Shown here: piece by piece, positions 1 to 41,252 of the stretch
Position numbering within the stretch: the stretch's first letter is position 1
Layout of the letters: the number at the start of each line of letters is the position of its first letter
NCBI GenBank assembly: GCA_014729795.1
Contig: WJJI01000042.1
Span: 1 to 41,252 of the forward strand
Source of the DNA: Candidatus Moraniibacteriota bacterium
GTDB lineage: Bacteria; Patescibacteriota; Minisyncoccia; CAIUEV01; JAHKAQ01
Direction: 5' to 3'
Length of the DNA: 41,252 bases
Program-made: the position numbers and the translations under genes
The notes under the pieces: generated by a model
Database searches by the model: none
What the model saw: only the letters and a program-made list of their open reading frames with translations
Told to the model about the DNA's origin: nothing

Positions 1-146
1 AAACAAACGATTAAAAAAAGATTAATGATTTTAACGTAAGTTTTTTTCATGATATATGTATAATGATTGATTTTTATTTTTGGTTTGTTGATGTTTGTGA
101 TAGGACGCTTAAACTATATAGGAGAGAGGGCGAGGAGTCAAATCAA

Positions 147-1451
147 TTATCCTTGCTCTTGCCAGCGTAAAACCTGTCCGGGTTCTAAAACTTCAATAAA
201 AATTTGACCCGGGATGAATTCAATTTCAGTGCCATCTTCTTTGTAAAACCTAATTGGATCACTATTTAAACAAATTCTTTGATCGCCAATCAGGCAGTTG
301 TTTTTAGGCTTTTCCCAATACGCGGGAAAGTGGTGACCCTCAAGATAAACATTGGCCTCCCCTCGTCCCTCAATTTCAAGATCATTGTATTGACCTTGGA
401 TTTGATGGGACCGAGCAAACATAACCACTATATTTTTTGGCGCGATTCTTTGATTATTAATACTGTCTTTGTCCTTTCTTTGAGCCCAAGTGCGGTAATA
501 ACGATTAGTTAAGCGATTATATTCGTAGCTTACTCGAAAAATTCCAGGAAATCCTACAGTTAAGGTGCCATTGGGGCCGCGATTTTCTAACGCACTTTCA
601 TTACGGTGAGGATAACCCCTGAATTGATTAGTAAGCCGATAATTCATTTTTTTGGCGGCTTGATAAAGTCTATCGTAGGAACTAAACCCATTATCAGGGG
701 GTTGAATGCCGGCTTTTCGATAAAAGGCATTGTAAGGATTATTAAGGGCATTAAGATTATCCGCAACATCAGGTTGTTTTAAATAATCCAAGGCAAAATG
801 AGAACCGCCCCAGTGACCTAAAATTGCATCCCAGCCCTTGGCCAGAGTTAAAAAATCGTGACGGGTGCTGCGGATTGAGCCCAATTCACTCGGAGAATGA
901 CAAACATAAACCGCCATTAAACGAATAACCATATTAGTAATAACCGGCATTTCCAATACTAAATCAGCCTTACCGACTCCGGAAAGCGGGCGCACGCTTT
1001 TATCAGCGGCTAACATAACAGCGATGGGACGGCGATCCTTGTTGGTAGGACAACTCAATCCAGAAATGGGACTGGCGGAATTTGGTTCAAAAATCACCGG
1101 TTCTTCATATTTAAGCTTAAACCCTTCTTGATCATTGGCTTGATCTGAAGATTCAACCTCAAGTATTTGACCTTCTTGGTTTTGATGTTGATTTAATTGA
1201 TGATTGGTATGATTATTTAGCTTATCTGTATAATTATATTGAACCGATTGAGTTTTTTGATTTTGAATTAAACTTTGATTATTATTCATGAACAACAAAT
1301 TAATCAAAGCAAGGAAAAAAACTAAAAAAAATATATAAAAGGGCAAGTTTTTTTTATTGATATTAATAAACTTTTTTTGAGATAAGTTATTTTTTTTAGG
1401 GATGGGTGACGGTTTTTTAGTTATTGGTTTTTTTTTAACAATATCTTGCAT
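147..1451 (-). CDS. DUF3048 (YerB-family) membrane-anchored protein
   Basis: The N-terminus is Lys/Pro-rich and presumably cytoplasmic. One membrane segment follows at about residues 36-55, then a Gln/Asn-rich linker, then a DUF3048 domain from about residue 130 to the end. Family hallmarks are visible: RPIAVMLAA, then RPLSGVGKADLVLEMP, then a GSIRSTRHDF-like segment. The molecular role of this family is not established; members are usually exported or lipid-anchored envelope proteins. Here there is an uncleaved-looking anchor rather than a lipobox. The start lies 23 nt after the stop of the upstream 957-residue membrane protein, so the two are probably co-transcribed. No GC-rich terminator is visible downstream in 1-146. 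Family assignment is solid; function is unknown. Confidence 0.85.
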   Translation of the reverse strand: MQDIVKKKPITKKPSPIPKKNNLSQKKFININKKNLPFYIFFLVFFLALINLLFMNNNQSLIQNQKTQSVQYNYTDKLNNHTNHQLNQHQNQEGQILEVESSDQANDQEGFKLKYEEPVIFEPNSASPISGLSCPTNKDRRPIAVMLAADKSVRPLSGVGKADLVLEMPVITNMVIRLMAVYVCHSPSELGSIRSTRHDFLTLAKGWDAILGHWGGSHFALDYLKQPDVADNLNALNNPYNAFYRKAGIQPPDNGFSSYDRLYQAAKKMNYRLTNQFRGYPHRNESALENRGPNGTLTVGFPGIFRVSYEYNRLTNRYYRTWAQRKDKDSINNQRIAPKNIVVMFARSHQIQGQYNDLEIEGRGEANVYLEGHHFPAYWEKPKNNCLIGDQRICLNSDPIRFYKEDGTEIEFIPGQIFIEVLEPGQVLRWQEQG

Positions 1452-1474
1452 TTAGATTAATGATGGTTTAGAAA

Positions 1475-4348
1475 TTAATCGTTCATTACTGTGGGTGTTT
1501 GATCAGCGGATACGGTTGGCGATTGAGAAGGAGTTGAAGAAGGAGACTTAATAGTGATGTTTGGCTGCCGGGATTTTTGAGTATTGGAATCTTTTTGGGA
1601 AGCGTCTGGTTTAAGTTCTTTGTTTTTTATTGGGATTGGAGCTGAATCACAGTTAAAGCTTAGACTGATTTGTTCCAATTTTGGGCTTTCTTGGGTCTGG
1701 GACTGCAAAATAACACGATACTGCACCCATTGGTCGTTATGGGAGTCTCGATGAAGCGCGTTAATCGAATTTTTTTTGCCAGTGGGATCGGTGTAATAAT
1801 CATTTTGATTATTTGGGCCAAGCCAAGCAGACCATTGGTTAGGCTGACCGTTAATGTCTGGAGCGGTTCTTAACTGCAACTTAATGTCGGTAAATTCCGG
1901 GGTTGCTTCTTGCCATTGCAATTGATCGATCCGGCATTGTGGTTGGCCACTGTTAATTGGGGAAGAAATTAATGATTGGGAAAGCGGTTTTATGGAATCT
2001 GACTGGCTGAAAGGTTTTAAAGAAGCTTTAAAGTTTAGTTGATTTAAATACCCCTCAAAACTACTGCTGCCTTGAGCTAAGGCTCCAATTGTTAAATCAA
2101 AATCGGAAAAATTCAAAGCTTGTTTGAGGTTTGGCATGGAGACTGCTTCTTGCTTGTCTAATAAAATCTTAATTGCTTTTTTACTTCTTCGAACTTGAAC
2201 CTGATGCCAATTTTGAGCTTTAATTTTAGGCTCAGAATAGAGTGAATAAGCGCGATCGCCTAGATTCAAGGTCAAAAATAATTGCCTATTTGATAGGCCT
2301 AGCTTGAAGCTGGAATTATTGCCGGTTGTATCAAACCTTAAAACCTGAGAAAAATAACCTTGTTGATTATTATACGGAACAAAATAGACAAACCGCTGAT
2401 CAGACACAGCTGAGCTATAACCTTGATTAAAGCCTGGGTCAAATGCCTGCCAGGATTGTTTTTGATTAAATTCTTTGGTTGTATCCAATCTCAATATTTG
2501 ACCAAAGCGTTGGTTATTATCATAAGGCACAAAGTAAACGTATTGGCCGTCAAAAACCGCGCCGCGATAACCTTGATTAAAGCCGGGGTCAAAATGTTGC
2601 CAAGAAGAACCTTGATCAAATTTTTCTTGAGTGTTGTATCTTAAGACATCGCCGTGGCGAAGACCGTTATGATAAGGCACAAAGTAAATATATTGGCCGT
2701 CAAAAACCGCGCCACGATAACCTTGATTAAAGCCAGGGTCAAAATGTTGCCAAGAGTCCGGTTGATCAAAAGGAGCTTTGGTGTCGTAGCGCATGACATC
2801 GCCGTGATAATCATCTGCGTTGCGATAAGGACTAAAGTAAAGATAACGGCCGTCAAAAGCGGCGCCTTCATAACCTTGGTTGAAGCCGGGGTCAAAATGT
2901 TGCCAAGAGTCCGGTTGATCAAAAGGAGCTTTGGTGTCGTAGCGCATGACATCGCCGTGATAAGTTTCTTGATTGCGGTAAGGACTAAAGTAAAGATAGC
3001 GGCCGTCAAAAGCGGCGCCGCGATAGCCTTTATTAAAGCCGGGGTCAAAATGTTGCCAAGCTTCTTGATCGTGAAAATCCTGACGAGTATCAAAGCGTAA
3101 GACACCCCCATGATAATTTAATTCATTACGGTATGGCACGAAATAAAGATAGCGGCCGTCAAAAGCGGCGCCTTCATAGCCTTTATTAAAGCCGGGGTCA
3201 AAAACTTGCCAGTATTCTAGTTTTTGAAAATGAGCGGCCCGGGGTTGCCACTGGCTTACTAATATTTGTTCAGTATGCTTACTTTGAATTTCTTCAGAGT
3301 TAAACCAAAAATCCAGTTGAAAATCACCGGCTCCGTATCGCCACCCATCTGAAGCTGGCACTGCCAAGAAATCTGATTTGGGGCCAAAATGAATCGAACT
3401 TTTGCCAATAACCGTTGGGTGAGTTTGCCGCAAATGCTCAACTTGTCCATTAACCCTAATCTCGTGAGCGAATTCAGACTGATCAATAAATTTTTGATCA
3501 CCGTTTATTGAATCCGATTCCAGTGAGAGTAGCTTTTTGAGCTCTTGATTTCTTGCTTTGGGGCGCGGTTCAATCTTTAAGGAAATTTGTTTCTTGGCTT
3601 GAATATCAGGATCCGCTTGAGAATAACTTTGCCAACTCCCCTGCCCCAAATTAACCGGCTCTTGGGTAGGACCTGCTTGCCAGCTTTTCTGTTGCCAAAC
3701 CATGTTGTTGGAAGCCCGGGGTTGGGAAATAACCGGAAAAATCAAAGAAACTACTAAACTAACCAGAACCGTGCTTGAAATAATACCGGTAATACCGGCT
3801 AGAGAAAAAAGAGCGACGCGCTTTTGACGAACCTGGTGAAGCTTATATAGATTGGCTCTAAGTTGATTCAAGGTTTGAGCGTCAAGTTGATGCCCCTGCC
3901 TAAGTTTATTGATCAGGGCTTCGACTTGATTTTTTTGAGGTTGATGATTGACTTGCTTAACCAAAACTGAATAGTTATTGAAGGTTTCTTCGCGCACTGT
4001 TTCAAAACTATCAGTAGAATTTTTAAATAAAAGGATGAGAAGTTTTAAAAATTTTAAATAAACTCGGTAAATAAACAATTTGAGTCGAGAAAGAAAATTA
4101 TCTGGATAGCGGTTTTGTCGATCTTGAATCCGAAAACGAGTATCAAAATAAGATTGACGCAGAGATTTGCCTAAAAAAGGAATTGAGATATCCTTGATAT
4201 AAGAAATAATAATGCCAAGCGCTATAAAAATTAAAAAGTAATAAGGAATACTCCAAAGACCAATCAAAAACCATAAATATATCGAACTTGCCAGTAAAAA
4301 AATTAGGAATCCGGCTAGAATCAGATTTTTGAAGATTTGTTTTAACAT
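1475..4348 (-). CDS. Membrane-anchored LamG-like surface protein with six internal propeller-type repeats
   Basis: Two closely spaced membrane segments lie in the first 50 residues and a third at about 180-207. A polar linker leads to the first half of a concanavalin/LamG-like fold at about 310-360 (IHFGPKSDFL, GDFQLDFWF). Six tandem repeats of about 51 residues follow (WQHFDPGFNQGY, GAAFDGRYLYF, PYRN, HGDVMRYDT). The second LamG half then resumes (FKLGLSNRQL, NWHQVQVRR, LLDKQEAV). After that come a beta-sandwich-like segment (QWSAWLGP region, ending LSFNC) and a Pro/Ser/Thr tail. The repeats look like beta-propeller blades inserted into a LamG loop. Probably an envelope adhesin or carbohydrate-binding protein, by inference only. 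A good promoter lies upstream at 4415-4443, and the DUF3048 gene follows. Confidence 0.75.
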   Translation of the reverse strand: MLKQIFKNLILAGFLIFLLASSIYLWFLIGLWSIPYYFLIFIALGIIISYIKDISIPFLGKSLRQSYFDTRFRIQDRQNRYPDNFLSRLKLFIYRVYLKFLKLLILLFKNSTDSFETVREETFNNYSVLVKQVNHQPQKNQVEALINKLRQGHQLDAQTLNQLRANLYKLHQVRQKRVALFSLAGITGIISSTVLVSLVVSLIFPVISQPRASNNMVWQQKSWQAGPTQEPVNLGQGSWQSYSQADPDIQAKKQISLKIEPRPKARNQELKKLLSLESDSINGDQKFIDQSEFAHEIRVNGQVEHLRQTHPTVIGKSSIHFGPKSDFLAVPASDGWRYGAGDFQLDFWFNSEEIQSKHTEQILVSQWQPRAAHFQKLEYWQVFDPGFNKGYEGAAFDGRYLYFVPYRNELNYHGGVLRFDTRQDFHDQEAWQHFDPGFNKGYRGAAFDGRYLYFSPYRNQETYHGDVMRYDTKAPFDQPDSWQHFDPGFNQGYEGAAFDGRYLYFSPYRNADDYHGDVMRYDTKAPFDQPDSWQHFDPGFNQGYRGAVFDGQYIYFVPYHNGLRHGDVLRYNTQEKFDQGSSWQHFDPGFNQGYRGAVFDGQYVYFVPYDNNQRFGQILRLDTTKEFNQKQSWQAFDPGFNQGYSSAVSDQRFVYFVPYNNQQGYFSQVLRFDTTGNNSSFKLGLSNRQLFLTLNLGDRAYSLYSEPKIKAQNWHQVQVRRSKKAIKILLDKQEAVSMPNLKQALNFSDFDLTIGALAQGSSSFEGYLNQLNFKASLKPFSQSDSIKPLSQSLISSPINSGQPQCRIDQLQWQEATPEFTDIKLQLRTAPDINGQPNQWSAWLGPNNQNDYYTDPTGKKNSINALHRDSHNDQWVQYRVILQSQTQESPKLEQISLSFNCDSAPIPIKNKELKPDASQKDSNTQKSRQPNITIKSPSSTPSQSPTVSADQTPTVMND
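2326..3215 (-). repeat. Six tandem ~153-bp coding repeats
   Basis: Six in-frame repeats encode blades of about 51 residues with the core FDPGFN-GY-GA-FDG-Y-YF-PY-N-LR-DT. Two neighbouring copies share an identical 73-bp stretch (2738-2810 and 2891-2963, offset 153 bp), while the outer copies have diverged. This indicates recent duplication inside the array. The repeats also create long spurious reading frames on both strands here. Confidence 0.9.
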
Positions 4349-4414
4349 TTTGATGGTATTTTAGTTTTGATATTACGATTTAAGTAAGTTTTGATAAAAT
4401 TTTTTACTACTAAT

Positions 4415-4443
4415 ATCATACTAGAGCTTGAGAATAAATTCAA
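4415..4443 (-). promoter_or_regulatory. Sigma70-type promoter for the LamG/repeat protein
   Basis: On the minus strand a -35 TTGAAT (4438-4443) is separated by exactly 17 nt from a -10 TATGAT (4415-4420). Transcription would start near 4408, about 60 nt before the start codon at 4348. The rest of the 288-bp divergent gap (4349-4636) is AT-rich. A short hairpin CCCT-TACCG-AGGG lies in it on the way to the plus-strand gene, with no clear plus-strand promoter. Confidence 0.55.
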
Positions 4444-4636
4444 CCTGGGAAAACAATAAGCTTGGTTGCTAATCTAAAAATATTTTGATAAGTTTGTATT
4501 ACTCATAGATTGCTCTAAGTGAATTGAATTATAAAACAGATTAACGTTTTTCTAAAAATATGGTATGTCCCTTACCGAGGGCAACAAAAATTTTTCAGTA
4601 TTCGCGTTAAGTAATAATAAAAAATAAATATTTAAT

Positions 4637-5680
4637 ATGCTAGAAACAAAAGATTTAGGAATTATACTGGAAAAAACCGATCATGAATTTGAAAACATGG
4701 GAGTGTTAAATCCGGCTTGCGTGCAAAAAGAAGATGATGAATATGTGCATATGTATTACCGAGCCGTGGGAAAGGATAAAATGTCGACTGAAAGAAGCTC
4801 ATGTGTTGGTTATGCCAAATTAAAAGATAACAAGGTGGTAGAACGATTAGACATACCGTTTATGAATCCTCAGCATAGTTATGAAAGACAAGGCATAGAA
4901 GACCCTCACATTACCAAAATTGAGGATCATTATTACATGACCTACACTGCCTATGACGGTAAAAACGCCCGAATTGCTTTAGCAAAAAGCAAAGATTTAC
5001 AAGCTTTTGACAAAATGGGTTTAGTATCCCCATCTATAACATACGATGAGGCGGAGAACTTATTTAGACAATCGAAACTGCAAGAGAGATACTTTTTATT
5101 TGAAGCGTTGTACAAACAAAAATTAGGAGAGGAAATTAAGCTTTGGGAAAAGGACGCGGTGTTGTTTCCGAGAAAGATTAACGGGCGTTACGCAATGTTG
5201 CACAGAATTTTACCCGGGATTCAATTGATTTATTTTGATAAGTTTGAAGATTTAAATAATGATGAATATTGGCGGGAATATTTAAAAAACCTAGGGGCCT
5301 ACGTGGTGCTTGATCCTAAACACTGGTTTGAATCCAGAAACGTTGGCGGAGGTTGTATCCCGATAGAAACCGAATACGGTTGGTTGCTAATTTATCACGC
5401 AGTTGAAGACACAAGTGAGAGCAAAATCTATCACGCGGCCGCAGTATTGTTAGATCTAGAAAATCCAATTAAAATAGTGGCTCGAATGAATAAACCATTA
5501 TTTTCTCCCACGCACAATTGGGAGAAGCAAGGCATTGTTAACGACGTGGTTTTTCCTACCGGCACTGCTATTCAAGGAGAAAATTTAATAATTTATTATG
5601 GAGCAGCGGATAAATTAATTGCGGCTAAATCAGTAAACTTTAATGAACTTATTCAAGAACTTAAAGCAAGCGGTGTTTAA
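4637..5680 (+). CDS. GH130 family glycoside phosphorylase/hydrolase
   Basis: A five-bladed propeller enzyme of the GH130 type, which phosphorolyses or hydrolyses beta-mannosides. Family signatures are clear: VLNPACV near residue 23, RQGIEDPHI with the presumed catalytic Asp89, YYMTYTAYDG, the block NVGGGCIPIETEYGWLLIYH, and a late VVFPTGTAI and YYGAADK. The 347-residue length is normal for the family, and there is no signal peptide, so it is cytoplasmic. The 3' end overlaps the start of a GT4 glycosyltransferase, a common pairing with GH130 genes. This suggests the two act on the same mannose-containing glycan or storage oligosaccharide (inference). Substrate and phosphorylase-versus-hydrolase choice cannot be read from sequence alone. 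Confidence 0.88.
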   Translation: MLETKDLGIILEKTDHEFENMGVLNPACVQKEDDEYVHMYYRAVGKDKMSTERSSCVGYAKLKDNKVVERLDIPFMNPQHSYERQGIEDPHITKIEDHYYMTYTAYDGKNARIALAKSKDLQAFDKMGLVSPSITYDEAENLFRQSKLQERYFLFEALYKQKLGEEIKLWEKDAVLFPRKINGRYAMLHRILPGIQLIYFDKFEDLNNDEYWREYLKNLGAYVVLDPKHWFESRNVGGGCIPIETEYGWLLIYHAVEDTSESKIYHAAAVLLDLENPIKIVARMNKPLFSPTHNWEKQGIVNDVVFPTGTAIQGENLIIYYGAADKLIAAKSVNFNELIQELKASGV

Positions 5681-6869
5681 AAATTTCTCCAAGCGAGAAG
5701 TTGAACAAAAAAAACCCGTAATTGCATATTTGGCTAATTTTCCGCCCAGAAAATGCGGAATAGCGACATTTACTAAAAAAATTCTTGAAAACACCCAAAA
5801 TAAGGCAGGTGATTTTTTTGATTTTGAAAAAATTCCAATTTTAGAACAGGCTGAACATAAAAAAATATTATACCCCGAATCAAATTACTCTTTAATTAAG
5901 GATGGGAAGAAAAGTTACTTACAGTGCGCTAAGAAAATTAACAATAACAAAGCAATAAAAATGGTTTGTATCCAGCATGAGTTTGGAATATTCGGCGGTG
6001 TGTACGGTCGTTATATTTTGCTTTTTTTAAATCTACTTAAAAAACCGGTAGTAATAACCTTCCATTCGGTGCTGCCCGGACCAAACTATTTGTTGAAATA
6101 TTTGGTAAAAGGAATAGCGAAACAAGTTAGTTTAATTATTGTTATGAACCGGGCTTCTCGGCAAATTTTAATAAAAAAATACAACATTGATCCTGTAAAA
6201 ATTAAAGTCATTGCGCACGGGGTACCAAAAATCATAAATAATGAAAATAAAGTCAGTTTAAAAAGAAATTTAAATTTAGATAAACGTCGAATCCTGTTGA
6301 CTTTTGGTTTTTTAAGTCCAAATAAAGGGATAGAATACGTAATTCAATCTTTACCTAGGGTGGCCAGGGAATACCCTGATTTGTTATATCTCATAGTAGG
6401 TATTACCCATCCGAATTATAAAAAAGCTCGAGGGGAAGAATACAGAAACAGTTTAAAAAAAACCATTAAGCGGTTGAAATTAAAAGACAATGTTAAATTC
6501 ATCAACAGATTTGTTGCCGAAACTCAATTAATTCGCTACTTAAAGGCCAGCGATATCTATCTGGCCACTTCAATTGACCAGAATCAATCAGTTTCCGGCA
6601 CTTTTTCTTATTCTTTGAGCGTTGGCAGACCAATTATTGCCACTGAGTTTATTCAGACCCAGGAATTAAAGGATAAAAACATTGGTTTTATTATTGCCAA
6701 TAAAAATCCCAAAGCTTATGAAAAAGCGATTTTAAAGCTTTTTGCCAATAAGCCGGAAAGAGAAGCAATGGGAGAAAACGCTTTTAAGCTTAGTCGGAAT
6801 ATGACCTGGGAAATAACCGCGCAAAAATACCTAAATGAGTTTAAAAAAATAATAGATCGGAAAAGTTAG
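5643..6869 (+). CDS. GT4 family glycosyltransferase
   Basis: A GT-B fold glycosyltransferase. The N-terminal half has IAYLANFPPRKCGIATFT at about residues 27-44, typical of a GT4 subgroup often found beside GH130 genes, and HEFGIFGG later. The C-terminal half carries the Rossmann segment LTFGFLSPNKGIEYVI. The usual E-x7-E nucleotide-sugar motif is replaced by SVSGTFSYSLSVGRPIIATEF, a known variant of this subgroup. Two starts are possible: ATG at 5643 (38-nt overlap with the GH130 gene) or GTG at 5673 (8-nt overlap). Neither has a good ribosome-binding site. The overlap implies translational coupling. The 3' end overlaps the convergent capA-like gene by 4 nt. Donor and acceptor are unknown. 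Confidence 0.85.
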   Translation: MNLFKNLKQAVFKNFSKREVEQKKPVIAYLANFPPRKCGIATFTKKILENTQNKAGDFFDFEKIPILEQAEHKKILYPESNYSLIKDGKKSYLQCAKKINNNKAIKMVCIQHEFGIFGGVYGRYILLFLNLLKKPVVITFHSVLPGPNYLLKYLVKGIAKQVSLIIVMNRASRQILIKKYNIDPVKIKVIAHGVPKIINNENKVSLKRNLNLDKRRILLTFGFLSPNKGIEYVIQSLPRVAREYPDLLYLIVGITHPNYKKARGEEYRNSLKKTIKRLKLKDNVKFINRFVAETQLIRYLKASDIYLATSIDQNQSVSGTFSYSLSVGRPIIATEFIQTQELKDKNIGFIIANKNPKAYEKAILKLFANKPEREAMGENAFKLSRNMTWEITAQKYLNEFKKIIDRKS

Positions 6870-8050
6870 GATTGAATCAGATTCGTTTGACCATCTGGGC
6901 TCATCCTTATAAAATATTTTTTTTGCTCCACGTTTTTACTTTGAGTGTCAATGTTTAGCTCCACCAAAAGACCTTTCCGGGTGTCGGCTCGAAAATATTG
7001 ATCAAAAATAAAATTTCCCAATGAATAATAAATGGTTTTGTTTTGATAAATTTCAGTTTCTTGAATAACATGGGAATGAGAACCAATTATCAAATCAGCG
7101 CCGGCGTCAACTATTTGATGAGCCTTTGAACGAGTAGAAGCCAAAGGGGTGAAATAATACTCACGATCCCAATGAGTATAAACTATTAAATAATCGACTT
7201 TTTCCCTTAATTTTTTGATTTGGTCTAAAGTGTAATTAAAAGCTATTTTTTTATTAAACTGATTATAATTAATAAGCCCGATCCGAAAACCTGAAAAATC
7301 GTGAATATGATTTTTATGATCTTTTTTGGTGTTAACCGATCCAAAATAAAAAATTCCGCCTTGACCAAGGCTTTTTTTGGTTTGTTCATAACCAGCTTGA
7401 CCAAAATTTAGAATATGGTTGTTGCCCAGGTTAACTAACTTGATATTATGCTTTTGTAAGGTTTGGACTAAAGATGGGTCAAAGGTGAATATCAGATTAT
7501 CGGATGAATTCATGGGCGTATTAATGCTTAAAGAATGGTTGGCGGTAATCGGACCTTCTAAATTGACGACTACCAAGTCTTGCTTTAAAAAAAGCCGATC
7601 AAGATTGCCAAAAATATAAGCTGGACCTCGACGATTGGCCACTAAACGAATATATCGATCAAACATTAAATCCCCAGCAAACAAAATATTAATATTTTCG
7701 GGTGGCTTGGGTGGCTGGTAAGGCTCTGACCTGGGGGCGGAACTTTTTGGTTGACCAGGATTAGGAATTGGTGATGATGTTTTAACCTGATTATTGTCTT
7801 TATTGTTTTGATCAAAAATTTTGTTTTGAGAATTAAATGATTGCTTGGGCTTTTTTGGGTCAGTTTCTTTGCCCTCAGTGTCTAGCCTTTCTAAGTCAGT
7901 AGCCTTTGTTTGACTAAGCGAGGCAGAATCTGGAGAACTGTTTCTTGAAGCAATGGTGGAGCTGATAAAAAAATGAACTCCGATTAAGTATATGAGAGTA
8001 AAAAAAATAAAAAGAAAAATAAATTTTGAATTTCTAATTTTCATAAACAA
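6866..8050 (-). CDS. CapA-like metallophosphatase-fold protein (poly-gamma-glutamate synthesis type)
   Basis: One N-terminal membrane segment (about residues 9-29) is followed by a Ser/Pro/Gln-rich linker to about residue 115. A CapA/PgsA metallophosphatase-fold domain follows: INILFAGDLMFDRY, DLVVVNLEGPIT, VNLGNNHILNFG, YLIVYTHWDREY, ADLIIGSHSHVIQ and YYSLGNFIFDQY. These include the Asp, Asn and His residues expected for a two-metal site. The domain architecture is that of membrane-anchored CapA proteins acting outside the cell. No capBC partners are in the window, so poly-gamma-glutamate synthesis should not be assumed. The start could also be the ATG two codons downstream. Confidence 0.85.
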   Translation of the reverse strand: MFMKIRNSKFIFLFIFFTLIYLIGVHFFISSTIASRNSSPDSASLSQTKATDLERLDTEGKETDPKKPKQSFNSQNKIFDQNNKDNNQVKTSSPIPNPGQPKSSAPRSEPYQPPKPPENINILFAGDLMFDRYIRLVANRRGPAYIFGNLDRLFLKQDLVVVNLEGPITANHSLSINTPMNSSDNLIFTFDPSLVQTLQKHNIKLVNLGNNHILNFGQAGYEQTKKSLGQGGIFYFGSVNTKKDHKNHIHDFSGFRIGLINYNQFNKKIAFNYTLDQIKKLREKVDYLIVYTHWDREYYFTPLASTRSKAHQIVDAGADLIIGSHSHVIQETEIYQNKTIYYSLGNFIFDQYFRADTRKGLLVELNIDTQSKNVEQKKYFIRMSPDGQTNLIQS

Positions 8051-8161
8051 TAATTTATACTGATATGTAACTTGGCAAGTTTATTTAAATTGATTTTTTT
8101 GTTGGTTTTTTTGAAAATTATAGAAATTTAAAAAACACTTTTACTAATATTATACCCTAGA

Positions 8162-9883
8162 TTAATCTACAGGAAAAATTTTTATGAGTCGGTCGATTTC
8201 TTTTTTGACTTTGATAATTTGTTTTACGCTAACGATTATTTTCATAAAGTATTTTAAGTCATCAACATTAAGCTTTTTTTTAGTTTTGCGTAAATAGTTT
8301 AGCCATTCCGGAAGAAGATTGACTGAACCAAACTGGTACTGCCAAATAGCAGGTTCAATGCCTTGAAAATATTGATTTTGATTAACATAAACCTTTTTTT
8401 GGTTTTTCTGATAATTTATTTGGGTTAGTTGCCAGTCTTCAAGGCTTTTTGATTGGCTACCACCCACTTTAACCCCCCATTTATCGGGATAATGGAAAAT
8501 TGAGTTGGTTCGATTAAAATCCGTTTTGTTGATAATCATCAAAGAAACCAGCTCTCGACCTTTTTTGATAAGATTTTTGATTAATTGACTGTTGGAAATA
8601 ACCGGTATACGAGGGAGGTAGATCTGGAGTTGTTCTTGATAGCGTTCTCGGTATAGGTTGCTTTGTAAAATAGCAAAAACATAACAAAAGATGTCTTTGG
8701 GGCCAATGGTTTGAATAAGGTTGCCTTGACCATTGATAATAAACTCCAGGGCGGTTTTATGACGAATTTCGCTGATAAACAAAGGGTTAAAGTTGGGTTT
8801 GCGTTCCAAAAAATCTAAATCCGTAACTGAATTTTTAGAATCGATAAAATAATTGTATAAGGGAAAAAAATAGTTCCACTCCGCTAAAAATGGCTTCAAA
8901 GGGCTTTTGGGGTCGTGATTTACAAAGCAAGCGGCGCTGGAAATATCATAACGGCCCGCTGCTCCTTGCAGCATTAGCTCCAAATTGTGGCCAGCTTGTT
9001 TTTTCATCGGGTTTTGGTTATAAATCGGCATAATGTCGGTTAGATCCCAATAGCGAATAAATTCTTCCTCGGCAGTTGTGTCTTTATGTTTAAGAAACCA
9101 ATAAGGGTCTCGGGGTTGGAGTAATTGCCAATTAGTTTGTTTAAAGGACTGAGGATGAAAAATTTTATTTTTAACCTCTTCCATATTAACCGCGTCATCA
9201 TATTTTACCGAGGCTATTCCTTGAAGATTGGCAAACTTTTTTAGCATAATAATGGCTACGATCCCCTCTTTTTTTTCTCTTGAAGCTTGACTAGGGTCAA
9301 ACACGCTGCCCTCCAGATTAAAAACAAACACTTCATCGTAAAAACGTAATATCTTACGTCGATAACTTATAAAATCAGTGTCATTAACAAAGCGGTTATT
9401 AATAATAATCGCGGCCATGCCCAATTGGCTTTTTAATTTATTTTCAGCATAATTTAAGAAATAAGAGTAATTGCTTTTGGTTAAGGTGCCTAAGAAAATT
9501 TTTAAAGTATGGTTTTTCATGGGCGAGCCTTGAGTAAAATCGACAAATTGATCAATAATTGTTTTGTTTAAATCTAGTAATTGAAAATGATCCCGAATGT
9601 GCTTGTTGTAAATTCGGTTAAATTCTTTATCAACAATTTCCTGTCCTAGTACCCGATTTTGAGCTTCAAGGTCCAAATATATTTTTTGAGTAGCTGCTTC
9701 AATGAAAACCTTGGTGCCCGTTACCGGATCAAGTATGCGAACACGTTTGTTAGCGATGCCATTGGAAACCTCAAACTTAACTTTTAGCAAATGATCAATT
9801 GTGTTTAAAAGATAATCAGCTAAAGGTTTGGGCGTATTGCGGATTCTGATTTTGTTGGATTTTGAATTAGGGTTGGCTGCCAT
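8162..9883 (-). CDS. Degenerate type ISP-like DNA methyltransferase/specificity protein, catalytic motifs lost
   Basis: The protein aligns by eye with the methyltransferase and target-recognition half of type ISP (LlaBIII-like) restriction-modification enzymes. It has RNTPKP (15-20) where these have YTPEP. LDPVTGT (51-57) stands in place of the SAM motif DPACGTG. IFLGTLT (129-135) is followed directly by the segment that normally comes after NPPY. GMAAIIINN (155-163) and FYDEVFVFNLEG (181-192) follow. The block PKDIFCYVFAIL with YRERY and LPRIP (395-427) is a strong family signature, and the C-terminus has YVNQNQYFQGI. Motif IV (NPPY), the nuclease and the helicase regions are all absent. The frame is intact over 573 codons, so the protein may still be made, perhaps as a DNA-binding remnant. 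Methylation activity is unlikely. Confidence 0.7.
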   Translation of the reverse strand: MAANPNSKSNKIRIRNTPKPLADYLLNTIDHLLKVKFEVSNGIANKRVRILDPVTGTKVFIEAATQKIYLDLEAQNRVLGQEIVDKEFNRIYNKHIRDHFQLLDLNKTIIDQFVDFTQGSPMKNHTLKIFLGTLTKSNYSYFLNYAENKLKSQLGMAAIIINNRFVNDTDFISYRRKILRFYDEVFVFNLEGSVFDPSQASREKKEGIVAIIMLKKFANLQGIASVKYDDAVNMEEVKNKIFHPQSFKQTNWQLLQPRDPYWFLKHKDTTAEEEFIRYWDLTDIMPIYNQNPMKKQAGHNLELMLQGAAGRYDISSAACFVNHDPKSPLKPFLAEWNYFFPLYNYFIDSKNSVTDLDFLERKPNFNPLFISEIRHKTALEFIINGQGNLIQTIGPKDIFCYVFAILQSNLYRERYQEQLQIYLPRIPVISNSQLIKNLIKKGRELVSLMIINKTDFNRTNSIFHYPDKWGVKVGGSQSKSLEDWQLTQINYQKNQKKVYVNQNQYFQGIEPAIWQYQFGSVNLLPEWLNYLRKTKKKLNVDDLKYFMKIIVSVKQIIKVKKEIDRLIKIFPVD

Positions 9884-10007
9884 TATTGACTTGGAAGAAA
9901 TATATTAGTTATGTTGGTTATTTTTTTGTGGGTCAGCTTTAAAACATAGCAAATAATTTAAAAAAATCCAAGCCAAAAAACATTACTTTTAATAAATAAT
10001 GGCTTTG

Positions 10008-10016
10008 TGTTATAAT
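10008..10016 (+). promoter_or_regulatory. Extended -10 promoter for the PrsW-like gene
   Basis: TG-T-TATAAT on the plus strand is a perfect extended -10 element 35 nt before the ATG at 10052. No convincing -35 hexamer lies 17 nt upstream, which fits an extended -10 promoter. Confidence 0.5.
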
Positions 10017-10051
10017 TACTTAAACAATGTTTAAATAATACAAATAAAAAA

Positions 10052-10819
10052 ATGCAGTATTTTGCTTTAGTTGGATTATTTTTTATCATAACCGCGGTTT
10101 TGCCGGTATTTTTTTGGTTGCTTTATTTTTCTTATCAAGATCGAAAAGAACCCGAGCCCAAGAAAACGGTGCTTAGGCTGTTTTTTTGGGGAATAATTAC
10201 AGCATTTTTGATTATGCTTTTAAAAAGAGGCGCCTCATTTATATTATTGGACGCCAAAACCAGTTTAACTTTTGAATATTTAACAAGCGATAAAGCTATG
10301 AATCAGCTAACCATAATAAGGGCTCAGCTTCTTTTTTTTGTAGCTGGCGTTTTAGAGGAGGGAGTCAAATTTTTTATATTAAAAACAATAATTTTTAAAA
10401 AAAGAGTTTTTAATCAGATCATTGATGGAGTGGTTTACGGTACCACTTTGGCCTTGGGTTTCGCTTTTGCGGAAAACAGTTTGTATTTTATTAATTTCTT
10501 TAATCAATTGGATCAAGCTGAATTATTTTTTAACTCTACAATGAGAGGGGTGGCGACCGTGCTTTTACACGTAGTGGCTACCGGAATAATTGGATTTTAT
10601 TTGGGAAAAAGCAAATTTAAGAAAAAAGGCAAAACCCTAATATTACTAAAGGGCTTGACCCTGGGTTCTATTTTGCATGCTTGCTTCAATGTATTTTTGC
10701 AGCTAAAAACACCGCTAAATTATTTAGCTTTTTTGATTTTACTAATCGGTTTTATTTTTTTATCGATTAAAATAAGCAAGAAAGATTCTAAAATAATTTG
10801 GTGGCGACAAAAAACTTGA
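10052..10819 (+). CDS. PrsW-family intramembrane metalloprotease
   Basis: A multi-pass membrane protein of 255 residues with the PrsW/CPBP-like catalytic signatures. These are a tandem Glu motif EEGVK (Glu102-Glu103), FAFAEN with Glu141, and His173 in a later helix (VLLHVVATG), plus ILHACFN near 208. The N-terminal YFSYQDRKEPEP after the first helix is also characteristic. In Firmicutes PrsW cleaves an anti-sigma factor, but many bacteria have PrsW proteins with unknown substrates, and no anti-sigma gene is visible here. Its 3' end faces the beta-helix surface protein gene with only 7 nt between the stops, too little for a separate terminator. Confidence 0.85.
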   Translation: MQYFALVGLFFIITAVLPVFFWLLYFSYQDRKEPEPKKTVLRLFFWGIITAFLIMLLKRGASFILLDAKTSLTFEYLTSDKAMNQLTIIRAQLLFFVAGVLEEGVKFFILKTIIFKKRVFNQIIDGVVYGTTLALGFAFAENSLYFINFFNQLDQAELFFNSTMRGVATVLLHVVATGIIGFYLGKSKFKKKGKTLILLKGLTLGSILHACFNVFLQLKTPLNYLAFLILLIGFIFLSIKISKKDSKIIWWRQKT

Positions 10820-10826
10820 TTTGTGG

Positions 10827-13800
10827 TTAAACCACCTCTTCATCTAATTCGTCCATTTGATCAAGTTTATTTTTGGTGATTACTACCAGTCCGGCAATGG
10901 CCGAAATAATCATAATCAAGGAAAATATTTTGCCTAGTAAGCTGTTGGGCCAAAAAATCGAGCCAATTAAAGACTTTTTATTATCATCTTCCTGTTCCAA
11001 ATCTTGAAATTCTTGATCGTTAGCTGCATCATCTTCATAACCCGAAGATAATAAAATATCTTTGTCCTCGGGTTCTTGATTTTGAGATTGCTCGCTTTCC
11101 ATTTCCTCATAGGGGTCATAATCTTCTAGCACCTTGGTATCGTAGTCTTGGTCGTCTTGGACATTGGAACTTACAAATCCCGAGCCGCTGGAGTTGTCGT
11201 TATTAGAATTTGAATCGGTTTCATTTTTATAATAATTAGGAGGATCATCAGCTGCTTGATCATCTTCGGTATCATCTTGATACTCGTACTCATAATCATC
11301 CGGTTCATAATCAATATGATTAACCGCGATACCGGTAATGTTGCCTTGGGGATCCTTTAGTTTAACATAAACGGCTTTTTCTTCTTGATCTTGAGTTAAC
11401 TCCCATTCCCGAAAATTGCTATAAGCTTCCCAACTGGTATCAGAAAAGGAAATGTTATTTGAAATCATCATTTGATAAGGTTCAAACCCGGCTGGAGGAT
11501 AAATCTCCAATTCAACTTCTCGATCATCGGTACTGGCATCGCCTTGATTGATTTCCAAAATAGGAATCAAGCTTTGGTAATTAATCTGATCGTTGGGTTC
11601 TGGACTGGGTGAGGCGGAAGGACCAGGGCTAGGTTTAGGCATGGGAGCCATACCGGCGGTTAGGTTTAATGGATTCTGACTGGGTTGATAAGCAATATTG
11701 CCGAAAGTGTCGGAAGCGCGAGCGCAAATATAGTGATTATTCATAATATTGCCGGAAAGGCTAAAGGCCAGACCATTTGTATATTGATAATTATAAATAT
11801 CTGTGGCATCACAAATTTGATCCACGCTAAAAGCATAAACAAGAGAGCTGGGAATCAGGTTGGGGTCGTTTACTTGAATCATAACATGCTCGACCTGAAC
11901 AGGCCCGGCTTCAATATCGTCGGTGAAGTTAATTTGAGGCGGTATACTATAGGTATGACTGTAAAAAGCTGAATCATTAGAGTTGCCGGCTTGGTCTTTA
12001 ACCGCATCGGCTTTGAGTTCGATTTCCAAAAAACCTTCTGTTTGAGGTTCAATTGTGAGTTCATAATTTACATAATCCTGAGTGCTAATGCTTTTTAAGG
12101 CGCAGTTATTCAAGATAAAATCATCTTGTTTTAAATCACTAACTTGTTCTTGAAATTCAAGTTTAACAACAAAGTTAGAGCTGGTCGTGGGATCCGGTTC
12201 GGTTGAAGAAAACAAAGCGCCGGGTTTAATGGTATCGATAGTCATTGAGCACCAGGCAGTGGTTGTTCCGGTGCCTTGGGTAGCTTCTGGCTTGATTATT
12301 GCCCACATATCATCACTCACCGATTTATTCGAGGCACTGTCAATGGCGCGAACTCTAATAAAATAATGACCTTGCCCGCCATTGGGATTGTCTGGTTGGT
12401 TTAGCGGAGTAAACTGGCCGGTATAATTCTCATTGTGATCATAAGTATCAATTAAGCTGCCACTATAATAAAGCTGTCGCTCATAAGTAAAATCAGAGCC
12501 GGCATCAGCCCAGAGGTTATGATAAGAGTTGTCTTGGTTAAGATAGCCTGCGCAAGTGATATAATCCTCGATTCCGCTGCCATCTCCGGCATAGCCAGGA
12601 TCGGGCTCATTACTGCCCCAACCAACCTGGCCAGGAATTTCGGGGAGATTAACAAGGTCATACTCGAAAGCCCCGCTGACTCTATCACCGGTACCAGAAT
12701 TGGTTTGGGGAAAACTGCCATCGGGATCGTCAGGGGCGCCATCATTGTTTAAATCCACTAAATTATCATCCAGAGGGCCGCTACTGTCGCCCCAGTCATT
12801 GCCCAAAGCATCGATTAAGCTGCTGGTAATGTTAGTTAGAGCGCGAACATTGCCTTGAAAAAAATTTTTATTTATATAAATTGAGGAAGCCGCTCCAATA
12901 ACCGTAATACCATTGCCGGCAATAGAATTTCGATACAGATCAGGAGTGCCATCGCTTAACACCTCTCGATCCCAACCGCCATTACTTAAAAATTTATTAT
13001 TTTGGATATATAAACCATTGGGGCTAAAAGAACCGGTGGCAGCCGTCCAAAAAGCATTTGCCGCATAGTCAGCCTGGTTGGCAACCGGATAATCCCCGGT
13101 GGAAGCTAAAAAGATGCCAGCCAAGCCATTGTTCTTGAGTTTATTAGCTAAAATATCAATATAACCGGAAGAATCCACTAAAATACCTTTAGCCGCACAA
13201 TTATGAATTTGATTATTAACCACTTTGACAAAATCACCCGAGGTTACAAAACGTAATGATATACCATTAAAGCAATTATAAATATGGTTGCCGGATATTT
13301 CTAAACGATCATAAGTGGTTTGCTCATTGCCTTGATCTTCTCCGGAATAATCGTCCAGTCTAGCGCTATTATAACCGACAGCAATTGCATCATTGGCGTA
13401 ATAAAAAGTTTTGTCAGGTTCATCCCAGCTTTTTAGATCATGAATTTTATTATTAAGAATTTTTATATCGGAATAAACATCTTCTTGGTTTTCAATAACA
13501 ATAGCTTTTTGAAAACCTTCAAGTTCACAGTTGTTGATTTCCACTTCTTGAGACTTGACTAAAATACCAATACCGTCATCGTTTTTGATAATAGCCTGAT
13601 CTTCACACTCAAGCTTTAAAGGTTTATCAATTTCCAAATGTTCAGTATATTCACCTTGCTTAACCATAATGGTTTGACCTGCTTGAGCCGCATCAATAGC
13701 GTCATCTAAATCGTTATAGCATTGTTCGGAATTTTCCGCGCCTTGGTCGGTGCAGCTTAAGCCGGTTAAGGGCCGGCTATCGTCGGTTACAACCAGATAA

Positions 13801-13883
13801 GCATTGGTAAAAAGCGGTAGCGCCAACCAGGCAAAGACTAGGGCGATTGTTGGTTTGATTTTTGTTGTATTTATTGATTTCAT
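10827..13883 (-). CDS. Exported surface protein: parallel beta-helix, Ig-like domains, C-terminal membrane anchor
   Basis: An N-terminal signal-type helix (first about 28 residues) leads to a right-handed parallel beta-helix of the NosD/pectate-lyase-like kind at about 40-380. Its cues are DAIDAAQAGQTIMVKQGEY at the start and recurring NN-IH-C-GI patterns. An Ig-like domain follows at about 548-645 (SNFVVKLEF, DDFILNN, VKDQAGN). Next come another beta-sandwich and a Pro/Ser linker. The module IPILEINQGD, DDREVELEIYPP, WEAYS, KAVYVKLKDPQGN comes after them. An acidic Asn/Ser/Asp stalk ends in SLIGSIFWPNSLLGKIFS, a hydrophobic helix and a charged tail. The last two modules match the neighbouring giant protein. 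Probably displayed on the cell surface and anchored by the C-terminal helix. Beta-helices of this kind often bind or cleave polysaccharide, but no catalytic residues are evident. Confidence 0.8.
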   Translation of the reverse strand: MKSINTTKIKPTIALVFAWLALPLFTNAYLVVTDDSRPLTGLSCTDQGAENSEQCYNDLDDAIDAAQAGQTIMVKQGEYTEHLEIDKPLKLECEDQAIIKNDDGIGILVKSQEVEINNCELEGFQKAIVIENQEDVYSDIKILNNKIHDLKSWDEPDKTFYYANDAIAVGYNSARLDDYSGEDQGNEQTTYDRLEISGNHIYNCFNGISLRFVTSGDFVKVVNNQIHNCAAKGILVDSSGYIDILANKLKNNGLAGIFLASTGDYPVANQADYAANAFWTAATGSFSPNGLYIQNNKFLSNGGWDREVLSDGTPDLYRNSIAGNGITVIGAASSIYINKNFFQGNVRALTNITSSLIDALGNDWGDSSGPLDDNLVDLNNDGAPDDPDGSFPQTNSGTGDRVSGAFEYDLVNLPEIPGQVGWGSNEPDPGYAGDGSGIEDYITCAGYLNQDNSYHNLWADAGSDFTYERQLYYSGSLIDTYDHNENYTGQFTPLNQPDNPNGGQGHYFIRVRAIDSASNKSVSDDMWAIIKPEATQGTGTTTAWCSMTIDTIKPGALFSSTEPDPTTSSNFVVKLEFQEQVSDLKQDDFILNNCALKSISTQDYVNYELTIEPQTEGFLEIELKADAVKDQAGNSNDSAFYSHTYSIPPQINFTDDIEAGPVQVEHVMIQVNDPNLIPSSLVYAFSVDQICDATDIYNYQYTNGLAFSLSGNIMNNHYICARASDTFGNIAYQPSQNPLNLTAGMAPMPKPSPGPSASPSPEPNDQINYQSLIPILEINQGDASTDDREVELEIYPPAGFEPYQMMISNNISFSDTSWEAYSNFREWELTQDQEEKAVYVKLKDPQGNITGIAVNHIDYEPDDYEYEYQDDTEDDQAADDPPNYYKNETDSNSNNDNSSGSGFVSSNVQDDQDYDTKVLEDYDPYEEMESEQSQNQEPEDKDILLSSGYEDDAANDQEFQDLEQEDDNKKSLIGSIFWPNSLLGKIFSLIMIISAIAGLVVITKNKLDQMDELDEEVV

Positions 13884-14046
13884 TTTTAGTTTTAAGAAAC
13901 AATAAGCTAAAAGTTTGTTTTATTTTTGTCTGTTCTTTTTTTTCATATCCGTGTTAAAAAACGCGTTGCTCTCAAGTCTTGATTAGCAATAGCAAGTTAA
14001 GGTCCGTAAAGATTCCGGTTTTTGATTGTTTTTCATGTTTAATATC

Positions 14047-14075
14047 AGTATATATCTTAAAGAATCTCAAGGCAA
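14047..14075 (-). promoter_or_regulatory. Sigma70-type promoter for the beta-helix surface protein
   Basis: Minus-strand TTGCCT (14070-14075), a 17-nt spacer, then TATACT (14047-14052). It lies downstream of the giant gene's terminator, so the beta-helix gene appears to be an independent transcription unit. Confidence 0.5.
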
Positions 14076-14136
14076 GAGTAAAATTTTTTTTGTAAACCAG
14101 GCCAAATAAAACATGAAAACAAGGCTGTTTATAAAG

Positions 14137-14164
14137 GAAAAAACCCCGAAATTATTCGGGGTTT
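14137..14164 (-). terminator. Intrinsic terminator of the giant surface-protein gene
   Basis: A perfect 10-bp inverted repeat (AAACCCCGAA at 14141-14150 and TTCGGGGTTT at 14155-14164) has a 4-nt ATTA loop. On the minus strand it is followed by a T6 run. It starts about 39 nt after the stop codon at 14203. This is one of only two GC-rich intrinsic terminators I see in the window; the other is the ilv attenuator. Confidence 0.85.
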
Positions 14165-14202
14165 AAATTTTGGGGGTTGCGGTTTTTGGGAGTCGCGGGG
14201 TT

Positions 14203-17200
14203 TTAAAATTCCTCAGGTTCTCTTTTTCTGCGTGCTAAAAGTAACAATCCGCCAAGCGCTCCGGTTATAATTAAAATCGAGAAGACTTTACCGGCTAATG
14301 TGTCCGGCCAGAAAATTGATCCAATTAGGGATCGATTATCGTCATTGTCTTGTGTTTTCTCTTCTTCGCCTTGACCATACTTTTCGTTAAGTTCTTGCTC
14401 GTCAGCGCCGCTGGCTTGATCGTCGTCAGAAGATTCTTCATCGGTTTGATCTTGTGTTTCTTCAGTGAATTCCTGATCGGTTTCGGTTGAGCCTTGTGTG
14501 TCTGTGCCCGAATCATCGCCTGTATCATAAAAAGATGAATCACCACTACCGGTTCCGGCAGAATAACCAGCGGTTGAGTAATAAGTAGCGGCTGCGGTTG
14601 AAGCAGCGTCGGAAGCGTTTTCTTCGTCATCATCATTGTCGTCATTTTCAGCTCGGTCGTCGCCTTCCTCAACTAAAATAATATGGTTAATCGCGATTTC
14701 GGTTTCTACGCCTTGAGCGTTTCTCATCTTAGCATAAACTGCTTTGTTTTCATCTCGATCGCCGGAAAGATGAAAATAAGTAGCATGGTGTTCCTGGCCG
14801 CAAGGATGATAATGTTCACAACTACCGCCAAAGCTGGCCACATAAGGAACCCATTGAGCATCGCTAAAATCATATTCTTGAGAAAAAATAACCTGGGTGG
14901 GCGTGAAATCATCCGGCGGATACAGATCTAAAATCACATCCCGATCATCTGTGTAACGATCGCCATAGTTCATTTCTAGGATAGGATAATATGGGCCAGT
15001 TGATACTGGAGCAGGAGCAATTGAACTGATGATTTCTTGATTAACAAAGTTAAATTCGTGATTGGGGCTATCTATGGTAACCATATCGCCATTGGAAAAG
15101 CTTGTATCTTCCCGTAGTTCTATAAATTCCCAACCATTAATGATTGTTTCGGTTAGGTGGTAGCTTCCGTAAGGGACATCCACGAAATCCACACAACCCT
15201 CAACTCCTTCGGTGTTGCCCGAATAATCATGATTTAAAGAGTAAATTTCAACTTGAAACGAGCCATCATTGTCGCTGTAACCATTATCTAGAATATTAAA
15301 ATCTAGATTGCCGCCGGTATGATTATAGTTGGTAGTGTATTCATGACTATCATTATAAGCTCCCCAATCGATATTCTGATTATTGATTCTTAGCTTTAGG
15401 TAGTACCGGAAGCCTCCGCCTAAATCATCGCCGCTTACCCAAGTAGGATGATTATTACCGTGATAGCTATGTGGATGATTGGGCGGTCTTAATGAATACC
15501 CGGCGTCGGCAATTCCGGCATCGGGTAGTTGTTCCGGCCAAAAAGTATAAGTTCCGCTTGCTCTAATTTCATAATCACCAGCCGGTAAGTTTACTGAGGT
15601 TGTTGAGCCATCAGAGCCGACATCAATACTTTGAGCCAATACCTGATTTGACTCTAGCGACATTTCCCAGCCAGTTAAAGCATTGCCAAGATTATCATGT
15701 TTACAAACAGTAACATCAGCATATTGCATAGCTTGAGGAGAATACGTCACTTGATATTCACAACCTTTGGCGGCTTCAATGTTGCCGGTAGCATCATCTA
15801 ATAATCTATCATCAGCAACATCTTCAGCGCGGGTATGAAAGCAATAAGAGCCCGGGCTGGAAAAATTATAATTAAAAGTACCGGTGTTAGCATCCATCGA
15901 GTCAACTTGATTATAAGCCCCTCCATCAATTGAAACATAAAGTTTGACATTTTTTACCCGGGTATCTGCATCAGAGGAGTTAAAATCAAGATCAATGGTT
16001 GGATCGCTGGTGGTAAGCGGATTGGTTGAGTTTGTAATCTCAGAGGTTGGGTTAATTTGCTCCCTGATTCCAAAACCACCATTATCGGGAATGTATGAAG
16101 CGTAAGCAAACACTCCTGTTCCGTTTATAAAATCATCATATTTAAAATCATCAGGATTTAGGTTGGCAAAATCAGCTTCAGAAACATCATTCCAATTAGA
16201 CCAATCGCTAGTTGAATTATCGGAATAAACGGCTCGGAACCTATGGATGTTGATTTTACCATCATTGAAAACCGGGCTCCAATAACAAACATGAGTAATC
16301 GGATTACAAGTTACTCCTCCGGGATAGTTATTCATGTTAACTAAGCCGAAATTCGGGTTGCTGCCATTTAAATCAGCGCTTCGGTATTGATATTGATAAT
16401 AAGCAACGTCTGGATTAAGGTTTTCGTGAAATTCCATATTAACGGCTCCGTTGCCGGCATCGCTTAATCTAGTTACAAAATTCGGGATCATGGAAGCATA
16501 CCAAGTGGTTGCAAGCTTCCTGGTAGATTCGACAGTAATATTTATTTCGCTATGGGCGTAATTTCCGGCTTTATCTTTGCAGGCAGCCCGAAGTCTCCAC
16601 CCTCCGTCCCAATCATAAGGATCTTGAATAACCGATTCGTCGCCAACATCCAGTTGCCAAGAAAATTCATTACCATTAACGCTTCCTCCGTTAGGGTTAT
16701 TTCTCCTTACATAATGATATTGATAAGGCAGGATGCTATTGGCATCGGTTATAGTTTGGCCTTCGTCCGCTTTGTACCACCAAAAATTAACGTATTCTGA
16801 TTCAGTGTCTCCGCCTTCGCAGGTGGCGGTTAGAGTGGTCGGATCAGTAATGGTATCGCCGTCTAAAGGGTTAACCCAAGTTACAACAGGAGCGGTTAGG
16901 TCATAAACCGAACTGCAGGTGTTGCTCCAAGGCGAAATTGTTTCTCCAAGGTCGTATTTATTGTTATTATTTGCATCCTCAAAAGCTCGAACTTGAGTAG
17001 TGTATTGACCTTCGCCACCGCCGAAAGTGCCCCAGCCGTTTGAATGGTTGTATTGATAGGAATCGGTCAAACGAGCGATTTCGCTTAAATCATTAGGATC
17101 TACAGTGATTATTCTAGAGCTTTGACCCAATAAAAGGTGGCTGCCGTCCGGTCGAACATTATGTCTTATATACTTTACATTGTTTCCCGAAACCTCGGTC

Positions 17201-19956
17201 CAATTACTGACATATCTTTCATTGGAATCAGCTATAAAAGGATTTGAAACATCACTACAGGCGATATCTAAGTTATTCGGAGTGGTGTTTGGACTTGGAT
17301 TGCCTTCATCGTAGCTTGAAGATTGACTTTCAGCATTGCTACCCAATAAAACCGGCGCTTGCAAATCCGCTTTTTTGTATAGATTGCAATAAATATCCCC
17401 GGAGTTGGAAATGGTTACCAGTTCAGCGTTGTTGTCGCGGTAGCCGTTAGGATTGGAGCCGTTGCAGGCAAAGCCTAAAACATTGCTTTCATCCACCCAG
17501 ACATTGCTTGAATCAATTTCTCCAAAAATGTAATCGCCCTCTGCCAGATCAGCGGTTAAAACCCCTGTAGTCGTGTCTCCGGTCGAGCCAACTCTTTGAG
17601 CGCTTTCCCCGCCGGTTGGAACGGGGGAATCAACGTTTAATCCAAGATGACCGATGCCATAACCGTCTTCAAGTTGGCAATTAAGGGCGTTTAAGTCCTG
17701 GCTAGTATTGCCTGAATCGTCAGGTTTAAAATTATTTTTTGTAGCCGGGTCAGCTAAAGAGGCTCCAATCGAAGACGGGCATTTATAGGAACTTACATGA
17801 ATACTGCCGGTATTGTCCAGGTTTTTATTATAAGAAATTTCGCAATAATCGCTCCATTCTGACTCATTGCCGACGGAGTCAAAAGCTTTAACTCTGATTC
17901 TTCTTAAGCCTTCGCCGTTTGGAGCAAAAGAGCCACTTAAATAAGGATCGCTAACCGTTGTTTCCCAATGGTCGGTGAAATTTATCCCATCGCTTGAATA
18001 ATCAATGCTGTAAAGATAGTAATCGATAGGATTTGCTCCCGCTATGCCTGTCCAGTTAACGGTTATGTTTTCACTATCGCTTGCAGCGCCGCAGGATAAA
18101 ACCGTTCCATCAGGTTCTTCAAAACTTAAATTTTTCACAATGGGATTTTTAGTATAGGTTATACTGCATTCGTCGCTCCAATCGCTGGTTGCGGCTTCTT
18201 CATCAGAATCCAGCACATTATCATTATCCGCATCTAAAAAGGCTCTGACCCTGGTTTTGTATTCTCCTTCCACGCCAGTTGCCCCGGAAAATGTTTTGTA
18301 ATTAGTGTATGGACTGGAATAAATTTCATTGCCTTGCCAGGAGGAGCTGCCGGGTTTCATGTACTGTCTTTGATATTTTATTTCGGAATCTCCTGCGGAA
18401 ACATCGCTCCAATGAACCGAAACAGAATTTATGTTGGTTGTTCCGCCGCAGGCGATTTCAACATCGGGTCTCGGAGTCGCATAATCATCGCCGTTATCTT
18501 CATTGTAACCGTAATGTTGTGGAATATCATCAATATCAACACCGACTAGCAAAACCTCATCGGCTATTACATGAGCGTCATCACCGCTGTTATCAACCGT
18601 GGTTAAAACCAACTTTGAATTATCGTTTAAAGAAAATGGACCGCTTCCCTGATCTAATTCAAACCAGCCCGACCATTGACCCGGCGTACCGTCTGTTGAT
18701 TGATCCGCTAGCTTTTCCTGATTGACAAAAAAATTATAATCTGTCCCAGCTGAATCTGTTAAGGTAAAGGGCGAATTAGTCGGTCGGTTTTGATTGGTGG
18801 TCCAACTTATGTAAACTTTGTATAATCCAGCATCAATTGAATCAAACTCCCAGGTCGCGGTTTCGCCCGCATCGGTAAATTCAGGATAATGCACAGTTCC
18901 GTCTTTAAAGCCCCTGTCGCTTTGCTCTATCCAAGGCGTTCCGGTATAATCAGCTTCCTGATTGGTTATTAGGAATATAGTAAAATGATCAAGTCCCTTA
19001 ATTTTAATAACTTTTTTATCCTTTTTGATTTCTTTTTCCTGTTCAACTCTTTCAAAATCATTTTTTTCGTAATCCTTGTCGCCTTTTTCCTCCTCACTGT
19101 AAACCACATCAAGTTCGTCTTCATCGTCAGCATCTTCATAAGGAATTTTTAAGTCGTATTTAAAGCTGCCGTTGGGCATAGTGGAGGTAACCTCCCAGGC
19201 TTTATTGCCTAAAGCTTGCAAGTCCTGATTTGGCGTAAACTCACGAATGGTGATTTTACCGGGTTGTTCAAGATGACTGAATTCAAGCTCAAAACCTGAA
19301 TCTTTATAAGAGTATTTGGTGTCAATAGAGACAGGTTCCAGAGTGGTTATTGAACTATCGGAGTTTTCCTGCCAAACATCACCTGTTGGTGTGGTCTCCT
19401 CTTCCAGTTCTGGTTCTGATTGCTCGGAAACTGCTTGGATTTGTTCATCAGCATCGGCATCAGCGGTTTGAGAAGAGTCTTGCTCTGACGATGTTTCAGC
19501 TTTTTCAGTTTGGTCTTTTTGCTCTTTTTGTTCAGAATTCTGATCGGGAGTAGCTTCAGGACTTGATTCTTGGTCTGTTTGGTCGTTTTCAGTTTGGTCT
19601 GAAGTTTGAGAAGCAGATTGCTCAGCCTCTTCAGAGTTTGTTTCTTGATCCGCTTGCTCTGGTTCTTCTGGTTCTTCTTGTTCTTCTTGTTCTTCTGGTT
19701 CTTCTGGTTCCTGAGTTTGATCTTGATCAATTGATTCTTGATCAGATTCGGAAGATTCAGTTTGAGAATCTTGATCTTGTTCGTTCTCTGATGAATCTTC
19801 CTCGGCTTGATTCTCTTGTTGCTCTTGAGCTTCTTCTTGGTCTGATTGTGAATCGGATTCTGCTTCTTCCGGGACCGAACCAGTGGCTAAAACCGGCGTG
19901 GCTAATTGGAAAATCATAGCCAACGCCAATATAGCAGCTGACCAACTTTTAACCAT
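14203..19956 (-). CDS. Giant exported surface protein (~1917 aa): acidic stalk, golvesin-like and FN3/Ig-like modules, C-terminal anchor
   Basis: I choose the ATG at 19956 because AGGAGGGG lies just upstream and MVKSWSAAILALAMIFQLA then forms a normal signal peptide. An ATG at 19998 in frame would place that site inside the gene. After the signal come about 165 residues of Glu/Gln/Ser/Asp-rich sequence, a beta-domain ending KGLDHFTIFLITN, and a golvesin C-terminal-like domain (TATWEFDSIDAGLYKVYISW). Several FN3/Ig-like domains follow (repeated SEWSDYC-type strands), then SpaA/prealbumin-like modules (GSYHLTETIINGWEF, ending FVNQE). The module YYPILEMNYGD, DDRDVILDLYPP, ENKAVYAKMRNAQG and an acidic stalk end in SLIGSIFWPDTLAGKVFS, a membrane helix and ARRKREPEEF. 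A surface stalk or adhesin is the likely role; no enzymatic domain is seen. It has its own promoter and terminator. Confidence 0.8.
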   Translation of the reverse strand: MVKSWSAAILALAMIFQLATPVLATGSVPEEAESDSQSDQEEAQEQQENQAEEDSSENEQDQDSQTESSESDQESIDQDQTQEPEEPEEQEEQEEPEEPEQADQETNSEEAEQSASQTSDQTENDQTDQESSPEATPDQNSEQKEQKDQTEKAETSSEQDSSQTADADADEQIQAVSEQSEPELEEETTPTGDVWQENSDSSITTLEPVSIDTKYSYKDSGFELEFSHLEQPGKITIREFTPNQDLQALGNKAWEVTSTMPNGSFKYDLKIPYEDADDEDELDVVYSEEEKGDKDYEKNDFERVEQEKEIKKDKKVIKIKGLDHFTIFLITNQEADYTGTPWIEQSDRGFKDGTVHYPEFTDAGETATWEFDSIDAGLYKVYISWTTNQNRPTNSPFTLTDSAGTDYNFFVNQEKLADQSTDGTPGQWSGWFELDQGSGPFSLNDNSKLVLTTVDNSGDDAHVIADEVLLVGVDIDDIPQHYGYNEDNGDDYATPRPDVEIACGGTTNINSVSVHWSDVSAGDSEIKYQRQYMKPGSSSWQGNEIYSSPYTNYKTFSGATGVEGEYKTRVRAFLDADNDNVLDSDEEAATSDWSDECSITYTKNPIVKNLSFEEPDGTVLSCGAASDSENITVNWTGIAGANPIDYYLYSIDYSSDGINFTDHWETTVSDPYLSGSFAPNGEGLRRIRVKAFDSVGNESEWSDYCEISYNKNLDNTGSIHVSSYKCPSSIGASLADPATKNNFKPDDSGNTSQDLNALNCQLEDGYGIGHLGLNVDSPVPTGGESAQRVGSTGDTTTGVLTADLAEGDYIFGEIDSSNVWVDESNVLGFACNGSNPNGYRDNNAELVTISNSGDIYCNLYKKADLQAPVLLGSNAESQSSSYDEGNPSPNTTPNNLDIACSDVSNPFIADSNERYVSNWTEVSGNNVKYIRHNVRPDGSHLLLGQSSRIITVDPNDLSEIARLTDSYQYNHSNGWGTFGGGEGQYTTQVRAFEDANNNNKYDLGETISPWSNTCSSVYDLTAPVVTWVNPLDGDTITDPTTLTATCEGGDTESEYVNFWWYKADEGQTITDANSILPYQYHYVRRNNPNGGSVNGNEFSWQLDVGDESVIQDPYDWDGGWRLRAACKDKAGNYAHSEINITVESTRKLATTWYASMIPNFVTRLSDAGNGAVNMEFHENLNPDVAYYQYQYRSADLNGSNPNFGLVNMNNYPGGVTCNPITHVCYWSPVFNDGKINIHRFRAVYSDNSTSDWSNWNDVSEADFANLNPDDFKYDDFINGTGVFAYASYIPDNGGFGIREQINPTSEITNSTNPLTTSDPTIDLDFNSSDADTRVKNVKLYVSIDGGAYNQVDSMDANTGTFNYNFSSPGSYCFHTRAEDVADDRLLDDATGNIEAAKGCEYQVTYSPQAMQYADVTVCKHDNLGNALTGWEMSLESNQVLAQSIDVGSDGSTTSVNLPAGDYEIRASGTYTFWPEQLPDAGIADAGYSLRPPNHPHSYHGNNHPTWVSGDDLGGGFRYYLKLRINNQNIDWGAYNDSHEYTTNYNHTGGNLDFNILDNGYSDNDGSFQVEIYSLNHDYSGNTEGVEGCVDFVDVPYGSYHLTETIINGWEFIELREDTSFSNGDMVTIDSPNHEFNFVNQEIISSIAPAPVSTGPYYPILEMNYGDRYTDDRDVILDLYPPDDFTPTQVIFSQEYDFSDAQWVPYVASFGGSCEHYHPCGQEHHATYFHLSGDRDENKAVYAKMRNAQGVETEIAINHIILVEEGDDRAENDDNDDDEENASDAASTAAATYYSTAGYSAGTGSGDSSFYDTGDDSGTDTQGSTETDQEFTEETQDQTDEESSDDDQASGADEQELNEKYGQGEEEKTQDNDDNRSLIGSIFWPDTLAGKVFSILIITGALGGLLLLARRKREPEEF
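19663..19716 (-). repeat. Short-period coding repeat (Glu-Glu-Pro/Gln)
   Basis: Tandem variants of GGTTCTTCT and TGTTCTTCT on the plus strand encode an EEPEEQEEQEEPEE-type stretch in the N-terminal stalk of the giant surface protein. Such 9-bp arrays can change length by slippage without shifting the frame. Confidence 0.7.
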
Positions 19957-19969
19957 TTTGAATACTCGT

Positions 19970-19977
19970 CCCCTCCT
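19970..19977 (-). promoter_or_regulatory. Strong Shine-Dalgarno site of the giant surface-protein gene
   Basis: AGGAGGGG on the minus strand lies about 12-15 nt before the ATG at 19956. It decides the start in favour of 19956 rather than 19998. It stands out because the other starts I inspected in the window have no recognisable Shine-Dalgarno sequence. Confidence 0.65.
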
Positions 19978-20099
19978 GTAATTTTTTTTGATTATCATTT
20001 AATTTAGATTACTTATTTAAATAATTTAAAACTTTTTAATTTTTAATAAAAAAAATTAACCTTGGTTTTATAAATCGAATAGGTTGTACAGTTCAAGCT

Positions 20100-20128
20100 A
20101 TCTTAAACTTTCAAAAAGTATTTGTCAA
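20100..20128 (-). promoter_or_regulatory. Sigma70-type promoter for the giant surface-protein gene
   Basis: A perfect -35 TTGACA (20123-20128), a 17-nt spacer, then TAAGAT (20100-20105) on the minus strand. Transcription from here gives a leader of about 135 nt to the ATG at 19956. The leader is very AT-rich. Confidence 0.6.
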
Positions 20129-20202
20129 ATTTAATAATTTTTATTTTCTGTTTTTTTATATCTTAATTTTGGGTGACTTTATAAAAAGTTTATAAAGTTT
20201 AA

Positions 20203-20405
20203 TTAAGCGCCTTGCCAAGTACAGCCAGCGCCACTTTCATGAACATAAAACCAATCGCCGTAATCATTAAGTTCATCCGTGGATAGCTGAGCTAATGCAA
20301 ATGAACCGAAAATATTATCGAATAAATCTAAACTATCGCTGGCATCAGTTAATAAAGAACGTTGGCTTCAATGGTTGCCGAATCAGCAGTAATCGCTCTA
20401 ACCAT
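20203..20405 (-). pseudogene. 5'-truncated and frameshifted remnant of an exported-protein gene
   Basis: Two short frames join into one plausible C-terminus. Frame one runs MVRAITADSATIEANV from 20405. Around 20350-20360 it shifts by one base and continues as LLTDASDSLDLFDNIFGS, then a segment rich in acidic and aromatic residues (YGDWFYVHES), and ends TWQGA before TAA at 20203-20205. Restoring one T in the minus-strand CTTTA run would make the frame continuous. Upstream, an in-frame TAA (20421-20423) and the ridA stop at 20431 leave no room for the 5' part. I therefore read it as a relic of a larger gene. No family is recognised. A single-base assembly error would also explain the shift but not the missing 5' end. 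Confidence 0.5.
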
Positions 20406-20430
20406 AATCACGATCTTAGATTATAATAGT

Positions 20431-20826
20431 TTACCCGGTAGGTTGATTAAAGTCAAGAGCAATAGCTTGAATTTCAATCAAAGCCCCTTTTGGTAAGGCC
20501 TTTACTTCTACGGTGGAGCGGGCTGGCGGTTGTTTAGGAAAGTATTGACCATAAATTTGGTTAACCGAATCGAAGTTAGCTAAATCGGTTAAAAAAATTG
20601 TGGTTTTAACCAGGTTGTTAAAGTTTAAACCAACTTGACTCAGAATAGCGCTTAAGTTTTTCATGATTTGTTGGGTTTGCTCTTTAACCCCTCCGGTTGT
20701 TAGATTACCATCCGGTTTTAATCCTATTTGACCGGAAAGAAACACAAAGCCATTGGCTAGGACTGCTTGGGAATAGGGCCCAATGGCCTTAGGCGCTTTG
20801 GAGGTTTGAATAATTTTTTTAGGCAT
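20431..20826 (-). CDS. ridA: RidA family reactive intermediate (2-iminoacid) deaminase
   Basis: A Rid/YER057c/UK114 protein. APKAIGPYSQAV at the start, FLSGQIGL, a central QIMKNLSAIL, and PPARSTVEVKALPKGALIEI contain the conserved substrate Arg and the Glu of the family. RidA hydrolyses reactive 2-aminoacrylate and other imines that arise from PLP enzymes and would otherwise damage IlvE-type transaminases. The start at 20826 (MPKKIIQTSKAPK) matches family length. An ATG at 20874 would add a 16-residue hydrophobic extension and is less likely. It is the last intact gene of the ilv neighbourhood, though with its own promoter, and the functional link to branched-chain amino acid synthesis is well known. 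Confidence 0.9.
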   Translation of the reverse strand: MPKKIIQTSKAPKAIGPYSQAVLANGFVFLSGQIGLKPDGNLTTGGVKEQTQQIMKNLSAILSQVGLNFNNLVKTTIFLTDLANFDSVNQIYGQYFPKQPPARSTVEVKALPKGALIEIQAIALDFNQPTG

Positions 20827-20921
20827 ACAAGGATAATTTTTAATTATTAGCTGAAATAAGAACACAAATTTCAAAAAATGACCGGGTTAATTTGAGTTAA
20901 CAAACCGGGTTCTTACCGGAT

Positions 20922-20950
20922 ATTATATTAAAACCGAGCTAAGTTTTCAA
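20922..20950 (-). promoter_or_regulatory. Sigma70-type promoter for ridA
   Basis: Minus-strand TTGAAA (20945-20950), a 17-nt spacer, then a perfect TATAAT (20922-20927). Between the predicted start of transcription and the gene there is a palindrome GTTAA-N6-TTAAC (20885-20900) flanked by two direct ACCGGGT copies. This could be an operator, but nothing in the window identifies a cognate regulator. Confidence 0.55.
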
Positions 20951-20978
20951 AATTTAACTTAAAAAATTACCGAAGAAT

Positions 20979-22511
20979 CTAGGTCGATCTGACAATCCGA
21001 CCCTTGTTTAACTGTAAATAATCGGTTAAGCAAGTAAGCTTTATATCGCGATAATGAGAAACAAGCAATAAATTTACCGGGGTTTGGTCGACGATTTGAT
21101 TTATTACGGAATAAAGCTTTTGACGATGAAAAAGATCTAGCCCGGTTTCCGGCTCGTCTAAAATCAACAACAATGGCATTTTCACCAAAGCTCGAATTAT
21201 TAGAACCATTCTTTTTTGACCATTGGATAATTGATCAAAGCGCTTTTGGCTAAGATCCTTTAGGTTAAAAAGAGCAAACCAAGCTCGAGCGCGAGTTCTT
21301 TGATTGTTGTTAGCTTGCCGGTAGAGACCTATGGAATCAAAGAATCCAGAGAGAGCGACTTCCAGGGCGGTAATGGGTTTTGTATAACTTAACTGTAAAT
21401 CACCGGAAACCAAACCAATATTTTGCTTGATTTGCCAAATAGATTCGCCCGTGCCTCGTTTTTGACCAAAGATCCAAATATTATTAGCGTATGTTTGGGT
21501 GTGATCAGCGGTAATCAGCTTAACCAGGGTTGACTTGCCGGAACCGTTAGGGCCTTGTATTAACCAATTTTGATTTTTCTTAAACACAAAATCTACTTGG
21601 TCTAGAGCTTTTTCTCCGCCATAAAAAACAGTCGCTTTTTGAATCCTAACATAATAATCAGGCGCTTGTTTGATTTTCTTAGAATAATAGCGATAAATTA
21701 ATTTTTGGAAACTCGCATCAAGGTTAAAGCTAAAATCGGTTTGGTTCGTAGATAAATATTGTCGCAAGGTTTGATTTTGAGCGGCTTTGATCTTTGTTGT
21801 TTGCAGTTTTATTCGGCCTTGTTTTAAGACTAAAACATGGGTGATGGCAGGTGGAAGCTCTTGAGCTCGGTGGGTGATTAAAATTAATTGGAACTTGTTA
21901 TCGACTGTTAAACGATTGATTAAATCAGTAAATTGTTTTTGACTAGATTGATCTAAGCCATCAAAAGGCTCGTCCAGAATTAAAATTTTTGGCTTTTTTA
22001 CCAAAGCTCTGGCTAGTAAAACCTTTTTAAGTTCACCGCTTGACAATGAGCGCAAATCGCTAGCCAATAAATGCTTGATGCCAAGCTCCTGAATCAATTG
22101 GTCGAATTCATGGGTTTTTAAGCGCGGATTATTAGCTTTAATAATTGTTTGAGCTTGAGTAACCGCAGCATGAGGTTTGCCTTGAAAAGATCGATATTGG
22201 TCCTGGAAAGTTTGCTCTTGGATTAAATTTTGAGCTAGTTCATAACCGACATAGCCGATTTTGGCTTTATGGAAAGCAGGAATAGCGGGGTTGTTTTTAG
22301 CAAAATGAAGAATAATCCGGCCGCGGTTTGGGTCCACCGCGCCCCAAAGACTCCGGGCTAGAGTAGATTTGCCCGAACCATTGGGGCCAATGATCGCCCA
22401 GTGTTGATTTTGAGCAACAGCCCAGTTGATATTTTTTAAAACCGGCCGACCATTAAGGTTGATTTGAACGTTTTTTAATTCTAACAATAAAGCCTGATTT
22501 TGTTTTGTCAT
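20979..22511 (-). CDS. Tandem-domain ABC ATPase, ModF/PhrA-like
   Basis: Two ABC ATPase domains are fused in one chain. The first has Walker A GPNGSGKST near residue 42, signature LSSGELKKV and Walker B ILILDEPFDGLD. The second has GPNGSGKST, LSNGQKRMV and LLLILDEPETGLD. Both sites look intact. There is no membrane domain and no ABC-F linker. The arrangement resembles ModF/photorepair protein PhrA, a family of uncertain function named from gene context. The ATG at 22511 directly abuts the ilvC stop (22512-22514), so the genes are tightly coupled. No permease or binding-protein gene is nearby, so a transport role is unproven. Confidence 0.8.
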   Translation of the reverse strand: MTKQNQALLLELKNVQINLNGRPVLKNINWAVAQNQHWAIIGPNGSGKSTLARSLWGAVDPNRGRIILHFAKNNPAIPAFHKAKIGYVGYELAQNLIQEQTFQDQYRSFQGKPHAAVTQAQTIIKANNPRLKTHEFDQLIQELGIKHLLASDLRSLSSGELKKVLLARALVKKPKILILDEPFDGLDQSSQKQFTDLINRLTVDNKFQLILITHRAQELPPAITHVLVLKQGRIKLQTTKIKAAQNQTLRQYLSTNQTDFSFNLDASFQKLIYRYYSKKIKQAPDYYVRIQKATVFYGGEKALDQVDFVFKKNQNWLIQGPNGSGKSTLVKLITADHTQTYANNIWIFGQKRGTGESIWQIKQNIGLVSGDLQLSYTKPITALEVALSGFFDSIGLYRQANNNQRTRARAWFALFNLKDLSQKRFDQLSNGQKRMVLIIRALVKMPLLLILDEPETGLDLFHRQKLYSVINQIVDQTPVNLLLVSHYRDIKLTCLTDYLQLNKGRIVRST

Positions 22512-23570
22512 TTAAGCCTCTTTTTTCCAGTTTTCTGGTCGAAGTTTGCGCACTTGCTCTCCGGTTCGCCACATTTCACTATCATGCATGACTTTTAATT
22601 CTTGATTGAGTTTTTCTCGATAATCAGGTCGGCTATTTTTATCTAAAACGATTTCCGCTTCCGTGCCTTGTTTAACGCTTTGATAAAGCTTTGCAAAAAC
22701 CGGCTCCACCGCCTCTTTGAAACGATCTTTCCAATCCAGCGCTCCTCGCTGAGCCGTTGTTGAACAATTGGCATACATCCAATCCATGCCTTTTTCTCCC
22801 ACTAGTTTGATTAGACTTTGAGTAAGCTCTTCAACCGTCTCATTAAAAGCTTCGCTGGGACTATGGCCATGTTTTCTCAATTCATTGTATTGAGCCTCCA
22901 TGACTCCGGCTAAGGCGCCAAGCAGAATCCCCCGCTCCCCGGTTAAATCACTGTAAACTTCTTTTTCAAAGGTGGTGGGAAATAAATAGCCGGATCCGAT
23001 GCCGATACCGATAGCCTTGGCCTTTTCTTCAGCTTTACCGGTATAATCTTGATACACGGCATAGCTGCTGTTAATGCCACTACCTTCCAGATAATTACGC
23101 CGTACCGTTAAACCCGAGCCTTTTGGCGCTACTAAAATAACATCGATGTTTTTTGGCGGCACAACCCCGGTTTGCTCTTTGTAAGCGATTGAAAAACCAT
23201 GAGAAAAAAACAAAGTCTTGCCGGGAGTTAAATATTTTTTAATCACGGGCCATTGATCTTTTTGCCCGGCATCGGAAAGCAAGTACATAATAAAGGAGGC
23301 TTTTTCACAAGCGGCTTCGATCTCAAAAAGAGTTTGGCCTGGGACCCAGCCATCCTGTTTGGCCTTTTCCCAGGAGTCTCCGCCGCGGCGCTGACCCACG
23401 ATCACGTTAAAGCCGTTGTCGCGCAGGTTTAAAGCTTGGCCCGGACCCTGGACGCCGTAGCCAATGACCGCGATAGTTTCATTTTTGAGGGTTTGGCGAG
23501 CTTTTTCTAAAGGATATTCTTCTCGGGTGACGACAGTTTCTTCAACGCCGCCGAAATTAATTTTTGCCAT
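22512..23570 (-). CDS. ilvC: Ketol-acid reductoisomerase (fungal/Bacteroidetes-like class I)
   Basis: Second step of valine and isoleucine synthesis: isomeroreduction of acetolactate/acetohydroxybutyrate with NAD(P)H. The Rossmann motif is GYGVQGPGQALNLRDNGF with the cofactor loop VGQRRGGDSW. The metal-binding C-domain shows SDLTGERGILLG, HSPSEAFNETVEE and STTAQRGALDW. The 352-residue chain and the motifs LLSDAGQKDQWP and VRKLRPENW resemble yeast mitochondrial Ilv5 and Bacteroidetes enzymes more than typical 330-residue bacterial KARIs. The start overlaps the upstream nitroreductase gene by 14 nt, and the ABC ATPase gene starts right after its stop. Cofactor preference cannot be settled by eye. 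Confidence 0.95.
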   Translation of the reverse strand: MAKINFGGVEETVVTREEYPLEKARQTLKNETIAVIGYGVQGPGQALNLRDNGFNVIVGQRRGGDSWEKAKQDGWVPGQTLFEIEAACEKASFIMYLLSDAGQKDQWPVIKKYLTPGKTLFFSHGFSIAYKEQTGVVPPKNIDVILVAPKGSGLTVRRNYLEGSGINSSYAVYQDYTGKAEEKAKAIGIGIGSGYLFPTTFEKEVYSDLTGERGILLGALAGVMEAQYNELRKHGHSPSEAFNETVEELTQSLIKLVGEKGMDWMYANCSTTAQRGALDWKDRFKEAVEPVFAKLYQSVKQGTEAEIVLDKNSRPDYREKLNQELKVMHDSEMWRTGEQVRKLRPENWKKEA

Positions 23571-24156
23571 GTTTTTTTGGGTTAATGATTAAATCTTGAA
23601 GTCTAATTTTGGGAACATGATGATGATCGTTTTTGTCTCGGTAATATTTGGTTGACTGACTCGCTTTGATGTTTTCTAAAACAACCTTTTCTCCGGGTTT
23701 GCCAAGCGCAACAACCAGACCGATTTCATAAGTTGATGGGATTTTAAGTAGTTTAGCCAGCTTTGGTTTGTTGATGGAAGCTAACATACAACCAACTAAA
23801 CCTTGCTCCACTGCGCCTAATAGAATTGATTGAGCGGCTATGCCGATATCAAAATTAACATTAGCGCCTAAAGGATGAGCGATTTCTTGATCATAATTTA
23901 TAATAATGTAAGCAGAAGGAGTTTGCTCGGCTTGAGGACCGGGCCAGTTTTTTAAATTCATAGCCCAGCCCAAGCAACTGAAAATCCGGGCATTGGTTTG
24001 TTTGTCCCAACTTAAATAATAACGAAGTGGTTGCAGGTTTCGAGAGGAAGCGGAAAGCCTGGCCAGGTTGACCAATTTTTTGAGTAGGGAGCGGTCGATT
24101 TTTGCCCGGTGATAGCGACGATAAGAACGATTTTTTTTAATCAATTGAGTAAGCAT
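23557..24156 (-). CDS. Nitroreductase-family flavoprotein
   Basis: A 199-residue protein of the FMN nitroreductase fold. The N-terminal RSYRRYHRAKIDRSLLKKLV and SASSRNLQPLRYYL form the FMN-binding start; NFDIGIAAQSILLGAVEQGL and the late EIGLVVALGKPGE are family features. The substrate is unknown. It sits inside the ilv operon between ilvN and ilvC, 10 nt after the ilvN stop, and overlaps ilvC by 14 nt, so it is almost certainly co-expressed with valine/isoleucine synthesis. A role there is inference; it may simply be embedded. Confidence 0.85.
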   Translation of the reverse strand: MLTQLIKKNRSYRRYHRAKIDRSLLKKLVNLARLSASSRNLQPLRYYLSWDKQTNARIFSCLGWAMNLKNWPGPQAEQTPSAYIIINYDQEIAHPLGANVNFDIGIAAQSILLGAVEQGLVGCMLASINKPKLAKLLKIPSTYEIGLVVALGKPGEKVVLENIKASQSTKYYRDKNDHHHVPKIRLQDLIINPKKHGKN

Positions 24157-24166
24157 AAATATATTT

Positions 24167-24655
24167 TTAAAGCTTTAAAGCGATTAAACCGCTTCTAACC
24201 AGTTTTATAACATTTTTTTGAATATCAATGCCTTGGAGCAGTTTTTCAATGGCGCCGCCTTGTCCTAATAATTCATAAACGGGGTTGCCGTCAATTTCAT
24301 TGATGATTCTAACATTTATATCGTTAACTGTGCATTTTTTGAAAATGTACTCTTCAAGCTGGTCTTTTTTGGCAATTAATAAAACCAGTTCTTTGTCAAT
24401 AACATCTTTTGGGTGAACAACTTCGGCTTCAAGAACTTCGATTAAGCTATTGAGCTGATTGACAATATTTTTTATTCGAGCTTCTTCCTTCCAGAAAACC
24501 ATGGTTATTTGTGAAATCCCTGTTTTATGCGTGGTGCCGACGGTTAAACTTTTTATGTTGAATCTTCTTCTTCGGCAAAGGGAAGCAACCCTGCTTAAAA
24601 CTCCGGGTTGATCTTGAACTTGAAGAATGACAATTTGTTGATTTCTTGTGGTCAT
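24167..24655 (-). CDS. ilvN: Acetolactate synthase regulatory (small) subunit
   Basis: A 162-residue regulatory subunit. The N-terminal ACT domain is seen at about 8-80 (ILQVQDQPGVLSRVASLCRR, FNIKSLTVGTT, ISQITMVF), and the C-terminal ALS_ss domain has VLLIAKKD and VYELLGQGGAIEKLL. It makes the catalytic subunit sensitive to feedback by valine. It lies 2 nt after the ilvB stop, the usual IlvB-IlvN order. Confidence 0.95.
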   Translation of the reverse strand: MTTRNQQIVILQVQDQPGVLSRVASLCRRRRFNIKSLTVGTTHKTGISQITMVFWKEEARIKNIVNQLNSLIEVLEAEVVHPKDVIDKELVLLIAKKDQLEEYIFKKCTVNDINVRIINEIDGNPVYELLGQGGAIEKLLQGIDIQKNVIKLVRSGLIALKL

Positions 24656-24657
24656 GA

Positions 24658-26352
24658 TTATTGATTTCTTTTAATAATGGTATCTTTAAGGTTGTTGCCA
24701 GGCGGTACCATAGGAAAAACGCAATCTTCTTCTCCGATAATGAATTCCATGAAAAAGCTTTGTTTTTTATCTAGCGCCGCTTGTTTTATAATTTTTTGGG
24801 CTTTTGGCCAATCCGCGGCTCGCTCAGCCTTGATGTTATAGGCTTGAGCTAAGGCGATAAAATTTGGGTTAACCAGTTTGGTGGCGCAATAATTTTTTTT
24901 GAAAAACATTTCTTGCCATTGTCTGACCATACCCAAATAACCATTGTTAAGCAGAACTATTTTAATTGGCAACTGGTGCTCCATGATAGTGCCTAACTCT
25001 TGAATATTCATTTGAATGCCGCCATCGCCCACGATAGCCCAGACTTGAGCCCTGGGATCGGCAAATTGAGCGCCAATAGCGGCGGGTAAACCATAGCCCA
25101 TTGAGCCTAAACCCCCGGAACTGAGAAGCTGATTGGGATTTTGAAAATTGTAAAACTGAGCGGCCCACATTTGGTTTTGCCCAACATCAGAAGCGATAAC
25201 GGCTTGGCTTTTGGTTTGTTTATCGATTTCTTTGATAATGTCTTGAGCCATTAAGTGTTTGGTTTTTTGGGCGCGGGTGGCTTTCTTAACCAGAGATTGT
25301 CGATGATCTCGGCTCCAGGTGGCAACTTTAGCCAACCAGCGTTCATGTTTTTTGGCCGGAAGATTTTGATTCAAACGTTTAAGAATTTGTTTACAGTCTC
25401 CGGGCAAAGCAACATCAACCAAAGTATTTTTGCCGATTTCGGCCGGATCGATATCTATGTGAATCACATTAGCGTCTTGAGCGAATTCATCAATTTTACC
25501 GGTAATGCGATCATCAAAACGCAAGCCAATACCAATAATCAGATCAGCGTTATGAACCGCATAATTTGCCCAAGCCATACCGTGCATTCCAAGCATGCCA
25601 ATACATAATGGATGGCTTTGAGGCAGAGATCCAATACCTAAGAGAGTGGAAATAACCGGAATTTGCGAGGTTTCAGCCAATTGTTTCAATTCGGTCCAAG
25701 CTCGAGCGATTAAAACCCCGTGACCGGCAATAATAACCGGGCGAGCTGATTTTTTGATTAAATCAACCGCTTGATCAACGCTTGTTTGCTTTGGCTCTTT
25801 AGGCAGTTGATAACCCGGTAGATTAATATTTTGAGGATAATTAAACTCCTTGAGATTTTGTTTGAAAATATCGCCGGGAATATCGATGTGCACTGGCCGG
25901 GGTCGACCTGTGGAGGCTAAATGAAAAGCATGTTTTATGGTTTGCGGCAATTCTTTGACGTTTTCCACAAAATAATTGTGCTTGACTATGGGTTGGGTAA
26001 TCCCGGTAATATCAACCTCTTGGAAAGCGTCTGTGCCGACCATATCCCGATCAACTTGACAGGTAATGGCTACCATGCCCACCGAATCCATGTAAGCATT
26101 GGCAACCCCGGTTATTAAATTAGTGGCCCCGGGACCGGATGTGGTTAGACATACGCCCGGGCGACCGGTAACGCGATAATAAGCGTCAGCCATCATAGCG
26201 GCTCCTTGTTCGTGACGAGGCAAAATATGCTTAATCTGAGGATAATCTTTAAGTTTATCATGTAAGGCAATGGTTTTGCCGCCCGGATAACCAAAAATTA
26301 AATCTACTTTTTCCTTAATCAGAGATTTTAATAAAATATCGGCGCCAGTCAT
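24658..26352 (-). CDS. ilvB: Acetolactate synthase catalytic (large) subunit
   Basis: A ThDP-dependent enzyme that condenses two pyruvates, or pyruvate and 2-oxobutanoate. The N-domain has FGYPGGKTIALHDKL and the catalytic Glu in LPRHEQGAAMMADAY, then GVCLTTSGPGATNLITG. The central FAD-type domain has VIIAGHGVL. The C-terminal ThDP domain has SSGGLGSMGYGLPAAIGA and the metal motif GDGGIQMNIQEL through LLNNGYLGMVRQWQ. The 564-residue length is normal. It overlaps nothing and is 2 nt before ilvN. Confidence 0.96.
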   Translation of the reverse strand: MTGADILLKSLIKEKVDLIFGYPGGKTIALHDKLKDYPQIKHILPRHEQGAAMMADAYYRVTGRPGVCLTTSGPGATNLITGVANAYMDSVGMVAITCQVDRDMVGTDAFQEVDITGITQPIVKHNYFVENVKELPQTIKHAFHLASTGRPRPVHIDIPGDIFKQNLKEFNYPQNINLPGYQLPKEPKQTSVDQAVDLIKKSARPVIIAGHGVLIARAWTELKQLAETSQIPVISTLLGIGSLPQSHPLCIGMLGMHGMAWANYAVHNADLIIGIGLRFDDRITGKIDEFAQDANVIHIDIDPAEIGKNTLVDVALPGDCKQILKRLNQNLPAKKHERWLAKVATWSRDHRQSLVKKATRAQKTKHLMAQDIIKEIDKQTKSQAVIASDVGQNQMWAAQFYNFQNPNQLLSSGGLGSMGYGLPAAIGAQFADPRAQVWAIVGDGGIQMNIQELGTIMEHQLPIKIVLLNNGYLGMVRQWQEMFFKKNYCATKLVNPNFIALAQAYNIKAERAADWPKAQKIIKQAALDKKQSFFMEFIIGEEDCVFPMVPPGNNLKDTIIKRNQ

Positions 26353-26384
26353 AGGTAAGTTATAAGATTAATGGTTAATAATAA

Positions 26385-28055
26385 TTAGGATTGGCTTTTT
26401 AAGACCGCTCCTTGAGCAGCGCTGGTTACCAATTGTTGGTATTGAGCTAACCAGCCTGATTTAAATTTGGATTTAGGCGGTAGCCATTTCCGCTTTCTTT
26501 TGTTTAATTCAGCTTTGCTAACTTGAACATTGATTTTTCTTTTCGGTAAATCAATCTTGATTAAGTCGCCATTCTGGATTAAGGCAATGACGCCGCCTTG
26601 TTGAGCTTCGGGGGAAACATGACCTATGCTAATTCCACGAGTGCCGCCTGAAAAACGACCATCAGAAATTAAGGCAATTTTGTCTCCCAAGCCTTTGCCA
26701 GAAATGGCTGCGGTTAACGCCAAAGACTCTCGCATGCCAGGACCGCCCTTGGGGCCTTCATATCGTACGATCAAGACATCGCCGGCTTTAATTTGGTCTT
26801 GTTTAAACGCTTGCATGGCTTGGCCTTCACCATCAAAAACTTTTGCTTTGCCAGAAAAACGTTGAAGATTGCTTGAAATAGCGCCCACTTTAATCACACA
26901 GCCTTGTTCGGCTAAATTACCCTTAAGAATAAAAATACCCCCTTGTTTGCGATACGGTTTTGTTTTCGAACGAACAACGTCTGGTAGAAACACAGGAGAT
27001 TGTTTTGCAATAGCCTGAGTTGAGCTTAAATTTACAGTAGGGTTACTTTCGATGTCGGATTGAAGACGGTTTAAAACCGCGGGAATGCCGCCAGCAGCTT
27101 CCAGATCTTCCATCATGTAATCTCCGCCGGGTCTAAGGGAAGTGATTTGGGGAATTTCATGGCTAATTTTGTTAAAAACCTCTAAGTCAATCGGTACTTC
27201 GGCGGCGTGAGCTATGGCCGGGATGTGCAGAGTGGTGTTGGTTGAACCGCCCAAGGCTAGATCAACGCGAATGGCATTGCGAATGGCCTTTTTATTGAGA
27301 ATTTTCCTGGCAGTCAAGCCCTTTTTAACCAAAGTAACAACCCGCTCTCCGGACTCGTAAGCAAGGCGGGCTTTTTTAGCAGAAGATTCCATAGCAGTAG
27401 CGCAGCCGGTCAAGCTCATGCCCATTACCTCGGTTAAACAATTCATAGTGTTGGCTGTGTATAACCCTTGGCAGGAACCTCCGCCGGGGCAAGCTTCGCA
27501 CTCGATTGCTTCTACTTGTTCTTTGGATATTTTACCAGCATAATATTTACCTACTGATTCAAAGGTGTCTCGCACTAAAGAAAGTTTTTTTTGCCCTTGA
27601 AAAAGGCCGGAACGCATTGGTCCTGCGGTAACAACAACCGTGGGCAAGTCTAACCGAGCTGCGGCCATCAACATACCAGGGGTAATTTTATCACAATTGG
27701 TAAGCAACACTAAACCATCTAATTGATGGGCGTTGGTTATGGACTCAACCATATTGGCGATCAAATCACGGGAGGGCAAAGAATAATGCATGCCGCCATG
27801 ACCCATAGCAATGCCGTCGCAAATGCCCGGCACCGAGAATAAAAAAGGGACACCGCCGCCGGAACAAACTCCTTGTTCGATTTTCCTTTCCAAAGAGCGC
27901 ATGTTAATGTGGCCCGGAACTAAATCGGTGAAAGAACTACAAACTCCGATAAAAGGCCGGTTCATTTGATTTTTACTCACACCGGTTGCGTACAGCAAAG
28001 CTCGATTGGCGGTACAATCAACTCCTTTTTTTATTTGATTAGATCTAGTTTTCAT
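26385..28055 (-). CDS. ilvD: Dihydroxy-acid dehydratase
   Basis: Third step of valine/isoleucine synthesis: dehydration of dihydroxy acids to 2-oxo acids by an iron-sulfur enzyme. The N-terminal [20 protein letters not shown], the cluster cysteines in [19 protein letters not shown] and [21 protein letters not shown], and the C-terminal [21 protein letters not shown] are all present. At 556 residues it is the short, [2Fe-2S]-type length; the cluster type is inferred from length only. It lies between ilvE and ilvB in the operon. Confidence 0.95.
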
Positions 28056-28079
28056 GGAAAATATTTACTTAATTGATAA

Positions 28080-29021
28080 TTATTTTGAAACCCTAATTGG
28101 CGTTAGCCATGAGGCATATTTTTGATCGCGTCCTTGCACGATATTAAAAAATAAATCTTTGATTTTGCGAGTCATAGGCCCAAGCTTACCATTGCCTATT
28201 AACCTTTGATCAACCGATTTAATCCAACTAACTTGAGCGGCGGTACCGGTAAAAAACAATTCATCGCTAGCATAAAGCTGAGAACGATCAAATTTACGTT
28301 CTTGCGTTTCAAAACCAAGCTCGTTTTGAGCTAGATGAAGGATGCTTCTTCGAGTTATACCCGCTAGGTTGTTGGCTTCAAGCGGCGGAGTGTACAAAAC
28401 TTTATTTTTAACCATAAAAATATTGGCGCCGCTACCCTCACAAACGCTACCATCGGGATTCATCAAAATAGCATCATCGTAACCGTTGTTGGTGGCTTCA
28501 TATTTAGCTAAGGAGGAATTTACGTAGAGCCCGGTGACTTTGGCTTTCACGGAAATGGAATTATCAGGAGTTCTTAACCAACTGGAAACCATGACTTTTA
28601 TGCCTTTGCTGGTGTCTAAATATTCCCCCAGCGGCTGCATATAGATTGACATTTGATCATTAGCCCGAGTAAAAGTGGGAACAATGGTCGGGTCGGCTGA
28701 ATAGACATTGGGTCGATAATAACAATTAGTTTTAACTTGGTTCTTTTTGGTTAGATTGGTGATGATCTTTTTAAATTCAGCATAACTCATATTCCACTTA
28801 AAAGGAATGATTTTAACTGCGTCCAGCATACGATTATAGTGATCTTGAAGACGAAAAACATTAACGGTTTGGCTCACAGGTTCATAATAGCCCTTGATAC
28901 CTGCAAAGATTGCTTGTCCATATTGGAAAGCCTTAACAGTAATAGGAATTTTGGCCTTTTCCAGCTTGGTGACTTTGCCCTCAAAGTAGGCGTAAGGATA
29001 GGGTGGGTCAAGTTTTTTCAT
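28080..29021 (-). CDS. ilvE: Branched-chain amino acid aminotransferase (class IV)
   Basis: A PLP-dependent fold-IV transaminase, the last step to valine, isoleucine and leucine. PYPYAYFEGKVTKLEKAKI at the start, FQYGQAIFAGIKGY, RLQDHYNRML, the PLP-Lys region YVNSSLAKYEATNNGYDDAI, CEGSGANIFMV and LAGITRRSILHLA are diagnostic. The C-terminal ELFFTGTAAQVSWI is normal. It is the first gene of the operon and is preceded by the attenuator at 29111-29222. No leu genes or threonine deaminase are visible in the window, so only the valine route is complete here. Confidence 0.95.
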   Translation of the reverse strand: MKKLDPPYPYAYFEGKVTKLEKAKIPITVKAFQYGQAIFAGIKGYYEPVSQTVNVFRLQDHYNRMLDAVKIIPFKWNMSYAEFKKIITNLTKKNQVKTNCYYRPNVYSADPTIVPTFTRANDQMSIYMQPLGEYLDTSKGIKVMVSSWLRTPDNSISVKAKVTGLYVNSSLAKYEATNNGYDDAILMNPDGSVCEGSGANIFMVKNKVLYTPPLEANNLAGITRRSILHLAQNELGFETQERKFDRSQLYASDELFFTGTAAQVSWIKSVDQRLIGNGKLGPMTRKIKDLFFNIVQGRDQKYASWLTPIRVSK

Positions 29022-29110
29022 GATTTTTTTGATATGATTAATGTTTAATTTTAGCAGAAAATCGTACCGTATCGCGAGTTTAGTTTAAATAATGTGTAAA
29101 GAGCTGTAAA

Positions 29111-29165
29111 AAATTAAAAAAACCGCCGGATAGGCGGTCAGCTTTACACAGCAAAACTAACCACC
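29111..29165 (-). promoter_or_regulatory. Transcription attenuator of the ilv operon (antiterminator/terminator switch)
   Basis: On the minus-strand transcript, ACCGCC (29133-29138) and GGCGGT (29122-29127) pair around a 5-nt loop. A U7 run and further U-rich sequence follow: an intrinsic terminator 90 nt before ilvE. Immediately after the leader-peptide stop, GGUGGUUAG (29157-29165) can pair over nine consecutive positions, including G-U pairs, with CUGACCGCC (29133-29141). It would thereby sequester the 5' arm of the terminator. A ribosome that reaches the stop would cover the first arm and allow termination; one stalled on the Ile/Val/Leu codons would leave it free. An outer stem (GUGUAAAG with CUUUACAC) can enclose the terminator in read-through transcripts. 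Confidence 0.75.
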
Positions 29166-29222
29166 TTATGGGGTCAACACGATGATTTTCACCAATTGTC
29201 GCATATTTTTGCTGGCAATCAT
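29166..29222 (-). CDS. ilv leader peptide (18 aa)
   Basis: ATG at 29222 to TAA at 29166-29168 encodes MIASKNMRQLVKIIVLTP. A shorter product of 12 residues would start at the internal ATG (29204). Six of the seven codons in LVKIIVL specify Leu, Val or Ile, just before the stop. This is the composition expected of a leader that senses charged branched-chain tRNAs. It lies about 30-50 nt after the predicted transcription start and directly before the antiterminator arm. No Shine-Dalgarno sequence precedes it, as for most genes here. Product function as a peptide is not expected. Confidence 0.7.
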   Translation of the reverse strand: MIASKNMRQLVKIIVLTP

Positions 29223-29261
29223 TGCTGGTCGATTAAGTCTTATTGATCTTTTTGTGATTAT

Positions 29262-29290
29262 AAGATAGCTGATCTAAATAAAATTGTCAA
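29262..29290 (-). promoter_or_regulatory. Sigma70-type promoter of the ilv operon
   Basis: Minus-strand TTGACA (29285-29290), a 17-nt spacer, then TATCTT (29262-29267). A perfect TATAAT overlaps at 29257-29262 but at 22-nt spacing. Either gives a start near 29250-29255, with the leader peptide beginning a few tens of bases later. The promoter begins 20 bp after the stop of the upstream gene. Confidence 0.65.
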
Positions 29291-29309
29291 AAATACTACA
29301 ATAAAACGA

Positions 29310-30374
29310 TTATTTTTGCAGCTCGGCTCCGTGAATATAGAATTCATTGATTAATCTTTCCACCTTTTCAAATTTACCGGTGAGAATAAATCGGCGATAA
29401 AAAAAGCTAATCAATAAATTCAAAAAGAAGAGAATACCGGGTAGTAAAAACAGGATTTTAATAACAGTGAGTAAAAATTGATACTCGGTTGAATCTTGAA
29501 AGTTATAACTGAACGCATTTTGATCAATAGAGGAGCTGAGAGGAAAATAATATATCAATACAAAACTCAAACTTAGGATTAAGTAAAAAATGGTTAAATT
29601 AAAAATAAAAAATTTAAATTTAACTAATAAATGGGGTAGGGCTTGTTTTTCCAACTTGATTAAAGACTGCTCAACTTCTCGGTTGGCATCGGTTGGTTTT
29701 TCGCCAAAAAGCTGAACATAGCGGTTAGGGATAAAGATTTTTTTGGGTCGATATAAATACCACAACAACTCCCCGACTTCCAAACCTTGTTCGGTGATGG
29801 CAATAGCGCCGTTGGTCTTTGTCGCAAAGCCCTTGGAAACAAGATTGGCAAAAATTTGATCAATACCGCAGTTTAAGATTTCATTTTGTGAAACCAGGAA
29901 TTTGTGTAATTTGTCTTGGGTTTTACCCTCTAAAGTTTGAATGTTTTCCGGAAAAGCTTTTTTGATAACTTCTCGCTCATTAACATCGGCTTCAAGATAC
30001 TTTTCTTTAATGGAGCGCAGCTCGGTTCTAATTTCTTCAGCCGGTTTTTGCTTGACTTTGTTTTTTTCTTCTTCCAGCTCCATGTAAGTATATTCTGGAT
30101 ACATTTGCGGGATGGAATCCAGATATCTTTGGCGGTATTTTTCTTCTTCGCTTAGGAAGTTGCTTTTTTGAATCGCGTTGCTAAGGTTTTGATGAAAACA
30201 ATAACTTAAAAAAAGGATCTTTTTTTCAATTTCCCAGCTAGGCAGTTGGTGTTGCGAATTTTTACCGCCTTGGGTAATGATTTTTAAACGGCTAAAATAA
30301 CTTTGATTTAACTTCTCAATAATTGAGTAAGTTTTTGAGGTTTTTAAAAACGGTAAGTTGAGCAAAAAATCCAT
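29310..30374 (-). CDS. Unknown protein: winged-helix-like segment plus two C-terminal membrane helices
   Basis: I do not recognise this family. It has 354 residues. The central part is charged and probably helical (residues about 70-150, many Glu/Lys). A segment around 175-205 (IDQIFANLVSKGFATKTNG followed by ITEQGLEVGELLW) looks like a MarR/PadR-style winged helix. Two hydrophobic segments of about 25 residues lie near the C-terminus (FIFNLTIFYLILSLSFVLIY and LFLLPGILFFLNLLISFF) with a short polar tail. It could be a membrane-tethered regulator, but DNA binding is not shown. It lies directly upstream of the ilv promoter and downstream of the Trm9-like gene on the same strand, 37 nt from it. 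Confidence 0.6.
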   Translation of the reverse strand: MDFLLNLPFLKTSKTYSIIEKLNQSYFSRLKIITQGGKNSQHQLPSWEIEKKILFLSYCFHQNLSNAIQKSNFLSEEEKYRQRYLDSIPQMYPEYTYMELEEEKNKVKQKPAEEIRTELRSIKEKYLEADVNEREVIKKAFPENIQTLEGKTQDKLHKFLVSQNEILNCGIDQIFANLVSKGFATKTNGAIAITEQGLEVGELLWYLYRPKKIFIPNRYVQLFGEKPTDANREVEQSLIKLEKQALPHLLVKFKFFIFNLTIFYLILSLSFVLIYYFPLSSSIDQNAFSYNFQDSTEYQFLLTVIKILFLLPGILFFLNLLISFFYRRFILTGKFEKVERLINEFYIHGAELQK

Positions 30375-30411
30375 TACAATAATCAGTTAAATTTTAGGTA
30401 AGCCGATTATT

Positions 30412-31095
30412 TTATCCAGATTTTGTTTTTTTGGCAATACAAAATAAATTAGCCGGCAGATTGTTTCTCTTGGTTACGCCTTTTTTAACTATTGTTAGAC
30501 CTCGGTTTTTAATGAAACAAGCCAATTCGGAAGCATTCCAATTATAAATAAAGCGCTTAAAAAGAGTTTTGCCGGTTGAGTCTTTAAAAGGTATGTAAGC
30601 TTGCTTTTGGTTTAAGAATAATTTTTGGTAGGCGGGTTTTAATTTTTTTAAACTCCAAACAGTGATGATTAGGAAACCACCTGGCTTTAAAAGATTTACT
30701 AATCTTTTAAGGATCAGTTGGCGCGTTGGACCGGCCGGGAAATGATGAAAAACCCCAAGACTAACCGCTAAATCAAACTTTTGCTTGATTTTGGTTAAAG
30801 TTTGACCCGAGTAGTGAACTTTTCCGAAAACATAGTCAGGATATTTTTTTTGAGCTTGCTTTAACATTGCTCGGGAGGCATCAACCCCTAAATAATTTTC
30901 AGGCAAAGGTTTTAAAAAGTCAATTAGCCGGCCATTGCCACAACCATAATCCAAGAGCTTGTCATTTTTGCCGTAATAATGCTTAATAAAAGCAAGATCA
31001 GACCAAAAATAGTCACGGGTTTGGCTAAAAGCTTGAGCGGTCAGATCATAACCTTGAACGGTTTTGTGATAAATTGTTTGGTTTGAGCAAGACAT
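30412..31095 (-). CDS. Trm9/ALKBH8-like SAM-dependent methyltransferase, putative tRNA wobble-uridine methylase
   Basis: A class I methyltransferase of 227 residues. The SAM motif I is LLDYGCGNGRL (48-57). Beyond general methyltransferase features it follows eukaryotic Trm9: YDLTAQAFSQTRDYFW near the start, YLGVDASRAMLKQA, SLGVFHHFPA in the position of the VVHHW motif, GGFLIITVWSLKK, a YIPF motif, then an RF-Y-W segment before SELACFIKNRG. Trm9 converts cm5U34 to mcm5U34 in tRNA. It is divergently paired with an Elp3 gene, the enzyme that makes cm5U, with fewer than 70 nt between their starts. The context strongly supports a joint role in wobble modification. A different small-molecule or RNA substrate is possible. 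Confidence 0.7.
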   Translation of the reverse strand: MSCSNQTIYHKTVQGYDLTAQAFSQTRDYFWSDLAFIKHYYGKNDKLLDYGCGNGRLIDFLKPLPENYLGVDASRAMLKQAQKKYPDYVFGKVHYSGQTLTKIKQKFDLAVSLGVFHHFPAGPTRQLILKRLVNLLKPGGFLIITVWSLKKLKPAYQKLFLNQKQAYIPFKDSTGKTLFKRFIYNWNASELACFIKNRGLTIVKKGVTKRNNLPANLFCIAKKTKSG

Positions 31096-31159
31096 GAATT
31101 GATGGTTTCCAAAAATTAATGTTAATTTGATTGATCAGCTTAAAATAACATATTTAGCA

Positions 31160-32770
31160 ATGATAAAAAAGGCTTTGGATAATTTAATAACTAAAATTTC
31201 TGAGATTGAACATGCCGACGAGCAAACGCTTAAAAAGCTAAAGCTTGATACAGCAAAAAAATACCGAATAGACACGCCAAGAAACGAAGCGATAAGAAAT
31301 CGCTATAATCAATTATTAAAGGCGGGTAAATTGAAGGCGGACCAAAGGCTAGAGAATTTATTGATTCAAAAAAAAGTACGCAGCTTGTCTGGAGTAAGTG
31401 TGGTCGCGGTTTTAACTAAGCCTTATGCTTGTAAAAATAATTGTTTGTATTGTCCAGATGAACAAGGTATGCCAAAAAGTTATTTGTCTAATGAGCCAGC
31501 GGTTATGCGAGCGATTAGGTTGGGGTTTCGGCCTTTTAAACAAGTTCAAAAAAGGATTGAAATTTTACAGTATAACGGACACGACACATCAAAAATCGAA
31601 TTAATAGTAATGGGCGGTACTTTTGCTCACTTGCCCAAAAAATATCAATTTTGGTTTGTGGCTAACTGTTATCGAGCCGCTAATGTTTGGGCAAACAAAG
31701 GAAAAAAACAGATTCCCTTGAGTTTAAGCTTTGAACAAATAAAGAAAAAATTGGAGCTGGAAAAAACCGCTAACATAACCGCGGCTAAAAGAATAGTGGG
31801 TTTAACCCTGGAGACTCGGCCTGACACTCTTGATTTAAAAGAATTGTTGAAATATAGGGAAATGGGCACAACAAGAATTGAAATTGGAGTCCAATCAATC
31901 TTTAATCGGAATCTAAAGAAGAGTCAACGAGGTCACGGGGTGCAAGCAACAAAACAAGCCACGAAATTGATGAAAGATTTGGGGTATAAAATTAATTACC
32001 ACATGATGCCGGGTTTACCTGGCTGGACTGAAAAAAAGGATCTGGAAATGTTTAAACAGCTTTTCCATAAACAAGACTTTCAGCCTGACATGTTAAAAAT
32101 ATATCCTTGCGTTGTGGTGGCTAACGCTCCCTTGTATCGATTATGGCGGCGGGGTAAATATCGGCCATACACTAATGAAAAGTTGGAAAGCTTGCTTTTA
32201 AAGATTAAGAAGATGATTCCGGAATACGTAAGAATTACTAGATTAATCAGAGATATACCCACGGTTTCAATTAAAGCAGGCCCGGACATACCGAATTTAA
32301 GACAAAAATTAAAATCAAGAAAAATTCAGTGTTGTTGTATTCGTTGTCGGGAGGTAGGAAGGTTTGCAAAAATTGATAATGAAAAAATAAAAATTGAACG
32401 TATTGACTATCAAGCATCAGGGGGGAAAGAAATTTTTTTACAAGCAGTAAGCGGCAAAAATAAAAAACTGCACGCTTTTTTGAGACTAAGAAAACCGGGG
32501 CAAGCTTTAATTAAAGAATTACAAGCATGTTCGATAATTAGAGAACTGCACAGTTATGGTAAAGTGGCGCCAATTGGAAAAACCGAAAAACACACCTCTC
32601 AACACAAGGGTTTGGGCAAGCAACTGATTAAAAAAGCTGAAAAAATCACCAAACAAGAATTTGGCTTGAATAGAATTGCGGTTATAGCAGCTTGGGGAAC
32701 TATCGCCTACTATAGAAAAGCCGGATTCAGGCTAAAAAAGCTGTATATGGTAAAAAACTTATCAAGATAG
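31160..32770 (+). CDS. elp3: Elp3-like tRNA uridine-34 carboxymethyltransferase (radical SAM + GNAT)
   Basis: The full Elp3 architecture is visible. A basic N-terminal tRNA-binding region leads to a radical-SAM cluster motif C-x3-C-x2-C (KPYACKNNCLYCP; cysteines 91, 95 and 98 from this start). The next block is EPAVMRAIRLGFRPFKQVQ, then IVMGGTFAHLP, GLTLETRPDTL, RIEIGVQSIFN and YHMMPGLPGWT. A Cys-rich zinc site CCCIRC follows. A C-terminal GNAT domain has HTSQHKGLGKQLIKKAE and AYYRKAGFRL. Elp3 uses acetyl-CoA and SAM to form cm5U34 in tRNA. Bacterial and archaeal Elp3 can work without Elp1/2/4-6, and none of those are here. An in-frame TTG at 31127 would add 11 residues; the ATG at 31160 is preferred. 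The gene converges with rodA. Confidence 0.92.
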   Translation: MIKKALDNLITKISEIEHADEQTLKKLKLDTAKKYRIDTPRNEAIRNRYNQLLKAGKLKADQRLENLLIQKKVRSLSGVSVVAVLTKPYACKNNCLYCPDEQGMPKSYLSNEPAVMRAIRLGFRPFKQVQKRIEILQYNGHDTSKIELIVMGGTFAHLPKKYQFWFVANCYRAANVWANKGKKQIPLSLSFEQIKKKLELEKTANITAAKRIVGLTLETRPDTLDLKELLKYREMGTTRIEIGVQSIFNRNLKKSQRGHGVQATKQATKLMKDLGYKINYHMMPGLPGWTEKKDLEMFKQLFHKQDFQPDMLKIYPCVVVANAPLYRLWRRGKYRPYTNEKLESLLLKIKKMIPEYVRITRLIRDIPTVSIKAGPDIPNLRQKLKSRKIQCCCIRCREVGRFAKIDNEKIKIERIDYQASGGKEIFLQAVSGKNKKLHAFLRLRKPGQALIKELQACSIIRELHSYGKVAPIGKTEKHTSQHKGLGKQLIKKAEKITKQEFGLNRIAVIAAWGTIAYYRKAGFRLKKLYMVKNLSR

Positions 32771-32809
32771 GCCGTGAGTTTGACTTTTTAATATTGAAAA
32801 AACATAAAT

Positions 32810-33964
32810 TTATATATAAACCCGGGGATTGGGTCGATTTTCTAGCATAACCTCGTTTGAAGTTAGCGAGCTTTGAGAACGCCTAGATGCGCTATAAATA
32901 TTGCTGACCAAACCTAGAAGGAAGAACTCAACCACTAACGCGCTGCCACCGTAGGAAACTAATGGTAAAGGCAGCCCAATAACCGGAAAAATACCGATAT
33001 TCATGCCAATATTAACCAGTAGCTGAATAGCAAACATGGCCATAACCCCCTCAACAATATAGCGACCAAAATTATCTGTACTGGTAAACGCAACTTTGTA
33101 CAGCTGATAAAAAAGATACAAAAAACCCAACATTAATAAAAACGTGCCGCTAAAACCCAATTCTTCGCCGATGGTAGCGTAAATAAAATCGGTGTGGGCT
33201 TCGGGTAAAAAATGAAGCTGAGACTGAGAACCGTGGCCCAGACCCTTACCGGAAAGACCACCGGAGCCTATGGCGGTCATGGATTGTAAAACATGGTAGC
33301 CGCTACCAGAGGGATCGCCTTCCGGGTCAAGAAAGCCGGTTAGTCGTTCTTTTTGATAGGTTTTTAAATAAAAAAACCAGCTTAATACCGCAGCCGCGAC
33401 AAACCCCAATAAAAGAAGAGCCACGTAATGTCTTTTAACCCCCCAATTAATGAGCATAACAAACCAGATACCCAAAATCACTAAACCGGAACCCAAGTCT
33501 GGCTGCATTATAGTTAGGAGAAATGGCACCAGACAGATTATCCCGGAGATTAAAATATGTTTGGGTCTTTTGTCGTCTTTACCCGCTTTGAAAAAATATT
33601 TAGCCAGAATTAAAATAACGCCCATTTTCATAATTTCAACCGGCTGCAGATGATAAGAGGAAATCTGAAACCAACCTGACGTTCCCTGAATTTCCAGACC
33701 GAAAATCAAAACCAAGAACATTAAAAGCAAGCCAAATAAGTAAAAGTAACGAGCATAATGCTCCCAAATGCCATAATTAATAGCATTAACCGCGAAAAAT
33801 ACCACCAAGGAAATACCAATGAACAAGGATTGCCTCTTAAAATTGTTAAAACCAGGATCTTGAAAGGAAACGCTATAAATAGCCAGCAGTCCGATGCCGA
33901 CAATAAAAAGAACGCTTAAAAACAAGGTAAAATTGAAATAAAATTTTCTTTGAGTGATTTTCAT
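32810..33964 (-). CDS. rodA: RodA/FtsW/SpoVE-family SEDS peptidoglycan glycosyltransferase
   Basis: A 384-residue polytopic membrane protein with about ten helices. SEDS hallmarks are seen: GIGLLAIYSVS in the first helix, QPVEIMKMGVIL, MQPDLGSGLVI, the large loop LTGFLDPEGDPSGSGYHV followed by QSMTAIGSGGLSGKGLGHG, HTDFIYATIGEELGF, and the last-helix FPVIGLPLPLVSYGGSALV. RodA polymerises lipid II in side-wall growth. The absence of FtsW-type extensions and the motif details favour RodA over FtsW. No class B PBP or mreBCD is in the window. It follows rfbB by 34 nt and is the last gene of the minus-strand block. Confidence 0.88.
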   Translation of the reverse strand: MKITQRKFYFNFTLFLSVLFIVGIGLLAIYSVSFQDPGFNNFKRQSLFIGISLVVFFAVNAINYGIWEHYARYFYLFGLLLMFLVLIFGLEIQGTSGWFQISSYHLQPVEIMKMGVILILAKYFFKAGKDDKRPKHILISGIICLVPFLLTIMQPDLGSGLVILGIWFVMLINWGVKRHYVALLLLGFVAAAVLSWFFYLKTYQKERLTGFLDPEGDPSGSGYHVLQSMTAIGSGGLSGKGLGHGSQSQLHFLPEAHTDFIYATIGEELGFSGTFLLMLGFLYLFYQLYKVAFTSTDNFGRYIVEGVMAMFAIQLLVNIGMNIGIFPVIGLPLPLVSYGGSALVVEFFLLGLVSNIYSASRRSQSSLTSNEVMLENRPNPRVYI

Positions 33965-33998
33965 TTTTGTTGATTAAAGTCATGAAAATGCTCAATAT

Positions 33999-35009
33999 TT
34001 AGCTTAAACCTTTAGCTTTATATTGGGCTTGATAGTACTGTTGATAGTTTTTGTCTTGCAATTTTCGCCACCAAGATTGATGCTCTTGGTACCATTTAAT
34101 AGTTTGTTCAATGCCTTGCATGAATTTAGTTTGAGGTTGCCAGCCTAGTTTCTTTAGCTTATCGCTATTGACAGCATAGCGAAAATCATGACCCGGGCGA
34201 TCTTGGATAAATTCAAGCCGGCTTTTATCAAGGTTAAATTTTTTTAAAATAATTTCCGCGATTTCCAAATTGGTGAATCTCTCTTGGGTGCCGATATTGA
34301 ACACCCGACCGGTTTCCGCTTGATGTAAAAGCAAATCAATAGCTCGGCAATGATCTTGAGTATAAATCCATTCTCGTACATTACTGCCTGAGCCGTAGAT
34401 TGGAATTTTTTTACCCTGAATTAGATTGGTAACGGATAGAGCAATAAATTTTTCCGGATATTGGTAAGGACCATAAAAATTACAACTGTGGGCCACGATA
34501 ACCGGAGTTTTAAAAGTTCGCACGTAAGCAGCGCACATTAAGTCTCCCGCGGCTTTAGAAGCGCTATAGGGACTATTGGGTCGCATGGGGGAGTCTTCAA
34601 AAAATTCTTTGGTTTGAGTTTCCCCAAACACTTCGTCGGTGGAAATCTGAATCATTTTTTTAGCTTGACCGCGACGAGTAAATTCAAGTAATTCATGCGT
34701 GCCGAGTGCGTTGGTATGAGAAAATTCCAAAGGGCTTAAAATCGAGCGGTCAACATGAGTTTCAGCCGCATAGTTAACAAGCGCGTCAAATTTATGTTTT
34801 TTTAGTTTTTTTAAATCGGCTTGACTGGCGATGTCGCCTTGAATAAATTGATAATTTTTATTGTTTTCGACATGGCTTAAGTTATCGAGATTGCCCGCGT
34901 AAGTAAGCTTATCAAAATTAACAATCTGATAATCGGGATAGTTGTTCAAGAGATAATGAATAAAATTTGAACCCATAAAGCCCGCGCCGCCGGTAATAAG
35001 AAGTTTCAT
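33999..35009 (-). CDS. rfbB: dTDP-glucose 4,6-dehydratase
   Basis: An extended short-chain dehydrogenase that makes dTDP-4-keto-6-deoxyglucose for deoxysugar glycans. NAD motif ITGGAGFMGSNFIHYLL, then FDKLTYAGNLDNL, YAAETHVDRSI, ISTDEVFGE with the catalytic acidic pair, PYSASKAAGDLM with the YxxxK motif, and NFYGPYQYPEKFI are diagnostic. The 336-residue length is normal. The other rhamnose-pathway genes (rfbA, C, D) are not present here. It lies between pyrG and rodA on the same strand, 78 nt after pyrG. Confidence 0.92.
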   Translation of the reverse strand: MKLLITGGAGFMGSNFIHYLLNNYPDYQIVNFDKLTYAGNLDNLSHVENNKNYQFIQGDIASQADLKKLKKHKFDALVNYAAETHVDRSILSPLEFSHTNALGTHELLEFTRRGQAKKMIQISTDEVFGETQTKEFFEDSPMRPNSPYSASKAAGDLMCAAYVRTFKTPVIVAHSCNFYGPYQYPEKFIALSVTNLIQGKKIPIYGSGSNVREWIYTQDHCRAIDLLLHQAETGRVFNIGTQERFTNLEIAEIILKKFNLDKSRLEFIQDRPGHDFRYAVNSDKLKKLGWQPQTKFMQGIEQTIKWYQEHQSWWRKLQDKNYQQYYQAQYKAKGLS

Positions 35010-35087
35010 AAATATTTTTAAGAAATTAAGTCAATTTGCAAGCTATGACATAATACCAAAATTACCGACTTGACAACAGAGTTTTGG

Positions 35088-36734
35088 TTATTTCTTGTAT
35101 TTAAGGGCTTTGCCGGTTTTAATAAATTCCATAAACAGCGGGTGGGGCTGGTGCGGACTGGATTGAAATTCCGGATGAAACTGCACAGCCAGGAAAAAGG
35201 GGTGTTTTTCCTTGGGTAATTCGATAATTTCCATTAATTTTTTGTCTTGAGAATAACCGGAAAAAACCAAACCGGCTTTTTGTAATTTCGAAATATATTC
35301 GGGATTAACCTCATAACGATGACGGTGTCTTTCCCATACGCTGGTTTTTTTATAAATCGCGCGAGCCCTTGAGCCGGGCTTGAGAAAAGCTTGATAAATT
35401 CCTAACCTCATACTGCCGCCATAGTCATGATGTTTTAATTTTCTAGCTTGATCCGGCAGAATATCGATAACCGAGTCCGGACCGTGAGGTTTGACTTCGC
35501 TAGTGTTGGCCCGCTTTATACCAGCTTGATGACGGGCAAATTCAACCACGGCCCATTGCAAGCCGTAACATAAGCCCAGATAAGGAATTTGCTTTTGACG
35601 AGCATATTGAATAGCTTTGACAATGCCTTCAGTGCCTCGTTCGCCAAAACCGCCGGGCACCACAACTCCTTGATATTGATCTAATTTGGCAACGCTTTTA
35701 GGATTTTGCTCAAAATCAAAAGAATCAACCCAATCTAAAACCGGCTCGACATCGTTAGCATAAGCGCTGTGTTTAATTGATTGGATAACCGAAATGTATG
35801 AATCCGAAAGAATAAATTCACCGGTGTTAAAATACTTGCCCACAATTGCAATTTTGATGGTTTTTTTCAGTCTTTTTATTTTGTTAGATAGTTTTTCCCA
35901 GGGCTTAAGCCGGTCTTTTTTAGCTTTAAGTTTTAGTTTATCCAAAATTATTTGACTGAGTCCGTCTTTTTCAAAATTCACCGGCAGGTGATAAACCGAA
36001 TCCACATCAGGCGCGGAAATGACATCATGTTCGCGAATATTACAAAAAGTAGCGATTTTTTCTTTTCGTTTTTGATCAAGCCGACGCTCTGAACGAGCAA
36101 CGATAAAATCTGGTTGAATACCGGCCGAGTTAAGAGTGCGCACCGCTGACTGAGTTGGTTTGGTTTTCATTTCCCCGACTTTTTTAGGAATCGGCAAAAA
36201 GGAAACCATACCGATTAAAACATTGCCCGGATATTTTATGCGCATCATTCGAGCCGCTTCCAAAAATAAAATATTTTGATATTCGCCCACGGTACCGCCA
36301 ATTTCTATAACACAAATTTCGGAATTGCTGTTTTTAGTCGCGTATTCAATGCGGCGAATAACTTCCAGAGGAATATGGGGTACGACCTCCACGCATTTAC
36401 CGCGGTATTTCATAGCCCGTTCCTTCTCAATAACTTTTTTGTAAACACTACCGGTAGTCATATAGTTAGCGCTAGGCAGCTCTTGATCAAGAAAGCGTTC
36501 ATAATTGCCCATATCCTGATCGCACTCCATGCCATCGGCTAAAACAAAAACCTCCCCATGTTCGGTAGGATTCATGGTACCGGCATCCACGTTAACATAA
36601 GGATCAATTTTAATCGCGGTTACACGAAATCCTTTAGCTTTTAAAATGGCTGAAATAGCTGAACAAGTAGTGCCCTTACCCACTCCGCTCATAACTCCGC
36701 CGGTTACGAATATATAATTTTTATTTGTCTTCAT
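35088..36734 (-). CDS. pyrG: CTP synthase
   Basis: Makes CTP from UTP, ATP and glutamine. The synthetase domain starts NYIFVTGGVMSGVGKG, a variant of the common GGVVSSLGKG, then KIDPYVNVDAGTMNPTEHGE with the metal-binding Asp and ICVIEIGGTVGEYQN. The GATase domain has VVPGGFGERG, GLCYGLQWAVV with the nucleophilic Cys, and QFHPEFQSSP with the His-Glu pair. These residues are intact. I prefer the ATG at 36734 (MKTNKNYIF) to the one at 36749. It overlaps the 3' end of rplI by 14 nt, so the genes are coupled. The variant P-loop and NPTEHGEVF block fit the divergent CTP synthases of CPR bacteria. Confidence 0.95.
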   Translation of the reverse strand: MKTNKNYIFVTGGVMSGVGKGTTCSAISAILKAKGFRVTAIKIDPYVNVDAGTMNPTEHGEVFVLADGMECDQDMGNYERFLDQELPSANYMTTGSVYKKVIEKERAMKYRGKCVEVVPHIPLEVIRRIEYATKNSNSEICVIEIGGTVGEYQNILFLEAARMMRIKYPGNVLIGMVSFLPIPKKVGEMKTKPTQSAVRTLNSAGIQPDFIVARSERRLDQKRKEKIATFCNIREHDVISAPDVDSVYHLPVNFEKDGLSQIILDKLKLKAKKDRLKPWEKLSNKIKRLKKTIKIAIVGKYFNTGEFILSDSYISVIQSIKHSAYANDVEPVLDWVDSFDFEQNPKSVAKLDQYQGVVVPGGFGERGTEGIVKAIQYARQKQIPYLGLCYGLQWAVVEFARHQAGIKRANTSEVKPHGPDSVIDILPDQARKLKHHDYGGSMRLGIYQAFLKPGSRARAIYKKTSVWERHRHRYEVNPEYISKLQKAGLVFSGYSQDKKLMEIIELPKEKHPFFLAVQFHPEFQSSPHQPHPLFMEFIKTGKALKYKK

Positions 36735-37176
36735 CAGATTTAACTTCAAGATTAATGTGGCTAGTTATTTGATGAGGTAATTCAATCTTAATTTCATATT
36801 TACCGATTAGTTTGATTGGCTCTGCTAATTGAATGGCTTGCGGGGGGATGTCATGCTTTTCCTCGGCAAGTAGATCGGTAATATCTTGAGTTTTAATTGA
36901 GCCGAACAGTTTTTGGTCCTTGGCTTTGGCGGTAACAACAAAAGACCGGCCTTGAATTTTTTTTGCAGTCTCCCGATATATTTTGATTTTGGCTTGCTCT
37001 TCTTTTTCCCGCTCTTGTTTAAGTTTTTCAGCCTGAGCAACGGCCTTGAGCGTAGCTAATTTGGCTTTCAACTTAGGTAAAAGGAAATTTCTGGCAAAAC
37101 CATCTTTGACCGAAACGATATCGCCTTTGCGGCCTAATTTGTTGACGTCTTGTTGAAGCACTACTTGAGCTGACAT
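36721..37176 (-). CDS. rplI: 50S ribosomal protein bL9
   Basis: A 151-residue bL9. The N-terminal globular domain shows VVLQQDVNKLGRKGDIVSVK and GFARNFLLPK, the signature that contacts 23S rRNA. A Lys/Glu-rich connecting helix follows (about 45-80), then the C-domain with LFGSIKTQDI, the IGKYEIKIELP segment and an acidic tail. bL9 is missing from several CPR groups, so its presence helps to narrow the lineage. It has a promoter upstream (37262-37291) and runs into pyrG with a 14-nt overlap. Confidence 0.96.
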   Translation of the reverse strand: MSAQVVLQQDVNKLGRKGDIVSVKDGFARNFLLPKLKAKLATLKAVAQAEKLKQEREKEEQAKIKIYRETAKKIQGRSFVVTAKAKDQKLFGSIKTQDITDLLAEEKHDIPPQAIQLAEPIKLIGKYEIKIELPHQITSHINLEVKSDEDK

Positions 37177-37261
37177 AGTTGGTGTGTTAAATACTTAAAT
37201 TTTATTATACTCTATAAACACAATTTAAATAAAACCGGAAACCAGTTTTAAGATTAAAAGC

Positions 37262-37291
37262 ATTCTAGCATTATTTTCATAAATATTTCAA
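37262..37291 (-). promoter_or_regulatory. Sigma70-type promoter for rplI-pyrG
   Basis: Minus-strand TTGAAA (37286-37291), an 18-nt spacer, then TAGAAT (37262-37267), in the gap between rseP and rplI. A second -10-like TATAAT occurs nearer the gene at 37204-37209 without a good -35. Confidence 0.45.
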
Positions 37292-37300
37292 GCGGTCGGG

Positions 37301-38521
37301 CTAAAACAGGTTGGTAATTTTTTCAAGAACCACTTGAAACTTATCTTGAAAATGAAAAATATCTTTTACCGTGACGACAAACATTAACAAAAGTAAAAGC
37401 AACATGCCGGTTAAATGAAATTTACCTTCTAGATTTGAAGAAACGGGTTTGCCTTTAATGAATTCGATAAGTAAAAACAATATTCGGCCGCCATCTAAAG
37501 CCGGAAAAGGGAGAATATTGATAATGGCTAGATTAATTGAAAGAAAAGCGGTGAATTGAACCAAGTAAGCAAAACCCATTTCGGTCATGCGATTAGTCAG
37601 AACCACAATACCGATTGGACCGGCCACGTTTTGAGCTAATTTAGCATCGCCTCGAAAAATCAAATCGCCTAAAATTTGACCAAAGCCATCGAGCATTTGC
37701 TTGGTCAAATTATAAGTATGGGACAGGCTCATGGGGATGGCCTGAAAAAAAGGATAAGACTTGATGGCGGTTTTCACTAAAGCCACGCCCAAGGAACCTT
37801 GATCGGCCGGTGGATCTTTTCTAGGGACGCCTTTATAACGATAAATGTCATCGCCTCTTTTGACTTCTAAAGTAATTTCTGCGCCAGCGTTTTTTTTCAA
37901 AAAAGCAATGTTTTCGGCCAAGCCGGTGCTTTGAAATTCTTGGCCGCTTGAAGTATAAATTTTATTAATTTCATCGCCGATTTGTAAACCCATATTTTCC
38001 GCGGGCGAATCCGGGGCTATTTCCGTGATTTGAATTTTGGGATTCTTCAATTTGTCGTTATCATCAGTAACCGCCTCGGGCAAGCCGGTAACAAAGCCGA
38101 TAAATAAAATCAGAGCCGCGGCGAAAAAGTTCATGATTACTCCGGCCGCCAAAATAATGATTCGTTGATAAACAGGTTTGTGGGAAAAATTTTTGGATTT
38201 GCGGGAAAATTCTCGATCTTGTGATTTTTTTAAATCAAGCTTGAGTTTGTTTTCTCCGTCTTCGCCTAATATCTTTACAAAACCGCCGATAGGAATCCAG
38301 TTCAACGAATAAATAGTGTTTTTGCGCTTAACTTCACGGCTTCCTTTAATGATTTCCCATTTTTGCTTTTTTTGATTGTAAACAAAACCAAAAATCCTGG
38401 GGGGAAAGCCAAAACCGAATTCCTGGGCCTTTACTCCAAAAAATCTGGCCATTAAAAAGTGGCCGAGCTCATGCACGAAAACCAATAAACCCAGGATTAT
38501 GATAAAAGCTAGAATTGCCAT
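37301..38521 (-). CDS. rseP: RseP/site-2 intramembrane zinc metalloprotease
   Basis: An M50B protease. Zinc site HELGH (17-21) lies in the first membrane helix. FGFGFPPRIFGF follows, then a cytoplasmic segment SLNWIPIGGFVKILGEDGE. A second helix (IILAAGVIMNFFAAALILF) comes next, then one PDZ domain around 160-240 (ITEIAPDSPAENMGLQIGDEI) and the third zinc ligand region NILPFPALDGGRILF in a later helix. In other bacteria it cleaves anti-sigma factors and signal-peptide remnants. It follows frr by 31 nt. Together with the PrsW-like protein, the window carries two intramembrane proteases. Confidence 0.93.
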   Translation of the reverse strand: MAILAFIIILGLLVFVHELGHFLMARFFGVKAQEFGFGFPPRIFGFVYNQKKQKWEIIKGSREVKRKNTIYSLNWIPIGGFVKILGEDGENKLKLDLKKSQDREFSRKSKNFSHKPVYQRIIILAAGVIMNFFAAALILFIGFVTGLPEAVTDDNDKLKNPKIQITEIAPDSPAENMGLQIGDEINKIYTSSGQEFQSTGLAENIAFLKKNAGAEITLEVKRGDDIYRYKGVPRKDPPADQGSLGVALVKTAIKSYPFFQAIPMSLSHTYNLTKQMLDGFGQILGDLIFRGDAKLAQNVAGPIGIVVLTNRMTEMGFAYLVQFTAFLSINLAIINILPFPALDGGRILFLLIEFIKGKPVSSNLEGKFHLTGMLLLLLLMFVVTVKDIFHFQDKFQVVLEKITNLF

Positions 38522-38552
38522 AAAAATATTAATTATTGAATTATAAAAATGA

Positions 38553-39107
38553 TTAATTACCGCTTATCTCCCGTTCCTTTATTTGCTTGATCTCCTCAAT
38601 TCTATTCATGTATTCATCCAGAAGTTTTTGTAAATCATTTTTAAAATTGAATAGTTGGTCTTGAGAAATTTGATTGTTTTTTTTAGCTTGGTTAAAAAAA
38701 TCAAGTTGCTTTTCTCTTTTATTTCTAAGACTAACCCGAGCGGCTTCAATTTTTTGATTTACTAATTTGCTTAACTCTTGACGTCTTTCTTGAGTTAGCG
38801 GCGGTAGATTTAGGATTACCGCCTCGCCATTATTATTAGGGTTTAGGCTTAGATCTGATTCGTTGATCGCTTTTTCAATTTTTTCTAGATCGCCTTTATT
38901 CCAAGGCGCGATCATGATTGTTTTGGCGTCCGGAGCGCTGATTTGAGCGACTTGATTCATTGGCGTTGGGTTGCCATAATAATTGATTTTCAGATTTTCA
39001 ACCAAACCGGTGGAAGCTCGTCCGGCTCGAATCGAAGCTAATTCATTTTTTAAACTTTGAATAGATTTCTCAAAATCTTGCTTGAGTTGACTAAGTTCGG
39101 TTTCCAT
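38553..39107 (-). CDS. frr: Ribosome recycling factor
   Basis: A 184-residue RRF that splits post-termination ribosomes with EF-G. The three-helix bundle motifs are clear: ELASIRAGRASTGLVENLKINYYG, PMNQVAQISAPDAKTIMIAPWNKGDLEKIEKAI, ESDLSLNPNNNGEAVILNLPPLTQERRQELSKLV, then the basic helix ARVSLRNKREKQLD. The canonical pyrH-frr-uppS-cdsA-dxr-rseP order is reduced to frr-rseP here, as in streamlined genomes. Confidence 0.97.
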   Translation of the reverse strand: METELSQLKQDFEKSIQSLKNELASIRAGRASTGLVENLKINYYGNPTPMNQVAQISAPDAKTIMIAPWNKGDLEKIEKAINESDLSLNPNNNGEAVILNLPPLTQERRQELSKLVNQKIEAARVSLRNKREKQLDFFNQAKKNNQISQDQLFNFKNDLQKLLDEYMNRIEEIKQIKEREISGN

Positions 39108-39179
39108 AAAACATAAATTAATGAATTACTTACTTGTTTTGGTTTTGATAGAAAATTTAACAAGGCTAAATATATGGAT

Positions 39180-40172
39180 CTATTTAGACTTTGATATTTT
39201 AATATTTTTAATGGAATAATACAACCTCTTGCTATTATAATAACCCTTAATGGCAATATCCGCCAACAAACCGGATATTAATAACTGAATACCGGCCAGA
39301 ATTAAAAGAAGAGATAATAAAGGCCAAATTTTATCAGAAAGCGGCACGCCCCAAAACATCCTGAGGATGAGTAAGGTAAGCAATAAGCCAGCACCGGCTA
39401 AAAAGGACGCAAGACCAATACCGCCAAATAAATGCAAGGGTCGGCTGGAATATTTTTTCCAAAACCAAACACTAATAATATCTAAAAAGCCTTTAAGCGC
39501 TCTGGTGGCGCCGTATTTAGTTTTACCCCAGGTTCGGGGATGATGTTTGACAATTACTTCGGTTATTCGAAAACCCTGAATCTTAAGGATCGCGGGAATA
39601 AAACGGTGCATTTCTCCGTACAAATCAATGTGTTCAAAGCACTCTTTACGATAGGCTTTTAAAGTACAACCGCTATCATGAATATGGTCGTTGATTAAAA
39701 ATTTTCTTAGAAACTCCGCAACTTTGGAGGCAAACTTCTTGGAAAATGAATCCTGACGATTTTTGCGCCAACCTGAGACCACATCATATCCTTGATTAAT
39801 TTTAGCAATTAGTTTTGAAAAATCCGCCGGATCGTTTTGTAAGTCTGAGTCCAGAGTTAGGATAATTTTTCCTTGAGCATATTTAAATCCGCAATCTAGC
39901 GCGGCGGTTTGCCCGAAATTCCGACGAAAATTAATTAAAGTTAAGGGAGCAAGATCTTTAACTTTTTCAAGAGAATCATCAGTGGAGCCGTCATTGATAA
40001 AAATTATTTCATAACTTTGGTTTAACTGATCCAAGCTTTGTTTGATTTTTTTATGTAACTGTTTTAAGTTGCCGGCTTCATTAAAAAAAGGACAAATCAC
40101 AGACAGCTCGGGTTTTAACTGATTTGCGCTTGCCGAATTGGAAATTTGATTAATATCGGGCATTACAAACAT
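39180..40172 (-). CDS. GT2 family polyprenyl-phosphate glycosyltransferase (DPM/GtrB-like)
   Basis: N-terminal GT-A domain: SVICPFFNEAGNL, EIIFINDGSTDDSL, NFRRNFGQTAALDCGF, and LTLDSDLQNDP with the DxD metal site, then DSGCTLKAYRK and EMHRFIPAI. Two C-terminal membrane helices follow (about 245-275 and 285-310). This is the layout of enzymes that transfer a sugar to undecaprenyl phosphate for envelope glycans. The sugar is unknown. An ATG three codons downstream is an alternative start. A promoter lies just upstream. Confidence 0.9.
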   Translation of the reverse strand: MFVMPDINQISNSASANQLKPELSVICPFFNEAGNLKQLHKKIKQSLDQLNQSYEIIFINDGSTDDSLEKVKDLAPLTLINFRRNFGQTAALDCGFKYAQGKIILTLDSDLQNDPADFSKLIAKINQGYDVVSGWRKNRQDSFSKKFASKVAEFLRKFLINDHIHDSGCTLKAYRKECFEHIDLYGEMHRFIPAILKIQGFRITEVIVKHHPRTWGKTKYGATRALKGFLDIISVWFWKKYSSRPLHLFGGIGLASFLAGAGLLLTLLILRMFWGVPLSDKIWPLLSLLLILAGIQLLISGLLADIAIKGYYNSKRLYYSIKNIKISKSK

Positions 40173-40190
40173 ATTACTAGCAATACAGCT

Positions 40191-40219
40191 ATTCTAGCCA
40201 TTTTAACTTTTTTTGTAAA
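40191..40219 (-). promoter_or_regulatory. Sigma70-type promoter for the GT2-frr-rseP block
   Basis: Minus-strand TTTACA (40214-40219), a 17-nt spacer, then TAGAAT (40191-40196), 18 nt before the start codon at 40172. This implies a very short leader. Confidence 0.45.
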
Positions 40220-40290
40220 TTATCAAACAAGTAAGGCTGATATTTTTTTGTCGCAGTAGAATTTAAGGTTCTTTTTTAAACAATAAGAAA

Positions 40291-41252
40291 TCACCAAGAA
40301 TAAGCGCAATTCCAAACAATTACTCCGGTGGGGTGGCCGGAATCATCAGTTTTGTGAATCGGGCCAACCTCGGGTTGAGCGCCGCCAGTACATAAATATT
40401 CAGGGTTATATCCAGGGGGGCTAGTACAGCTAGAATTGGCGAGACATTTAATAATGTTTAGAGCTTGAGACGCTGTAGTTGTATTGCTTAAACCGACATC
40501 GCTTTGCAGTATAGGATCATTGGCTAGCGGACCGCAATCTCCGGTTGGGGCTTGATAAAAGGCTTGGCAATAATCTGAGATTTGTCCATAAGACTCGCAT
40601 TGCCAGCGATAACCATTGCTAATCGATTCAAGATCGCCAGAAATTTCCCCCTCGTCTTCACAATAACCATAATTAGCTAAAGCTTGGTTGAGTAAATCTT
40701 CACTATCAAACATAGCTTGATCGACTTGAGAATGACATTGAGCTTGAGGACCTCCGGTACCAGTCCAATTAGCTTGACAGTTGCTTTGACCGCATATCCA
40801 ATTCCATTTACCAAGTTCATTATCATAAACAACATCAGGAGTGATGGAAGTGTCTTTGCAATAACCAGCTTCGGCATCATTTTCAAAGGCTCTTTGAGCT
40901 TGATTGAAATTCGTATTGGTATAAATTGAGGAACTGGGGGGTCGAGCGCATTCATTATTGCCATTCTGGCCATTATAAGGAGCAGCGCAGCGCTCACTAT
41001 TACAATACCAGTACCATTCATGGGGGCCTGTGCTTTCATCAAATTTTATTCCCCGACTAAAATCAAACATCGAGGAGCCGCCTTGGCAATAATCATGTTG
41101 GGTTAAATAACTTTCAAGAGTATCTAAAAAATTTTCCGGGGAATTAAAATTATTGGTGTCCAAGTCAACTTCAAGGCAGTTTGTTTGAGGTATTCCGGTG
41201 ATAGTTTCGGTAGGAGTTTCGGGGGGAGTTTCGGTGATAGTTTCGGTAGGAG
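40291..41252 (-). CDS. Cysteine-rich surface protein, C-terminal part (5' end beyond window)
   Basis: The frame is open to the right edge, so the start is outside; the TTG at 41163 is not needed as a start. The visible part begins with a Thr/Glu/Pro linker (TETITETPPETPTETITG), then NCLEVDL. Three related modules of about 60 residues follow, each with YC near the start, then W-x-W-x-C or R-W-x-C, a C-x-A and a further Cys. The last Cys-containing stretch ends VIVWNCAYSW. The modules are HDYC...YWYC...CAAP, AGYC...WNWIC...CQAN and YGYC...RWQC...YCQAF. The even spacing suggests disulfide-bonded extracellular repeats. No known family is recognised with confidence. It precedes the GT2 gene on the same strand but appears to be a separate unit. 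Confidence 0.7.
   Translation of the reverse strand, partial: PTETITETPPETPTETITGIPQTNCLEVDLDTNNFNSPENFLDTLESYLTQHDYCQGGSSMFDFSRGIKFDESTGPHEWYWYCNSERCAAPYNGQNGNNECARPPSSSIYTNTNFNQAQRAFENDAEAGYCKDTSITPDVVYDNELGKWNWICGQSNCQANWTGTGGPQAQCHSQVDQAMFDSEDLLNQALANYGYCEDEGEISGDLESISNGYRWQCESYGQISDYCQAFYQAPTGDCGPLANDPILQSDVGLSNTTTASQALNIIKCLANSSCTSPPGYNPEYLCTGGAQPEVGPIHKTDDSGHPTGVIVWNCAYSW
41197..41252 (-). repeat. 12-bp tandem repeat encoding Thr-Glu-Thr-(Ile/Pro) units
   Basis: At least 4.6 copies of a 12-bp unit of the form GGN-GNN-AGT-TTC on the plus strand run off the window edge. The unit is a multiple of three, so copy-number change alters linker length without breaking the frame. Confidence 0.8.

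Follow-up and report, generated by a model that had tools for sequence, protein, structure and literature searches.

The ilv operon in the 41,252-nucleotide stretch of Candidatus Moraniibacteriota DNA analysed here (the window) is very probably controlled by a classical ribosome-stalling leader-peptide transcription attenuator, as judged from the modelled folding of its leader RNA. All of the sequence elements of such a switch, together with two mutually exclusive folds, are present in the window, and leaders rich in the cognate amino acids recur in relatives. To our knowledge, next to nothing is known of how CPR bacteria regulate their genes. The original prediction took the host to be CPR-like, and its genome (G000) agrees with this: it is small (1.08 Mb at 93% completeness; relatives are mostly 0.5-1.3 Mb) and has no match to uL30, whose loss is a known CPR trait. 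Of the 221 genomes of the phylum that were sampled, 217, G000 included, are without uL30, which is present in 13 of 14 controls. Two genomes of family f129, G402 and G421, do encode it, unlike almost every other member sampled; G402 is also large, at 2.0 Mb, and this lineage may be early-branching or differently placed.

The genes behind the attenuator lie on the minus strand in the order ilvE-ilvD-ilvB-ilvN-nitroreductase-ilvC. The first, ilvE (branched-chain aminotransferase, 28080-29021), matches both TIGR01122 and PRK06606 above cut-off, and above-cut-off matches also identify ilvD (dihydroxy-acid dehydratase, 26385-28055; TIGR00110), ilvB (acetolactate synthase large subunit, 24658-26352; TIGR00118), ilvN (acetolactate synthase small subunit, 24167-24655; TIGR00119) and ilvC (ketol-acid reductoisomerase, 22512-23570; TIGR00465). 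The nitroreductase-family protein (23557-24156, minus strand) is encoded between ilvN and ilvC both here and in G002, a relative of the same order. Upstream of the operon, on the same strand, is an ORF of 354 aa (29310-30374) that matches no known (Pfam) family. Three other genes of the window were noted: an Elp3-type tRNA-modification radical SAM/GNAT gene near the ilv region (31127-32770, plus strand; TIGR01211 above cut-off), a 573-aa protein with a Type ISP restriction C-terminal specificity domain (8162-9883, minus strand), and a 1931-aa ORF with Golvesin_C and SpaA-like domains (14203-19998, minus strand), which is probably a surface protein.

The promoter, the leader ORF with six of seven consecutive Leu/Val/Ile codons and the pairing arm directly after its stop codon, all named in the original prediction, were each located on the minus strand. 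The predicted promoter is of sigma-70 type (29262-29290), with TTGACA at 29290-29285, a 17-nt spacer and TATCTT at 29267-29262; it matches at 10 of 12 positions, a score equalled by 0.7% of resampled upstream sequences, and is separated from the leader ATG by 39 nt. The leader ORF (29166-29222, minus strand) has 18 codons and encodes MIASKNMRQLVKIIVLTP. Its codons 10-16 read TTG GTG AAA ATC ATC GTG TTG (Leu-Val-Lys-Ile-Ile-Val-Leu), so that 6/7 specify Leu, Val or Ile, and GGUGGUUAG begins immediately 3′ of the stop codon. No Shine-Dalgarno sequence precedes the ORF. This is no argument against its translation, because nearly all genes of this genome lack one; a Shine-Dalgarno-like core is found at 3.1% of its long ORFs and at 2.7% in shuffles. 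A weak promoter-like match (TTTACA-17-TAAACT, 29110-29082, minus strand) was also seen between the terminator and ilvE; from its sequence and its position 3′ of the terminator it could bypass the attenuator.

When the leader was folded, the two alternative stems expected of an attenuator (2:3 and 3:4) were obtained. Arm 2, the 5′ half of the antiterminator (29151-29166, minus strand), starts on the final base of the stop codon, and arm 3, the 3′ half (29132-29147), includes the 5′ arm of the terminator. They pair over 16 uninterrupted positions (29166-29151 with 29147-29132), some of them G-U, with an energy of -22.7 kcal/mol. The pairing itself had thus been correctly foreseen and its extent had not; the nine positions originally given form the outer part of the stem. 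The intrinsic terminator hairpin, GACCGCC-UAUCC-GGCGGUU (29121-29139, minus strand), has 7 bp and -11.1 kcal/mol, is followed by a U run at 29120-29116 and ends 100 nt before ilvE. Bases 29139-29133 are common to the 16-bp antiterminator and the 7-bp terminator, and the two are mutually exclusive. A further hairpin of the protector or pause type (1:2; 29157-29177, minus strand) is formed by the end of the leader ORF and the start of arm 2, with 8 pairs and -7.2 kcal/mol. The 145-nt stretch as a whole folds unusually well; only 1 of 200 dinucleotide shuffles folded better (z -3.1).

The effect of a ribosome on these folds was modelled by folding the RNA 3′ of a ribosome placed on the leader, the footprint being assumed to reach 13 nt, counted from the first A-site base; the model is thermodynamic and considers equilibrium only. 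With the ribosome stalled at any of codons 10-15 (L10-V15), the antiterminator reached 0.99 and the terminator 0.00; with the ribosome at the stop codon, the values were 0.01 and 0.97. In the model, therefore, switching depends on ribosome position. The ribosome-free RNA gave the antiterminator at 0.98 at equilibrium, despite the 8-bp 1:2 hairpin. Basal control would therefore need either co-transcriptional 1:2 pairing or efficient translation of the leader.

These properties suggest the following sequence of events. RNA polymerase would start from the promoter at 29290-29262 with a ribosome trailing it on the leader ORF. Were charged Leu, Val or Ile tRNA scarce, this ribosome would stall at codons 10-16 and leave arm 2 (29166-29151) free to take arm 3 into the 16-bp antiterminator; transcription would then continue into ilvE-D-B-N-nitroreductase-ilvC. 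When the tRNAs are charged, the ribosome would reach the stop codon and mask arm 2 over its first ~10 nt, so that arm 3 folds into the terminator and the transcript ends near 29115. The 1:2 hairpin could form before arm 3 is synthesised and may act as a pause or protector. We infer from this that the promoter is active, that the leader is translated with stalling and termination in vivo, and that ribosome and polymerase are coupled.

A genome-wide background was compiled from 1.06 Mb of G000 on both strands, leaving out ~17.6 kb of contig C50, and in it short ORFs combined with terminator-like hairpins gave 926 pairs. Among the pairs that passed any residue-enrichment filter, the window site has the strongest duplex of arms 2 and 3. 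Switching with ribosome position could be scored for 814 of the 926; the window site ranks 4th and is the only Ile/Val/Leu-rich pair (6/7) with a switch score of at least 0.8. The leu attenuator of E. coli, the sole E. coli control open to modelling, showed no switching. The fold model is therefore not a necessary test, since this control fails it too. The best Phe-rich match in the same genome was dropped, as its hairpin sits within a downstream coding ORF.

The original prediction had called for a comparison of ilvE upstream regions, and this is provided by G002. Among the nine genomes of the order examined, only G000 and G002, which belong to different genera, have ilvB above cut-off, and both have an attenuator before ilvE. 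The ilv operon of G002 has the same gene order. Upstream of it are a TTGACA-17-TATTTT promoter, a leader rich in Leu, Ile and Val (MKKINSITTGTFLSLIVVVEST) and the arms GUGGCCGGUUUU and GAACCAGGCCAC, with arm 2 one base past the stop codon and arm 3 common to the terminator. Neither the leader peptide nor the arms have evident sequence in common with those of the window. Therefore, the pairing has been maintained across many changes: G002 keeps an ILV-rich leader and both the 2:3 and the 3:4 stem in changed sequence. In the model, a stalled ribosome gave 0.98 for the antiterminator and 0.00 for the terminator, and one at the stop codon 0.00 and 0.94, respectively; in the untranslated RNA the terminator was favoured (0.90).

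The search was then widened to the phylum, requiring a short ORF enriched in cognate residues, a terminator 5-80 nt past its stop codon and arm pairing of at most -10 kcal/mol, all within 1.2 kb upstream of the gene. The counts that follow are lower bounds, because the scanner overlooks the E. coli thr and ilv terminators. Such a combination with ILV residues was found at 3/13 ilv loci, namely those of G000 and G002 and the ilvB of G402 (MKKQLALVLSLIINTPTGV); at the other 10, including the operons of G189, G439/G478 and G444/G457, no such element was found within 1.2 kb upstream. Five of 28 leuA/cimA-like loci have one with Leu or Ile residues. The leaders are MQKQLLLLELLLLRD in G691, MKTINQSLLLLGLFTCFPLGG in G440, MQRNFILRLLPVLLLRAEGRLRA in G660 and the Ile-rich MTSFHRQFIAIISIIISQPLGGRPTL in G614; the fifth, in G512, is doubtful. 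The gene behind MTSFHRQFIAIISIIISQPLGGRPTL matches leuA only below cut-off and, from its sequence, may be a citramalate synthase. One with Thr/Ile residues precedes 4/11 thrA-like loci (G000, G002, G444 and G457), not all of which are independent, as G444 and G457 are of one genus and have identical arms; their leaders, MNAAKIIITTTTTTTIM in G444 and MNKFALIITTTTTTTIM in G457, resemble textbook thr leaders. By the joint criteria no attenuator was found at any of 20 trpE or 14 hisD loci, and a scan of the leuA of G000 found none.

In resampled sequence the expected number of matches was 0.00 for the ilv, leu and thr classes, and off-target residue sets gave few matches, at no more than two loci per class. 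Switching in the model was clean for the ilv leaders of G000 and G002 and the thr leaders of G002, G444 and G457; it was partial or absent for G402, G691 (partly), G440, G660, G614 and the thr leader of G000. Taken together, the same design recurs before ilvB, leuA, citramalate-synthase-like and thr genes across several families of the phylum, and in most cases the leader residues are cognate.

Several other elements were seen in the course of this survey. A candidate second attenuator in G000 is the Thr-rich leader ORF MFKASRQKTTRLTGTTARLRPV with its terminator (L161:825-893, contig C33, plus strand), where modelled switching is less clean; behind it lie thrA, an ORF in the thrB position, thrC, an aminotransferase gene, leuA, leuC, leuD and leuB. 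The distance from leader ATG to first gene is 264 nt for this thrA and ~190 nt for hom of G002. A Ser-rich ORF, MFNLKSSQSSIMISKPSSF, on the minus strand of L204 (leader from ~661; G000 contig C43) has at its stop codon an arm of antiterminator type; a strong terminator follows, with a citramalate synthase gene directly behind it, and the modelled switch is poor. An ILV-rich ORF before ilvB in G439 was dropped because it lies inside an apparent coding gene, and a His-rich ORF in G709 because it failed the joint criteria. The His-rich ORFs upstream of hisD in L082, L083 and L088 were likewise dropped, being the C-termini of ORFs that look TrpR-like. By eye, ORFs resembling regulators of the TrpR family (YerC/HisR-like) stand ahead of hisD in several genomes of the phylum (L082, L083, L084, L086 and L088), with His-rich tails in L082, L083 and L088 and a terminator-like hairpin 25-30 nt past the stop codon in L082, L083 and L086.

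The 354-aa ORF upstream of the leader stops on the same strand just ~170 nt ahead of the terminator, and the hairpin might be the plain 3′ terminator of that gene, the leader ORF and the alternative pairing then being accidental; terminator-like patterns indeed arise readily by chance, 3 being found in this region against 2.9 expected. We regard this as very unlikely. G002 has another gene upstream, an ORF that is HAD-like by sequence, and yet leader ORF, antiterminator and terminator again stand before ilvE. The attenuator therefore travels with ilvE, which counts against the hairpin being a mere terminator of whatever lies upstream. Furthermore, in both genomes a TTGACA-17 promoter separates the leader from the upstream gene, and an ILV-rich ORF combined with a terminator and strong pairing is expected 0.00 times in resampled sequence, the site being extreme genome-wide.

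A terminator and antiterminator in this arrangement would fit equally a T-box or a metabolite riboswitch acting on the same terminator with the leader ORF untranslated, and T-boxes are reported to control many amino acid genes of Firmicutes (PMC2494555). Such a reading is barely credible here. No Rfam family, the T-box covariance model included, reached its gathering score within the window, and a permissive Rfam search of a 401-nt region returned just four unrelated families far below their cut-offs. The RNA ahead of arm 2, at ~90 nt and mostly ORF, is too short for a T-box, and a riboswitch would leave unexplained both arms that start at the stop codon of an ORF and residues that match the pathway in independent cases. 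It is also highly improbable that the leader is translated but that read-through follows translation in general, for example through polarity or Rho, rather than branched-chain aminoacyl-tRNA. The equilibrium folding does depend on ribosome position whichever the codon; against this, the leader residues track the pathway (ILV before ilv, Leu before leuA, Ile before the citramalate-synthase-like gene and Thr/Ile before thr), and off-target residue sets are almost empty at the same loci. Attenuation by stalling at branched-chain codons, the interpretation first proposed, is thus supported by the switch model, by G002 and by the cognate leaders elsewhere in the phylum.

This is very probably classical attenuation, in a phylum where it is apparently undescribed so far. 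The original prediction knew of no description in Patescibacteria, and a search of the open-access literature found none in CPR or Patescibacteria. According to a 2010 survey of 302 species, only Proteobacteria and Actinobacteria had until then provided demonstrated leader-peptide systems; the survey itself contributed one from Firmicutes (PMC2965389), and His attenuators of Firmicutes followed in a 2022 study (PMC9413887). The range first given, Proteobacteria and some Actinobacteria, was therefore right as far as it went and incomplete, three reports placing such systems in Firmicutes too (PMC2965389, PMC9413887, PMC5794164).

If the switches work as their sequences indicate, reduced and mostly uncultured cells would sense aminoacyl-tRNA through coupled transcription and translation, and the mechanism would reach another large bacterial branch beyond Proteobacteria, Actinobacteria and some Firmicutes (PMC2965389), without Shine-Dalgarno sequences. 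We think it somewhat probable that leader-peptide attenuation is a widespread, perhaps old, layer of control in amino-acid-making Patescibacteria, one that operates essentially without Shine-Dalgarno sequences and responds to Ile/Val/Leu, Leu, Ile and Thr at the least; it would imply ribosomes close behind RNA polymerase. The attenuator may have been retained, as first suggested, rather than re-evolved or acquired. Being short and self-contained, the switch is suited to reporters or to a search for leader transcripts in existing metatranscriptomes, and attenuators of this kind can aid annotation of the amino acids that such cells truly make.

Among known systems, T-box ilv/leu leaders likewise sense tRNA charging and act on a terminator and antiterminator, but they have no leader ORF, and the window has no T-box match. 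The leucine-rich attenuator peptide of the Staphylococcus aureus ilv-leu operon is reported as another case before a branched-chain operon outside Proteobacteria (PMC5794164); there the attenuator is layered with CodY repression. The ilvBNC attenuator of Corynebacterium (ilvB-II motif) is reported likewise to control an ilv operon through an upstream ORF and alternative hairpins (PMC10272879, PMC11857589); the likeness is one of layout, and the first gene is ilvB there and ilvE here. In comparison with the enterobacterial attenuators, arm 2 of the window begins at the stop codon, the antiterminator is a single unbroken 16-bp stem, the leader lacks a Shine-Dalgarno sequence, and the genome is far smaller and of another phylum. 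There is no detectable sequence similarity to ilvL, leuL or thrL and no Rfam leader family matched here, as expected because these elements have no conserved sequence. In composition, the thr leaders of G444 and G457 (..IIITTTTTTTIM) are similar to thrL. In overall design, the window element is like those of the enterobacterial ilvGMEDA (ilvL), leuABCD (leuL) and thrABC (thrL) operons: a promoter, a short leader ORF with runs of cognate codons, and a terminator and antiterminator with a common arm, with the biosynthetic operon behind them.
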